Source: an uncultured Brevundimonas sp.
GTDB taxonomy: Bacteria > Pseudomonadota > Alphaproteobacteria > Caulobacterales > Caulobacteraceae
Assembly: GCF_937870815.1 (NCBI RefSeq)
Contig: NZ_CALMZS010000083.1
Location: forward strand, 1 to 64,000
DNA: 64,000 nucleotides
Direction: 5' to 3'
Shown here: positions 1 to 64,000 of the stretch, in pieces
How positions within the stretch are numbered: position 1 is the stretch's first letter
Layout: the number at the start of each line of letters is the position of its first letter
Position numbers and translations under genes: made by a program
Notes under the pieces: generated by a model
What the model was told of the DNA's origin: nothing
Database searches by the model: none
Seen by the model: the letters and a program-made list of their open reading frames with translations, nothing else

Positions 1-39
1 CAGCGTCAGCAGCAGCCCCGCCAGCGCCAGCCGCCTCAC
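1..39 (-). CDS. N-terminus of a secreted/lipoprotein-like protein (partial, runs off the window)
   Basis: Minus-strand GTG at 37-39 overlapping the stop of the next gene (GTGA); reads MRRLALAGLLLTL..., signal-peptide-like. Confidence 0.5.
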   Translation of the reverse strand, partial: MRRLALAGLLLTL

Positions 40-716
40 GACCCGCCCCCGCCGATCAGCCGCAGCCCGGCGGCGAACAGGATGGCGTCCGCCTCGGCGC
101 AGTCCGGCGCCCCCTCGCAGATGAAGGTGACATTATAGGCGGCCCCGAACCGGCTGAAGGTCACATCGACCCCGTATTCGGTCCGCTCCGTGCGGATGTT
201 GGTCAGGCCCCGGGCCCGGGCCTGCGCCAGCGCCCGCCCGGCGGCGTCGGGAACCTGGGCGGCGGCGATCCGGGGGCCCGGGGCCGCCGTGACCGGCGCC
301 GCCGGGGCGGTCGGCCGAGCTGGCGCGCCCAGCGGCGACTGGAAGGCCATGGTCGCCCCGTAGATCTCGATGATCTGCTCGCCGCGCTGCACCGTCAGCA
401 TGTAGAAGCCGTCGCCGCCGTCGAACTCGGCCGAGGCCAGCAGGGCCGGGTCGGCGGGGGCCAGCACCGGCACGGCCGAGGCGTTGACCCGCCGCATGAA
501 GTCCGGGCTCTTGCCCTGCGCCAGCACCCCGCGCAGCCGCGCCGCCACGGGGTCCTCCCGGGCCTGCGCCAGCGCCGCGTTGTCCGCCCGGCTGGGGGTC
601 AGGGCCACCCGGGTGGCCGCGACCGGCGAGGGCGGCGGCTGCTGCGAGGTGGCGACGCCCGCCACGGCGGCGGCGGCGATCGCGCCCCCGGCCAGGGCCC
701 AATTCCGGATGCTCAT
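36..716 (-). CDS. Hypothetical secreted protein with N-terminal signal anchor
   Basis: ORF 36..743; internal ATG at 716 (MSIRNWALAGGAIAAAAVAGVA) is preceded by a GGGAGGGA ribosome-binding site. Confidence 0.7.
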   Translation of the reverse strand: MSIRNWALAGGAIAAAAVAGVATSQQPPPSPVAATRVALTPSRADNAALAQAREDPVAARLRGVLAQGKSPDFMRRVNASAVPVLAPADPALLASAEFDGGDGFYMLTVQRGEQIIEIYGATMAFQSPLGAPARPTAPAAPVTAAPGPRIAAAQVPDAAGRALAQARARGLTNIRTERTEYGVDVTFSRFGAAYNVTFICEGAPDCAEADAILFAAGLRLIGGGGS

Positions 717-931
717 GGTGAACTCCCTCCCGAGCTTCACCATAGCGCCGTTATGCGACGCTGGCGAGATGGACGCCGCGCCGCTTGCCTTTTCCCCCCA
801 TCCGGCCTACATGCCCGCCCACTTCACACGCAGGCGTGGCGCGGTCAGGGAGAAATCCTGTTCGCTCCATTCCGAGGGCTCCGGCCTTTACAGCGCCTGC
901 GGCGGATCAATCGGATAAAGGACGACCCCTC

Positions 932-1852
932 ATGGCCCTGCCAGATTTCTCCATGCGTTCGCTGCTCGAGGCCGGCGCGCATTTCGGCCACCAGACCCAC
1001 CGGTGGAACCCGAAGATGGAGCGCTACATCTTCGGATCGCGCTCGAACATCCACATCATCGACCTGTCGCAGTCCATCCCGCTGCTGCACCAGGCCCTGG
1101 TCGCCGTGCGCGAGGTCGCCGCCAAGGGCGGTCGCGTCCTGTTCGTCGGCACCAAGCGCCAGGCCGCCGACCCGGTGGCCGAGGCCGCCCAGCGCTGCGC
1201 CCAGTACTATATGAACAACCGCTGGCTCGGCGGCACCCTGACCAACTGGCGCACCGTCTCGGGCTCGATCGCCCGCCTGCGCGAGCTGGAAGGCCTGCTG
1301 GAAGCCGGCGGCGAGGGCCGGGTCAAGAAGGAGCTGCTCAACCTGCAGCGCGAGAAGGAAAAGCTCGAGCTGTCGCTGGGCGGCATCAAGGACATGGGCG
1401 GCATCCCCGACATCATGTTCGTGATCGACACCAACAAGGAGGCCATCGCCATCCTCGAGGCCCGCAAGCTGAACATCCCGATCATCGCCATTCTCGACAC
1501 CAATTCGGATCCGGACGGCATCACCTATCCGATCCCGGGCAACGACGACGCCGCCCGCGCCATCCAGACCTATTGCGACCTGATCGCCGACGCCGTCCTC
1601 GACGGCCTGGCCGCCGGCGCCGCCTCCTCGGGCGTGGACCTGGGGGCCTCGGTCAATCCGGAAGAGCCGATGCTGCGCGAGGCCAGGGCGCCGAAGGCCG
1701 CCCCGGCCGATGAGGCCGTCCCGGCCGGCGCCGAAGGCGTCGCCGCCGAGCTGGAGGCCGCCGCGGAACAGCCCCCGGTCGCCGACGAGGCCGCCCAGGA
1801 AGCGACCTCGGACGCCAACGACGCCGTCGAAACGGAGCCGGCCCAGGTCTGA
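932..1852 (+). CDS. rpsB: 30S ribosomal protein S2
   Basis: [35 protein letters not shown]... typical S2; start at ATG 932 within the longer ORF; followed by tsf. Confidence 0.98.
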
Positions 1853-1886
1853 TCGGCCTCGTCCGCCCGACGGCGAACTGAATACG

Positions 1887-1912
1887 CGGCCGGGCCCGGC
1901 GGGGCCCGGCCG
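1887..1912 (+). promoter_or_regulatory. Perfect stem-loop between rpsB and tsf (putative attenuator/processing hairpin)
   Basis: CGGCCGGGCCC-GGCG-GGGCCCGGCCG, 11-bp perfect arms, 4-nt loop. Confidence 0.6.
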
Positions 1913-1943
1913 TTCCCGCATACGCACACTCCAGGAGACTACC

Positions 1944-2885
1944 ATGGCCGAGATCACCGCCGCCCTCGTGATGGAACTGCGCGCCAGGTCCGGCGTCGGC
2001 ATGATGGACTGCAAGAAGGCCCTGCAGGAGACCGGCGGCGACCTCGACGCCGCGATCGACTGGCTGCGCGCCAAGGGCCTGTCCAAGGCCGCCAAGAAGG
2101 CCGACCGCGTCGCCGCCGAGGGTCTGGTCGCCGTGGCCTCGAAGGAAGCCGGGGCCGGCGAGATCGGCGCCGCCGTCGAGTTCAACGCCGAGACCGACTT
2201 CGTCGCCCGCAACGAGCTGTTCCAGAACGCCGCCCGGAAATTCGCCGAGCTGGGCCTCGAGCACGCCACCGTCGAGGGCCTGCACGGCGCCGAACTGGAA
2301 GCCGGCAAGACGGTCCAGGACGAGGTCACCCAGCTGATCGCCACCGTCGGCGAGAACATGCAGCTGCGCCGCGCCGCCCGCCTGTCGGTCGACGAGGGGG
2401 TGGTCGCCTCCTATGTCCACAACGCCGTGTCGCCGGGCCTCGGCCGCATCGGCGTGCTGGTCGCCCTGCATGGCGGCGGCGACAAGGCCGCCCTGCGCGA
2501 GCTGGGCCGCAAGATCGCCATGCACGTGGCCGCCACGGCGCCGCTGTCGCTGAACACCGACGACCTCGACCCGGCGACCATCGAGAAGGAACGCCAGGTC
2601 CTGACCGAAAAGGCCAGGGAAGACGGCCGCCCCGAGAACATGATCGACAAGATCGTCTCGGGTCAGATCGCCAAATTCCAGAAGGACGTGGTGCTGACCA
2701 AACAGCCGTTCGTGATGAACCCGGACGTGACCATCGAGCAGCTGGTCGCCGACACCGGCAAGGAATTGGGCGCGCCCGGCCTGCACCTGGCCGGCTTCGT
2801 CCGCCTGGCGCTGGGCGAGGGCGTCGAGAAGGTCGAGGGCCCCGACTTCGCCGCCGAAGTCGCCTCGATGACCGAAGGAAAATAG
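1944..2885 (+). CDS. tsf: Elongation factor Ts
   Basis: [45 protein letters not shown]; classic EF-Ts N-terminus. Confidence 0.98.
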
Positions 2886-2914
2886 GCCCGTCTCCGCTCC
2901 GGCGACGGTTGATC

Positions 2915-2950
2915 GAAGGGGCGGGCGGCCCGGGTCGCCGGCCCCTTTTT
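2915..2950 (+). terminator. Rho-independent terminator after tsf
   Basis: AAGGGGC...GCCCCTT GC-rich hairpin followed by TTTTT. Confidence 0.65.
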
Positions 2951-3057
2951 CGCGGGCCGGGCGGGTCGCCGCCGCCGGCGACATCGACGGCGACCGGGCC
3001 GGAAGGCCGCAGCGAACCGGCCTTCTCCCGCGCCGCCGGACCGGCTAAGTCCTCCCC

Positions 3058-3483
3058 ATGATCGGAAGACTGAACCACGTCGGCGTCGCCACCCCGTCCA
3101 TCGAGGCCAGCGTCGCCCTGTACCGCGACCTGCTCGGGGCGACCCGGGCGCAGGCGCCGTTCGACCTGCCGGCCCAGGGCGTGCGGGTCTGCTTCATCGA
3201 CCTGCCCAACGCCCAGATCGAGCTGATCGAGCCGCTCGGCGACGACAGTCCGATCCACGGCTTCCTCGCCAAGAATCCGAAGGGCGGCCAGCATCACGTC
3301 TGTTTCGAGGTCGAGGATATCCTCGCCGCCCGCGACGACTTGCGGGCGAAGGGGGCGACCATCCTCGGCACGGGCGAGCCGCGCATCGGCGCCCACGGCA
3401 CGCCGGTCCTCTTCGTCCATCCGAAGGACATGGGCGGGGTGCTGGTCGAGCTGATGGAAACGCCCAAGGACGGAGCCCACTGA
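3058..3483 (+). CDS. mce: Methylmalonyl-CoA epimerase
   Basis: MIGRLNHVGVATPSIEASVALYRDLLGA...; VOC-family fold motifs, HHVCFEVEDI. Confidence 0.9.
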   Translation: MIGRLNHVGVATPSIEASVALYRDLLGATRAQAPFDLPAQGVRVCFIDLPNAQIELIEPLGDDSPIHGFLAKNPKGGQHHVCFEVEDILAARDDLRAKGATILGTGEPRIGAHGTPVLFVHPKDMGGVLVELMETPKDGAH

Positions 3484-3761
3484 TGGACATGCCCATCGGT
3501 CCGGTCACCATGCTGGCCATCTACATCGTCTGCTGGTGGGTGGTGCTGTTCGCCGTCCTGCCGCTGGGCATGTCCCAGGGCGCCCAGGACCGTCCCACCG
3601 ACGGGGCCCAGTGGGGCGCCCCGGCCGACCCGCGGCTGAAGCGAAAATTCCTCACCACCAGCTGGGTGTCGCTGATCGTCTGGGCGGTGGTCATGGGGCT
3701 GATCCTGATCGGCTGGATGCCGCTGCCCGACCTGGCCCCGCCGGCCGGGGTCAGGCCGTGA
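3483..3761 (+). CDS. DUF1467 family membrane protein
   Basis: IYIVCWWVVLFAVLPLGMSQGAQ...RKFLTTSWVSLIVWAVVMGLI; conserved partner of mce in alphaproteobacteria. Confidence 0.85.
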   Translation: MDMPIGPVTMLAIYIVCWWVVLFAVLPLGMSQGAQDRPTDGAQWGAPADPRLKRKFLTTSWVSLIVWAVVMGLILIGWMPLPDLAPPAGVRP

Positions 3762-3846
3762 CCGATCGCCTGTTCCTCCAGGCCCGCGCCGTCGTCCCCC
3801 ACCTCGCCGCCCGTTACGGCGTCGGAAGGCCGCATCCGTGAGCAGG

Positions 3847-3989
3847 GGCTAGGGTCTGGGGGCTAGGGTCTAGGGATCCGCCGAAGCTGGCAGCCGCATG
3901 CGACCCAGTCCGCCTTGGCCTGTCTCAAGCGCCAACCCTGCCTCCTGACCCTAGCCCCCTAGCCCCTAGCCCCTAGCCCCTAGCCCCTA
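3847..3989 (+). repeat. Inverted arrays of CTAG-containing heptamers
   Basis: Left GGGCTAGGGTCTGGGGGCTAGGGTCTAGGG; right CCCTAGCCCCCTAGCCCCTAGCCCCTAGCCCCTAGCCCCTA (CTAG at 3951, 3959, 3966, 3973, 3980). Confidence 0.8.
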
Positions 3990-4069
3990 TTCCCTTTCTC
4001 GGCCTAGCTTTCGCCCCGCCGTCCCGGCTAAAGCTCGTCCCCCCACGCCTCCCACGCCGGATTCCGCCC

Positions 4070-5386
4070 ATGCGCCTGTCGCGCTACTTCCTCCCCACCC
4101 TGAAAGAAGCGCCCTCCGACGCCCAGATCGTCTCGCACCAGCTGATGCTGCGCGCCGGCCTGATCAGGCAGGAGGCCGCCGGCATCTACGCCTGGCTGCC
4201 GCTGGGGCTGCGGGTGCTGAAGAAGATCGAGCGGATCGTGCGCGAGGAGCAGGAGCGGGCGGGGGCCGTCGAACTGCTGATGCCGACCCTCCAGCTCGCC
4301 GACCTGTGGCGCGAGTCGGGCCGCTACGACGCCTACGGCCCCGAGATGCTGCGCATCACCGACCGCCACGAGCGCGAACTGCTCTACGGCCCGACCAATG
4401 AGGAGATGATCACCGACATCTTCCGCGGCTTCGTCAAGAGCTACAAGGCGCTGCCGCTCAACCTCTTCCACATCCAGTGGAAATTCCGCGACGAGCGCCG
4501 CCCCCGCTTCGGCGTCATGCGCGGCCGCGAATTCCTGATGAAGGACGCCTACAGCTTCGACATCGACGAGGCCTCGGCCCGCCGCGCCTACAACCGCATG
4601 TTCGTGGCCTACCTCAACACCTTCGCCCGCATGGGGCTGAAGGCCGTGCCGATGCGCGCCGACACCGGCCCGATCGGCGGCGACCTCTCCCACGAGTTCA
4701 TCGTCCTCGCCGACACCGGCGAGAGCGCCGTCTTCTGCGACCACAAGCTGGTCGAGCTGCCCGCCCCCGGCGCCGACGTCGACTGGGACGACCTGCAGTC
4801 AATCGTTGATCAGCGAACCTCGCCCTACGCCGCCACCGAGGAGATGCACGACGAGGCCCGCTTCCACGCCGAGACGGCCGAGGGCGACCGTCTCTCGGCC
4901 CGCGGCATCGAGGTCGGCCACATCTTCTATTTCGGGACCAGATACTCGGAGCCGATGAAGGCCCTGGTCGCCGGCCCCGACGGCCGCGACGTCCCGGTCC
5001 ACATGGGCAGCTACGGCGTCGGCGTGTCGCGCCTGCTGGGCGCCATCATCGAGGCCAGCCACGACGAGGGCGGCATCGTCTGGCCCGACGCCGTCGCCCC
5101 CTTCGACGTCGTCGTCATCAACCTGCGCGCCAACGACCAGGCCTGCTCGGCCGCCTGCGAGGACGCCGTGGCCCGGCTCGAGGCCGCCGGCAAGGACGTG
5201 CTCTACGACGACACCGACGAGCGTCCGGGCGGCAAATTCGCCACCGCCGACCTGATCGGCGTGCCGTGGCAGCTGACCATCGGGCCCCGGGGCCTCGCCG
5301 ACGGCGTCGTCGAGCTCAAGCGCCGCGCCACCGGCGAGAAGGTCTCCATCCCCCTCGACGTGGCCCTGGCGAGGCTGACCGCATGA
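4070..5386 (+). CDS. proS: Prolyl-tRNA synthetase (short alphaproteobacterial type)
   Basis: [46 protein letters not shown]; 438 aa without editing insertion. Confidence 0.97.
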
Positions 5387-6687
5387 CGGACGCGACGGCG
5401 CCTGTGAAACCGGTCAAACCGGCCGGGCCCTTTTCGGCCTGGGAGTTCGGCCTCGCCCTGCGCTATCTGCGGGCCCGGCGGCGCGAGGGCGGCATCGCCC
5501 TGATCGCCGTCATCTCCTATGTCGCCATCGCCCTGGCGGTGATGGCCCTGATCGTGGTGATGAGCATCATGGCCGGCTTCCGCAACGAGCTGCTCGACCG
5601 GATGCTGTCCTTCAACGGCCACATGTACGTCGAGGGCCGGATCCTCGTCGATCCCGACCGCGACGCCGCCCTCGCGCGCATCGCCGCCGTCCCCGGGGTG
5701 GTCAGCGTCACCCCCCTGGTCGAGAGCCAGAGCATCGTCCGCGCCGCCGGCGTCACCACCGGGGCCCTGGTCCGCGGCATCCGCCCGCAGGACCTCGGCT
5801 CGATGCGGTACGTCAACGACAGCCTCGCCGGAGAGGCCCGGCGCAGCTTCGGCCAGGGCCCGTACGGGGGCGACGACGTCCTGATCGGCAAGGCCCTCGC
5901 CGACGGCATGGGGCTGCGCGTCGGCGATCCGGTCACCCTCTATTCGCCGACCGGCGCCGGCAGCGCCATCGGCAACCTCGGGGGGCTCGAGAAGACCTAC
6001 CGGGTCGGCGGCCTGTTCAGCTCCGGCGCCGCCGATTTCGACCGCGCCTACATCTTCATGCCGCTGGAGCAGGCCCAGCTGTTCTTCGCCAAGGAGGGCG
6101 TCTGGGACGTCGTCGAGCTCAAGGTGGCCGAGCCGGACCGCGTCGGCGACCTGCTGCTCCCGGTCCGCGAGGCGGCGGGGCCCGGCGCCGTCGTCAGCGA
6201 CTGGCGCGACCGGCTGGCCGCCTTCTGGGGCGCGCTCAAGGTCGAGCGGGTGGCGATGAGCATCATCCTCGGCCTCGTGGTGGCCATCGCCGCGCTCAAC
6301 ATCATCTCCGGCATCGTCATGCTGGTGAAGAACAAGACCCGCGACATCGCCATCCTGCGCACCGTCGGGGCCAGCCAGTCGTCGATGCTGCGCATCTTCT
6401 TCATCGCCGGCGCGGCCATCGGCGTGGCCGGCACCGTCACCGGCCTGGTCCTCGGCCTGGTGTTCTGCCTGAACATCGCCGCCATCCAGCATTTCCTCGA
6501 ATGGCTGTTCCAGGTCCGGCTGTTCGACGCCGATGTCTATATGCTCGAGGCCATCCCGGCCGAGGTCGACCCGTGGGACGTCGTCTGGGTCACCCTGTGG
6601 TCGGTGTTCATGTCCTGCGTGGCCAGCCTGCTGCCCTCGTGGCGGGCCGCCCGGATGGATCCGGTGGAGGCCCTGCGCTATGAATAG
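5383..6687 (+). CDS. lolC: Lipoprotein-releasing ABC transporter permease (LolC/E family)
   Basis: Start ATG 5383 overlaps proS stop; [57 protein letters not shown]. Confidence 0.95.
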
Positions 6688-7387
6688 CGCCCAGCCCGTC
6701 CTCTCGGTCCGCGGCGTCACCCGCACCTATGACTCCGCCGCCGGCCCCCTGACCGTGCTCAAGGGCGTCGACCTCGACGTCATGCCCGGCGAGGTCGTCG
6801 GCCTGATCGGCCCGTCCGGCTCCGGCAAGTCGTCCCTGCTGCACGCCGCCGGCCTGCTGGAGCGGCCCAGCTCGGGCGAGATCCGCATCGACGGCCGCGA
6901 CGTCGGCGACCTGCCCGAGCGGGCCCGCACCCACATCCGCCTGGCCAGCATCGGCTTCGTCTACCAGTTCCACCATCTGCTGGCCGAGTTCGACGCCCGC
7001 GACAACGTCGCCCTGCCGCTGCGCATCGCCGGGGTGAAACAGGCCGAGGCCCGCGCCCGCGCCGCCGAGGTGCTGACCGCCCTCGGCCTCGGCGAGCGGC
7101 TGAGCCACCAGCCGGCCCAGATGTCGGGTGGCGAGCAGCAGCGCGTCGCCGTCGCCCGCGCCCTGGCCAACCGCCCGCGCCTGCTGCTGGCCGACGAGCC
7201 GACCGGCAACCTCGACCCCGCCACCAGCCAGACCGTGTTCGAGGCCCTGCACGACCTGGTCAAACAGACCGGCGTCGCCGCCCTGATCGCCACCCACAAC
7301 ATGGAGCTGGCCGGCCACATGGACCGCGTCTTCGCCCTCAAGGACGGCCATCTGGAGGAACGCCCGGCCAAGAGCCACGAATACTGA
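6680..7387 (+). CDS. lolD: Lipoprotein-releasing ABC transporter ATPase
   Basis: Walker A GPSGSGKSS, signature MSGGEQQRVAVARAL, ADEPTGNLD; overlaps lolC end. Confidence 0.95.
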   Translation: MNSAQPVLSVRGVTRTYDSAAGPLTVLKGVDLDVMPGEVVGLIGPSGSGKSSLLHAAGLLERPSSGEIRIDGRDVGDLPERARTHIRLASIGFVYQFHHLLAEFDARDNVALPLRIAGVKQAEARARAAEVLTALGLGERLSHQPAQMSGGEQQRVAVARALANRPRLLLADEPTGNLDPATSQTVFEALHDLVKQTGVAALIATHNMELAGHMDRVFALKDGHLEERPAKSHEY

Positions 7388-7400
7388 CGCCGGCGGCCTG

Positions 7401-7465
7401 TCTCCTCCCTGTCGGCAAAGCGAACGGGGAGGGGGACCGCGAAGCGGTGGAGCGGTGGAGGAGAC
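7401..7465 (+). repeat. Palindromic GC-rich intergenic repeat 3' of lolD
   Basis: TCTCCTCCCTGTCGGCAAAGCGAACGGGGAGGGGGACCGCGAAGCGGTGGAGCGGTGGAGGAG; arms CTCCC.../...GGGGAG and CCGC/GCGG. Confidence 0.5.
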
Positions 7466-7467
7466 CC

Positions 7468-7584
7468 CTATTTCTTTCCCGGAACCTGGGTGAAGGGCGA
7501 GGTCCCCACCGACACCGCCGGCTTCGGCTTCTCCGCCTTCGGCTTGCGGATTTCCTTGTTGCTGCGCGCTTGACCCTTGGCCAT
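7468..7584 (-). CDS. 38-aa conserved basic small protein
   Basis: MAKGQARSNKEIRKPKAEKPKPAVSVGTSPFTQVPGKK; ATG at 7584; resembles the MxKGQxRSNKEIRKPK small protein family of proteobacteria. Confidence 0.7.
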   Translation of the reverse strand: MAKGQARSNKEIRKPKAEKPKPAVSVGTSPFTQVPGKK

Positions 7585-7683
7585 GACCGTCATCCCGCGA
7601 CGCCGGCCCGCCGGAAGGGCGGATGTCTGGCGGCGTCGGCTGCCGACAGCATAACAGACCCGCGCGCCGGGCGGCGAATGGTC

Positions 7684-7723
7684 TTGACGGGAACACAACA
7701 AGAACATAGAACATTACCGGAAC
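7684..7723 (+). promoter_or_regulatory. Sigma70-like promoter overlapped by two tandem LexA (SOS) boxes
   Basis: TTGACG (7684-7689) - 17 nt - TAGAAC (7707-7712); GAAC-ACAACAA-GAAC (7691-7705) and GAAC-ATTACCG-GAAC (7709-7723), both perfect GAACN7GAAC. Confidence 0.85.
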
Positions 7724-7742
7724 ACGCGAGGAGGAGGCCGTC

Positions 7743-7838
7743 ATGGCGCGTTGGGTTCGGGATGGATTGTCGCTGGCGTCGTGCGGCGGCTTCGTCTGGG
7801 TGATGTGGCAGGCGGCCCTGCTGGCCACAGCGGCCTGA
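7743..7838 (+). CDS. 31-aa single-TM SOS-regulated microprotein (SidA-like candidate)
   Basis: MARWVRDGLSLASCGGFVWVMWQAALLATAA*; GAGGAGGAGG RBS just upstream; tandem LexA boxes at 7691-7723. Confidence 0.7.
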   Translation: MARWVRDGLSLASCGGFVWVMWQAALLATAA

Positions 7839-7892
7839 TGTGGATCGGGGAGCTGCAGGTCGCTGGACCCGAGGCCATTGCCCGCGCGCCCA

Positions 7893-7972
7893 TGTCGACC
7901 CTGCCGACTCCGCCACACCGAATTCCGGCGCCGACCCTGCCGACTCCGCCACTGCGTTTTTTCGGCGCCCGC
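7893..7972 (-). repeat. Dispersed dimeric intergenic repeat, copy A
   Basis: Reverse complement reads GAAAAAACGCAGTGGCGGAGTCGGCAGGGTCGGCGCCGGAATTCGGTGTGGCGGAGTCGGCAGGGTCG; matches 21363-21447. Confidence 0.8.
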
Positions 7973-8090
7973 CGGCTAATCCACAGCCGGTCCCCCGTCG
8001 CGCCGCCCCGTCCGCCGCTTTCGGGTGTCCCGGTCGCCCGCGATGTGAGACTCGGTTCATGACAGGCGCGCCGCCGACGAAGGACCCGGT

Positions 8091-11000
8091 TTGACCGAGA
8101 CGCTGAACAGCCAGGGCTTCATCCACCTGCGGGTCCGCTCGGCCTATTCGCTGCTCGAGGGCGCGATCAAGGCCGGCAGGGTCCCGCTGCTGGCCGCCGA
8201 CGCCGGCATGCCGGCGGTCGGGGTCGCCGACCGGGCCAATCTGTTCGGGGCCCTGGAGTTCAGCGAGGCGGCGAAGGGGGCGGGGGTCCAGCCGCTGATC
8301 GGCTGCGCCCTGCCGGTCACCGGCATCGGCGGCAGGATCGCCGAGCGCTGGGCGAAGACGCCGACCGTGGTCCTGCTGGTCCAGAACGAGGCCGGCTGGC
8401 TCAACCTCTCGGCCCTGTCGTCCTCGGCCTTTCTCGACGCCGGGGCGATGGACGAGCCCAGCGTGCCCTGGGAGAGGGTGGCGGCCCGGTCCGAAGGCCT
8501 GATCCTGCTGTCCGGCGGTCCCGACGGTCCGGTCGATCCGCTGTTCGTCCAGGGCCGGCCGGCCGAGGCCGGCGCCGCGCTGGCGGCCATGCGGGCCGCC
8601 TTCGGCGACCGGTTCTACGTCGAGCTGCAGCGCCACGGCCTCGCCTCCGAGCAACAGGCCGAGCGCGGTCTGGTCGACTGGGCCTATGCCCACGACGTCC
8701 CCCTCGCGGCCACCAACGACGTCCACTACGCCCGGGCCGCCCAGGCCAAATCCCACGACGCCCTGCTGTGCATCGCTGACGGCGCCTTCACCGGCCAGGA
8801 GGACCGCCGCCGTATCACCGGCGAACACTGGTTCAAGACCGCCGCCGCCATGCGCGAACTGTTCGCCGACCTGCCCGAGGCCTGCGACGCCACGCTGGAC
8901 ATCGCCCGCCGCTGCGCCTTCATCGCCCCGACCCGCGCCCCGATCCTGCCGCGCTTCGACGCCGGGGCCGGCCGCTCCGAGCCCGACGAGCTGATGCACC
9001 AGGCCCGCGAGGGCCTGAAGGAGCGGCTCAAACAGGTCACCCCGGCCGCGCCGGAGGAGGAGTACTGGAGCCGCCTCGAATGGGAGGTCGGCGTCATCCG
9101 GCAGATGGGCTTCCCCGGCTATTTCCTGATCGTGTCGGACTTCATCAAATGGGCCAAGACCCACGGCATCCCCGTGGGCCCGGGACGCGGCTCCGGGGCC
9201 GGGTCGCTGGTCGCCTGGGCCCTGACCATCACCGACCTCGACCCCTTGCGCTTCGGCCTGCTGTTCGAGCGCTTCCTCAATCCCGAGCGGGTCTCCATGC
9301 CCGATTTCGACATCGACTTCTGCCAGGAGCGGCGCGAGGAGGTGATCGACTATGTCCAGGCCCGCTACGGCAAGGACCGGGTGGCCCAGATCATCACCTT
9401 CGGCACCCTGCAGGCCCGCGCCGTGCTGCGCGACGTCGGCCGGGTGCTGCAGATGCCGCTCGGCCAGGTCGACCGTCTCGCCAAGATGGTCCCGGCCAAC
9501 CCCGCCAATCCCGTCACCCTGGCCCAGGCCGTCGAGCTGGAGCCGCGGCTCAGGGAGGCGCGCGACTCCGACGCCAACGTCGCCGCCCTGCTGGAGACGG
9601 CGCTGGAGCTGGAGGGCCTGTACCGCAACGCCTCGACCCACGCCGCCGGCATCGTCATCGGCGACCGCCCGCTGATCGAGCTCGCCCCCCTCTACCAGGA
9701 CCCGCGCTCGTCCATCCCGGCCAGCCAGTTCAACATGAAATGGGTCGAGGCCGCCGGCCTGGTGAAGTTCGACTTCCTCGGCCTCAAGACCCTGACCGTG
9801 CTGGATCGCGCCCGCCGGTATCTGGAGCGGCGCGGCGCCGCCCCGGACTGGAACGGCCTGCCGCTCGATGACCCGCGCACCTACGAACTGATGGCCTCGG
9901 GCCAGACCGTCGGCGTGTTCCAGCTGGAATCCCAGGGCATGCGCGACACCCTGCGCAAGATGCGCTGCGGCTCGATCGAGGAGATCACCGCCCTGATCTC
10001 CCTCTACCGGCCCGGGCCGATGGAGATGATCGACACCTATATCGACCGGAAATTCGGGCGGCAGGCGGTCGACTGCCTGCATCCCTCGCTGGTCGAGGTG
10101 CTGACCGAAACCTATGGCGTCATCATCTACCAGGAGCAGGTGATGAAGATCGCCCAGGTCCTGGCGGGCTACAGCCTCGGCGAGGCCGACCTCCTGCGCC
10201 GGGCCATGGGCAAGAAGAAGCAGGAGGAGATGGATTTCCAGCGGGCGCGCTTCATCAAGGGCGCCTCGGAAAAGGGGGTGCCGGAAGGGCAGTCCGGCGG
10301 CATCTTCGACCTGGTCGCCAAATTCGCCGGCTACGGCTTCAACAAGTCGCACGCCGCCGCCTACGCCCTGATCTCCTTCCAGACCGGCTGGCTGAAGGCC
10401 AACCACCCCGTCGAATTCATGGCCGCATCCATGAGTCTCGATCTCAGCAATACAGATAAACTGGCGGTTTTCTATCAGGATTGCCGTCGCTTCGGGGTGG
10501 CGGTGAAGGCCCCGGACGTGAACCGCTCCTCGGCCGATTTCGACGTGGCCTACGAAGGCGGCGTGGGGGCGGTTCTGTATGCGCTCGGCGCCATCCGCAA
10601 CGTCGGGCTGGAGGCGATGAAGCATCTGGTCGAGGTGCGCGAGACGGGCGGACGGTTCACCGACATCTTCGACTTCCTCGAACGCGTCGATCCCCGCAGC
10701 GTCAACAAGCGGGCGCTGGAGAACCTGGCCCGCGCCGGGGCCTTCGACAGTTTTCACTCGAACCGCCGCCAGCTGGTCGAACAGGCCGACACCCTGATGG
10801 CCTATTGCCAGAGCGTGGCGGCCGAACGCGCCTCGTCCCAGGTGTCGTTGTTCGGGGGCGACCAGGCCGGGGCCGCGCGGCCGCGGCTCAAGCCGGTCGA
10901 GCCCTGGGTCGGGCCCGAAAAGCTGGATCAGGAACTGGCCGCGGTCGGCTTCTACCTGTCCGGCCACCCGCTGGAAGACATGGCCCCGGCTTTGAAGCGC

Positions 11001-11546
11001 AAGCGCGTCACCTTCGTCGCCGAGGCCACCGCCCTGGCCGAGAGCGGCCATGAGGCCTTCCTGATGGCCGGCGTCGTCCGCCGCCGCCAGGAGCGGGCCA
11101 GCGCCAGGACGGGCGAGAAATTCGCCTTCGTCGCCTTCTCCGACCCGACCGGCGAGTTCGAATGCCTGTTCCCGCCCGAACAGCTGCGCAAATGCCGCGA
11201 GACGCTGGAGGTCGGGGCCTCCGTCATGGTCCGGGTCCGGGCCAAGTCCTCCGACGGCGAGGTGCGCTTCTTCGGCGACGACGCCAGCCGGCTCGACGCC
11301 CTGATCGACGACGGCCAGATGGGCCTGCGCATCCACGTCTCGTCCAGGGCCGCCGACCCCGTCGCCCTCAAGACCCGCCTCGACCGGGCGAAGGCCGACG
11401 GCAAGGGCGGGGAGGTGTCGCTGGTCGCCTCCCTCGACGGCCGCCGCGAGGTGGAGCTGAAACTGCCGGGCCGCTACCGTCTTGACGGCGCCCTGCGCGG
11501 CGCGTTGAAATCGGCGCCCGGGGTGGTGCTGCTGGAGGATGCGTGA
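8091..11546 (+). CDS. dnaE: DNA polymerase III subunit alpha (replicative DnaE)
   Basis: [20 protein letters not shown] (PHP), [38 protein letters not shown] start at 8091 with AAGGA RBS. Confidence 0.97.
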
Positions 11547-11902
11547 TGGCGGATATGAAAACCCATGCCGGAAGCTGCGCCTGCGGGGCCGTGGCCTATG
11601 AGGTCGACACCGGTCTGGACAAGCTGGTCGAGTGCAACTGCTCCCATTGCTACCGCAAGGGCTTCGTCCTCGCCTTCGTCCAGCCGGACGACTTCCGCCT
11701 GCTCAAGGACGGGCCGCAGACCGCCTACACCTTCAACACCCACAAGATCCGCCACCTGTTCTGCGACACCTGCGGGGTCCAGTCCTTCGCCCGCGGCGTC
11801 GCCCCCGACGGCTCGGAGATGGTCGCCGTCAACGTCCGCACCCTGACCGACATCGAACCCTGGAGCTGGACCGCAGAGCGCGTCGACGGGAGAAGCTTCT
11901 AG
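11546..11902 (+). CDS. GFA-family (glutathione-dependent formaldehyde-activating-like) Zn protein
   Basis: GSCACGAVAYEV...CNCSHCYRKG...LFCDTCGVQSFARG. Confidence 0.9.
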   Translation: MADMKTHAGSCACGAVAYEVDTGLDKLVECNCSHCYRKGFVLAFVQPDDFRLLKDGPQTAYTFNTHKIRHLFCDTCGVQSFARGVAPDGSEMVAVNVRTLTDIEPWSWTAERVDGRSF

Positions 11903-12696
11903 CCCTGGTCCGTCACCGCATAGACCATGATCCCCGTGGCCACGGCCAGGTTCAGGCTGTCGGCCCGGCCGCGCATGGGGATTTTGACATTGACGTCGCA
12001 GGCGGCGGCCAGGACGTCGGTCAGCCCGGCCTGCTCATTGCCCATCAGGATCAGGGCCGGGCGCTGGAGGGCCGCCTCGCGATAGCCGACCGAGGCGTTC
12101 AGCCGGGTCCCGATCACGCTGCCGGGCCAGCTCTGCCGCCAGGCCAGGAACTCCGCCGCCGAGGCCCGGGCGATGGCCACCGCGAAGACCGAGCCCATGG
12201 TCGCCCTGACCGCCTCGACCGAATAGGGGTCGACGCAGTCGCCGATCAGCACCACCCCGCCGCAACCGGCCGCGTCCGCCGTGCGGATGATGGTCCCGAG
12301 ATTGCCCGGATCGCGCACCTGCTCCAGCGCCACCCAGCAGGGCGCCGACTCCGGCACGATGGCCGACAGCGGCGTATAGACCTGGTCGAACACCCCCAGC
12401 ACCGTCTGCGGATTGTCGCGCCGGCTGATCTTCTCGAGGATGGCGTGGGTCACCGCCACCACCTCGCCCCCCGCCGCCCGCGTCGCTGCCCGCGCCCGCT
12501 CCAGCAGCGGATGCGGCCGCGCCTCCTCGCCGACCATCAGCAGCTTCGGCGCCCGTCCCTGATCCAGCGCCTCGCCGATGAATTTCAGCCCCTCAGCCAG
12601 GAAGCGCCCGGTCGCCTCGCGTTCCTTGCGCATGTGCAGGGCGCGCACGGCCTTGACCGTCTCATTGGTCAGGGAGGTGATCAGCCGATCCGCCAT
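11899..12696 (-). CDS. TrmH/SpoU-family RNA methyltransferase
   Basis: RLITSLTNETVKAVRALHMRKEREATGRFLAEG...ALEQVRDPGNLGTIIRTADAAG...ILMGNEQAGL. Confidence 0.92.
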   Translation of the reverse strand: MADRLITSLTNETVKAVRALHMRKEREATGRFLAEGLKFIGEALDQGRAPKLLMVGEEARPHPLLERARAATRAAGGEVVAVTHAILEKISRRDNPQTVLGVFDQVYTPLSAIVPESAPCWVALEQVRDPGNLGTIIRTADAAGCGGVVLIGDCVDPYSVEAVRATMGSVFAVAIARASAAEFLAWRQSWPGSVIGTRLNASVGYREAALQRPALILMGNEQAGLTDVLAAACDVNVKIPMRGRADSLNLAVATGIMVYAVTDQG

Positions 12697-13586
12697 CAGG
12701 CGCTCCACCGCGCGAAGAAGCTCAGCCCGATGGCCCGCCCGTCCGGCCCGTCCTCGGCCAGGGCCAGTTCGCCCCAGTCGATGACCCCGCCCCGGCCGTG
12801 CGTCGCCTCGGCCGTCAGATGCGCCAGCGACAGCCCCGAAATTCGCGCCGCATATGCGTTCAGCAACAGGAAGGAGGCCTCGTCCGACAGCAGGGCCGCA
12901 CAGTCCTTGAGCAGCCCCGGCAGGTCCTCGAACAGCCGCCAGACCTCGCCGGTCGGCCCGCGCCCGTATTTGGGCGGGTCGAGGATGATCCCGTCGTATT
13001 TCGACCCCCGCCGAACCTCCCGGGCCGCATATTTGCGCGCGTCCTCGACGATCCAGCGGATCGGCCGGTCCGCCAAGCCGGACAGCTCCGCATTCTCCCG
13101 CGCCCAGGCCACCGACTTCTTGGAGGCGTCGACATGAGTGACCTCGGCCCCCGCCGCCGCGCAGGCCAGGCTGGCCACCCCCGTATAGCCGAACAGGTTC
13201 AGGATGCGCGGCTGGCGCAGCCGGCGCACCCGCCCGTCCAGCCAGTCCCAGTTCGCCGCCTGCTCGGGGAAGAAGGCCAGGTGACGGAACGGGGTGAACC
13301 GGCTGGTGAAGCGCACATCGCGCCAGGCCAGCGGAAAGCTGTCGATCGGCTCGCCGGCGAAGCGCCAGCGACCGGACTCGTCCTCGTCGGTCGGATCGAA
13401 CACGGCGTCGGCGGCGTCGAAGGCGGCCGAATCGCGTGGCGACCAGAAGCACTGGGGCTCCGGCCGGACCACGGTGTGGCGGCCGTAACGCTCCAGCTTG
13501 CGGCCGTCGCCGCTGTCGAGCAGGGCGTAGTCCGGCCAGGCGCGGGTGACGAGGGTCTCAGGCGACGGATTGAGGCGCGGCGGCAT
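12696..13586 (-). CDS. Class I SAM-dependent methyltransferase (RlmI/RlmL-like)
   Basis: RILNLFGYTGVASLACAAAGAEVTHVDASKKSVAWARENAEL...IILDPPKYGRGP. Confidence 0.88.
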   Translation of the reverse strand: MPPRLNPSPETLVTRAWPDYALLDSGDGRKLERYGRHTVVRPEPQCFWSPRDSAAFDAADAVFDPTDEDESGRWRFAGEPIDSFPLAWRDVRFTSRFTPFRHLAFFPEQAANWDWLDGRVRRLRQPRILNLFGYTGVASLACAAAGAEVTHVDASKKSVAWARENAELSGLADRPIRWIVEDARKYAAREVRRGSKYDGIILDPPKYGRGPTGEVWRLFEDLPGLLKDCAALLSDEASFLLLNAYAARISGLSLAHLTAEATHGRGGVIDWGELALAEDGPDGRAIGLSFFARWSA

Positions 13587-15048
13587 GGGCCGCAGATAGG
13601 CGGTTCGGCGCCGTCTCGTCCAGCGCGGTCGTCGCCGGCGTCGTGGCCGGCAGGGCGGTGTCGCAGCGGTGCCGGGTCTTGTCCCAGGCGAAGGGCTCGA
13701 TCACCAGCCGCCACCCGGCGTGAAAGGCGGCGAGGCTCTGCAGCGCCCAGTAGGCCGGCGCGGTGATCATGTCCACGGGTCCATAGGGCACGCCGGCCCG
13801 CCGCGCCCCGATGGCGCAGGACAGCCAGGCCGAGACCGCCCCGAGGACCAGCACGCCGAGGGCCAGGGCCGGGGTTGCGGGCGGCAGGCCGGCCATGGCC
13901 GCCACCAGGACGGTGGCCACGACCCAGGCGAGCGACGGTCCGTTGACCGAGGCCGACACGATGCCGACCCCCACCGTCATCAGCAGGGCGAAGGCCCCGC
14001 GCGCGCCGAGCCGCCACGGCCGCCGCGTATGCACGCCCCAGGTCTGCATATAGCCCTTCAGCCATCGCGTTCTCTGCGGCAGCCAGTCCGAGAGATCCCC
14101 GGGCGGCGTCTCCCAGGTCGGCCGCCCGAGCACCCCCAGCCGCCAGCCATGGGTCCACAGGCGGAAACCGAGGTCGGCGTCCTCGGTGACGTTGAACGGG
14201 TCCCAGCCGCCGACCTCGCGCAGCGCGTCGGCGCGGAAATGGTTGCTGGTGCCGCCCAGCGGGAAGGGCAGGCCGAGCCGCGCCAGGCCGGGCAGGGCGG
14301 TCTCGAACAGGCTGGCGTATTCGGCGGCGAATTGACGATCGACGAATGGAGACGCGCCCGCGCCGTGGCGCCGCCGGATGCGCAGCGGCGCCTGCAGGCA
14401 GGCCAGACGTCCGCCGCCGTCGTCGGCGAACCGGGCGGCCGCCTCGCGCAGCTGCAGCGGATCGGGCTCGTCCTCCGCGTCATAGACGGTCAGCAGCTCG
14501 CCGGTGACCCTCGAAAGGGCGCAGTTCAGGGCGCGCGGCTTGGTCTGGGGCCGGCCCGGCGGCGCGACCACGACCTCCAGCCACGGCGGCCGTCGCGCCG
14601 CCATCGCCGCGGCGAGGGTCGCGTCATCCTGCGGCTCGAGGACCAGCAGACCCTGCAGGCGCGCGGCCGGATAGTCGATGCGCGCCAGCCGGTCGACCAG
14701 CTGGTCGACGATCTCGGCCTCGTCGTGAAGGGGGACCAGAACAGTGTAGGACGGGAGATCGTCGGCGTGTTCGATTCTCCGCCCGTCCGGGGCGGCGCTG
14801 ACCATCACCAGCAGCACCTTCCATGCGGAAACGGTCAGGAAGGCCGCCGCCCCGGCCGCCACCAGGAGCGGCGCGACCGCGTCCGGGCGCAGCCGCAGCA
14901 GGACGCCCGCCGCCAGCACCGCGACGGCCAGGCCGATCCCCTGGCAGCCGGACAGCCCGCGCCACCCCGCGCTGCTCGCCCGGGGCGGTCCATAGTGCGC
15001 GGCGTCGCGCCCGCGATCATCCAGATCGCTGATCCCCGCCCGTCCCAT
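13558..15048 (-). CDS. Glycosyltransferase family 2 (processive, membrane)
   Basis: YTVLVPLHDEAEIVDQLVDRLARIDYP...VYDAEDEPDP...GTSNHFRADALREVGGWDPFNVTEDADLGFRL...QRTRWLKGY plus TM segments. Confidence 0.88.
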   Translation of the reverse strand: MGRAGISDLDDRGRDAAHYGPPRASSAGWRGLSGCQGIGLAVAVLAAGVLLRLRPDAVAPLLVAAGAAAFLTVSAWKVLLVMVSAAPDGRRIEHADDLPSYTVLVPLHDEAEIVDQLVDRLARIDYPAARLQGLLVLEPQDDATLAAAMAARRPPWLEVVVAPPGRPQTKPRALNCALSRVTGELLTVYDAEDEPDPLQLREAAARFADDGGGRLACLQAPLRIRRRHGAGASPFVDRQFAAEYASLFETALPGLARLGLPFPLGGTSNHFRADALREVGGWDPFNVTEDADLGFRLWTHGWRLGVLGRPTWETPPGDLSDWLPQRTRWLKGYMQTWGVHTRRPWRLGARGAFALLMTVGVGIVSASVNGPSLAWVVATVLVAAMAGLPPATPALALGVLVLGAVSAWLSCAIGARRAGVPYGPVDMITAPAYWALQSLAAFHAGWRLVIEPFAWDKTRHRCDTALPATTPATTALDETAPNRLSAAHAAAPQSVA

Positions 15049-15144
15049 GGCGAAGGGTTAACGCGCCTCCTGGTCGTCGGCAAGCGGTTGGCGCGGGCGC
15101 GGGATTGCCGCTATTCAGGGGCCGCCGATCGGAGTCCCGCCCAA

Positions 15145-15777
15145 GTGACCGCCCCCGCCTCCCTCAATCCGCGATCGCAGCGCAAGCCCAAGGGCGAGGG
15201 TCATGCGCGGCGCGCCGAGATTCTGGCCGCCGCCGAGCGCATCTTCGTCGAGCACGGCTACGAGGGCGCGACCATCCGCAAGATCGCCGACGAGGTCGGC
15301 CTGTCGTCGACGGCCCTCTATATGCATTTCGCCGAGAAGGGCGAGATCCTCCACGAGATCTGCCGCCAGGCCTTCGCCGACCTGCTCGAGCTGAACACGG
15401 CCGTGATGGCCGAGCCCGGCGGTCCCGAACACCGGCTGCGGCGCATGCTGCGGGCCTATATCGACTTCGGCTTCGCCAATCCGAACGCCTACCGGCTGAT
15501 CTACATGACCCGCCCGGCCGAGCTCCGGCACGGGGCCCAGTCGGCCGCCCAGGAGATGGGCGCCACCCTGTACCGCTCGTTCGAGCAGGTGGTCGAGGAC
15601 GCCGGCGCCGGCGGGCGGCTGCGGGGCGACGCGCGCACCACCGCCCAGGCCCTGTGGGCCGGTTGCCACGGCCTGGTGTCGCTGATGATCACCAAGCCCT
15701 ATTTCGACTGGGTCGGGCGCGACGCCCTGGTCACCACCCTTCTGGACGGGCTGTTCGCAGGCCTGATGAAGCCGTGA
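15145..15777 (+). CDS. TetR/AcrR family regulator
   Basis: RRAEILAAAERIFVEHGYEGATIRKIADEVGLSSTALYMHFAEKGEIL HTH; GTG start 15145. Confidence 0.9.
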   Translation: MTAPASLNPRSQRKPKGEGHARRAEILAAAERIFVEHGYEGATIRKIADEVGLSSTALYMHFAEKGEILHEICRQAFADLLELNTAVMAEPGGPEHRLRRMLRAYIDFGFANPNAYRLIYMTRPAELRHGAQSAAQEMGATLYRSFEQVVEDAGAGGRLRGDARTTAQALWAGCHGLVSLMITKPYFDWVGRDALVTTLLDGLFAGLMKP

Positions 15778-16586
15778 GTCGCGGCGCGGCCGGGCTGGCC
15801 CTGACCCTGGCCCTGGCTGTCGCCGGCGGCCCGGCGCACGCCGCCGCTGCCCGGCCGCTGCGGGTGATGTCGCTCGACCAGTGCGGCGACCAGTACGCCC
15901 TGGCCCTCGCCCCGGGGGCGGAACTGGCCCTGTCGCCGCGCGCCGACGATCCCGATTCGTGGCTCCGCGAGGGGGCCAGGGGCCGTGCCCGCATCCGGCC
16001 GACGCTGGAGGCGGCGATCGCCTTCCGGCCCGATGTCGTGGTTCGCTACTGGGGCGGCGACGCCCGCCTGCTGGCCCGTCTCGAGGCGCGCGGCGTCCGG
16101 GTGGTGACCATCGCGGACGCCGCCGACTTCGCCGGCGTGCGCGACAACATCCGCTCGGCGGCGCAGGCGCTCGGGGCCCCGGCGCGGGGAGCGGCGCTGA
16201 TCGCGCGCATGGACGCCCGCCTGCGCGACGCCGCGCCGGCGCCGGGGACCCCCGGGCGGCCGGCCCTGTATCTGACCGCCGGCGGGTTCACCGCCGGCGC
16301 CGGCACCCTGGTCGACGCCATCCTGACGGCCGCGGGTCTGGTCAACCTGGTCCGCGCGCCGGGCTTCGCCCCGGTCAGCGTCGAGCGCGTCGTGCTGTGG
16401 CGTCCGGCCCGGTTCGTGCTCGCCTTCTTCGACCAGTCGCGCGCCGACTGGCGCGGGCCCGGACGGCATCCGGCCGTGCGCGCGGCGGCGAGGGACCGGA
16501 TCCTGGCCCGTCTGCCGGCGGCCAGCCTGACCTGCCCCGCCTGGTTCGCCGCCGACGCCGCCGCCCTGCTGAAGGCCGCCGGATGA
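15774..16586 (+). CDS. ABC transporter substrate-binding protein (cobalamin/iron-siderophore type)
   Basis: Signal peptide; RVMSLDQCGDQYALALAP...; GTGA overlap with the TetR gene; followed by FecCD-type permease and ATPase. Confidence 0.85.
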   Translation: MSRGAAGLALTLALAVAGGPAHAAAARPLRVMSLDQCGDQYALALAPGAELALSPRADDPDSWLREGARGRARIRPTLEAAIAFRPDVVVRYWGGDARLLARLEARGVRVVTIADAADFAGVRDNIRSAAQALGAPARGAALIARMDARLRDAAPAPGTPGRPALYLTAGGFTAGAGTLVDAILTAAGLVNLVRAPGFAPVSVERVVLWRPARFVLAFFDQSRADWRGPGRHPAVRAAARDRILARLPAASLTCPAWFAADAAALLKAAG

Positions 16587-17575
16587 ACCGCGGCGCCGGT
16601 CGTCTCGCCGCCGTCCTGGCCGCGGCCATCGTCCTGGCGATGGGGCTGGCCGTGCTGTTCGGCGAAAGCGCCCTCGGCATGGCGGAGCTGGCGAGGGCGT
16701 TCACCGACCTGTCCTCGGGCCCGGCCGAGGTGCTGTGGTCGGTGCGCGCCCCCCGCGCCGCCACCGCCCTGATGGTCGGGGCGGCGCTCGGCCTGTCCGG
16801 CGCGGTGATGCAGGGGCTGTTGAGAAACCCGCTGGCCGACCCCGGGGTGCTGGGCGTGTCGGCTCTGGCCGCCCTGGGGGCGGCCGCGGCCATCGTGCTG
16901 GGCTGGGCGGCGCTGCCCGGCGCGGTCGAGACCGCGGCCCTGGCGGGGGCGGGCCTGGCCGGAGGGCTGCTCGTGCTGTTTTCGGCGCGGGTGCGCTCGC
17001 CCGAGGCCCTGATCCTGTTCGGCGTGGCCCTGTCCAGCTTCGCCGGCGCGGCCACCGCCCTGATCTTCAACCTGTCGCCGTCGCCGATCGCCGCGGCCGA
17101 GCTGATGAACTGGCTGCTCGGATCGGTGCAGAACCGCAGCTGGGTCGACGTGGCGTGGGTCACGCCGGCCGCCCTGGCGGCGGCGGGGCTGGCCGGCCTC
17201 GCGGCGCCCGGCCTGCGCATGCTCAGCCTGGGCGAGGAGGCGGCGCGGACCTCGGGCCTGCCGATGGGGCGGCTCCGGCTGCTGGCCCTGCTGGCGGCGG
17301 CGCTGGCCACCGGGGCGGCGGTCGCGGTGGCGGGCGTGATCGGCTTCGTCGGCCTGGCTGCGCCGCATCTGGTCAGGTCCGCGGTGCGCGGGGATCCGGC
17401 CCGGCTGCTGCTGCCGGCCGCCCTCGCCGGCGGGCTGATGCTGGTGCTGGCCGATCTGCTGGCGCGGCTGACGCCGACCGACCAGGAGCTCAAACTGGGC
17501 GTGTTCACCGCCCTGGTCGGCGCGCCCCTGTTCGCCGTGATCGCCTGGCGGGCGGCGCGGGAGTGGCGGCTGTGA
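16583..17575 (+). CDS. FecCD-family ABC transporter permease
   Basis: WSVRAPRAATALMVGAALGLSGAVMQGLLRNPLADPGVLGVSALAALG; ATGA overlap. Confidence 0.93.
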   Translation: MNRGAGRLAAVLAAAIVLAMGLAVLFGESALGMAELARAFTDLSSGPAEVLWSVRAPRAATALMVGAALGLSGAVMQGLLRNPLADPGVLGVSALAALGAAAAIVLGWAALPGAVETAALAGAGLAGGLLVLFSARVRSPEALILFGVALSSFAGAATALIFNLSPSPIAAAELMNWLLGSVQNRSWVDVAWVTPAALAAAGLAGLAAPGLRMLSLGEEAARTSGLPMGRLRLLALLAAALATGAAVAVAGVIGFVGLAAPHLVRSAVRGDPARLLLPAALAGGLMLVLADLLARLTPTDQELKLGVFTALVGAPLFAVIAWRAAREWRL

Positions 17576-18345
17576 GCGGGCTGGAGCTGGAGCTGGAGGC
17601 GGCGACGGCCCGGCTGGGCGGACGGACGGTGCTCGACCGGGTGTCCCTGCAGGTGGAGGCGGGCGAATTTGTCGCCCTGGTGGGGCCCAACGGAGCGGGC
17701 AAGTCCAGCGTGATCCGCGCCCTGGCCGGACTGCTGCCTCTGGCCGGCGGCCGGGCGAAGCTGGGAGGGACCGAGGTCGCCGCCCTCGGGCCGCGCGCCC
17801 GGGCGGAACGGGCCGCCTACCTGCCGCAGGAGCGGCGCATCGCCTGGAACCTGCCGGCCGTCGAGGTGGCGGCGCTCGGGGCTCCGTTCCTGTCGGCCGT
17901 CGACGCGCTCGGGCGGGCCCGGGAGGCGCTCGAGGCGGTCGAGGCCGGCCATCTCGCCGGGCGCGGCGTGGCCGAGATGTCCGGCGGCGAACGGGCGCGG
18001 GTGCTGCTGGCCCGGGTGCTGGCCAGCCCGGCGGCGGCCCTGCTCGTCGACGAGCCGATCGCCGGCCTCGACCCCGAGGCCCAGCTGATGGTGCTGGAAC
18101 GGCTCAGGGCGCGGGCCGACGCGGGTCAGGCGGTGCTGGCCAGCCTGCACGACCTGCCGCTGGCCGCGCGGTTCGCCGACCGGGCGGCGGTGCTGGACCA
18201 TGGCTCGGTGGCGGCGGATGCGGCCCCGATGTCGGCGCTGACGCCCGAAATCCTGCAGCGCGTGTTCGGCCTGTCGGCGCGGTGGGTCGACGGGCCCGAC
18301 GGGCCGCTGCTGTCCGCCGGTCGCCAGCCGCCTCAGGGCGTATAG
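17572..18345 (+). CDS. ABC transporter ATP-binding protein (FepC/BtuD type)
   Basis: GPNGAGKSSVIRALAGLLPLAGG, MSGGERARVLLARVL, DEPIAGLD. Confidence 0.93.
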   Translation: MSGLELELEAATARLGGRTVLDRVSLQVEAGEFVALVGPNGAGKSSVIRALAGLLPLAGGRAKLGGTEVAALGPRARAERAAYLPQERRIAWNLPAVEVAALGAPFLSAVDALGRAREALEAVEAGHLAGRGVAEMSGGERARVLLARVLASPAAALLVDEPIAGLDPEAQLMVLERLRARADAGQAVLASLHDLPLAARFADRAAVLDHGSVAADAAPMSALTPEILQRVFGLSARWVDGPDGPLLSAGRQPPQGV

Positions 18346-20387
18346 GGCCGAGGGCCCGCCGGCGCGCCCCGGCGCAGGTCGTCCGACAGGGTCAGAGGGG
18401 CCGAGCCGCCGTTCAGCCGGGCCTTGTAGACCGACATGTTCTCCATCACCCGCATCATGTAGTTGCGGGTCTCGGTGAACGGCGTGCATTCGATGAAGTC
18501 GACCGGGTCGACCTGGCCGCCGCGCGGGTCGCCGCACCGCGCCACCCACTGCGACGGTCGCGCCGGACCGGCGTTGTAGCCCACCGTGCTCAGCAGCATC
18601 GAGCCGCCGAAGCGGTTCATCAGGTCGCCGAGATGATAGCTGCCCAGCGTCATGTTGTAGTCCGGGTCCCACAGCCGCTCCGCCGAGAACGGCATGCCCA
18701 GCTGGCGGGCCACCAGGGCCCCGGTGGAGGGCAGGAACTGCATCATCCCCCGCGCGTCGGCGCTGGAGCGGGCGCGGGGGTCGAAACTGGATTCCTGGCG
18801 GGTGATGGCGAGGGTGAAGGCCAGCGGCGCGGCGCCCGGAACCTGGGGCGGAATGCGGATCGGGTACTGGCGTTCGGGCATCAGGAAGCCGCGCTGGCTG
18901 GCGGCCCGGCCCACCATCATGGCCGTGAAATCCTGGCCGTAGACGCGCGACAGATCCATCAGCAGGGCCAGTTCGGGGGCGCCCGGCAGGTCGTCGTCCA
19001 GCTGATAGGCGAACACCCGGAACAGGCTGGCCTCGCCGGTCTCGCCGAGGACGCGCAGGGCGCGGACCACTTCACTGGCCTCGAAGGCCGCCCGCTGGGC
19101 CTCGGTCGGAGCCGGATCGCCGGGCAGGGCGAGGGTGGTCACCCCGGCCTTCTCGGCGGCGAGCTGCCCGTAGAAGGTCTGGATGTGCTGCGCGCCGTTG
19201 CGATAGAATTCGATCGCGGCCGGGGTATTGCCCCGGGCTTCCGCCGCGCGCCCGAGCCAGTACATGGCCCGTCCCTGGGTGATCGGCGTCGACGACGACT
19301 GCCGCAGGATTTCGAAATGGGTGGCGGCCCGGTCCGGGTCGTTCAGCTTGGTCAGGGCCACCCATCCGGCGAAGAATTCGGCGTCGACCTTGCGCTCCCC
19401 CGAAGGGAAGCCGTGCCCGGCCATGGCGTCGTAGGCGGCCTGCCAGTTGCGCCGCTCCAGCGCGTCGAGGAAGTAGTTGCGGCGCTCCGTCCACAGGGTG
19501 TTCTGACCGTCCGTGTGGCTGGGCGCGGGGGGCAGGGCGGCGAGCAGCGGAAAGCCTTCGGCCTGGCGGCTCTGGGAACGCAGGATGCGCACCCGCTCCA
19601 GCGCGACGGCCGGATCCATCGCCTGGGCCGGGGTCAGTCCCGCGACCACGGCGTCCGGGCTGTAGGCCGAGCGCAGCGCCATCGCGGCTTCGGCCACGGC
19701 GCGGCGCTCCGGCGAGACCAGCTGGATCATGGCCCGCGTGGCCGGGCCGTGGGGGCCCGGCAGCAGCATGTCCAGCCGCGCCGCGTGGTCGGCCTGGGTC
19801 AGCCAGCCGCCCCAGCGGGTCAGGATGCGGGTCTGCACCGCCTCGTCGAACGAGCGGCGGCGCCACCAGTCGGTGATCAGCCGGCGGGCCTCGTCGGCCC
19901 GGCCGCGCTGCTCGAGCGCGTCGGCCAGGGCGACGGCGCCCTCGGCCGTGGTCGGCGGAGTCCGGGCGAACATCGACAGGGCCGCGTCCGGGCCCGCATA
20001 GGCGAGGTCCAGGGCCCGCTCGGCCGCGGCGCGCCGGCTCTCGCTCCGGGGCCAGCCGGCGAAGCGCGTCTGCGCCTCGGCGAGGTCGCCGTAGGGCAGT
20101 TGCTCGGCGGAGGTGTCGAGCAGGGCCCACTCCACCAGCTTGCGGGCGACCGGGTCGCCAATCTGCGCCGCCGTCGAGCGGGCCCCGAGGACGTCGCGGG
20201 CCCGGGCCCGGGCCAGGCCCTCGCGGAAAAGGGCGGCGTCCCGGTCGTTCAGCTGCCGCGCCTGCGCGCCCTGCGGCGCCACGGCCGAATACGGCGTCTC
20301 CTGCGTGACCAGCGAATCGGGCGCGGGGGCGAACAGAGCCAGGGCGGCCGCCAGACTGGTTGCGATCATGCCGTGTCCGATCCCCAT
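18333..20387 (-). CDS. Soluble lytic murein transglycosylase (SLT domain)
   Basis: C-terminal FTLAITRQESSFDPRARSSADARGMMQFLPSTGALVARQLG...NMTLGSYHLGDLMNRFGGSMLLSTVGYNAGP; signal peptide. Confidence 0.93.
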   Translation of the reverse strand: MGIGHGMIATSLAAALALFAPAPDSLVTQETPYSAVAPQGAQARQLNDRDAALFREGLARARARDVLGARSTAAQIGDPVARKLVEWALLDTSAEQLPYGDLAEAQTRFAGWPRSESRRAAAERALDLAYAGPDAALSMFARTPPTTAEGAVALADALEQRGRADEARRLITDWWRRRSFDEAVQTRILTRWGGWLTQADHAARLDMLLPGPHGPATRAMIQLVSPERRAVAEAAMALRSAYSPDAVVAGLTPAQAMDPAVALERVRILRSQSRQAEGFPLLAALPPAPSHTDGQNTLWTERRNYFLDALERRNWQAAYDAMAGHGFPSGERKVDAEFFAGWVALTKLNDPDRAATHFEILRQSSSTPITQGRAMYWLGRAAEARGNTPAAIEFYRNGAQHIQTFYGQLAAEKAGVTTLALPGDPAPTEAQRAAFEASEVVRALRVLGETGEASLFRVFAYQLDDDLPGAPELALLMDLSRVYGQDFTAMMVGRAASQRGFLMPERQYPIRIPPQVPGAAPLAFTLAITRQESSFDPRARSSADARGMMQFLPSTGALVARQLGMPFSAERLWDPDYNMTLGSYHLGDLMNRFGGSMLLSTVGYNAGPARPSQWVARCGDPRGGQVDPVDFIECTPFTETRNYMMRVMENMSVYKARLNGGSAPLTLSDDLRRGAPAGPRPYTP

Positions 20388-20477
20388 TGCATCACGGTTG
20401 CGGCGCCGCCGCCGGCAACCTAACCTCCCACGCTTCGCCTCGGGCGTCGCCCATTTCCACGCAGGATCATCGTTTCA

Positions 20478-21362
20478 ATGACCGCCCCCTTGTTCAAGGG
20501 CGTGATCACCGCCCTGATCACACCTCTTCGTGACGGAAAGGTGGACGAAGCCGCCTTCCGGACGCTGCTGGAACGCCAGATCGCGGCCGGGGTTCACGGG
20601 GTGGTGCCGATGGGCACCACGGGCGAGAGCGCCTCCCTGCATCTCGACGAGCACAAGCGGGTCGTGGAGCTGTGCGTCGAGGTCGCCGCCGGCCGCCTGC
20701 GCGTGATCGCCGGCGCGGGCGCCTCGGCCACCGACAAGTCGATCGACCTGGTCCGCCACGCCAAGACGGTCGGCGCGGACGGCGCGCTGGTGGTGACCCC
20801 CTACTACAACCGGCCGTCGCAGGCCGGCATGGCCGCCCATTTCGAGGCCGTCGCCGAGGCCGTCCAGCTGCCGGTTCTGCTCTACAACGTGCCGGGCCGC
20901 ACCGGGGTCGACCTGGCCGACGAGACCGTGGCCCGGCTGGCCTCGCACCCGAACATCGTCGGCATCAAGGACGCCACCGGCGACCTGGCCCGGGTCAGCT
21001 GGATGCGGGCCCACATCATCGACCAGCAGTTCGACCTGATCTCGGGTGACGATTCCAGCTACCTCGGCCATCACGCCCACGGCGGGGTCGGGGTGATCTC
21101 GGTGACCTCCAACGTCGCCCCCGAGGCCATGGTGGCGCTGCACGAGGCCGCCGCACGCGGCGACTACGCCGCGGCCCGGGAGTGGCAGGACCGGCTGATC
21201 GGCCTGCACAGGGCCCTGTTCCTCGACAACTCCCCGTCGCCGGCCAAATACGCCCTGGCCCGGCTGGGCCTGTGCACCGAGGAGGTCCGCCTGCCGCTGG
21301 CCCCGACCGCCGACGCCGTGAAGCCGGCGATCGACCGGGCCATGGCGGAAGCGGGAGTCTAG
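20478..21362 (+). CDS. dapA: 4-hydroxy-tetrahydrodipicolinate synthase
   Basis: [61 protein letters not shown]. Confidence 0.97.
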
Positions 21363-21447
21363 AAAAAACGGTGTGTCAGAGTCGGCAGAGTCGGCGCCCG
21401 GTCCGCGAAAATTCGGTGTGTCAGAGTCGGCAGAGTCGGCAAATCCG
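21363..21447 (+). repeat. Dispersed dimeric intergenic repeat, copy B
   Basis: GAAAAAACGGTGTGTCAGAGTCGGCAGAGTCGGCGCC...GAAAATTCGGTGTGTCAGAGTCGGCAGAGTCGGC; same architecture as copy A. Confidence 0.85.
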
Positions 21448-21598
21448 ACTCGCCGCGCGTCGCCGAAGCTGGAAGGTGTTCTGTCTCTGGAAGTCGGTCG
21501 GGCCATGGGCGCAGCATAAACCGGGCCTGCGTCAGAATCGGACGTAGGCCGGAGGCGACGGCTTCGCGAGCGCCGATGGAGCGTGTAGGAGGGCCGGA

Positions 21599-22069
21599 AT
21601 GGCCGCCGAGAAACCCAGGACCAAGGTCATCGCCGAGAACCGCCGGGCGAAATTCGACTATTTCCTCGAGGACCATACCGAGGCCGGGATCCAGCTGCTG
21701 GGCACCGAGATCAAGGCGCTGCGCGACGGCCGGGCCAATATCGCCGAATCCTATGCGGCGGTGGAGGGGCGCGAGATCGTGCTGATCAACGCCGACATCC
21801 CGCCCTACAAACAGGCCAACCGCTTCAACCACGAGCCGCGCCGGCCGCGGAAGCTGCTGCTGCACCGCAAGCAGATCGACCGGTTGATCGGCGCCGTCCA
21901 GCGCGACGGCCAGACCATCATCCCGATCCGGCTCTATCTGAACGAGGCGGGCAAGGCCAAGCTGGAGATCGCCCTGGCCAAGGGCAAGAAGCTGCACGAC
22001 AAGCGCGAGGCCACGGCCCAGCGCGACTGGCAGCGCGACAAGGCGCGGCTGATGAAGGAGCGGGGGTAG
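21599..22069 (+). CDS. smpB: SsrA-binding protein
   Basis: [84 protein letters not shown]. Confidence 0.97.
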
Positions 22070-22148
22070 GCCTTTCGAGAGCGGCGCGTTGACTAACCGG
22101 AGCGTTTCACCCCCTCTTGCCATCCAGGTATGGGTCTGAAGGGTCTCC

Positions 22149-23171
22149 ATGTTCTCGCAACAGCCTAACCGACCATGGGCCTCAGGCATGCTCGGCTTGG
22201 CCATTCTGACTGTCTCCGCTGAACCGACCATCTCCAGACAGGAGCCGCAGACCGCTGTAAGCCCTGATGAAGCCGCCAGGGGTGAAGCCATGGTCGTGCT
22301 TCCCGACGGCCGGAGGCTTCATCTGAAATGCAGTGGGACAGGCGAGCCAACGGTCATCCTGGACGCGGGGCTAGGGCTGGATTCCTCGGTGTGGACGCGA
22401 GTTCAGCCGGAGCTCGCCGAAATAACCCGGACCTGCGCCTATGATCGGGCCGGCTATGGCCAAAGCGATCCAGGACCGCTGCCTCGCGATTCTGCGCACC
22501 GCGCGAGTGATCTGTTGGGAATGCTCGAGGCCACCGTGGAGAATGGACCCTTTGTGCTTGTGGCCCATTCGGCGGCAGAGCTCACAGCGCGCATCGTCAC
22601 TGAACGGCGACCGGACCTCATAGCCGGGTTGATCCTTGTCGACCCGGGCGCCGACCTGGAGAGGTTGAAAACCATCGGACCGGTCTGGGCAGCCGCATAC
22701 GCCGCGGGACAGTCCGCCGCGCTCAAGTGTATTCGGGCCACGGCGGCTGGCGAAATGAGGCCGGGCAACCCCATCTACGTCGAATGCGGCTCTCCGCCCA
22801 CGGACGGTCCTCTGGCAAGCCGCGAGATGGCCGCCGCCGTTCTGTCGGAGAATGAGCCGGATTCGGCAGGGATCGATGAAAGACAGAGAGCCCAAGGCTC
22901 GCTGGGCGACGTATCCCTCATTGTCTTGACGGCGGAGAACAAGTTCGGGGCCAATGAAGGTGCCGCACCGGCCGAAACCCAGCCCTTGCGGCGAGCTTGG
23001 TCAGAGGCTGGTGCGATGATCGCAGCGTCATCGAGTCGAGGTGAACAGCGCATGGTTCCAGAAGCCTCGCATGTGATCCAGTTCGAGCAGCCGCAGGCCG
23101 TGATCGATGCAGTCAGGGACGTGGTGGAGAGGGCTCGCTCCGGGACGGAGAGCGGAGAGTCGACCTCTTGA
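22149..23171 (+). CDS. Alpha/beta hydrolase
   Basis: VVLPDGRRLHLKCSGTGEPTVILDAGLGLDSSVWTRVQPELAEITRTCAYDRAGYGQSDPGP...LVAHSAAELTARIV; visibly less GC-rich than neighbours. Confidence 0.85.
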   Translation: MFSQQPNRPWASGMLGLAILTVSAEPTISRQEPQTAVSPDEAARGEAMVVLPDGRRLHLKCSGTGEPTVILDAGLGLDSSVWTRVQPELAEITRTCAYDRAGYGQSDPGPLPRDSAHRASDLLGMLEATVENGPFVLVAHSAAELTARIVTERRPDLIAGLILVDPGADLERLKTIGPVWAAAYAAGQSAALKCIRATAAGEMRPGNPIYVECGSPPTDGPLASREMAAAVLSENEPDSAGIDERQRAQGSLGDVSLIVLTAENKFGANEGAAPAETQPLRRAWSEAGAMIAASSSRGEQRMVPEASHVIQFEQPQAVIDAVRDVVERARSGTESGESTS

Positions 23172-23569
23172 AACGGATTGGCGCGATCTTTCTGACGGGT
23201 ATGGCGGCGGCCTGTTCATCGCAGGCACCCGCGCCGTCGGGCGCAGGCCTCTGCTGGCGAATGTTCGAAGTCGCTGAACAACAGCCCCGGTTCGAGATCA
23301 TCGCCCGCGATGTTCCCAACCTCGAAAGCTGTGCGGCCCAACTGGAGGGTGCGCGAATGATGGAGGGACGCCCGACATCGGGAGCCTACAACGGGCACTT
23401 CATCTTCGCGACCGAGGAACAGATAACCTCGGCCGCAGCGATAGATGGCACCCGAATTCGGGTCTTTGAGGCCGAGGACCGGCGGGAAGTACAGGAGGGG
23501 ATTCGGGCGCTCATCGAGCGCCAATCGTCGGTCGAACGCCCGTCCCGCGAGTTGACCTCGACGCAATAA
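23168..23569 (+). CDS. Small putative lipoprotein of unknown function
   Basis: [25 protein letters not shown] lipobox; TTGA overlap with the upstream hydrolase. Confidence 0.7.
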
Positions 23570-23583
23570 GACTCCCGTCGCCG

Positions 23584-23638
23584 CCCACGTCCACTTGAAA
23601 ACCTCTTCGGACATCGCCGTCTTCGGCAGGCCCGTGTT
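23584..23638 (-). pseudogene. Diverged fragment resembling the 3' end of the neighbouring udg gene
   Basis: Minus-strand [15 protein letters not shown] versus NTGRLTAAMFEEVFR of the UDG at 24085-24729; about 36/46 identical bases in an ungapped by-eye alignment; ends exactly where the smpB duplication begins. Confidence 0.5.
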
Positions 23639-23764
23639 GGCGGGCAAGGCCAAGCTGGAGATCGCCCTGGCCAAGGGCAAGAAGCTGCACGACAAGCGCG
23701 AGGCCACGGCCCAGCGCGACTGGCAGCGCGACAAGGCGCGGCTGATGAAGGAGCGGGGTTAGGC
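23639..23764 (+). pseudogene. Duplicated 3' end of smpB (126 bp, 1 mismatch to 21946-22071)
   Basis: Direct repeat GGCGGGCAAGGCCAAGCTGGAG...CTGATGAAGGAGCGGGGTTAGGC; difference only at 22066 (G) vs 23759 (T). Confidence 0.95.
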
Positions 23765-23953
23765 GACCGGCTGGGCGTCGAGGATGCCCGGCGTCGACGC
23801 CGCGGCCTGCTCCGCGCCCCAGGGCCCGAGCGACGGCGGGGTCCATTGCTGGACGACCATGGCCAGAATCGCGATCAGGGCGGCGATCAGCAGCGCCCAC
23901 ACCGCCGCCCGCCGTTCCTCGCGGGTGAACGCCTCCCGCTGTGCGCTATGCAT
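23759..23953 (-). CDS. Small single-TM hypothetical protein
   Basis: [46 protein letters not shown]...; stop overlaps the duplicated smpB stop. Confidence 0.6.
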
Positions 23954-24084
23954 GACAACCTCCCAGGTCCCGCCCGATCAACGCGGGGTCGGCGACGCCG
24001 TTCCTGGGAAACAGTCTACACCCGCGGACCCATGATTCGTGTGGCGCGGGAAACACGGTCGCCTCCCGGGCGACCGATGTTCGA

Positions 24085-24729
24085 TCACGCTTCGATGATC
24101 GCCCGCGCCCGCCGGAAGACCTCCTCGAACATCGCCGCCGTCAGCCGGCCGGTGTTCGTGTTCAGCCGCGAGCAGTGGTAGCTGTTGAGCAGCACATAGG
24201 GTCCGATCTCGGCCTGGGCCCCGTGGCCCGCCGCCATGGCGCCGGCCGGCCGCCCCAGCGCCTTCAGCACATTGCGGCGCGACACGTCGCCGAGGGTGAG
24301 GATGACCCTGAGCCGGGGCAGGGCGGCCAGGCGCGACCGCAGGAACGGCCGGCAGGCCGCCTCCTCGACCGGCAGGGGCTTGTTGCCGGGCGGGGCGCAA
24401 CGCACCGCATTGGTGATCATGCAGTCGACCAGTTCGAGATCGTCGTCGCCGTTCGGGTCATAGGTCCCGCGCGCGAAACCCGTCTTCAGCAGGGTGTCGT
24501 AGAGCAGCCGGCCGGCGTGGTCGCCGGTGAACGGCCGGCCGGTGCGGTTGGCCCCGGTCCGGCCCGGGGCGAGGCCCGCGACCAGCAGCCGCGCCCGCGG
24601 GTCGCCGAACGAGGGGGCGGCGCCGTTCCACCAGCCGGGGTTCTGGCGGGCGTTCTCGAGCCGGTATTCGACCAGCCGGGGACAGAGCGGGCAGTCGCGC
24701 GGCGCCTCGGGGGGGTAGGGGGGGGTCAT
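24085..24729 (-). CDS. Uracil-DNA glycosylase, family 5-like (UdgB)
   Basis: CPLCPRLVEYRLENARQNPGWWNGAAPSFGDPRARLLVAGLAPGRTGANRTGRPFTGDHAGRLLYDTL...LNSYHCSRLNTNTGRLT. Confidence 0.92.
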   Translation of the reverse strand: MTPPYPPEAPRDCPLCPRLVEYRLENARQNPGWWNGAAPSFGDPRARLLVAGLAPGRTGANRTGRPFTGDHAGRLLYDTLLKTGFARGTYDPNGDDDLELVDCMITNAVRCAPPGNKPLPVEEAACRPFLRSRLAALPRLRVILTLGDVSRRNVLKALGRPAGAMAAGHGAQAEIGPYVLLNSYHCSRLNTNTGRLTAAMFEEVFRRARAIIEA

Positions 24730-24780
24730 GGTCGGGCTCTACCGTTCTGTTCGTCGCCGCGAAAGCCATCCCATTCCGGT

Positions 24781-24912
24781 CGTCATCCTCGGGCTTGACC
24801 CGAGGATCAGACCATCCGGTGCGCGGTGCATAGCTGGTCCACGCTATCAGGGCCGCCACAAACGCACAGCCTGAGGCCCCCTCTGATCCTCGGGTCGAGC
24901 CCGAGGATGACG
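24781..24912. repeat. Inverted pair of palindromic REP-like units
   Basis: CGTCATCCTCGGGCTTGACCCGAGGATCAG (24781-24810) and CTGATCCTCGGGTCGAGCCCGAGGATGACG (24883-24912). Confidence 0.85.
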
Positions 24913-24945
24913 GCGGAGGGTTGGGGTAGGCGAGGGACGAGGCCG

Positions 24946-25482
24946 TCAGCCCGCCCGCGGCCGGCCGATCTCCGGCAGCAGGTCCTGCAGCTCGACGAAG
25001 GCGTCGGCCTGGCGACGCAGCTCGTCGGCGATCTGGGGCGGCTGACTCCTCAGGGTCGAGACCACCGTCACCCGCACCCCCTTGGCCTGCACCGCCTGGA
25101 CCAGCCGCCGGAAGTCGCCGTCGCCGCTGAACAGCACCATCTGGTCCACGCGCGGCGCCAGCTCCAGCATGTCGACGGCGATCTCGATGTCCATATTGCC
25201 CTTGGTGCGCGACTGGCCCTGGGCGTCGGTGAAGCGCTTGACCGGCTTGGTCACCACGCTGAAGCCATTGTAGTCGAGCCAGTCGACCAGCGGCCGGATC
25301 GGCGAGAATTCCTCGCCCTCGATCACGGCGGTGTAATAATGGGCGCGAACCAGAACGCCTTTCGCGCGATACATCTCCAGCAGCCTGCTGAAGTCGAGGT
25401 CGGCGTTCAGCGCCCTGGCGGCGGAATAGAGATTGGCCCCGTCGATGAACAGGGCGATGCGCTCGGTCGGAAAAGGCGTCAT
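24946..25482 (-). CDS. NYN-domain (LabA/DUF88) putative ribonuclease
   Basis: ERIALFIDGANLYSAARALNADLDF...GNMDIEIAVDMLELAPRVDQMVLFSGDGDFRRLVQAVQAKGVRVTV. Confidence 0.9.
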   Translation of the reverse strand: MTPFPTERIALFIDGANLYSAARALNADLDFSRLLEMYRAKGVLVRAHYYTAVIEGEEFSPIRPLVDWLDYNGFSVVTKPVKRFTDAQGQSRTKGNMDIEIAVDMLELAPRVDQMVLFSGDGDFRRLVQAVQAKGVRVTVVSTLRSQPPQIADELRRQADAFVELQDLLPEIGRPRAG

Positions 25483-25501
25483 GGAAATCGGTTCCGCAAA
25501 C

Positions 25502-26038
25502 ATGGACGTGCCGGTCGCCGTCGACATGGACGACGCCCTCGATCCGGACGACGCCGTCATCGTCGCGCTGGGCTGCAATGACAAGGGGGCCTGGCGCGAT
25601 TGCCGCGAGGCCCTGGAGGCGGCCCTGGCCCGCTTCCGCGCCGAGGGGATCGACGTGCTCAGGCGCTCGTCGTGGTGGCGTTCGGCGGCCTGGCCCGATC
25701 CCGACGACCCGCCGTTCCTGAACGGGGTGGTCATCGTCCGCACGGCCCACGATCCGCACGCCCTGATGGCCGCCCTGGGGCGGATCGAGGAGGCCTTCGG
25801 CCGGCGGCGCGGCCTGCGCAACGCGCCGCGGACCCTCGACCTCGACCTGATCGCCTACGGCCGGCTGAGCGGCGACCTCGACGGCCTGATCCTGCCGCAT
25901 CCCCGGGCGGCGGAACGCCGGTTCGTGATGGGGCCTCTGGCGGAGATCGCTCCGGAGTGGGAGCATCCGGGCGGCGGCCGGGCGGTCGATCTGGCCGATG
26001 CGGCGCCGGTCGGCAAGGACGCCGCCCCGGCGCGCTGA
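25502..26038 (+). CDS. folK: 2-amino-4-hydroxy-6-hydroxymethyldihydropteridine pyrophosphokinase
   Basis: [27 protein letters not shown]...[10 protein letters not shown]...[11 protein letters not shown]...[21 protein letters not shown]; start could also be ATG 25481. Confidence 0.9.
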
Positions 26039-26123
26039 TCGCCTCATTCCCGCCGATGCGGCGTTGCACAATGGCCTCCGACCCTATATTTTGTGCGGTT
26101 CTCTCCCGCGCTCGAGGAATTTC

Positions 26124-26483
26124 ATGGCCCGCGTCACTGTCGAAGACTGCATCGAGAAGGTGCCGAACCGTTTTGGTCTGGTCCTGCTGGCCGGGCACCG
26201 GGCCCGCTCCATCGCCAACGGCGCGCCGCTGACGGTCGATCGCGACAATGACAAGAACCCCGTCGTGGCCCTGCGCGAACTGGCCGACGCCACCGTCAGC
26301 CCGGACGAGCTGCAGGAGAACATCATCGTCACCCTGCAGCGGGTCGACGAACGCAGCGAAGCCGAGGACGAGGCCGAGACCGTCGCCCTGCTGGCCGAGC
26401 CGCAGCACATGAACATGGCCGAAGCCGAGCTGATCCGCGCGCTGCAGAGCGACCGCGACGGCGGCCAGGAGGAGCGGTACTGA
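26124..26483 (+). CDS. rpoZ: RNA polymerase omega subunit
   Basis: [53 protein letters not shown]. Confidence 0.97.
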
Positions 26484-26629
26484 CGGCCGGGCCCGCCAAC
26501 GGCATCACCATCCTGCCGGCGCGGACCTCGCCGCCCGCGCCGCCTCTGAAAGCTGCCAATCTCAACGATCCCGAGGGCGACCGTCCGGCCGCCGCCCCCG
26601 AGCCCGCCCCCGAACCCGCAAGGGCCCGG

Positions 26630-28786
26630 GTGCTGCGGCAGTTCGAACTGGTCGAGGCGGTCCGCGCCTATGATCCGACCGCCGACGAGGGCCTGCTGAA
26701 CCGCGCCTACGTCTATGCGATGAAGATGCACGGCTCGCAGCTGCGGGCCTCGGGCGACCCCTATTTCGCCCATCCGATCCAGGTGGCCGGCATCCTGACC
26801 GACTACCGGCTCGACACCGCCACCATCGTCACCGCCCTGCTGCATGACGTGGTCGAGGATACTTCGGCCACCCGCGACGACATCGCCGGCATGTTCGGAG
26901 AGGAGATCGCCTCCCTCGTCGAGGGGGTCACCAAGCTGTCGCGGCTGGAGCTCCAGGCCGAGCATACGCGCCAGGCCGAGAACCTGCGCAAATTCATCCT
27001 CGCCATCTCGAAGGACGTCCGCGTCCTGCTGGTCAAGCTGGCCGACCGGCTGCACAATATGCGCACGCTGCGGCATGTCAGGCCCGAGAAGCGCGAGCGG
27101 ATCAGCCGCGAGACGCTGGAGGTCTATGCGCCGCTGGGCCGCTCGATCGGCATCCATTCGATCGCCTCCGAACTGGAGGAGCTGGCCTTCGAGCACCTGA
27201 ACCCGACCGCCCGCACCGCCATCGAACGGCGGCTGGAGGCGCTGAAGCTGGAGCATGGCCGGGCCATCGACGGAGTCTCCCGCGAGGTCGAGCGGGTGCT
27301 CGAGGAGGCAGGGGTCCACGCCCGGGTCTTCGGCCGGCAGAAGACGCCCTATTCGATCTGGCGCAAGCTGCAGCGCAAGTCGGTGGGCTTCTCGTCCCTG
27401 TCGGACATCTACGGCTTTCGCGTCATCGTCGAGGCCGAGGACGACTGCTACCGCGCCCTGGGCGTGATCCACCGCGCCTGGCCGATGGTGCCCGAGCGGT
27501 TCAAGGACTTCATCTCGACGCCCAAGTCGAACAACTACCGCTCGCTGCACACCACCGTGGTCGGGCCCTCGGGCCTGCGCATCGAGATGCAGATCCGCAC
27601 CGACGCCATGGACCGGGTGGCCGAGGACGGGGTGGCGGCGCACTGGGCCTACAAGAACCACGCCTACGGCTTCGATCGCGAGGCCATGGCCGCCCAGGGC
27701 GGGCGCGACCCGCTGCAGAACCTGCGCCACCTCGTCCAGGTCATCGAACACGGCGAGGGCGGCGAGGACTGGGTCGAACACGCCAAGCTCGAGATGTATC
27801 TCGACCAGGTGTTCGTGTTCACGCCCAAGGGCGCCCTGATCACCCTGCCGCGCGGCGGCATGCCGCTGGACTTCGCCTATGCGGTGCATACGGAGGTCGG
27901 CGACACGGCGGTCGGGGCCAAGATCAACGGCGAGCTGAAGCCGATGCGGACCCAGCTGCAGAACGGCGACGTGGTCGAGATCATCCGCGGCTCCAGGCGC
28001 GAGATTCCGGTCGACTGGCGCTCGCTGACCGTGACCGGCCGGGCCCGCTCGGCGATCCGCCGCCATATCCGCACCTCGGAGCGCGGCGAATTCCAGAAGC
28101 TGGGCCGGGCCACCCTGGACCAGACCCTGACCCGGGCCGGCAAGGCCGGGGCCGCGGTCACCCTGCGGCCGGTCCTCGAACAGCTGGGCTTCGCCAATGA
28201 CGACGATCTCTACGAGGCCGTCGGCCGCGGACAGGTATCGGCGGCCCGGGTCGCGGAAATCCTGTTCCCGGGCCTCAAGGGCCGCCTCAAGGCCGGGCCG
28301 GACCGCAGGCGGATCGGCGACGAGCAGGCGCGGCTGTTCGTGCGCGGCGGCGGCCTGACCCCGGGGGTCAGCGTGCATTTCGGCCACTGCTGCTCGCCGG
28401 TGCCCGGAGACCGGATCGTCGGCATCCTCGGGCCCGAGGCCGGGCTGACGGTGCACACCATCGACTGCCAGCGGCTCGAGGACTACGCCGACGACGATTC
28501 GGTCTGGCGAGACCTGCAGTGGACGCCGCAGGCCGAGCAGGGGGCGGTGGCCGCGGCCCGCATCCGCGCCACCATCAAGAACGCGCCGGGGGTGCTGGGC
28601 CAGGTGGCGACGATCATCGGCGAGGCCGGCGGCAACATCCTCAACCTGGTGATGAGCCACCGCCAGCAGGACTTCTTCGACGTCGACATCGACCTGGAGG
28701 TCGAGGACGCCAAACACGCCACGTCCATCATGGCGGCCCTGCGCACCAACCCCTCCGTCGACACCGTCGAGCGGGCGCGGGGGTGA
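26630..28786 (+). CDS. rsh: RelA/SpoT-family (p)ppGpp synthetase/hydrolase
   Basis: HD domain ALLHDVVEDT...; FISTPKSNNYRSLHTTVVGP synthetase; TGS and ACT domains; GTG start 26630 inferred. Confidence 0.95.
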   Translation: MLRQFELVEAVRAYDPTADEGLLNRAYVYAMKMHGSQLRASGDPYFAHPIQVAGILTDYRLDTATIVTALLHDVVEDTSATRDDIAGMFGEEIASLVEGVTKLSRLELQAEHTRQAENLRKFILAISKDVRVLLVKLADRLHNMRTLRHVRPEKRERISRETLEVYAPLGRSIGIHSIASELEELAFEHLNPTARTAIERRLEALKLEHGRAIDGVSREVERVLEEAGVHARVFGRQKTPYSIWRKLQRKSVGFSSLSDIYGFRVIVEAEDDCYRALGVIHRAWPMVPERFKDFISTPKSNNYRSLHTTVVGPSGLRIEMQIRTDAMDRVAEDGVAAHWAYKNHAYGFDREAMAAQGGRDPLQNLRHLVQVIEHGEGGEDWVEHAKLEMYLDQVFVFTPKGALITLPRGGMPLDFAYAVHTEVGDTAVGAKINGELKPMRTQLQNGDVVEIIRGSRREIPVDWRSLTVTGRARSAIRRHIRTSERGEFQKLGRATLDQTLTRAGKAGAAVTLRPVLEQLGFANDDDLYEAVGRGQVSAARVAEILFPGLKGRLKAGPDRRRIGDEQARLFVRGGGLTPGVSVHFGHCCSPVPGDRIVGILGPEAGLTVHTIDCQRLEDYADDDSVWRDLQWTPQAEQGAVAAARIRATIKNAPGVLGQVATIIGEAGGNILNLVMSHRQQDFFDVDIDLEVEDAKHATSIMAALRTNPSVDTVERARG

Positions 28787-28879
28787 TCGCCGGCGGCCGG
28801 CGGCGGCGCCGAGCCCATGGGCGCCGAATGAGGCCGGGACGTCTTCTTTCGCGCCTGCGGCTGCGCTAGACAGCCCGTC

Positions 28880-29470
28880 ATGACCTCCGAAGACGTGCTC
28901 GAAGAATTCCGCGACGCCGGGGCCCTGCGCGAAGGCCATTTCGTGCTCTCGTCCGGCCTGCACAGCCCAGTCTTCCTGCAGAAGAATCTGGTGTTCATGG
29001 ACGCGGCCCGCTGCGCCCGGCTGTGCCGGGCGCTGGCCGAACGGATCACCGCCGCCGTCGGGCCCGTCGAGGCGGTCGTCTCGCCGGCCGTGGGCGGCAT
29101 CATTCCGGGTTACGAGACCGCCCGCTGGCTGGGCGTCCCGTCGATGTACGTCGAGCGCGAGGGCGGCGAGTTCAGGCTGCGCCGCGGCTTTCATCTCGAA
29201 CCGGGCCGCCGCGTGGTCATGATCGAGGACATCGTCACCACCGGCCTGAGCTCGCGCGAATGCATCGCGGCGATCCGGGCGGCCGGCGGAGACGTGGTCG
29301 CCGCCGCCTGCATCGTCGACCGGTCGGGCGGACGCGCCGACGTCGGCGTGCCGCTGGTGGCGCTGGCGACCCTGGACGTCCCCGCATACCCCGCCGACGC
29401 CCTGCCGCCGGACCTGGCCGCCCTGCCGGTCGAGGATCCGGGCAGCCGGCGGCTGGCGGGCAGGGGATAG
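28880..29470 (+). CDS. pyrE: Orotate phosphoribosyltransferase
   Basis: [56 protein letters not shown]. Confidence 0.95.
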
Positions 29471-29474
29471 GCCG

Positions 29475-30212
29475 GTGACCGCGCATGTCCGGCTGGGGAT
29501 CAACATTGACCATGTGGCGACCGTGCGGAACGCCCGCGGCGGCGGCCATCCCGATCCGGTCCGCGCCGCCCGCGAGGCGCTCGCCGCCGGCGCCGACGGC
29601 ATCACCGCCCACCTGCGCGAGGACCGGCGCCACATCACCGACGCCGACATCGAGGCGCTCAGCGAACTGTGCGCCGTCGCCGGCCGGCCGCTGAACCTCG
29701 AAATGGCCGTGACGGACGAGATGCTGGCCATCGCCCTGCGCCACCGTCCCCACGCCGCCTGCCTGGTGCCCGAGCGCCGCGAGGAGGTGACCACCGAGGG
29801 CGGTCTGGCGGTCGCCGGTCATGAGGCGCGCATCGTCCCGGCGGTCCGGGCCCTGGCCGAGGCTGGCGTGCGGGTCTCCCTGTTCATCGAACCGGCCCTG
29901 GAGCAGGTCGCGGCCGCCCACGCCGCCGGCGCCCAGGTGGTCGAACTCCACACCGGCCGCTACTGTCATCTGTCCGGGGCCGACCGGGCCGTCGAATTCG
30001 CCCGCCTGCAGGCCGCCGCCGCCCACGCCGCCGATCTCGGCCTCGAGGTCCATGCCGGGCACGGGCTCGACTATGAAACGGCGGCCGACATGGTGGCCAT
30101 CCCCGAGGTCCGCGAGCTCAACATCGGCCATTTCCTGGTCGGCGAGGCGGTGTTCGTCGGCCTGACCCACGCCATCCACCGGATGCGCGCCGCCATGGAC
30201 GCGGCCTCGTGA
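29475..30212 (+). CDS. pdxJ: Pyridoxine 5'-phosphate synthase
   Basis: [50 protein letters not shown]. Confidence 0.97.
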
Positions 30213-30610
30213 TCGTCGGCGTCGGCGCCGACCTGTGCGACATCCGCCGCATCCAGGCCTCGATCGACCGCTTCGGCGAGCGCTTCAAGCAGCGCTGCTT
30301 CACGGATCTCGAGCGGGCCCGGTCGGACCGCAAGCCGGACCCGGCGGGCAGCTACGCCAAGCGGTTCGCGGCCAAGGAGGCCTGCGCCAAGGCCCTGGGC
30401 ACCGGCATGCGGCGGGATGTCTACTGGCGGGACATGGGGGTGGCCAACCTGCCCACGGGCCAGCCGACCCTGCGCCTGACGGGCCACGCCGCCGACCACC
30501 TGGCGCGGCTGACGCCGGATGGTCACGAAGCGCGGATACATCTGACCCTCAGCGACGAACACCCCTATGCACTCGCCTTCGTGGTGATCGAAGCCTTGCC
30601 GATGGCTTAA
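30209..30610 (+). CDS. acpS: Holo-[acyl-carrier-protein] synthase
   Basis: [35 protein letters not shown]...[18 protein letters not shown]. Confidence 0.97.
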
Positions 30611-30670
30611 TCACGTTATACCGGTTCTGCCGCTGAAAGACCGCGGGCAGCGGCTGGGGGACAGGGTCAC

Positions 30671-31912
30671 ATGAGCGACGAGAACAAGCCGCACGACGCC
30701 GCGCACGGCCATGACGAGGCCGGAGCCCCTCCCGTCGAGGCTCACGACCATGACGACGGCCACGGCCAAGCTGAACACGCGCCGGCCGGGCCCGGTCACG
30801 ACGAGGCCGCGCCCCCTCCCGCCGAGACTCACGGCCACGACGACGGCCACGGTCCCGCCGAGGGGGACGGGGCCCAGGCCGAACCGGCCGCCTCGCCCCC
30901 CCCCGCCGAGGCGCACGGCGATGACGATCATGGCCACGAGGAGGCCGCGCCCGACGCCCATCCGGCCGCGGACGCCCACGCCCCCGATCCTGCCGGTCAC
31001 GAACACGAGGCTCCCGCCCAGCCGGCGCCCGACGCCCCCGCCGTGACGCCGACCGAGGCGACCGCCGCCGCCGCCTCCAGGCCGCCGGTGTGGAGCGACG
31101 CCGGCGACGCGCCCTTCGAGGACGTCGACGCCACCCCCGTCTATGCGCGCGGCAAGAAGGGCCGCAAGAAGGTGAAGTCGGGCGGCAGCGAGACCTTCGA
31201 GATCGCCAAGACCATCTTCTTCGCCCTGCTCATCGCCCTCGTGCTGCGGGTGCTGCTGTTCCAGCCCTTCACGATTCCGTCGGCCTCGATGGAGCCCAAC
31301 CTCTATGAGGGCGACTACATCGTCGTCTCCAAGTGGAGCTACGGCTATTCGAAGCACGCCATCCCGTTCAGCCCGCCGGTGTTCGAGGGCCGCCTGTTCG
31401 CCCGGGAGCCGAGGCGCGGCGACATCGTCGTCTTCAAGCTGCCGCGCGACAACCGCACCGACTACGTCAAACGGCTGATCGGCCTGCCCGGCGACCGGAT
31501 CCAGATGATCGACAACGTGCTGCACATCAACGGCGAGCCGGCCCGCGACGTGGTCGTCAGCGAGCGCGACGCCGCCAATATGTACGGCATGCCCGTCATC
31601 AGGGCGCGCGAGACCCTGCCCGACGGCAAGACCTTCATGATCCAGGACTACGGGCCCGGCAACGAGGCCGACGACACCCGGGTGTTCGAGGTGCCGCAAG
31701 GCTATTATTTCATGATGGGCGACAACCGCGACAACTCGATCGACAGCCGCTACGACCAGAGCGCCGACGGCGTCGGCCTGGTGCCGGCCGAGAACCTGAT
31801 CGGCAAGGCCGAGATCATCCTGTTCTCGTGGAAGCCCGGCGCCTCGCTGTGGAATCCGATCAGCTGGTTCTCGAAGGTGCAGCCGAGCCGGTTCTTCACC
31901 GTCCTCGACTGA
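30671..31912 (+). CDS. lepB: Signal peptidase I with long His/Asp/Pro-rich cytosolic N-terminal extension
   Basis: FQPFTIPSASMEPNLYEGDYIVVSKWSYGYS; GDIVVFKLPRDNRTDYVKRLIGLPGDRIQMIDN; first ~115 residues contain 18 His. Confidence 0.95.
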   Translation: MSDENKPHDAAHGHDEAGAPPVEAHDHDDGHGQAEHAPAGPGHDEAAPPPAETHGHDDGHGPAEGDGAQAEPAASPPPAEAHGDDDHGHEEAAPDAHPAADAHAPDPAGHEHEAPAQPAPDAPAVTPTEATAAAASRPPVWSDAGDAPFEDVDATPVYARGKKGRKKVKSGGSETFEIAKTIFFALLIALVLRVLLFQPFTIPSASMEPNLYEGDYIVVSKWSYGYSKHAIPFSPPVFEGRLFAREPRRGDIVVFKLPRDNRTDYVKRLIGLPGDRIQMIDNVLHINGEPARDVVVSERDAANMYGMPVIRARETLPDGKTFMIQDYGPGNEADDTRVFEVPQGYYFMMGDNRDNSIDSRYDQSADGVGLVPAENLIGKAEIILFSWKPGASLWNPISWFSKVQPSRFFTVLD

Positions 31913-32628
31913 TGGGCGACCGGCGCGCCGAGGCGGTCGCGGCGCTGGCGCGCAGGCTCGGCCACGACTTCCGGGACCCGTCCCTGCTCGACCAGGCCCT
32001 GACCCACGCCAGCGTCGGCGAGGGGGCCGCGCGCGACGCCCGCGGCCGGCCGTTCCTCGACAACCAGCGGCTCGAGTTCCTCGGCGACCGGGTGCTCGGC
32101 CTGCTGGTCGCCGACCGGCTGATGCGCGATCTTCCGGACGCCGACGAGGGCGAGATGTCGTCCCGCCTGCACGCCCTCGTCGACAAGGCCACCTGCGCCC
32201 GGGTGGCGGAGGCGCTCGGCGCCGGCGACGCCCTGCGCCTGTCGCCCGGCGAGGCCAGGCAGGGCGGCCGCCGCCGCGAGGGCATGCTCGGCGACGCCAT
32301 GGAGGCCGTCCTCGCCGCGGTCTGGCTGGACGGCGGCATGGACGCGGCCCGGGCCGTGTTCGAACGGGCCTGGGCCGCCGAGCTGGCCGCCCCGCCGCGC
32401 AGGTCGCTGACCAATCCGAAATCGGCCCTGCAGGAATGGGCGCTGGGACAGGGGCGGCCGCTGCCGACCTACCGCGTCCTCGGGCGCGCCGGCTCGGACC
32501 ACGCCCCGACCTTCACCGTCGAGGCCAGCGTGGCCGGATATCCGCCCTTGACCGCGCAGGGTCGTTCGCGTCAGGACGCGGAGAAGGCGGCCGCCATCGG
32601 CCTGCTGCAGCGTGAAGGCGTGATTTGA
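31912..32628 (+). CDS. rnc: Ribonuclease III
   Basis: LDQALTHASVG...NQRLEFLGDRVLGLLVADRL; C-terminal dsRBD. Confidence 0.96.
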   Translation: MGDRRAEAVAALARRLGHDFRDPSLLDQALTHASVGEGAARDARGRPFLDNQRLEFLGDRVLGLLVADRLMRDLPDADEGEMSSRLHALVDKATCARVAEALGAGDALRLSPGEARQGGRRREGMLGDAMEAVLAAVWLDGGMDAARAVFERAWAAELAAPPRRSLTNPKSALQEWALGQGRPLPTYRVLGRAGSDHAPTFTVEASVAGYPPLTAQGRSRQDAEKAAAIGLLQREGVI

Positions 32629-33572
32629 CCGAGCCGGAAAACCCGCGGGCAGGCTTTGCGGCCATCATCGGCGCGCCCAACGCCGGCAAGTCCACCCTGG
32701 TCAATCGCCTGACCGGGACCAAGGTCTCGATCGTCACCCAGAAGGTCCAGACCACCCGCTTTCCGGTGCGCGGCATCGCCATGGAGGGCGAGGCCCAGAT
32801 CGTGCTGGTCGACACGCCCGGCATCTTCACCCCGCGCCGCCGGCTGGACCGGGCCATGGTCGCCTCGGCCTGGGGCGGCGCCGACGACGCCGACGTGGTC
32901 GTGCACCTGGTCGACGCCGCCTCGCACATCGCCGCCGCGGGCCGGGAAGGCCAGGCCGCCGACCGCCGCTCGGCCGAGGACACCGAAACCATCATCGCCG
33001 CCCTCAAGGCGGCGGGGAAACAGGTCATCCTGGCCCTGAACAAGATCGACGGCATGCGCCGCGACACCCTGCTGGCCCTGTCGCAGCAGATGTTCGACAC
33101 CGGCGTCTATTCCGAGGTCTATATGATCTCCGCCCTCGGCGGCGACGGCGTCGACGATCTCAAGGCGCGGCTGGCTCGCGCCATGCCGCCGGGGCCGTGG
33201 CTCTATCCCGAGGATCAGTCCGCCGACGTGCCGATGCGCGTGCTGGCGGCCGAGATCACCCGCGAGAAGGTCTATCTGCGGGTCCATGAGGAACTGCCCT
33301 ATTCGGCCGCGGTCGAGACCACGGCCTTCGAGGACCGGCCCGACGGCTCGGCCCGCATCGAGCAGACCATCTATGTCGAGCGCGACAGCCAGCGGCCGAT
33401 CGTGCTGGGCAAGGGCGGCCAGACCCTGAAATGGATCGGCCAGAAGGCCCGCGAGGAGCTGACCGTGCTGCTGGACCGGCCGGTGCACCTGTTCCTCACC
33501 GTCAAGGTCGACCCGAAATGGCAGGACAGCCGCGCGCTCTATGCGCAGTTCGGGCTGGACTACGACGTCTAG
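32625..33572 (+). CDS. era: GTPase Era
   Basis: GAPNAGKSTLVNRLTGTKVSIVTQKVQTTR; LVDTPGIF; LNKID; TTG start overlapping the rnc stop. Confidence 0.97.
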   Translation: MTEPENPRAGFAAIIGAPNAGKSTLVNRLTGTKVSIVTQKVQTTRFPVRGIAMEGEAQIVLVDTPGIFTPRRRLDRAMVASAWGGADDADVVVHLVDAASHIAAAGREGQAADRRSAEDTETIIAALKAAGKQVILALNKIDGMRRDTLLALSQQMFDTGVYSEVYMISALGGDGVDDLKARLARAMPPGPWLYPEDQSADVPMRVLAAEITREKVYLRVHEELPYSAAVETTAFEDRPDGSARIEQTIYVERDSQRPIVLGKGGQTLKWIGQKAREELTVLLDRPVHLFLTVKVDPKWQDSRALYAQFGLDYDV

Positions 33573-33576
33573 CCCG

Positions 33577-34803
33577 GTGGCCCGCCTTCCCCGACAGAGC
33601 GGTGGTCGTCGGCGGCTGGCGATGGCCGTCCTCGCCGCCCTGTTCGTGCTCGCCGCCGGGCTGATCGCCTGGGCCACGGTGCGGCCGCTGCCGGAGGCGC
33701 CGGCTCCCGAGCCCCTGCCGCCGCGGCCGCCGCTGGTCGTGGTCGAGGACCTGCCGCAACTGGGCGAACAGCTGGAGCGCTGGGGCGGCTCGGGGGCCTT
33801 CACCGGCGGGGTGCTGGTGGCCAGGGGCGACCGGGTCCTGTTCCGCCAGGTCTACGGCTACGCCGACCGCGGCCTCGGCAAGCCGCTGGCGCTCGACTCG
33901 CGCTTCCGGCTGGCCTCGGTCAGCAAGCAGTTCACCGCCGCGGCCATCCTGCGCCTCGACGACGAAGGCGTGCTGTCGGTCGACGATCCGGTGTGCCGCT
34001 GGGTGGATCCGTGTCCTCCCGCCTGGGGCCCGGTACGGCTGCATCATCTGCTGTCGCACACCTCGGGCATTCCCGACCTGATGGCCCGGCCGGGCTGGGG
34101 CCTCCGTCGCGTCACCGCCGCGACTCCGGAGGAATTGACCGAGGATTCCGCCCGCTACGGCCTTCAGTTCCCGCCGGGGACCAGGGTCCGCTACGACAAC
34201 GCCGGCTACAATCTGCTGGGCCATGTGGTGCAGAAGGCCAGCGGCCTGCCGCTGCGGGACTATCTGCGCGAGGCCTTCTTCGTCCCCCTCGGCATGGCCG
34301 ACACCGGCTTCGAGGACGACGCCTCCGGCGTGGTCATGGGCTACGCCAACCTCGCCGGCGGGCCGACCCCGCAGCCGAACCACAACGTCAGCATCCTCTT
34401 CGGCGCCGGCGCCCTGTATTCGACTCTCGACGACCTGCTGGTCTGGAACCGCGCCCTGCACGGCGGCGGGCTGCTGGGCCCGGACAGCTACCGGCGGATG
34501 ATCGCCGATCACGCCCCCGCCGACACCCCCGACGAGCGCGGCCGACCGCGTCGCGACTGGGGCTACGGCCTGTTCGCCAACAGCCTGGGCCGGCGGGTCC
34601 GCCCCGATTTCCTCGACCGGCAAATCTACCACACCGGCAGCTGGTCCGGGTTCCGCAACCTGGTCGCCCACCAGCCGGACGGGGACGTGACGGTGATCGT
34701 GCTGTCCAACAACTACCACCAGCGCGAGGCGGTCTTCCTGTTGTCGCAGCAGGGCATGGCCGAGGCCCTCGGGCGGCCGTTTCCGACCGCCCTGGCGCGC
34801 TGA
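33577..34803 (+). CDS. Beta-lactamase-family serine hydrolase (membrane-anchored)
   Basis: FRLASVSKQFTAAAILRL (SxxK), YDNAGYNLLG (YxN), N-terminal TM. Confidence 0.88.
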   Translation: MARLPRQSGGRRRLAMAVLAALFVLAAGLIAWATVRPLPEAPAPEPLPPRPPLVVVEDLPQLGEQLERWGGSGAFTGGVLVARGDRVLFRQVYGYADRGLGKPLALDSRFRLASVSKQFTAAAILRLDDEGVLSVDDPVCRWVDPCPPAWGPVRLHHLLSHTSGIPDLMARPGWGLRRVTAATPEELTEDSARYGLQFPPGTRVRYDNAGYNLLGHVVQKASGLPLRDYLREAFFVPLGMADTGFEDDASGVVMGYANLAGGPTPQPNHNVSILFGAGALYSTLDDLLVWNRALHGGGLLGPDSYRRMIADHAPADTPDERGRPRRDWGYGLFANSLGRRVRPDFLDRQIYHTGSWSGFRNLVAHQPDGDVTVIVLSNNYHQREAVFLLSQQGMAEALGRPFPTALAR

Positions 34804-34902
34804 GCGCCGGCCCTGGCCGCGGGCGCGCCGCCGCGAACGGATCGGACAAACGCCCCCGGCCGGGGCTAGACTGGGCCGACCGCAACCGTCGGGGAAACCG
34901 CC

Positions 34903-35364
34903 ATGCTCGCACTCGTCGCCGCCCTGGCCCTGTCCGCCGCACCGGCCCCGACGCCGGAGGCCGAGGTCGCCGCCGCCCTCGACGCCCTGCACGCCGCCGC
35001 CGCCAGCGCGGACGGCGCGGCCTATTTCGACCTGTTCACCCCGGACGCCCGCTTCATCGGCACTGACGCCGCCGAGCGCTGGACGCTGGCGGAGTTCCGC
35101 GCCTATGCCGAGCCCCATTTCGCGCGCGGGCGGGGCTGGACCTACACCCCGGTCGAGCGAACCGTGACCCTCGCGCCGATCTCCTGCCTGTGCGTCGCCT
35201 GGTTCGACGAGGTGCTGGAGAACGACCGCTACGGCGTGACCCGCGGCTCCGGCGTGCTGCGCAAGACCCGCGCGGGCTGGAGGATCGAGCAGTATGTGCT
35301 CAGCTTCGCCGTCCCCAACGACAAGGCGGCCGCCGTGGTCGAGGCGATCCGCGGGACGGAGTAG
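34903..35364 (+). CDS. Secreted SnoaL/DUF4440-like protein
   Basis: Signal peptide; VAAALDALHAAAASADGAAYFDLFTPDARFIGTDAAERWTLAEFRAYAEPHF. Confidence 0.75.
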   Translation: MLALVAALALSAAPAPTPEAEVAAALDALHAAAASADGAAYFDLFTPDARFIGTDAAERWTLAEFRAYAEPHFARGRGWTYTPVERTVTLAPISCLCVAWFDEVLENDRYGVTRGSGVLRKTRAGWRIEQYVLSFAVPNDKAAAVVEAIRGTE

Positions 35365-35420
35365 GCGGCCCGGAAAGCGGAACGTATGGCCAACTCCCGC
35401 CGTCCGGGCTAACGGAGGCG

Positions 35421-36161
35421 ATGGATTTCACCGACGACGCCTTCGTCCTCTCGGCCCGCGCCCACGGCGACACCGGCGTGGTGGTCGAACTGCTGACGGC
35501 CGGACATGGCCGCCGCGCCGCCTATGTCGCCGGCGGCGCGTCGCGGCGGATGAAGCCCTTCCTGCAGGCCGGCGCCCGGGTCGTGGCCGACTATCGCGCC
35601 CGCACCCCGGACCATCTCGGCTCGGCCCGGCTGGAGCCGGTGGGGGAGGGGCCATCCGCCCTGTTCGACGATGCGCTGGCCCTGACCGGCCTGGCCGCCG
35701 CCGCCGCGGTGGCGCAGGGGGCGCTGCCCGAGCGCGAGCCGCACCCCGGGGTCTTCCACGCCTTCGAGGCCCTGATGGCGGCCTTCGCCGTGCCGGAGGT
35801 CTGGCCCGCCGTCTTCGTGCGGTTCGAGGCCGGCCTGCTGGAGGAACTCGGCTTCGGCCTCGACCTGTCGCGCTGCGCCGTCACCGGAACCCTGGACGAC
35901 CTGGTCTGGGTCAGCCCGCGCACCGGCCGCGCCGTCAGTTCGGACGCGGGCGCGCCCTTCGCCGACAAGCTGCTGAAACTGCCGCCCTTCATGCTCGGCG
36001 CCCAGGCCGGGCTGAACGCGGGCGACGTCAGGGACGGTCTGGCGCTGACCGGCCATTTCCTCGAGCAGTTCGTCTTCCACCCCCAGAACCGGCCGATCCC
36101 GCCGGCGCGGGTGTGGATGATCGACAGGCTGGAGGATGAGCGGTGGGCGGATCAAGCGTAG
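35421..36161 (+). CDS. recO: DNA repair protein RecO
   Basis: MDFTDDAFVLSARAHGDTGVVVELLTAGHGRRAAYVAGGASRRMKPFLQAGARV; position after era. Confidence 0.93.
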   Translation: MDFTDDAFVLSARAHGDTGVVVELLTAGHGRRAAYVAGGASRRMKPFLQAGARVVADYRARTPDHLGSARLEPVGEGPSALFDDALALTGLAAAAAVAQGALPEREPHPGVFHAFEALMAAFAVPEVWPAVFVRFEAGLLEELGFGLDLSRCAVTGTLDDLVWVSPRTGRAVSSDAGAPFADKLLKLPPFMLGAQAGLNAGDVRDGLALTGHFLEQFVFHPQNRPIPPARVWMIDRLEDERWADQA

Positions 36162-36231
36162 CCATATTGCTACGGCGGACCCCAAATTCGTGATCGCCGC
36201 CCCTCGTCACGAAATTGATGAACATCGTTCA
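36157..36231 (+). promoter_or_regulatory. Cluster of three dyad symmetries upstream of the TonB-dependent receptor
   Basis: CGTAGC-N6-GCTACG (36157-36174); ATTCGTGA-N13-TCACGAAAT (36186-36215); TGAAC-ATC-GTTCA (36219-36231). Confidence 0.55.
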
Positions 36232-36288
36232 CCGCCGCGTCTTGGGCCGGGAATAGCCCGTGAGCCGCGCCATCGCGTCTCGATCCAA

Positions 36289-38640
36289 ATGGGGGCTAAA
36301 TTGACCGATCACCGTTTCCTGGCCGGAGCGTCACTGCTCGCCATCACCTTGGCGGGCGGCATGATGATGCCGAACGCCGCTGCGGCCCAAGCCGTCGCCG
36401 CCGGGCCGGAGGAGCCGTCGAACCTTGACGACATCGTCGTCTTCGGCCGCGGCGAAAGCCGTCAGCAGGCCTCGATCACCGAGGCCGCCATCGCGGCGGA
36501 GGTTCCCGGCACCAGCCCGCTGAAGGCCATCGAGCGCCTGCCCGGCGTCAGCTTCCAGTCCGCCGACCCCTTCGGCAACTATGAATGGTCGGCGCGCATC
36601 AGCCTGCGCGGCTTCAACCAGAGCCTGCTGGGCTTCACCCTGGACGGCGTGCCGCTGGGCGACATGAGCTACGGCAACCACAACGGCCTGCACATCTCGC
36701 GCGCGATCATCTCGGAGAATGTGGCCCGCGTCGACGTGGCCCAGGGCTCGGGCGCCCTGGGCACCGCCTCGAGCGGCAACCTCGGCGGCACCATCCAGTT
36801 CGTGAGCCGCCGCCCGGCCGAGACGTTCGGCCTGGACCTGGCCGGCACCTACGGCAGCGAAGAGACGATGCGCGGCTTCGTCCGCCTGGACAGCGGCGCC
36901 TTCGGCCCCGCCGACACCCGGCTGTCCCTGTCCTATGTCGATCACCGGAGCGAGAAGTGGAAGGGCGACGGCGAACAGAACCAGCAGCAGCTCAATTTCA
37001 GCTTCCTCCAGCCCGTCGGCCGCGGCGAGATCACCGGCTTCGTCAACCGCTCCGAACGGCAGGAGGAAGACTATCAGGACATGTCGCTGGAGCAGATCCG
37101 GCGCCTGGGCCGGAACTGGGACAACCTCACCGGCGACTATGCCCTGGCGGTCGGGATCGCCGATGTCTATCAGGCCAACCCCGGCGGCGACTGTTCGCAA
37201 CACGGCGGCGCGGGGACCAACAGCTATCCCGGCGGGGCGCAGTGCGTCGACGACGCCTATTTCAACGCCTCGGGCCTGCGCGACGACACCCTCGGCGCCC
37301 TGACGCTGAACTATCCGATCACGGACATGTTCAGGATTTCGGTGACCGGCTATGGCCACAAGAACGAGGGCCACGGCCTGTGGTGGACCCCCTATGTCCC
37401 CACGCCGGCCGGCGCGCCGGACGCGAGCGGAACGGCCATCGCCGATCCCAGCCCGATCTCGATCCGCTCGAGCGAATACGACATCGATCGCCGCGGCGTC
37501 ATCGCCTCGGCCACGCTGGAGATCGGCGCCCATGTCGTGGAGGGGGGCTTCTGGCTGGAGGACAACGACTTCGTCCTGGCGCGGCGCTTCTACGGCCTGG
37601 CGCGGCCGGCCCACAACCGCGATTCGCGGGCGTTCCAGGACAATCCCTTCTTCACCCAGTGGGCCTATGAATACGACACCCAGACCCGCCACCTCTACAT
37701 CCAGGACACCTGGTCGGTCACCGAAGCCCTGACCGTCAACGCCGGGTTCAAGGCGCTGAAGGTCGAGAACGCCGTCGACACGATCTCCGGCGAATACAAG
37801 ACCGGCACGATCGAGGCCGACGACAGCTTCCTGCCCCAGGTCGGCTTCGCCTTCGACATCAACCCCGACCATCAGGTCTTCGGCTCCTACACCGAAAACC
37901 TGCGGGCCTTCTCATCGTCCAACTTCCAGGGCCCCTTCTCGGCGTCGGCGGCGGGCTTCGCGGCGCTGAGGGACGATCTGGAGCCGGAAACCTCCAGAAC
38001 CTACGAACTGGGCTGGCGTTTCCGTTTCGACCAGCTCCAGGGTTCGGTCGCGGCCTATGACGTGCTGTTCGAGAACCGTCTGCTCGGCGTCGCCCTCGGC
38101 GCCTCGATCCTCGGCCTCGGCAGCGGCATCCAGAACGTCGGCTCGGTCAAGAGCCAGGGCTTCGAGGCCGCCGCGCTCTGGACCTTCACGCCCGCCTGGT
38201 CGGCCTTCGCCTCCTACAGCTACAATGACTCGACCTATGAGGACGACGTTCGCGACGGCGCCGGCGCCCTCGTCGCCGCCACGGGCGGCAAGAGCGTGAT
38301 CAATGTCCCGCAGACCCTGTTCCGGGCGGAACTGGCCTATGACGACGGCTCGCTGTTCGCCACCCTGGCCGCCGCCTATACCGGCGAGCGGTTCTCCAGC
38401 TATCTGAACGACGAGAGCGTCGACGGCTACACCGTGGCGGAGCTGACGGCGGGCTATCGTTTCGACGAGGCGTCAGGCTGGATGAACGGCACGGAGATCC
38501 AGCTGAACGTCACCAATCTGACCGACGAGGACCATATCTCGACCGTGGGCTCGGGCGGTTTCCAGAACACCGCCGGACGCCAGACCTTCCTGCCCGGCGC
38601 CCCGCGTCAGGCCTTCGTCACCCTGCGCCGTCACTTCTAG
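36289..38640 (+). CDS. TonB-dependent receptor
   Basis: Signal peptide, plug domain TSPLKAIERLPGVSF...ARISLRGFNQSLLGFTLDGVPLGD, beta-barrel ending in ...QAFVTLRRHF. Confidence 0.95.
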   Translation: MGAKLTDHRFLAGASLLAITLAGGMMMPNAAAAQAVAAGPEEPSNLDDIVVFGRGESRQQASITEAAIAAEVPGTSPLKAIERLPGVSFQSADPFGNYEWSARISLRGFNQSLLGFTLDGVPLGDMSYGNHNGLHISRAIISENVARVDVAQGSGALGTASSGNLGGTIQFVSRRPAETFGLDLAGTYGSEETMRGFVRLDSGAFGPADTRLSLSYVDHRSEKWKGDGEQNQQQLNFSFLQPVGRGEITGFVNRSERQEEDYQDMSLEQIRRLGRNWDNLTGDYALAVGIADVYQANPGGDCSQHGGAGTNSYPGGAQCVDDAYFNASGLRDDTLGALTLNYPITDMFRISVTGYGHKNEGHGLWWTPYVPTPAGAPDASGTAIADPSPISIRSSEYDIDRRGVIASATLEIGAHVVEGGFWLEDNDFVLARRFYGLARPAHNRDSRAFQDNPFFTQWAYEYDTQTRHLYIQDTWSVTEALTVNAGFKALKVENAVDTISGEYKTGTIEADDSFLPQVGFAFDINPDHQVFGSYTENLRAFSSSNFQGPFSASAAGFAALRDDLEPETSRTYELGWRFRFDQLQGSVAAYDVLFENRLLGVALGASILGLGSGIQNVGSVKSQGFEAAALWTFTPAWSAFASYSYNDSTYEDDVRDGAGALVAATGGKSVINVPQTLFRAELAYDDGSLFATLAAAYTGERFSSYLNDESVDGYTVAELTAGYRFDEASGWMNGTEIQLNVTNLTDEDHISTVGSGGFQNTAGRQTFLPGAPRQAFVTLRRHF

Positions 38641-38654
38641 TCCGCCTGCCCGGG

Positions 38655-38682
38655 ACGGGGCGTCCGGTCGCGGACGCCCCGT
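38655..38682 (+). promoter_or_regulatory. Perfect 12-bp stem-loop between TonB receptor and phoD-like gene
   Basis: ACGGGGCGTCCG-GTCG-CGGACGCCCCGT; weak T-rich tail. Confidence 0.6.
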
Positions 38683-38711
38683 TCTGGTGTTTCACCCCCA
38701 AGGAGCCTCCG

Positions 38712-39821
38712 ATGACCGGAATTTCCAGACGCGGCCTCGTGGCCGGAACCGCGACGGCCGGCCTGGTCGCGGGCGCGGCCCGGGCGGCCCGGTCCGACCC
38801 GCATCCGCTGTCGGAGCGCGCCCTGACCCGCATCGCCTTCGGCTCCTGCGCCCGCAGCGACAAGCCGCAGCCGATCTGGGACGCGGTGCTGGCCGCCCGG
38901 CCGGACCTGTTCATCTTCCTCGGCGACAACGTCTATCTGGACACCCGCAACCCGGCGGTGATGCGCCGCAAATACGCCGAGCTGGCGGCCCAGCCCGGTT
39001 TCCAGCGGCTGAAGGCGACCGTGCCGATCCTGGCCATCTGGGACGACCACGATTTCGGCGAGGACGACGCCGGCGTCGACTATCCGATGAAGGAGGAGAG
39101 CCGCCGCCAGTTCCTCGACTTCTTCGGCGAGCCCGCCGACAGTCCGCGCCGGACCCGCGACGGCATCTACACCGCCCATGTGTTCGGCCCGGCCGGGCGG
39201 CGGGTGCAGATCATCCTGCCCGACCTGCGCTGGAACCGCACGCCGCTGGTGCCGCTGGAACTGGGCGGTCAGGACTATGAGGCCTGGATCGAGAAGCGGG
39301 CCGAGGCCGGCGAGCCGACCCCCGGCCCCTATATGAGGAACCCCGAGACCACGGCCACCCAGCTGGGCGAGGTGCAGTGGCGCTGGCTGGAGGAACAGCT
39401 GTCGGTTCCGGCCGACGTCAGGGTGCTCGGCTCCAGCCTGCAGGTGGTGGCCGATTTCGCCGGCTGGGAGGGGTGGATCAATTTCGCCCACGATCACCAG
39501 CGCCTGATCGCCGCCATCCGCGACAACCGGGCCAACGGCCTGATCTGCCTGTCGGGCGACACCCACTACGGCGAAATCTCGCGGCTGGACGTCAATACCC
39601 CCTATCCGCTGTGGGACATCACCTCTTCGGGCCTGACCGAGGTCTGGCCGGTGACGCCGCCCAATGCGCTGCGGGTCGGCGAGGTCTACCGGGAGCAGAA
39701 TTTCGGCCTGCTGACGCTCGGCTGGGGCGACGGGAGTCCGACGGTCCTGGCCGAGATTCGCGACGTCAACGGCGCGGTCCGGCTGCAGCAGGCGATCCGG
39801 GTCGGCGATCTGACGGTCTGA
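38712..39821 (+). CDS. PhoD-like alkaline phosphatase/phosphodiesterase with Tat-like signal
   Basis: MTGISRRGLVAGTATAGLVAGAARA; IAFGSCARSDKPQPIWDAV...FLGDNVYLD...AIWDDHDFGEDD...LSGDTHYGE. Confidence 0.93.
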   Translation: MTGISRRGLVAGTATAGLVAGAARAARSDPHPLSERALTRIAFGSCARSDKPQPIWDAVLAARPDLFIFLGDNVYLDTRNPAVMRRKYAELAAQPGFQRLKATVPILAIWDDHDFGEDDAGVDYPMKEESRRQFLDFFGEPADSPRRTRDGIYTAHVFGPAGRRVQIILPDLRWNRTPLVPLELGGQDYEAWIEKRAEAGEPTPGPYMRNPETTATQLGEVQWRWLEEQLSVPADVRVLGSSLQVVADFAGWEGWINFAHDHQRLIAAIRDNRANGLICLSGDTHYGEISRLDVNTPYPLWDITSSGLTEVWPVTPPNALRVGEVYREQNFGLLTLGWGDGSPTVLAEIRDVNGAVRLQQAIRVGDLTV

Positions 39822-39885
39822 TCCGTCCACTGCGGGGCGGTCGAAGGGCTGGACTGGCAGATCGATTCGCCCGATTCACACCCCC

Positions 39886-42087
39886 ATGACCGTTCACACC
39901 CCGCCGCCCGAGGGCGGACGCATAATCGACGAGCCGATGAGCGAGGCGCTGTCGCGGCGCTATCTCGCCTACGCCCTGTCGACCATCACCAACCGGGCCC
40001 TGCCGGACGTGCGCGACGGCTTCAAGCCGGTGCACCGGCGCATCATGTACGCCATGCACCAGATGCGGCTGAACCCGCAGGCGGCGGCGCGCAAATGCGC
40101 CAAGGTCGTCGGCGAGGTCATGGGCGGCTATCACCCGCACGGCGACGCCTCGATCTATGACGCCCTGGTGCGGTTGGCGCAGGACTTCTCGCAGCGCTAT
40201 CCGCTGGTCGACGGCCAGGGCAATTTCGGCAATATCGACGGCGATAACGCCGCGGCCATGCGCTACACCGAGTGCAAGCTGACGCCCGCCGCGGTCCTGC
40301 TGATGGAGGGCATCGACCAGGACCCGGTGGACTTCCGGCCCACCTATGACGACCAGGACGAGGAGCCGGTCGTCCTGCCCGCCGGCTTCCCCAATCTGCT
40401 GGCCAACGGCTCGTCGGGCATCGCCGTCGGCATGGCCACCTCGATCCCGCCGCACAATGTCGGCGAACTGATCGACGCCTGCGGCCTGCTGCTCGAACGG
40501 CCCGAGGCGAGCATGGAGGACCTGGCCCGGATCGTGCCGGGCCCGGACTTCCCGACCGGCGGGGTGGCGGTCGAGGGCCACGCCGCCATCCTCGAGGCCT
40601 ATGAGACCGGCCGGGGCGGGGTGCGGCTGCGCGCCCGCTGGGAGACCGAGGAGCTCGGCCGCGGCGTCTGGCGCATCGTCGTCACCGAAATGCCCTACCA
40701 GGTGCAGAAGTCGAAGCTGATCGCCGACCTCGCCGACCTGATCGAGACCAGGAAGGCCCCGCTGCTGGGCGACGTGCGCGACGAGTCGGCCGAGGACATC
40801 CGCCTGGTGCTGGAGCCGAAATCCCGCGCCATCGAGCCCGGGGTGCTGATGGAGAGCCTGTTCAAGCTCTCCGATCTCGAGGTCCGCTTCCCGGTCAATA
40901 TGAACGTGCTGGACGCCGCGGGCACGCCGCGGGTGATGGGGCTGAAGGCCTGCCTGCAGGCCTTCCTCGATCACCGCCGCGAGGTGCTGGTGCGCCGGGC
41001 CGGCTGGCGCATCGACCGGGTCGAGAAGCGGCTCCACCTGCTGGAGGGCTTGAGGATCGTCTTCCTCAACCTTGACGAGGTGATCCGCATCGTCCGCGAG
41101 GAGGAACAGCCCAAGGCGGTGCTGATCGCCCGCTTCGGCCTGACCGAGGCCCAGGCCGACTTCATCCTCGACACCCGCCTGCGCCAGCTGGCGCGGATCG
41201 AGGAGATGACGATCGAGAACGAATACAAGGCATTGTCGAATGAACTTGAAACTCTGAAATCGCTGTCGTCGTCGCCGGCGAAACAGTGGAGGCAGATCGG
41301 CAAGGACCTCGAGGCGGTCCGCAAGGCGCTGGTCTCGCCCCGCCGCACCACCATCTCCGAGGCGGTGGACAGTTCGGCGCTGGCCCCGGCCGAGGCCTTC
41401 ATCCCGCGCGAGGCGATCACGGTGATCCTGTCCGGGCGGGGCTGGATCCGCGCCGCCAGGGGCAAGGTCGACGACCCGTCGGAACTGAAGTTCAAGGAGG
41501 GCGACAGCCTCGCCTTCCTCGTGCCCGCCTTCACCACCGACAAGCTGCTGCTGGCGGCCTCGGACGGCCGCATCTTCACCATCGGCGCCGACAGGCTGGC
41601 CTCCGGACGCGGCCACGGCGAGCCCGTGCGGCTGATGATCGGGCTCGACGAGGGGGCCGGGATCGTCAACCTGCTGGCCCATCAGCCGGGCGGCCGGCTG
41701 CTGGTGGCGTCCAAGGCCGGCTATGGCTTCATCGCCCCCGAGGACGGGCTGCTGGCCCAGAAGCGCGGCGGCAAACAGGTGCTGAACGGCGAGATGCGCG
41801 CCGCCATCCGCGTCGCCGGCGACCATGTCGCCACGATCGGCGACAACCTCAAGGCCCTGATCTTCCCGCTCGCCGACCTGCCCGAGATGGCGCGCGGCAA
41901 GGGGGTCAGGCTGCAGTCCTACAGACAGGGCGGCCTGGCCGACGTGACCGTGTTCGACGGCGCCCGCGGCCCCGAATGGGTCGACGGCGGCGGCCGGCGG
42001 CGCAACTGGCCCGACTGGAAGGACTGGCTCGGCAAGCGCGCCGGGGCCGGACGGCAGGGGCCGCGGGGGCTGCGCAAATTCAGGTGA
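39886..42087 (+). CDS. parC: DNA topoisomerase IV subunit A
   Basis: [39 protein letters not shown]...[14 protein letters not shown]. Confidence 0.96.
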
Positions 42088-42099
42088 CGCCGATTTCAC

Positions 42100-42126
42100 T
42101 ATCGGGTGTCGCGACGGCGCCCGATA
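42100..42126 (+). terminator. Putative hairpin after parC
   Basis: TATCGGG-N13-CCCGATA. Confidence 0.45.
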
Positions 42127-42166
42127 ATCACGGACGGCCGGCCCTCGGCCGGGACTGGAGACCGCC

Positions 42167-42745
42167 ATGCTGACCACCCTGATCGTCATCGCCGTCATCG
42201 TCGCCGTGGTGCTGTTCGTCGTCGTCGGGGCCTACAACCGGCTGGTCGCGCTGGACCAGCGCGCCGACCAGTCGTTCGCCGACATCGACGTCCAGCTGAA
42301 ACAGCGCCAGGATCTGATCCCCAATCTGGTCGAGACGGTGAAGGGCTACGCCACGCACGAGCGCGGCACGCTCGACGCCGTCACCGCCGCCCGCGCCGCC
42401 GCCGCCGGGGCCGCCTCGGTCAATGACAAGGTCCAGGCCGAGAACATGCTGACCGCCTCGCTGGGCCGGCTGTTCGCCGTCGCCGAGGCCTATCCGGACC
42501 TCAAGGCCAACACCAATTTCCAGCAGCTCCAGTCCGAGCTGTCGGACATCGAGAACAAGCTCGCCGCCGCCCGCCGCTTCTTCAACAACGCCGTCAGCGA
42601 GTTCAACGCCGTGCGCCGCCAGTTTCCGACCGTGCTGTTCGCCGCCATGGTCGGCTTCGGCCGGGACAAGCCCTTCTTCGACCTCGGCGAGGCTGACCGG
42701 GCGGCGATGAGCGCCGCGCCGCCGACGGTGAATTTCCGGGCCTGA
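42167..42745 (+). CDS. LemA family protein
   Basis: VVGAYNRLVALDQRADQSFADIDVQLKQRQDLIPNLVETVKGYATHE. Confidence 0.95.
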   Translation: MLTTLIVIAVIVAVVLFVVVGAYNRLVALDQRADQSFADIDVQLKQRQDLIPNLVETVKGYATHERGTLDAVTAARAAAAGAASVNDKVQAENMLTASLGRLFAVAEAYPDLKANTNFQQLQSELSDIENKLAAARRFFNNAVSEFNAVRRQFPTVLFAAMVGFGRDKPFFDLGEADRAAMSAAPPTVNFRA

Positions 42746-42748
42746 TCC

Positions 42749-43768
42749 ATGCGCGCGGTCGGGCTCCAGACCCACATCTGGGCGAACAACACGCGGTCGA
42801 TCCTGCTGCTCGCCGGCTTTCCCGTGCTGGTGGTCCTCATCCTCTATGGCGCGCAGCTGATCCTGATGGGCTTCGGCTTCCTGCCCGGAACGGGCCGCGG
42901 CCTGGGCGACGACATGGCCCTGGCCGCCTCGTGGCTGGGCTGGACCGTGCCGACGGCCCTGATCATCTCCGCCCTCTGGTTCACCATCGCCTGGTTCGGC
43001 AACCAGGCGATGATCGACGCCTTCACCGGCGCCCGCAAGGTCGAGCGGCGCACCGAGCCGGAACTCTACAACCTGCTGGAGAACCTCGCCATCTCGCGCG
43101 GGCTGCGCACCCCGACGCTGCGCATGATCGAGACCGACAGCCTCAACGCCTTCGCCACCGGCCTGCACGAGGGCCAGTACAGCGTCACCGTCACCCGCGG
43201 CCTGGTCAACGCCCTGACCCGCGACGAGCTCGAGGCGGTGCTGGCCCACGAACTGACCCACGTCATCAACAAGGATGTGCGGACCATGGTGATCGCCTCG
43301 ATCTTCGCCGGCATCATCAGCGTCATCGCCGAGCTGGTCTTCCGCGGCCTGGTCTATTCGCGCGGCGGCCGGCGCGACAACAAGAACGCCGGGCCGCTGA
43401 TCCTGATCGGCCTGGCCTTTGCGGTGATCGGCTTCGTGCTCGCCTTCGTCATCCGCATGATGCTGTCGCGCACCCGCGAGTTCGTCGCCGACGCCGGGGC
43501 GGTGGAGCTGACCAGGAATCCCGACGCGATGATCTCGGCCCTGCGCAAGATCGAGGGACGCTCCTCGATCAAGGGGCCGGACGAGGTCCAGCAGCTGTTT
43601 CTCGACAACCAGCCCGACGGCGTCGGCCTCGAGGGCCTGTTCGCCAGCCATCCGCCGATCCAGAAACGCGTCGACGCCCTGGTGAAATTCGGGGGAGGGC
43701 GCGACCCGGGGCCATGGGCGGGCGGGGCCCCCTCGGCCTACGGCGCCTCGGTTCCGGCGGCGGGCTAG
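42749..43768 (+). CDS. M48 family metalloprotease (HtpX-like)
   Basis: LEAVLAHELTHVINKDVRTMVIAS; multiple TM segments; partner of LemA gene. Confidence 0.93.
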   Translation: MRAVGLQTHIWANNTRSILLLAGFPVLVVLILYGAQLILMGFGFLPGTGRGLGDDMALAASWLGWTVPTALIISALWFTIAWFGNQAMIDAFTGARKVERRTEPELYNLLENLAISRGLRTPTLRMIETDSLNAFATGLHEGQYSVTVTRGLVNALTRDELEAVLAHELTHVINKDVRTMVIASIFAGIISVIAELVFRGLVYSRGGRRDNKNAGPLILIGLAFAVIGFVLAFVIRMMLSRTREFVADAGAVELTRNPDAMISALRKIEGRSSIKGPDEVQQLFLDNQPDGVGLEGLFASHPPIQKRVDALVKFGGGRDPGPWAGGAPSAYGASVPAAG

Positions 43769-44520
43769 GCCAGCCGCTCCCAGCCCAGCCGGGTCAGGCG
43801 CTCGAGCGGCCGGAAGTCGGCCTTGTAGTCCATCTTGCGCGAGCCCCGCACCCAGTAGCCCAGATAGACGAACGGCAGCCCGACCGTCGCCGCCTGCCGC
43901 ACATGGTCGAGGATGGCGAAACGGCCCAGGCTGCGGGCCTCCATCGCCGGGTCGAAGAAGCTGTAGACCATCGACAGCCCGTCCGAGAGCAGGTCGGTCA
44001 GGCAGACGCCGACCAGGTCGCCGGGCCCGCCGTCGTCGGAGGGGCGCCGGTATTCGATCAGATGGGTCCGCACCGCCGTGTCCTCGACCATGGCCACATA
44101 GTCGAGCCAGCCCATGCTGCTCATGCCGCCGCCCGGATGGCGCCCGTGCAGATAGCGGCGCAGCAGGTCGAACTGCTCCACGGTGGCCTCGGCCTCGACC
44201 AGGTCGCGGGTCAGGTCGGCGTTGCGCTTCAGCACCCTGCGCTCGGACCGCGAGAAGCGGAACGCCGCCACCGGCAGCCGCACCGAGACGCAGGCGTCGC
44301 AGCCCTCGCAGGCGGGCCGGTAGGCGATGTTCTGGCTGCGCCGGAAGCCGGCCTGGGTCAGTTCGTCGTTGACATGGGCGCCTTCGCTGAACGGCAGGTT
44401 GGCGAACACCTTCCGCTCGGTCCGGCCCGGCAGGTAGGGGCAGGGGGCCACCGAGGTCATGTAGAAGCGCAACTGGCGCTGGGGTACGAGCCGGGTCACG
44501 GGCGACAGCTCCCCACCCAA
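43765..44520 (-). CDS. bpt: Arginyl/leucyl-tRNA--protein transferase (Bpt/Ate family)
   Basis: YMTSVAPCPYLPGRTERKVFANLPF...QNIAYRPACEGCDACVSVRLPV. Confidence 0.93.
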   Translation of the reverse strand: MGGELSPVTRLVPQRQLRFYMTSVAPCPYLPGRTERKVFANLPFSEGAHVNDELTQAGFRRSQNIAYRPACEGCDACVSVRLPVAAFRFSRSERRVLKRNADLTRDLVEAEATVEQFDLLRRYLHGRHPGGGMSSMGWLDYVAMVEDTAVRTHLIEYRRPSDDGGPGDLVGVCLTDLLSDGLSMVYSFFDPAMEARSLGRFAILDHVRQAATVGLPFVYLGYWVRGSRKMDYKADFRPLERLTRLGWERLA

Positions 44521-44623
44521 TTCCGACGACAGTTTGGCGCCCGCTTGTGCATGCGCCGATTTGGCCTCGCGCCGGCCTGCGCCGCAAGGCCCTTCGCCCG
44601 ACGCCAGAGCGACGGGCCGGCTG

Positions 44624-45526
44624 TCACAGGCTGGTGTCCGTCGGCAGCACCGGCGCCTCGCGCAACAGGACGATGGCGATGCGGCGGTTGCCGGCCAGGG
44701 TGGGATCGTCCGGATAGAGCGGGTCCGACCCGGCCTTGCCCGACACCTGGTAGACCCGGTCGGGGTCGACCCCGGCGGTCTGAAGGATCAGCCGCGAGGC
44801 GTTGGCCCGGGCCGAGGACAGGGTCCAGTCGTTGGGGCCGCTGGCCCGGTTCGAACCGGCCGCCGCCGAGGTGTGCCCGGTGACGGATATGCGGTTGGGC
44901 AGCTGGTTGATGACGCGCGAGATGGCCCTCAGCAGCAGCTGGGCCCGGGGGTTCGGCCGGGCCGAATTGGTCTCGAACATCGACCGCCCCTCCTGGTCGA
45001 CGAGCTGGATGCGGAGCCCCTCGGGGGTCTGGTCGATGATCAGCTGTTTGGACAGTTCCGCCAGTTCCGGCATCGACTGCATGGCCTGGCGCAGCGACTC
45101 GGCCGCCGACGAGAATTCCGCCGCCTCGCGCCGGGCGATCTCGTCGCGCAGCGCCGCTTCGCTGGCCGCCGCGAGGTTCGGGCTCTGACCGGCCTCGCGC
45201 GGCGCGTCCGGCGGCGCCTCGGGGGCCAGCTGGCTGATCAGCGACTGCGAGCCCGAGCCCTTGGCCCCGTCGTCGCCCAGAGAGGTGCCGCCGAGGATGC
45301 CGCCCGAGCCGGAGGTCGTCGCCGAGACGCTGGCCGGGGCGAAATATTCGGCGATGCCGCGCTTCTGTTCCGGGTCGGTGGTGTTGATCAGCCACATCAG
45401 CAGGAAGAAGGCCATCATCGCGGTCACGAAGTCCGCATAGGCCACCTTCCAGGCGCCGCCATGGTGCGCATGGCCGGCGACCTTCTTGACCTTCTTGATC
45501 AGGATCGGCCGATCACTCACCGACAT
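44624..45526 (-). CDS. motB: Flagellar motor protein MotB
   Basis: KVAYADFVTAMMAFFLLMWLINTTDPEQKRGIAEYFAP; OmpA-like peptidoglycan-binding C-terminus. Confidence 0.95.
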   Translation of the reverse strand: MSVSDRPILIKKVKKVAGHAHHGGAWKVAYADFVTAMMAFFLLMWLINTTDPEQKRGIAEYFAPASVSATTSGSGGILGGTSLGDDGAKGSGSQSLISQLAPEAPPDAPREAGQSPNLAAASEAALRDEIARREAAEFSSAAESLRQAMQSMPELAELSKQLIIDQTPEGLRIQLVDQEGRSMFETNSARPNPRAQLLLRAISRVINQLPNRISVTGHTSAAAGSNRASGPNDWTLSSARANASRLILQTAGVDPDRVYQVSGKAGSDPLYPDDPTLAGNRRIAIVLLREAPVLPTDTSL

Positions 45527-45666
45527 CGCAAGACTCGCACTCCCAACCCGTTGGCGCCACAGTCCCGGTTCGGCGTTAAGAAGTCGTTTGCGATACGCGC
45601 TCACCACGTCGGCCGGCGGCGAAATCCGGCCTTGCCGGGGGGGCGGGCCTCGCCTAGTCGTTCCGG

Positions 45667-46164
45667 GTGACCCCCGACACCCCGGACGAGTTCGATATCG
45701 CGGCCTACCGGCAGGCTCTCGGCGGTTTCGCCACCGGCGTCTGCGTCGTCACGGCCCACACCGATGAGGGGCCGTTCGGCATCACGGTCAATTCCTTCAC
45801 CTCGGTGTCGCTGAGGCCGCCGCTGATCCTCTGGTGCCTCGACCGCACCTCCTGGCGCCATGACGCCTTCGCCCGCGCCGACCGGTTCGCCGTCCATATG
45901 CTGCCGGTCGAGGACCGCGACATGTCGGATCGATTCGCCTGGGGCGTCTGCCGGCTGTCGTCGGATGAATTCGACAGCTCCAGCCCCGAGCCGCCCCGGC
46001 TCAAGAACGCCCTGACCCGGCTGGACTGCCTCGCCGGCGACCGCATCGTCATGGGCGATCACCTGACCATCGTCGGCGAGGTCCAGCGGTTCGAAACCCG
46101 CCCCGGCGACGCCCTGACCTATTACCGCGGCCGCTACGGCGCCGCCATCGAACCGGACAACTGA
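45667..46164 (+). CDS. Flavin reductase family protein
   Basis: YRQALGGFATGVCVVTAHTDEGPFGITVNSFTSVSLRPPLILWCL. Confidence 0.92.
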   Translation: MTPDTPDEFDIAAYRQALGGFATGVCVVTAHTDEGPFGITVNSFTSVSLRPPLILWCLDRTSWRHDAFARADRFAVHMLPVEDRDMSDRFAWGVCRLSSDEFDSSSPEPPRLKNALTRLDCLAGDRIVMGDHLTIVGEVQRFETRPGDALTYYRGRYGAAIEPDN

Positions 46165-46177
46165 GGGGACGACGGGC

Positions 46178-47047
46178 ATGAAGATCGGCTTTGCGGGCCT
46201 GGGCGTCATGGGCGGGCCGATGGCGCGCCACCTTGTCGAGGCCGGCCATGACGTCGCCGGCTTCAACCGGTCGCCGGGCAAGGCGCGGGCCTGGGCCGAG
46301 GCGACCGGCGGCCGCTTCGCCGCCACCGCAGGAGAGGCCGGGACCGGCGCCGAGCTGTTCATCCTGTGCGTCGGCGACGACGACGACGTGCGCGAGGCGG
46401 TGGCGGCCGCCCTGCCGGCGTTGGGGGAGGGGGCCGTCCTTGTCGACCACACCACCGCCTCGGCGAAGGTGGCGCGCGAAATGGCGGAGCTGGCCTCGGG
46501 GCAGGGGGCCTTCTTCATTGATGCGCCGGTCTCCGGCGGCCAGGCCGGGGCCGAGAACGGCCAGCTCAGCGTCATGGCCGGCGGCGACGCCGCCGCGCTG
46601 GCGCGGGTCGAACCGGTCCTCACCCACTATGCGAAGGCGGTGAAACACATGGGCCCGGCCGGCTCGGGGCAGTTGACCAAGATGGTCAACCAGATCGCCA
46701 TCGCCGGCGTCGTCCAGGGTCTCGCCGAGGCGATCCATTTCGCCCAGGCGGCGGGGCTGGACACCGGGGCCGTCTATGAGGCGATCTCCAAGGGCGCCGC
46801 CCAGTCCTGGCAGATGGACAATCGCTGGAAGACCGCCGCGGCCGGTCAGTTCGACTTCGGCTTCGCGGTCGACTGGATGCGCAAGGACCTCGGGCTGGTG
46901 CTGGACGAGGCCCGCGCCAACGGCGCCCATCTGGCGCTGACCGCCCTGGTCGACCAGTTCTATTCCGAGGTCCAGGCGATGGGCGGATCCCGATGGGACA
47001 CCTCCAGCCTCGCGGCCCGGCTGCGGAAACCGGCCCGGACCGCCTGA
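46178..47047 (+). CDS. 3-hydroxyisobutyrate dehydrogenase-family NAD(P)-dependent oxidoreductase
   Basis: MKIGFAGLGVMGGPMARHLVEAGHDVAGFNRSPGKA...FIDAPVSGGQAGAENGQLSVMAGG. Confidence 0.93.
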   Translation: MKIGFAGLGVMGGPMARHLVEAGHDVAGFNRSPGKARAWAEATGGRFAATAGEAGTGAELFILCVGDDDDVREAVAAALPALGEGAVLVDHTTASAKVAREMAELASGQGAFFIDAPVSGGQAGAENGQLSVMAGGDAAALARVEPVLTHYAKAVKHMGPAGSGQLTKMVNQIAIAGVVQGLAEAIHFAQAAGLDTGAVYEAISKGAAQSWQMDNRWKTAAAGQFDFGFAVDWMRKDLGLVLDEARANGAHLALTALVDQFYSEVQAMGGSRWDTSSLAARLRKPARTA

Positions 47048-47052
47048 GCGGC

Positions 47053-47859
47053 TCAGGCCGGCTCCAGCGCGGGTTCCGCCGCGGCCGCCGGCGCCGCGGG
47101 CCGGGCGTCGCCGAGGAATCTCACCTCTCCGGAGTGCATGAGCTTGACGGCGGCCAGCACCTTCAGGTCACCGGCGGCGATCGCGTCGGCCAGCGAGGCG
47201 TCGGCCACCGCCAGCTTTTCGGCGACGCGGCGGGCGTTCTCCTCGACGGCGCGCACGGCCATGTCGGCGGCGTCCGAGCGGCGGGCGTCCAGCACGGCGG
47301 GGATGATCGGCACGATCATCTCCTCCAGCGACGGATCGAGCGTCGCCTTGCCGTCGACGATGGCCTCGGCGGCGGCCACGGCGCCGCAGCCGGTGTGGCC
47401 CATCACCACCACCAGCGGGCACTGCAGGTGTTTGACCGCATAGACGATCGAGGCGAGGCCGCGCCGGTCCACCGTATTGCCCGCCACCCGGATGCTGAAC
47501 AGGCGGCCGAAACCCTGGTTGAACAGGATGGTCGGCGGGGTCCGGCTGTCGGCGCATCCGACAATGGTGGCGATCGGGTGCTGGCCGCCTTGCAGGCGGT
47601 CGAGATCGTCGGCCTTCACGTGACCCAGGTTGCTCTCGCCGCGCAGGAAGGCGGCGTTGCCCTCGCGCAACATGGCCAGGGCCTCGTCGGGCGAAGGCCG
47701 GGGCGCCACGAGGCCGCCGTCCTCGGCCGCGGGCTCCGCCGTCAGGTCCGGCTCCGGCGCCGGGTCCGGCGTTGGCGGCTCCGGCGGCTCCGGCTCCGGC
47801 GTCGGCGCGATCTCCCGGGGACCCGACCTGGCCTTTCCACGCCCGAACAGCCAACCCAT
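47053..47859 (-). CDS. Beta-class carbonic anhydrase with Pro/Glu-rich N-terminal tail
   Basis: IVGCADSRTPPTILFNQGFGRLFSIRVAGN...VVMGHTGCGAVAAA. Confidence 0.92.
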   Translation of the reverse strand: MGWLFGRGKARSGPREIAPTPEPEPPEPPTPDPAPEPDLTAEPAAEDGGLVAPRPSPDEALAMLREGNAAFLRGESNLGHVKADDLDRLQGGQHPIATIVGCADSRTPPTILFNQGFGRLFSIRVAGNTVDRRGLASIVYAVKHLQCPLVVVMGHTGCGAVAAAEAIVDGKATLDPSLEEMIVPIIPAVLDARRSDAADMAVRAVEENARRVAEKLAVADASLADAIAAGDLKVLAAVKLMHSGEVRFLGDARPAAPAAAAEPALEPA

Positions 47860-48024
47860 GACATCCTCCCGTAACGCCGTTAACCGGTTAATGCCCGAAG
47901 GCGACGGGACTGTGAAGCCGGACGCGGTCGGCGGCGTCTGCGTCGGCGCCTACGGGGACAAGGTATGTAATATTAGGGTCTTGTCACAAGAAGATCGACC
48001 ATACGCTAAAGACCTTTCGGAGCC

Positions 48025-48052
48025 TTGCCCTGGTTTTAATTGCGCATAATAT
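48025..48052 (+). promoter_or_regulatory. Sigma70-like promoter candidate upstream of the DUF3606 gene
   Basis: TTGCCC (48025-48030) - 16 nt - TAATAT (48047-48052) in an AT-rich patch. Confidence 0.45.
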
Positions 48053-48131
48053 CTCTTAGGCGCGATACTGACATGGAGCCTCTCGCCGACGGCGGCCTGT
48101 TCAGCTACCCTTCCGGGGCATAGGAGCGACC

Positions 48132-48314
48132 ATGGCGGGCCTGAAGGACAAGCGCGGCTTCATCGACAAGGACCGGCTCGACCTGTCAGAGCGTCAGGCG
48201 GTCGAATACTGGATGAAGCGCTGGGGCGTGACCCGCGACCAGATCGTCGCCGCCCACCGCAAGGCCGGCCGCATGGTCAGGGACATCGCCGCCGAACTCG
48301 GCAAGAAGCGCTGA
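48132..48314 (+). CDS. DUF3606 domain-containing small protein
   Basis: LDLSERQAVEYWMKRWGVTRDQIVAAHRKAGRMVRDIAAELGKKR. Confidence 0.85.
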   Translation: MAGLKDKRGFIDKDRLDLSERQAVEYWMKRWGVTRDQIVAAHRKAGRMVRDIAAELGKKR

Positions 48315-48333
48315 GGTCGGCCGCGGCCCGCCC

Positions 48334-49737
48334 TCAGAGGTGAAGCACCCGCTGATAGGCGTCCAGCGAGGCCTCGTGCATGGCCTCGGACATGGTGGGG
48401 TGCGGATAGACGATGCCGTGCATCTCCTCCTCCGTCGCCTCCATGGCGATGGCGGTGACATAGCCCTGGATCATCTCGGTGACCTCGGCCCCGATCATAT
48501 GGGCGCCGATCAGCGCCCCGGTCCTGGCGTCGAAGATGGTCTTGACGAAGCCCTCGATCTCGCCGGCGGCCACGGCCTTGCCGTTGACCCGGAACGGGAA
48601 GCGGCCGACCCTGACCTCGCGTTTGGCCTCGCGGGCCCCCTGCTCGGTGATCCCGACCGAGGCCACCTGCGGCTGGGCGTAGGTGCAGCCGGCGATCGGC
48701 GAATGGATGTTGGGGGTCTTGTAGCCGGCGATGTGTTCGGCGGCGTGGATGCCCTCGTGCGAGGCCTTGTGCGCCAGCCAGGGCGCGCCGGCGCAGTCGC
48801 CGATGGCATAAAGACCAGGCAGATTGGTCCGGCAGTGGCCGTCGATGGTGATGTGGCCGCGGTCCATGGCCACGCCCAGCCCCTCCAGGCCGATGCCGTC
48901 GGTGTTGGCGGTGATGCCGACCGCCGAGATGCACACCTCGGCCTCCAGCGTCTCGGCCTTGCCGCCGGCCTCGAGGGCGACCTGGACGCCCTTCCCGCCT
49001 TTCGAGACCTGGGTGACCTTGCAGCCGGTGCGGAATTTCATGCCGCGCTTCTCGAACGCTTTTTGCGCGGCCTTGGAGACCTCTTCATCCTCGACCGGCA
49101 TGATCCGGTCGACCGCTTCCACGATCGTAACTTCCACGCCCAGGGCTCTGTAGAAGCTGCCGAATTCAATGCCGATGGCGCCCGAGCCGATGACCACGAT
49201 CGAGGCCGGCAGCTTCTTCGGCGCCATGGCCTCGCGATAGGCCCAGATGCGGTCGCCGTCGGCCTCGAGGCCGATCTGCGGGAGAGCCTTGGCGCGGGCG
49301 CCGACGGCCAGCATGACCGTCTTCGCCTCGATGGTGCGCGAACCGCCGGCCTTCAGGGCGACGACCACCTTCGGCGCGTCCCTGCCCCTCTCCAGCTTGG
49401 CCGAGCCCTCGATCACCTCGACCTTGTGCTTCTTCATCAGGAAGGCGACGCCCTTGTTCATCTGGGCGGCCACCCCGCGCGAGCGCTGGATGATGGCGTC
49501 GAAGTCGAAGCCGACCTTTTCGGCCGACAGGCCGTAGTCCTTCAGGTGCGACAGGCTCTCGTATTTCTCGCCCGACTTCAGCAGGGCCTTGGTCGGGATA
49601 CAGCCCCAGTTCAGGCAGATGCCGCCCAGCGCCTCGCGCTCGACGATGGCCGTCTTCAGGCCCAGCTGGCTGGCGCGGATCGCCGCCACATAGCCGCCCG
49701 GTCCCGAGCCGATGACGATGAGGTCGAATTCAGCCAC
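48334..49737 (-). CDS. lpd: Dihydrolipoyl dehydrogenase
   Basis: FDLIVIGSGPGGYVAAIRASQLGLKTAIVEREALGGICLNWGCIPTKALL. Confidence 0.97.
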   Translation of the reverse strand: MAEFDLIVIGSGPGGYVAAIRASQLGLKTAIVEREALGGICLNWGCIPTKALLKSGEKYESLSHLKDYGLSAEKVGFDFDAIIQRSRGVAAQMNKGVAFLMKKHKVEVIEGSAKLERGRDAPKVVVALKAGGSRTIEAKTVMLAVGARAKALPQIGLEADGDRIWAYREAMAPKKLPASIVVIGSGAIGIEFGSFYRALGVEVTIVEAVDRIMPVEDEEVSKAAQKAFEKRGMKFRTGCKVTQVSKGGKGVQVALEAGGKAETLEAEVCISAVGITANTDGIGLEGLGVAMDRGHITIDGHCRTNLPGLYAIGDCAGAPWLAHKASHEGIHAAEHIAGYKTPNIHSPIAGCTYAQPQVASVGITEQGAREAKREVRVGRFPFRVNGKAVAAGEIEGFVKTIFDARTGALIGAHMIGAEVTEMIQGYVTAIAMEATEEEMHGIVYPHPTMSEAMHEASLDAYQRVLHL

Positions 49738-49747
49738 GGTCTCTTCC

Positions 49748-51040
49748 TTACGCCAGCATCGTCACGGGATCCTCGATCATCGCCTTGAAGACCTGCAGGA
49801 ATCTCGCGCCGATCACGCCGTCGACGACGCGATGATCGCAGGTCAGGGTGACGGTCATCACCGTGGCCACGGCCAGCTGGCCGTCCTTGACCACGGGGCG
49901 CGGCTCCCCGGCCCCGACGCTCATGATCGCCCCCTGGGGCTCGTTGATGATCGAGGCGAAGGACTGGATGCCGAACATGCCGAGGTTGGACACGCTGAAG
50001 GTGCCGCCCTGGAATTCCTCGGGCTTCAGCTTGCGGTCGCGGGCCCGTTTGGCGAGGTCCTTCGACTCCGTGGCGATCTGCGACAGGGTCTTGGTCTCGG
50101 CCTTGCGGATGATCGGGGTGATCAGGCCGCCGTCGATGGCCACGGCCATGGCCACGTCGGCGTTGTGGTGCATCGCCAGGCCCTCGGGCGAATAGCTGGC
50201 ATTGGCCTCCGGCACCGCCTTCAGAGCCATGGCGCCGGCCTTGATGACGAAGTCATTGACCGAGACCTTGATCCCGTCCTTCTCGAGCAGGGCGTTGACC
50301 TTGGCGCGGGCGGCCAGCAGGCCGTCGATCTCGCAGTCGATGGTCAGGGGGAAATGCGGCACGTCGCGGAAACTGTCGGTCAGGCGCCGGGCGATGGCCT
50401 TGCGCATGCCGTCCAGCGGGACGAGGTCGTAGCTGCCGTCGGGGATGCCCATCTGGGCCAGCGACAGGACCTTGCGCGGTTCCCCGGCAAGCGACGCCGC
50501 GGCCGACGGCCGGGCGCCGCCCTTGCCGGCGCCCTCGACGTCGCGTTTGACGATGCGGCCGTGCGGACCAGTGCCCTTGATGGACTTCAGGTCGAGACCC
50601 GCCTGCGCGGCAAGGCGACGGGCCAGGGGCGAGGCGAAGATTCGTTCACCGTCGCCCTTCGCCGGCCCGGCTTTCGGAGCCCCGGCCCCGGCGGGCTCGG
50701 GCTTCGGCGTTTCGGCCCTGGCGGGTTCGGCTTTCGCCGGCCCAGCCTTGGCGGTCTCGGGCTCGGGCGCCTCGGCCTTCGGAGCCGGAGCGGTCGCGCC
50801 GCCCTCGTCCTTGAGCCGCGCGATCGGGGTGTTGACCTTCACCCCCTCGGAGCCTTCGGCCACGAGGATGTCGGTGATCTCGCCCTCGTCGACGGCCTCG
50901 ACCTCCATGGTCGCCTTGTCGGTCTCGATCTCGGCGATGACGTCGCCGGCCTTGACCGTGTCGCCGACCTTGACGTGCCATTTGGCCAGCACGCCCTCCT
51001 CCATGGTGGGCGACAGGGCCGGCATCAGGATGTCGGTCAT
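49748..51040 (-). CDS. pdhC: Pyruvate dehydrogenase complex E2 (dihydrolipoamide acetyltransferase)
   Basis: N-terminal lipoyl domain [17 protein letters not shown]3/E1-binding [17 protein letters not shown], catalytic CDHRVVDG. Confidence 0.97.
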
Positions 51041-52434
51041 GCCATCACCTGTTTGACGGCCTTGATGATCTTGTCGGCGCCGGGCAGCGACAGGGCCTCG
51101 AGGTTGGCGGCGTAGGGCAGCGGCACGTCTTCCTGGTGGACCCGCAACGGCGGCGCGTCGAGCCAGTCGAAGGCGTGTTCGATGACCCGGGCCACGACCT
51201 CGGCGCCGACGCCCATCGGGCCCCAGCCCTCTTCCGCGGAGACCAGACGGCTGGTCTTCCTGACGCTCTCGACGACGGTTTCGTGGTCGAGCGGGCGCAG
51301 GGTGCGCAGGTCGACGACCTCGCAGCTGATCCCCTCCTCCGCCAGCCTCTCCGCAGCCTGCAGGGCGAAGCCGACCATGCGGCTGTGGGCGGTGATGGTC
51401 ACGTCGGTGCCCTCACGGCGGACCCTGGCCTTGCCGATCGGCAGGACGTAGTCCTCGACCTCGGGCACGTCGAACTCCAGCCCGTACATCATCTCGTGTT
51501 CGAGGAAGACGACCGGGTTGGGATCGCGGATCGCCGCCTTCAGCAGGCCCTTGGCGTCGGCGGCGTCATAGGGGGCGATGACCTTGAGGCCGGGGACGTT
51601 GGCGTACCAGGCGGAATAGTCCTGGCTGTGCTGGGCGCCGACCCGGCTGGCCGCGCCGTTGGGGCCGCGGAACACCACACTGGCGGTGATCTGGCCGCCC
51701 GACATGTACAGCGTCTTGGCCGCCGAATTGATGATGTGGTCGATGGCCTGCATGGCGAAGTTGAACGTCATGAATTCGACGATCGGCTTGAGCCCGGCCA
51801 TGGCCGCCCCGACGCCGAGGCCGGCGAAGCCGTGCTCGGTGATCGGGGTGTCGACGACGCGCCTGTCGCCGAACTCCTGCAGCAGTTCGCGGCTGACCTT
51901 GTAGGCCCCCTGGTACTGGGCGACCTCCTCGCCGATCAGGAAGACCTTGTCGTCGCGGCGCATCTCCTCGGCCATGGCGTCGCGCAGGGCGTCGCGGATG
52001 GTGGTCTTGACCAGTTTGGCCCCGGCGGGGATCTCCGGGTCCTTCAGCTCGACCTTCGGCCCGGCCGTCTGGGTCGACGCCTTCTCCGGATCGCCGGTCT
52101 TGCCCTCGGCCGCGGCCTTCGTCCCCGAAGTCCCCGAAGTCGTCTTCGCGCTGTCTCCGGTGTCCCCGGATCGGGTCGTCGAATTCGCCGCGCCGTCCTC
52201 ACCCGCCAACCGCGCGATCGGCGTATTGACCTTCACGCCCTCCGACCCCTCCGCCACGAGAATCTCCAGCACCTCGCCCTCGTCGACGGCCTCGACCTCC
52301 ATCGTGGCCTTGTCGGTCTCGATCTCGGCGATCACCTGGCCGGCCGCCACCGCGTCTCCCGCCTTGATGTGCCATCTGGTCAGCGTCCCCTCTTCCATCG
52401 TGGGCGACAGCGCCGGCATCAGGATGTCGGTCAC
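51037..52434 (-). CDS. pdhB: Pyruvate dehydrogenase E1 beta with N-terminal lipoyl domain
   Basis: Lipoyl domain [16 protein letters not shown] then [44 protein letters not shown]. Confidence 0.97.
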
Positions 52435-52437
52435 GGT

Positions 52438-53481
52438 TCAGGCCTCCACGTAGACGTCAGTGTAGAGTTCGGACGGATCCGGCTCCGGGCTTTCCTGGGC
52501 GAACTGCACGGCCTCGGCGACGATGGCCTTGACCTCGTTGTCGATGGCCTTGAGCTCGTCCTCGGTCGCGCCGGCCTGATCCAGCAGCATCTTGATGTGG
52601 TCGATCGGATCGCGGGTCTTCTTGACCTCGTCGACCTCCTCCTTGGTGCGGTATTTGGCCGGATCGCTCATGGAATGACCGCGGTAGCGGTAGGTCTTCA
52701 CCTCAAGGATGAAGGGGCCGCCCCCTTCCCTCGCCCGCCTGACCGCCCGCGCCACGGCGTCGCGCACGGCCAGCACGTCCATGCCGTCGACCTGCTCGCC
52801 GGGGATGCCGAAACTGGCCCCGCGCTGACTCAGGTCGGTCGTCGACGACGAGCGTTCGATGCTCGTGCCCATGGCGTACTGGTTGTTCTCGATGATGTAG
52901 ATGGCCGGCAGCTTCCACAGCTGGGCCATGTTGAAACTCTCATAGACCTGGCCCTGGTTGGCCGCCCCGTCGCCGAAATAGATGAAGCTGACCGAGTCGT
53001 CGCCGCGGTACCAGCCGGCGAAGGCCAGTCCGGTGCCCAGGGCGACCTGGGCCCCGACGATGCCGTGGCCGCCGTAGAAGCCGGTGGCGGTGTCGAACAT
53101 GTGCATCGAGCCGCCCTTGCCCTTGGACGAGCCGCCGATGCGGCCGGTCAGCTCGGCCATGACCGCCTTCGGGTCCATGCCGGCGGCCAGCATATGGCCA
53201 TGGTCGCGGTAGCCGGTGATGATCTTGTCATGGCCCTGGCGCACGCTCTCCTGCACGCCCACGGCCACGGCCTCCTGGCCGATGTAGAGATGGCAGAAGC
53301 CGCCGATCAGGCCCATGCCGTACAGCTGGCCGGCGCGCTCCTCGAAACGGCGGATCAGCACCATCTCGCGATAGAAGCGCAGCAGGTCCTGCTTCGAGGC
53401 CCCATTCCCGTTCCTGGGAGGCGTGTTGGGCGGTTTGGTCGCCTTGCTGGAATCAGCTTTGGCGGCGGGGGCTTTCGCCAT
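52438..53481 (-). CDS. pdhA: Pyruvate dehydrogenase E1 alpha
   Basis: MVLIRRFEERAGQLYGMGLIGGFCHLYIGQEAVAVG...FFGDGAANQGQ-like IYFGDGAANQGQVYESFNMAQLWKLP. Confidence 0.97.
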   Translation of the reverse strand: MAKAPAAKADSSKATKPPNTPPRNGNGASKQDLLRFYREMVLIRRFEERAGQLYGMGLIGGFCHLYIGQEAVAVGVQESVRQGHDKIITGYRDHGHMLAAGMDPKAVMAELTGRIGGSSKGKGGSMHMFDTATGFYGGHGIVGAQVALGTGLAFAGWYRGDDSVSFIYFGDGAANQGQVYESFNMAQLWKLPAIYIIENNQYAMGTSIERSSSTTDLSQRGASFGIPGEQVDGMDVLAVRDAVARAVRRAREGGGPFILEVKTYRYRGHSMSDPAKYRTKEEVDEVKKTRDPIDHIKMLLDQAGATEDELKAIDNEVKAIVAEAVQFAQESPEPDPSELYTDVYVEA

Positions 53482-53594
53482 CCGTCATCTCCCGGCTGGG
53501 CCCCGGTTCCGAGACCTCTTGTCGTTACGGAAAGGGGCTTTAGCAGCCTTCGTTCCCGAAACGCAAAGCGCGCCGGCGACGCTGTAACGAAAGT

Positions 53595-53924
53595 TCACGC
53601 GGGCGGCGCGGCGGCGGCTTCCCGGACCGGCACGGAGACCCGGATGACGTAGTCGCGGGGGTCGGCGAAGCCGAGCACGGCCCGCGCCCTTTCCTCCAGC
53701 AGATCGCGCGACAGACTGTCGGCGCGCAGGTAGCGGACGCGGATCTCGAGGTCCCGGCGCTGTTCGAGAATACGGGCCAGCTGGGCCTCGCGGCGCAGCA
53801 GCATGGCGTCGCGTTCGCCGCCGCTCAGCAGGCCGCGCTCTCCGGTCAGGGCCTGAACGCCCAGATAGACGACCAGCAGCAGCAGCATGGCTGACGGGAA
53901 ATACGGCTTCATCCGCTCGGGCAC
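53595..53924 (-). CDS. FtsB/DivIC-family septum formation initiator
   Basis: Single TM plus coiled-coil LLRREAQLARILEQRRDLEIRVRYLRADSLSRDLLEERARAVLGFADPRDYVI; between eno and pdhA. Confidence 0.85.
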   Translation of the reverse strand: MPERMKPYFPSAMLLLLVVYLGVQALTGERGLLSGGERDAMLLRREAQLARILEQRRDLEIRVRYLRADSLSRDLLEERARAVLGFADPRDYVIRVSVPVREAAAAPPA

Positions 53925-54051
53925 TGACGGACGCTCCTTCTGAGCGTGAACTCGTGATCAAGGAGTCCTGACCGAAAATGCCTAATGAACCGTAGCTTGA
54001 CCGTAGGACCCGCGACCCGCGCGCAACCGGCGGGGCGAGGCCGGGCCGGGT

Positions 54052-55404
<1,353 letters not shown>

Positions 55405-55412
55405 TCAAGACC

Positions 55413-56015
55413 TCAGGCGCAGCCCTCGACATACTGGATGCTGGGCCCGCCGCCGGCGATCGACTGTACGCGGCCGTCCTGCCCGATCTCGTATTTGAGG
55501 CCCCGCGCGGCGGCGCTCTGGTGATCGGTCGTCGACCAGACGGTGATGTATTCGGACGGCGCGTCCGCGTATTTGTGGGACATGACCTCGGCCGCGGCGC
55601 CGTAGACCCGCTTCACCTCGGCGGCGGTGTCGCCGACGTTGAGCGCACGGTCGGTCTCGACCGCGGCGTTGCGGCGGACCCAGACGCTGGTCAGAACGCC
55701 GTTCTCGACCATGGCCAGCAGGCCTTCGGGCGCGCGCTCCGGGCGGAACATGTCGCATGAGGCGGAATCGGGTCCGCCGACGGCCTCCGGATTGGCGTCC
55801 GGGCCAAGCGCCGCCTCGACCTCGGCGTGGGTCATGCCGATGCGCAAGGGGCCATAGCCTTGGGCCGTCAGCTTGTTGGCGGCGGAGACCGGCGTCCCGG
55901 GCAGCGTGGGCGCCGAAGCGGGTTCCGGCGGCCGGGCCGGCGCTTCAGGTTCGGCGGGCGGCGCGCCACAGGCGCCCAGCGACAGGACGGCGGCGGAAGC
56001 GACGAGGCGGTTCAT
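55413..56015 (-). CDS. Putative lipoprotein of unknown function
   Basis: MNRLVASAAVLSLGACGAPP lipobox; GPLRIGMTHAEVEAALG motif. Confidence 0.75.
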   Translation of the reverse strand: MNRLVASAAVLSLGACGAPPAEPEAPARPPEPASAPTLPGTPVSAANKLTAQGYGPLRIGMTHAEVEAALGPDANPEAVGGPDSASCDMFRPERAPEGLLAMVENGVLTSVWVRRNAAVETDRALNVGDTAAEVKRVYGAAAEVMSHKYADAPSEYITVWSTTDHQSAAARGLKYEIGQDGRVQSIAGGGPSIQYVEGCA

Positions 56016-56057
56016 GGAACGGCTCCAGCATGGGGTCGCCGGACAGAACGCACGAAA

Positions 56058-56084
56058 ACGGCGCGCGAGACTATCGCGCGCCGT
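56058..56084 (-). terminator. Rho-independent terminator of rpmF
   Basis: ACGGCGCGCGA-GACTA-TCGCGCGCCGT perfect 11-bp stem, T tract on the minus strand (CCGTTTTC). Confidence 0.75.
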
Positions 56085-56126
56085 GAAAGGCTTCGCCGGA
56101 CCTGACGGCCCGATCCGTCGAAAGAC

Positions 56127-56309
56127 CTAGTCTTCCTTCGGCGTCAGCACCTGGCGGCCGCGGTAGGTGCCGGTCTTCAGGTCGATGTGGTGCGGGCGCT
56201 TCAGCTCGCCCGTGTCCTTGTCCTCGACATAGGCGTTGGCGCCGAGGGCGTCGTGGGCGCGGCGCATGTTGCGACGCGAGGGCGATACTTTGCGCTTCGG
56301 AACGGCCAT
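56127..56309 (-). CDS. rpmF: 50S ribosomal protein L32
   Basis: [55 protein letters not shown]. Confidence 0.97.
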
Positions 56310-56478
56310 GTCCGTCTCAATCTTCCTAGGGTCGGGCGCCGGGAAAGCGCGAAAACAACTGCGGCGGCCCCCGAAAGAGCCGCCACGCGAGCGCGGGCTT
56401 ATGCCTGAACCGGACCGGGAGTTCAAGTGTGTGTCCGGGTTCGCTACATATGAGACGCCCGCTTCCGCAGGGGCCCGG

Positions 56479-57009
56479 TCAGGCCAGGGCGCGCTCCAGG
56501 ACGATGAACTGCAGGTCGTCGCGGAGCGGCAGGCCGAATCGCGGATCGCCGTAGGGAAACGGCAGGGTCTCGCCGGTCGGCGCATAGCCGAGCCGCCGGT
56601 ACCAGGCGATCAGCGTGTCCCGCTGCGGCAGGACGGAGATGCGCACCCGGCGGGCCCCGAATCGCGCCGCGAGGGCCTGTTGCGCGGCCTCGACCAGCCG
56701 CCGCCCCAGGCCGCCGCCCTGCAGGGTCGGGCTGACCGCCAGCATGCCGAAATAGCCGGTTCCGGCGCCGCGGTCGGCGATCAGGACGCAGCCCGCCAGG
56801 TCGCCGTCCCGCCAGGCGGCGAGCATGGCCTGGGCCGGGTCGGCCAGAATGCCCGCCAGGTCCTCGGGGTCGGTGCGCTGGCCGGCCAGCAGGTCGGCCT
56901 CCGTGGTCCAGCCGGCCCGCGAGGCCTCGCCGCGGTAGGCGCTCTCGATCAGCCGGTGCAGGGCCGGGATGTCGGCGGCGACCGCGTCGCGGATGACGAT
57001 CTCAGTCAC
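56479..57009 (-). CDS. GNAT family N-acetyltransferase
   Basis: [36 protein letters not shown]...[24 protein letters not shown]. Confidence 0.92.
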
Positions 57010-58126
57010 GCAGAAGCGCGTCCGCCACCGCCTCGCCGATCGCCGGCGAACTGGTCAGGCCGGGGCTTTCGATGCCGAACAGGGCCATCAGCCCGTCGAT
57101 CCCGTGGTCGTCGCGGCCGCGCAGCTGGAAGTCCGGCTGCGGCTCCCCCGGCCCGTGCAGCTTCGGGCGGATGCCGGCGTAGTCGGGGGTCAGGGCCCCC
57201 GGCGGCAGCCCCGGCCAGAAGCGGCGGATATAGCGTTCGAACTCGGCCGCCTTCGCGGGATCGACCGAATAGTCCTCGGTCTCGACATATGAGAGATCGG
57301 GCCCGAACACGGCCTGGCCGCCCAGGTCCTTGCGATAGTGGGTCCCCAGGGCGCCGGGGATCGGCGGCGGATAGACCAGCCGCTCGAACGGGGCCTTGCC
57401 GGCCAGGCGGAAATAGACGCCCTTGCCGAAATGACCAGCCGGAATGCGGTCGGCCGGATAGCCGTCGATGCGGCGGGCGACGTCCTGGGCGGCCAGGCCC
57501 GGCGCCGTGACCAGCAGCCGCGTCATCAGGGTCGCGCCCTCCTCCCCCGAATCTGGCCCGCCCGCGGTGATGGTGAAGCCGCCGCCCGCCGCCGGCTCGG
57601 CCCGCTCGAACGGCGTCGAGACGACGACCGAGCCGCCCGCGTCCTCGATCTCGCCCTCGAGCGCCAGCATATAGCCGTGGCTGTCAAACACCCCGCTCTC
57701 GGGCGACAGGATGGCGGCCTGGGCGTTCAGTCCCGGCTCCAGCGCCCGCGCCTGGGCGCCGGTCAGATGCGCCAGCCCCTCGACCCCGTTGACGACCGCC
57801 TGTTCGAACACGGCCTCGATGCGGCCGACCTCGGCCTCGTCCGTGGCCACGACCAGCTTGCCGCATTTCCGGTAGTCGACCTTGCGGCTGTCGAGGAAGG
57901 CGTAGAGCCGCCGCCGCCCCTCGACGCACAGCCGCGCCTTCAGCGAGCCGGTCGGATAGTAGAGGCCGCCGTGGATGACCTCGCTGTTGCGCGACGACAC
58001 GCCCTGGCCGATGTGCGGCGCCTGCTCCAGCACCAGCACCGACAGGCTCCGCTTGGCCAGCGCCCGGCCGCAGGCCAGGCCGACCGCGCCGGCGCCGACC
58101 ACGACGGCGTCGAAATCGAAGCTCAC
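57002..58126 (-). CDS. FAD-dependent oxidoreductase (L-2-hydroxyglutarate oxidase-like)
   Basis: FDAVVVGAGAVGLACGRALAKRSLSVLVLEQAPHIGQGVSSRNSEVIHGGLYYPTGSLKARLCVEG; GTG start 58126 overlapping upstream stop. Confidence 0.9.
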   Translation of the reverse strand: MSFDFDAVVVGAGAVGLACGRALAKRSLSVLVLEQAPHIGQGVSSRNSEVIHGGLYYPTGSLKARLCVEGRRRLYAFLDSRKVDYRKCGKLVVATDEAEVGRIEAVFEQAVVNGVEGLAHLTGAQARALEPGLNAQAAILSPESGVFDSHGYMLALEGEIEDAGGSVVVSTPFERAEPAAGGGFTITAGGPDSGEEGATLMTRLLVTAPGLAAQDVARRIDGYPADRIPAGHFGKGVYFRLAGKAPFERLVYPPPIPGALGTHYRKDLGGQAVFGPDLSYVETEDYSVDPAKAAEFERYIRRFWPGLPPGALTPDYAGIRPKLHGPGEPQPDFQLRGRDDHGIDGLMALFGIESPGLTSSPAIGEAVADALLRD

Positions 58127-58578
58127 GACTTCGGTCCGTAGAGATGCGCCGCCCGGGCCTCGAAACAATGCATCAGCCGGCCGACCGCGCGATCGAAATT
58201 GGCGTGCAGCAGACCGTCGAGCAGTCGCGACTTGAAGGCGAAGTCGATGAAGAACTCGACCCGCGTGCCGTCCGGGTGGGGGAAGAACTCCCAGCGGTTC
58301 TTGAGGTGTTTGAACGGGCCTCGGATCAAGCCGACCTCGACCTTGGGCGCATTGCGGTCATGGCGGACCCAGGTCGAGAACCGCTCCCTGAGGAAGGAGA
58401 AGCCGACCGCCGCCTCGGCGTCGACCAGGGTCACGCCCGGGGCCTCCTCCCGCTCGCCCCAGGCCCGCATCGCGCTGACCCACGGCACGAACTCCGGATA
58501 GGCGCGCACATCGGCGACCAGGGCGGCGAGCTGGTCGGGCGTGTACGGAAGGATTTTGGTGACACGGTGGACGGCCAT
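58123..58578 (-). CDS. Coenzyme Q-binding COQ10/RatA-family START-like protein
   Basis: VTKILPYTPDQLAALVADVRAYPEFVPWVSAMR...FKHLKNRWEFFPHPDGTRVEFFIDFAFKSRLLDGLL. Confidence 0.92.
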   Translation of the reverse strand: MAVHRVTKILPYTPDQLAALVADVRAYPEFVPWVSAMRAWGEREEAPGVTLVDAEAAVGFSFLRERFSTWVRHDRNAPKVEVGLIRGPFKHLKNRWEFFPHPDGTRVEFFIDFAFKSRLLDGLLHANFDRAVGRLMHCFEARAAHLYGPKS

Positions 58579-58613
58579 CAGGCCATCCTCGCACTGGAAA
58601 GACGACGGCCTAT

Positions 58614-58839
58614 TGTCATCCCGGAAGTCGCGAAGCGGCTATCCGGGACGGGTATTCGCTTCCGTACGATCCGCCCGGAGAGCGCGACAGCGTTCATCCG
58701 GGCGACAGTCAGGGACAGCCGAAGCCGAGGAGGGTGTTTCCGGCTGTCCCCCGGTTCAGCCCTGAAGGCCTGTCCGGGGGCATGGCGTTGTGAAGCCCTC
58801 GCCGTCCCGGATAGCCGCTTCGCGCCTTCCGGGATGACA
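58614..58839. repeat. MITE-like element with 38-bp terminal inverted repeats
   Basis: TGTCATCCCGGAAGTCGCGAAGCGGCTATCCGGGACGG (58614-58651) versus its reverse complement at 58802-58839 with a single mismatch; nested IR GGGACAGCCG/CGGCTGTCCC inside. Confidence 0.9.
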
Positions 58840-58882
58840 AGCTGAGTGATTTCTCCCACGGCGGGAGACGCGGCCGAAATCC

Positions 58883-59857
58883 TCACCGCCTGTTTTGCCC
58901 CTCGCGCGCCGCCTTCAGCCGCGCGAAATCCTCGCCGGCGTGGTGCGAGCTGCGGGTCAGCGGCGAGGACGACACCATCAGGAAGCCCTTGGCCCGGGCG
59001 ATGGCCTCATAGGCCTTGAACTCGTCCGGGGTGACGAAGCGGTCGATGGCGGCGTGTTTGCGGGTCGGCTGCAGATACTGGCCGATGGTGATGAAGTCGA
59101 CGCCGGCCGAGCGCATGTCGTCCATCACCTGCATGACCTCTTCCCGCGTCTCGCCGAGGCCGACCATGACGCCGGACTTGGTGAACTGGTTCGGGTCGCG
59201 CTCCTTGACCCTCTGCAGCAGGCGCAGGGAGTGGAAATAGCGGGCCCCCGGCCGGATCTTCAGATACAGCCGCGGCACGGTCTCGAGGTTGTGGTTGAAC
59301 ACGTCGGGCCTGGAATCGATGACCAGATCGGCCGCCCCGTCCTTGCGCAGGAAGTCGGGGGTCAGGATCTCGATGGTCGTGCCGGGGGCCTGCAGCCGGA
59401 TCTGGCGCACCGTCTCGGCGAAATGGGCCGCGCCGCCGTCGGACAGGTCGTCGCGATCGACCGAGGTGATGACGACATGGTTCAGGCCCATCTCACGGAC
59501 CGCCAGCCCGACCTTGGCCGGCTCGTCCGGGTCCAGCGGCTGCGGCAGGCCGGTCTTGACGTTGCAGAAGGCGCAGGCCCGGGTGCAGGTGTCGCCCATG
59601 ATCATCAGGGTGGCGTGCTTCTGGCTCCAGCACTCGCCGATGTTCGGGCAGGCCGCCTCCTCGCAGACGGTGTGCAGGCCCTTTTCCTTCACGATGGCCC
59701 GGGTGGCGTTGTACTGGCCGGACCCCGGCGCCTTGACGCGCAGCCAGTCGGGCTTCTTCAACACGACGGTCTCGGGCCGGTTCTGCTTTTCCGGGTGACG
59801 CAGTGAGCCAGAGTCCTTTGGCGTCGTCTTCGTCAGGGTGTCGATCAGCGTGACCAA
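58883..59857 (-). CDS. lipA: Lipoyl synthase
   Basis: [41 protein letters not shown]. Confidence 0.98.
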
Positions 59858-60017
59858 GGCGTCGCGGGCTCCGGCGTGGCGAAACCGCTATGTCGTCCTT
59901 CCGCGCGGCGAAGGCAAGGCGCGGCCCGGGTTCACGCCGGGCGACGCATCTTTTCAACCCTGAAGCCCCGCTCTAGTTTGCGCGTTCGGACAAGGCGCGG
60001 CCAACGCGTCACGGAGG

Positions 60018-61577
60018 ATGTATTTGCGCCTGCCCCTGGACCCCGCGGCCGTCGAGGAGACGATTTTCGACGCCCTGATCGCGGCCCGCGACACCTACGG
60101 CGACAAGGAGATACTGGAGGACCAGGACCGCAGGCCCCTGACCTATACCGGCCTGATCCGCGCGGCCTTCGTGCTGGGCCGAAAGATCGCCGCCATGACC
60201 CGGCCGGGCGAACGGGTCGGCGTCCTGCTGCCCTCGAGCATGGGGGTGGTGGTCACCTTCTACGGGCTGCACGCCCACGGCCGGGTCCCGGTGATGCTCA
60301 ACTTCACCTCGGGCGAGCGCAATGTGAAGGCGGCGATCGAGGCCGCCGGCGTCGGCAAGGTGCTGACCGCGAGACGCTTCATCGAACAGGCCAGGCTGGA
60401 GGAGCTGGTCGGCCAGATCGAGACCGTCGCCGAGGTGGTCTGGCTCGACGACGTGCGCCAGTCGATCGGCCTGCCCGACAAGCTGTATGGCCTGATGGCC
60501 GGGCTGATGCCCAGGCGGTTCCGGGCGAAGACGGAGCCCTCGTCGCCGGGCGTCATCCTGTTCACCTCGGGCAGTTTCGGCGCGCCCAAGGGCGTGGTGC
60601 TCAGCCAGTGGAACCTGGTCGCCAACTGCCGTCAGGTGGCCCAGCACATCGAGCTCAAGCCCGAATGGGTGGTGTTCAATCCGCTGCCGACCTTCCATTG
60701 TTTCGGCCTGACCGGCGGGGTGCTGCTGCCGCTGCTCCAGGGCATGAAGGCGTTCCAGTATCCGTCGCCGCTGCACGCCAAACAGATCGTGGAGCTGCTG
60801 CCGCAGGTGAAGGCCTCGATCCTGTTCGCCACCGACACCTTCCTCAACCAGTACGCCCGGGTCGCCGGTCCCGACGATTTCGGCACCCTGCAGTTCGTCG
60901 TGGCCGGGGCCGAAAAGGTCCGCGACGAGACCCACCACCTGTTCAACACCCGCTTCCGCGGCCTGAAGCTGCTGGAGGGCTACGGGGCCACCGAGGCGGC
61001 GCCGGTCGTGGCCGTCAACCATCCGGACCGCAACCGTCCCGGCGCCGTCGGCCAGATCCTGCCGGGCATGGACTGGCGGCTCGAGCCGGTCGACGGCATC
61101 GACCAGGGCGGCCGCCTGTATCTGCGCGGCCCCAATGTGATGAAGGGCTATCTGTCGGCCGACGATCCCGATGAAATCGAGCCGCTCAAGGACGGCTGGC
61201 ACGACACGGGCGACATCGTCTCGATCGACGAGGAAGGCTATGTCTGCATCCTCGGCCGGGCCAAGCGGTTCGCCAAGATCGGCGGCGAGATGGTGTCGCT
61301 GACCGCCGTCGAGGGCCTCGCCAGCGCCGTCTGGCCCGAGGCCCGGCACGCCGTGGTCTCCGTTCCCGACAGCCGCAAGGGCGAGAAGCTGGTGCTGGTC
61401 ACCGACCGCAAGGACGCCGACGTCGCCCGCCTGGCCGAGTGGGCGCGCAGCCACGGCGCGCCCGAACTGGCCGTGCCCAGGAAGATCATGCGCGTCGGCG
61501 AGGTGCCCGTGCTCGGCACCGGCAAGACCGACTATGTCGCCATCCAGCAGATGGTCGAGGTCGACAAGGCGGCGTGA
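60018..61577 (+). CDS. AMP-binding acyl-ACP/acyl-CoA synthetase (Aas synthetase-domain-like)
   Basis: VGVLLPSSMGVVVTFYGLHAHGRVPVMLNFTSG...GYGATEAAPVVAVN...GWHDTGDIVSIDEEGYVCILGRAKRFAKIGGEMVSL. Confidence 0.88.
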   Translation: MYLRLPLDPAAVEETIFDALIAARDTYGDKEILEDQDRRPLTYTGLIRAAFVLGRKIAAMTRPGERVGVLLPSSMGVVVTFYGLHAHGRVPVMLNFTSGERNVKAAIEAAGVGKVLTARRFIEQARLEELVGQIETVAEVVWLDDVRQSIGLPDKLYGLMAGLMPRRFRAKTEPSSPGVILFTSGSFGAPKGVVLSQWNLVANCRQVAQHIELKPEWVVFNPLPTFHCFGLTGGVLLPLLQGMKAFQYPSPLHAKQIVELLPQVKASILFATDTFLNQYARVAGPDDFGTLQFVVAGAEKVRDETHHLFNTRFRGLKLLEGYGATEAAPVVAVNHPDRNRPGAVGQILPGMDWRLEPVDGIDQGGRLYLRGPNVMKGYLSADDPDEIEPLKDGWHDTGDIVSIDEEGYVCILGRAKRFAKIGGEMVSLTAVEGLASAVWPEARHAVVSVPDSRKGEKLVLVTDRKDADVARLAEWARSHGAPELAVPRKIMRVGEVPVLGTGKTDYVAIQQMVEVDKAA

Positions 61578-61666
61578 ACGCCCGAACCCCCTAGACTGCA
61601 ACAGCTTTGGTTTCGATACGAGCGGACGGCTCCGCCCTGGAGCGAAGACAGAAAGGTTCGACCCGG

Positions 61667-62068
61667 ATGACCCTGTTCTCCAATCTCGACGCCCACGCGG
61701 CCAAGGTCTTGTCCGGCCTGCGCATCGTCGCCGGTCTGATGTTCATGCAGCACGGCGCCCAGAAGATCTTCGGCTTCCCGGTCCCGGCCATGGGACCGTT
61801 CGACATCGCCAGCCAGATGGGCATAGGCGGGGTGCTGGAGCTGGTCGGCGGGGCCTTGATCGTGCTGGGCCTGTTCACCCGGCCGGTCGCCTTTCTGCTG
61901 TCGGGCATGATGGCGGTGGCCTATTTCCAGTTCCACCTCGTCCCCGGCGGCGTCTTCCCGCTCGTCAACGGCGGCGAGCTGGCGGCGCTGTACTGCTGGG
62001 TCTTCCTCTACCTCGCCTTCGCCGGACCGGGCGCCTGGGCCGTGGACAATGTCCTCAAACGCCCCTGA
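61667..62068 (+). CDS. DoxX family membrane protein
   Basis: LSGLRIVAGLMFMQHGAQKIFGFP...LELVGGALIVLGLFTRPVAFLLSGMMAVAYF. Confidence 0.93.
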   Translation: MTLFSNLDAHAAKVLSGLRIVAGLMFMQHGAQKIFGFPVPAMGPFDIASQMGIGGVLELVGGALIVLGLFTRPVAFLLSGMMAVAYFQFHLVPGGVFPLVNGGELAALYCWVFLYLAFAGPGAWAVDNVLKRP

Positions 62069-62824
62069 TCAGCCGATCCGCACCCCCGTCATCGAGATCG
62101 AGCCGCCCTCGATGACGTCGTTGAAGAAGCCGATGCCGTCGCCCGGCAGCCGCTGGGCGGCGACATAGAGCAGCGGCAGATAGTGTTCGTCGGTGGGCAC
62201 GCTCATCCGCGCCTCCTCGGCCAGTCCGGCCCAGTCGATCAGGGCCTCGTCGTCGCCGCGCAGCAAGGCCGCCTTGACCGCCTCGTTGAAACCCGTGGCC
62301 CAGGGATAGGCGTCGCCGCCGGCCCGCTTCCAGGCGCGCAGATTGTGGACGAAGTCGCCCGAGCCGGCGATGACCACACCCTCGTCCCGCAGCGGCGCCA
62401 GCCTGCGCGCGAGCTCGAAATGGCCGCGCGCGTCCAGCCGGCGATCCAGCGAGAGCTGCACGACCGGCACGTCCGCGGCGGGCCACGCATGGGCCAGCAC
62501 GGACCAGGTCCCGTGATCCAGCCCCCACTGCCCGGTCGGGACCGCGCCGGTGAGGTCCGAAACCCGCGCCGCCAGCGCCGGCGAGCCGGGCGCCGGGTAC
62601 CGGATCGCGTACAGGGCGTCCGGGAAGCCGCCGAAATCGTGGATGGTTTCCGGCTTCGCCTGGGCCGTGACCGCGGGCCCGTCGGTCTCCCAGTGCGCCG
62701 ACACCATGAGCACGGCTTCCGGCCTGCCGACCGCCTGGCCGATCTCGCGCCAGGCGGCCGCATGGGGACCGCCCAGCGCGTTCATCGGCGAACCGTGGCC
62801 GAAGAAGATCGCCGGCTGCCGCAT
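62069..62824 (-). CDS. 4,5-DOPA dioxygenase extradiol-like (YgiD family)
   Basis: AIFFGHGSPMNALGG...LMVSAHWETDGPAVTAQAKPETIHDFGGFP...LDHGTWSVL. Confidence 0.93.
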   Translation of the reverse strand: MRQPAIFFGHGSPMNALGGPHAAAWREIGQAVGRPEAVLMVSAHWETDGPAVTAQAKPETIHDFGGFPDALYAIRYPAPGSPALAARVSDLTGAVPTGQWGLDHGTWSVLAHAWPAADVPVVQLSLDRRLDARGHFELARRLAPLRDEGVVIAGSGDFVHNLRAWKRAGGDAYPWATGFNEAVKAALLRGDDEALIDWAGLAEEARMSVPTDEHYLPLLYVAAQRLPGDGIGFFNDVIEGGSISMTGVRIG

Positions 62825-63426
62825 CAGCCGAACAGCTTTTTCGCCGTCTCGGCCACATGGCGCCCCTGCCATCGCGCGCCCTCCAGCTCATTGGCGCTGG
62901 GCCTGCGCGAGCCGTCGGCGCCGGTGATGGTGGTCGCGCCATAGGGCGAGCCGCCGGTGATCTCGTCCATCGTCATCTGACCCTGCCAGGCGTAGGGCAG
63001 TCCGGTGATGGTCATGCCGTGGTGCAGCAGGGTCTGGATCAGCCCGATCAGGGTGGTTTCCTGGCCGCCGTGCTGGGTCGCGGTCGAGGTGAAGGCCGAG
63101 CCGACCTTGCCGACCAGGGCCCCCTTCATCCACAGGCCGCCGGTCTGGTCGAGGAAGTTGCGCATCTGCGAGGCCGCCGTGCCATAGCGGGTGCCGGCCC
63201 CGACGATGACGGCGTCATACTCCGCCAGGTCGTCGACCGCGGCGATCGGCGCCGCCTGGTCCAGCTTGTAGCCGCTCTGGCGCGCCAGCTCCTCCGGAAC
63301 CAGTTCGGGCACGCGCTTGATGTCGGCGGTGGCCCCGTCGACGCCGCGCGCGCCCTCGGCGACGGCCTCGGCCATGGCCTCGACGTGACCATAGGTGGAA
63401 TGATAGAGAACGAGGATTCGGGGCAT
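62824..63426 (-). CDS. wrbA: NAD(P)H:quinone oxidoreductase WrbA
   Basis: [27 protein letters not shown]...[22 protein letters not shown]...[13 protein letters not shown]. Confidence 0.96.
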
Positions 63427-63511
63427 GGGTCTCTCCGTTGGCTCGGCTGTTATCAGCAACAGAAACTGTAGCGGACATGGGGTCCGCTGACCAGCGGACA
63501 AGCCCTCCGGA

Positions 63512-63979
63512 TCAGGTTTTGATCCGCGGCCCCAGGGGACAGACCCGGTCGTAGAACTCCGGCGGCGCCGGGACCCCCTCCCCCCTCACCAGGCGGAAGC
63601 GGTGCTCCACGACCATCGCCTGCTGTTCGATGTTCAGGCCGGCCCAGCGACAGTCCATCCCGACCGGATAGGCATAGGCGGCGGGACGGTCCCCGGCCCT
63701 GATCTTGCCGGTCAACAGGTTGACGCCCTGCTGGGCCTGCCAGACGTGGGTCAGTTCGTGGATCAGCATGGCCTGGAGCTTCAGCGGCGCCGCCGCAATG
63801 TCCCCGGGCAGGGTCCGGCGCGGCCAGACGATCCACTCCCGGCCGAACCAGCGGCCGGGCACGAAGGCGCGGTTGAACGGCCACGGGGCCGTCAGCAGCC
63901 GTACGCTTTCGCAGCGAAGGGCGTCGCCGAAGGCCTCGCGGGCCAGGGAGGCTTCTGCGGGGGTCAGCGGGCGGATCAC
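63512..63979 (-). CDS. Hypothetical protein with HELTHVWQ metallopeptidase-like motif
   Basis: [18 protein letters not shown]; HExxH motif. Confidence 0.7.
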
Positions 63980-64000
63980 GGCGCGGCCCCGGTCGGCGCA

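Follow-up and report, generated by a model that had tools for sequence, protein, structure and literature searches.

Layout of the locus

Upstream of dnaE, the window (the whole 64,000-nucleotide stretch of DNA analysed here) contains a short open reading frame (ORF) that is unannotated. It starts with an ATG at 7743 and runs for 31 codons to a TGA ending at 7838. The start codon of dnaE is a TTG at 8091, approximately 252 nt beyond the stop codon of the small ORF. An initial annotation had described a promoter with two boxes, a ribosome-binding site, a start codon and the 31-residue ORF, and all of these are found where it placed them, exact to the base. The features are as follows, with the evidence for each in brackets.

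7684–7712, + strand: SOS promoter, with a -35 element TTGACG (7684–7689), a 17-nt spacer and a -10 element TAGAAC (7707–7712) (sequence; genus-wide promoter comparison)
7691–7705, + strand: LexA box 1, GAACACAACAAGAAC, which occupies the spacer between -35 and -10 (sequence; conserved tandem pair)
7709–7723, + strand: LexA box 2, GAACATTACCGGAAC, the first half-site of which forms the 3' end of the -10 element (sequence; conserved tandem pair)
7728–7737, + strand: Shine-Dalgarno sequence, GAGGAGGAGG (sequence)
7743–7838, + strand: putative sidA ortholog, 31 residues, MARWVRDGLSLASCGGFVWVMWQAALLATAA, with a single predicted membrane helix (conservation; NF033228 match; dN/dS; AlphaFold)
7901–7960, + strand: one copy of a dispersed element of paired 9-bp repeats, in the gap between sidA and dnaE and outside sidA (repeat searches)
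8091–11546, + strand: dnaE (DNA polymerase III alpha), the conserved downstream neighbour (synteny across the Caulobacteraceae loci examined)

Conservation of the peptide

A profile search, using a profile built from 24 family members, finds the peptide in 287 of 298 Caulobacteraceae genomes (E<=1e-4), including all of the sampled Brevundimonas genomes but one. A six-frame search of the first sample found it in all same-genus relatives, save for one 70% complete genome. The peptide picked out from the window is thus kept almost throughout the family. Outside Caulobacteraceae the profile gives only weak partial matches, with E values of about 0.002 or worse. A few genomes have second SidA-like matches (G081:C3:315102-315185; G770; G305), which are either paralogs or contamination.

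Among 43 distinct Brevundimonas coding sequences, the median dN/dS for close relatives is 0.25 and pN/pS is 0.35. Entropy reaches its minimum at the second codon position and its maximum at the third. Taken together, the conservation, the codon-position pattern and the low dN/dS indicate that the ORF is a real, translated gene under purifying selection.

Relationship to SidA

The sidA gene of C. crescentus is CCNA_02004 (PMC10769358), and its product, 29 residues long, resides in the inner membrane and inhibits division by way of FtsW (PMC4211646). The family is represented by NCBIfam NF033228 (div_inhib_SidA), an equivalog model with a curated cut-off of 35 bits. The window peptide aligns over residues 1–28 of 29 with an E value of 4.8e-5, but scores 23.2 bits, and standard annotation therefore leaves it unnamed. 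At the same locus, a Caulobacter-type peptide scores 57 bits and a Phenylobacterium-like peptide 69 bits. The model scores above its cut-off in 146 of 239 Caulobacteraceae genomes, while nearly all of the Brevundimonas peptides seen fall below it; among 14 control genomes it matches only Caulobacter vibrioides. Pfam has no family that covers the peptide. A text search of the literature with the peptide core gave no match, so that the SidA identity rests on NCBIfam; the link to C. vibrioides SidA runs via NF033228 and the C. segnis locus.

At this one dnaE-linked locus, a graded series of homologs connects the window peptide to the versions found in Caulobacter segnis, C. ginsengisoli and Phenylobacterium. 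The window peptide has in common with SidA (C. crescentus, NF033228) a length of 29–31 residues in a single helix, an R-x-x-R-[DE] N-terminus, a GFVW core and a LexA-operated promoter, and the C. segnis gene likewise lies upstream of dnaE. The Brevundimonas type, which has C..W in place of the usual V..C pattern (LASC..FVWVMWQ versus LASV..FVWMMC), is also carried by the Brevundimonas records, and this points to Brevundimonas as the genus of the window. The type differs from SidA of C. crescentus in having C14 and M/V-x-W22, and frequently a longer tail (often of two residues), as well as in scoring below the NCBI cut-off and in having a function that is here predicted. The best 19-residue hydropathy is 1.50 for the window peptide, compared to about 2.0 for its relatives.

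The initial annotation suggested either a SidA ortholog or a functional analogue. The end-to-end alignment to NF033228, although it scores below the cut-off, and the graded series of homologs support the former, and point to a divergent true ortholog. Brevundimonas SidA is a new divergent example of an already described type of division inhibitor. DidA of C. crescentus (CCNA_03212) is another small division inhibitor that is induced by damage, spans the membrane once and acts on FtsW/I/N, but it has 71 residues, is SOS-independent and is controlled by DriD (PMC4211646). SulA, YneA and SosA of other bacteria follow a similar logic, being SOS-induced blocks to division, but are unrelated proteins. 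The target of SulA is FtsZ.

The promoter and its double operator

There are only two perfect GAAC-N7-GAAC sites in the window, both of them in the sidA promoter. The number of boxes is itself within chance (1.26 expected per window, and two or more in 34 of 100 shuffles); it is their exact tandem placement within the promoter that is beyond chance. Allowing one mismatch per box, the tandem pair is present in all 47 distinct Brevundimonas promoters, exactly 18 bp apart in 46 of them, and in 29 of 30 promoters from other genera, with a spacing of mostly 17 or 18 bp. The tandem boxes noted in the window are therefore a conserved feature. Shuffled promoters contain such a pair in 0.04–0.07% of cases (0.04% for the genus set).

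The pattern TTGAC-N15..20-TANAWC is found in 39 of the 47 distinct Brevundimonas promoters. Conservation starts abruptly at TTGAC, and the sequence further upstream diverges. TTGACG and TANAWC fit the Caulobacter housekeeping promoter. A sigma-70 scan did not pick up the sidA promoter, because its -10 element TAGAAC does not have the final T that the scan requires. About 97% of SOS promoters in C. crescentus have a single LexA box (PMC12700426), and the double operator of sidA is therefore unusual. The likely reason for it is tight control of a lethal peptide.

The motif of the alphaproteobacterial LexA regulon is GTTC-N7-GTTC. In the genome from which the window comes, the LexA-box pattern occurs 83 times, compared to 19 for a reversed control pattern. 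In the 20 box neighbourhoods examined, lexA has a pair of boxes 56 nt before its ATG, and there are further boxes upstream of ssb, uvrA, yifB, a PA0069-type radical SAM gene and other genes. In Caulobacter, the uvrA and chlI promoters are SOS-regulated (PMC12700426). As the same box precedes lexA, ssb and uvrA in this genome, the box at sidA is taken to be a LexA operator, so that the SOS regulon of the genome itself supports the original reading of the GAAC-N7-GAAC boxes.

Some other boxes in the genome are worth recording. Perfect LexA-type boxes are found 50–52 nt upstream of two genes resembling REP-associated tyrosine transposases (L160 and L161, at C64:34915 and C20:378), which suggests that transposition may be under SOS control. 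Another perfect box (L159, C212:4550) lies 133 nt upstream of mraZ, the first gene of the division and cell-wall cluster, and is possibly a second SOS link to division. LexA-type boxes also lie upstream of a Dcm-type cytosine methyltransferase gene (L165) and of a gene that weakly resembles adenine methyltransferases (L162).

The neighbouring dnaE gene

In all of the Caulobacteraceae loci examined, dnaE (CC1926 in C. crescentus; PMC1839093) follows sidA on the same strand at a distance of 15–320 nt. The gap is about 15–70 nt in the other sampled genera and 30–320 nt within Brevundimonas. The same order is found in named records of Caulobacter segnis, C. ginsengisoli, Phenylobacterium and Brevundimonas poindexterae, and also in Asticcacaulis taihuensis, where sidA has a divergent form. 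A search for a terminator-like site in the 252-nt gap of the window found none. A conserved block precedes dnaE at about 7965–8070, and is in the same place in L010, L011, L012, L025 and L055. It contains TATCCACA, which is DnaA-box-like, and GATGTGAGACTCGG, and is possibly a separate promoter or control site for dnaE.

The SOS promoter may also drive dnaE, as the initial annotation suggested, and sidA and dnaE might form an ancient Caulobacteraceae SOS transcription unit with a fixed double LexA operator, through which damage would both halt division and raise the level of the replicative polymerase. We put this forward tentatively, and regard it as rather doubtful. The literature searched contains no description of such a unit. 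The fixed order of sidA and dnaE and the near-universal tandem operator are modest additions to what is known.

The gap in the window also contains one copy of an intergenic element in which 9-bp repeats form paired arrays, the sequence CTGCCGACTCTGCCGACTCCGCCACACCG being followed by a run rich in T. There are about 20 such pairs in the genome, including one at 21374–21442 of the window. The element is also present in the close relatives G783 and G196, and is absent from most of the genus. Other relatives have different 9-bp direct repeats adjoining a T run at the same spot before dnaE. Concerted evolution of the 9-bp repeat before dnaE across each genome was considered, and was unsupported in the one relative tested (G026), where the unit is not dispersed.

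Structure and proposed function

AlphaFold predicts the 31-residue peptide to be one helix, covering residues 2–30, with a mean pLDDT of 94. FtsW, the known target of SidA, is encoded in the genome. Mutations at F145 and A246 of FtsW suppress SidA/DidA in C. crescentus (PMC4211646), and the matching residues are conserved here, using the only numbering that fits both residues.

By analogy with C. crescentus, we would expect LexA-dependent induction, a membrane location, binding to FtsW and a block to division. The two adjacent operators extend over the spacer, the -10 element and the probable transcription start, so that bound LexA would keep transcription off. DNA damage would activate RecA and lead to cleavage of LexA, upon which the housekeeping-type promoter would yield the 31-residue peptide. 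This would insert into the membrane as a single helix, with its N-terminal arginines in the cytoplasm, and would prevent the FtsW/FtsI/FtsN septal synthesis complex from working, delaying division until repair.

Other explanations need to be considered. A chance ORF adjoining a chance pair of GAAC repeats might be entertained, given that short ORFs and one or two boxes are expected in a GC-rich window of 64 kb, but peptide conservation in 287/298 genomes, the purifying selection and the tandem boxes in 47/47 promoters rule this out, and we give it practically no weight. The ORF could instead serve chiefly as a leader peptide or translational coupler of dnaE, with the LexA promoter raising DnaE during damage. 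Such a role would fit the strict synteny, the short gaps in the other sampled genera (about 15–70 nt) and the failure to find a terminator before dnaE. However, it is the amino acid sequence itself that is conserved, beyond a mere open frame; the variable gap in Brevundimonas (30 to 320 nt) breaks coupling; and C. crescentus SidA acts when carried on a plasmid under its own promoter (PMC4211646). This role is therefore very improbable.

It is slightly less improbable, though still unlikely, that the peptide is an SOS membrane peptide of the SidA family with a changed target in Brevundimonas, such as another divisome or envelope protein. The Brevundimonas peptides do form a distinct type (C14, W22 and often the longer tail), nearly all of it under the family cut-off. 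Against this, the peptide has kept its length, charge pattern and GFVW core, neither the promoter nor the synteny has changed, and the suppressor sites in FtsW are conserved. We are thus confident that the gene is a Brevundimonas-type ortholog of Caulobacter SidA, which would be LexA-repressed, damage-induced and division-blocking. The gene, its operator, its conservation, its synteny, the family match and the presence of the target are all observed here.

The SidA checkpoint therefore appears to be near-universal in Caulobacteraceae, rather than a peculiarity of Caulobacter, and the NCBI cut-off overlooks most of its Brevundimonas branch. The fixed double operator offers a hint, open to testing, that a lethal peptide is kept under tight repression, and the natural variants of SidA are a useful set with which to map the residues that touch FtsW.
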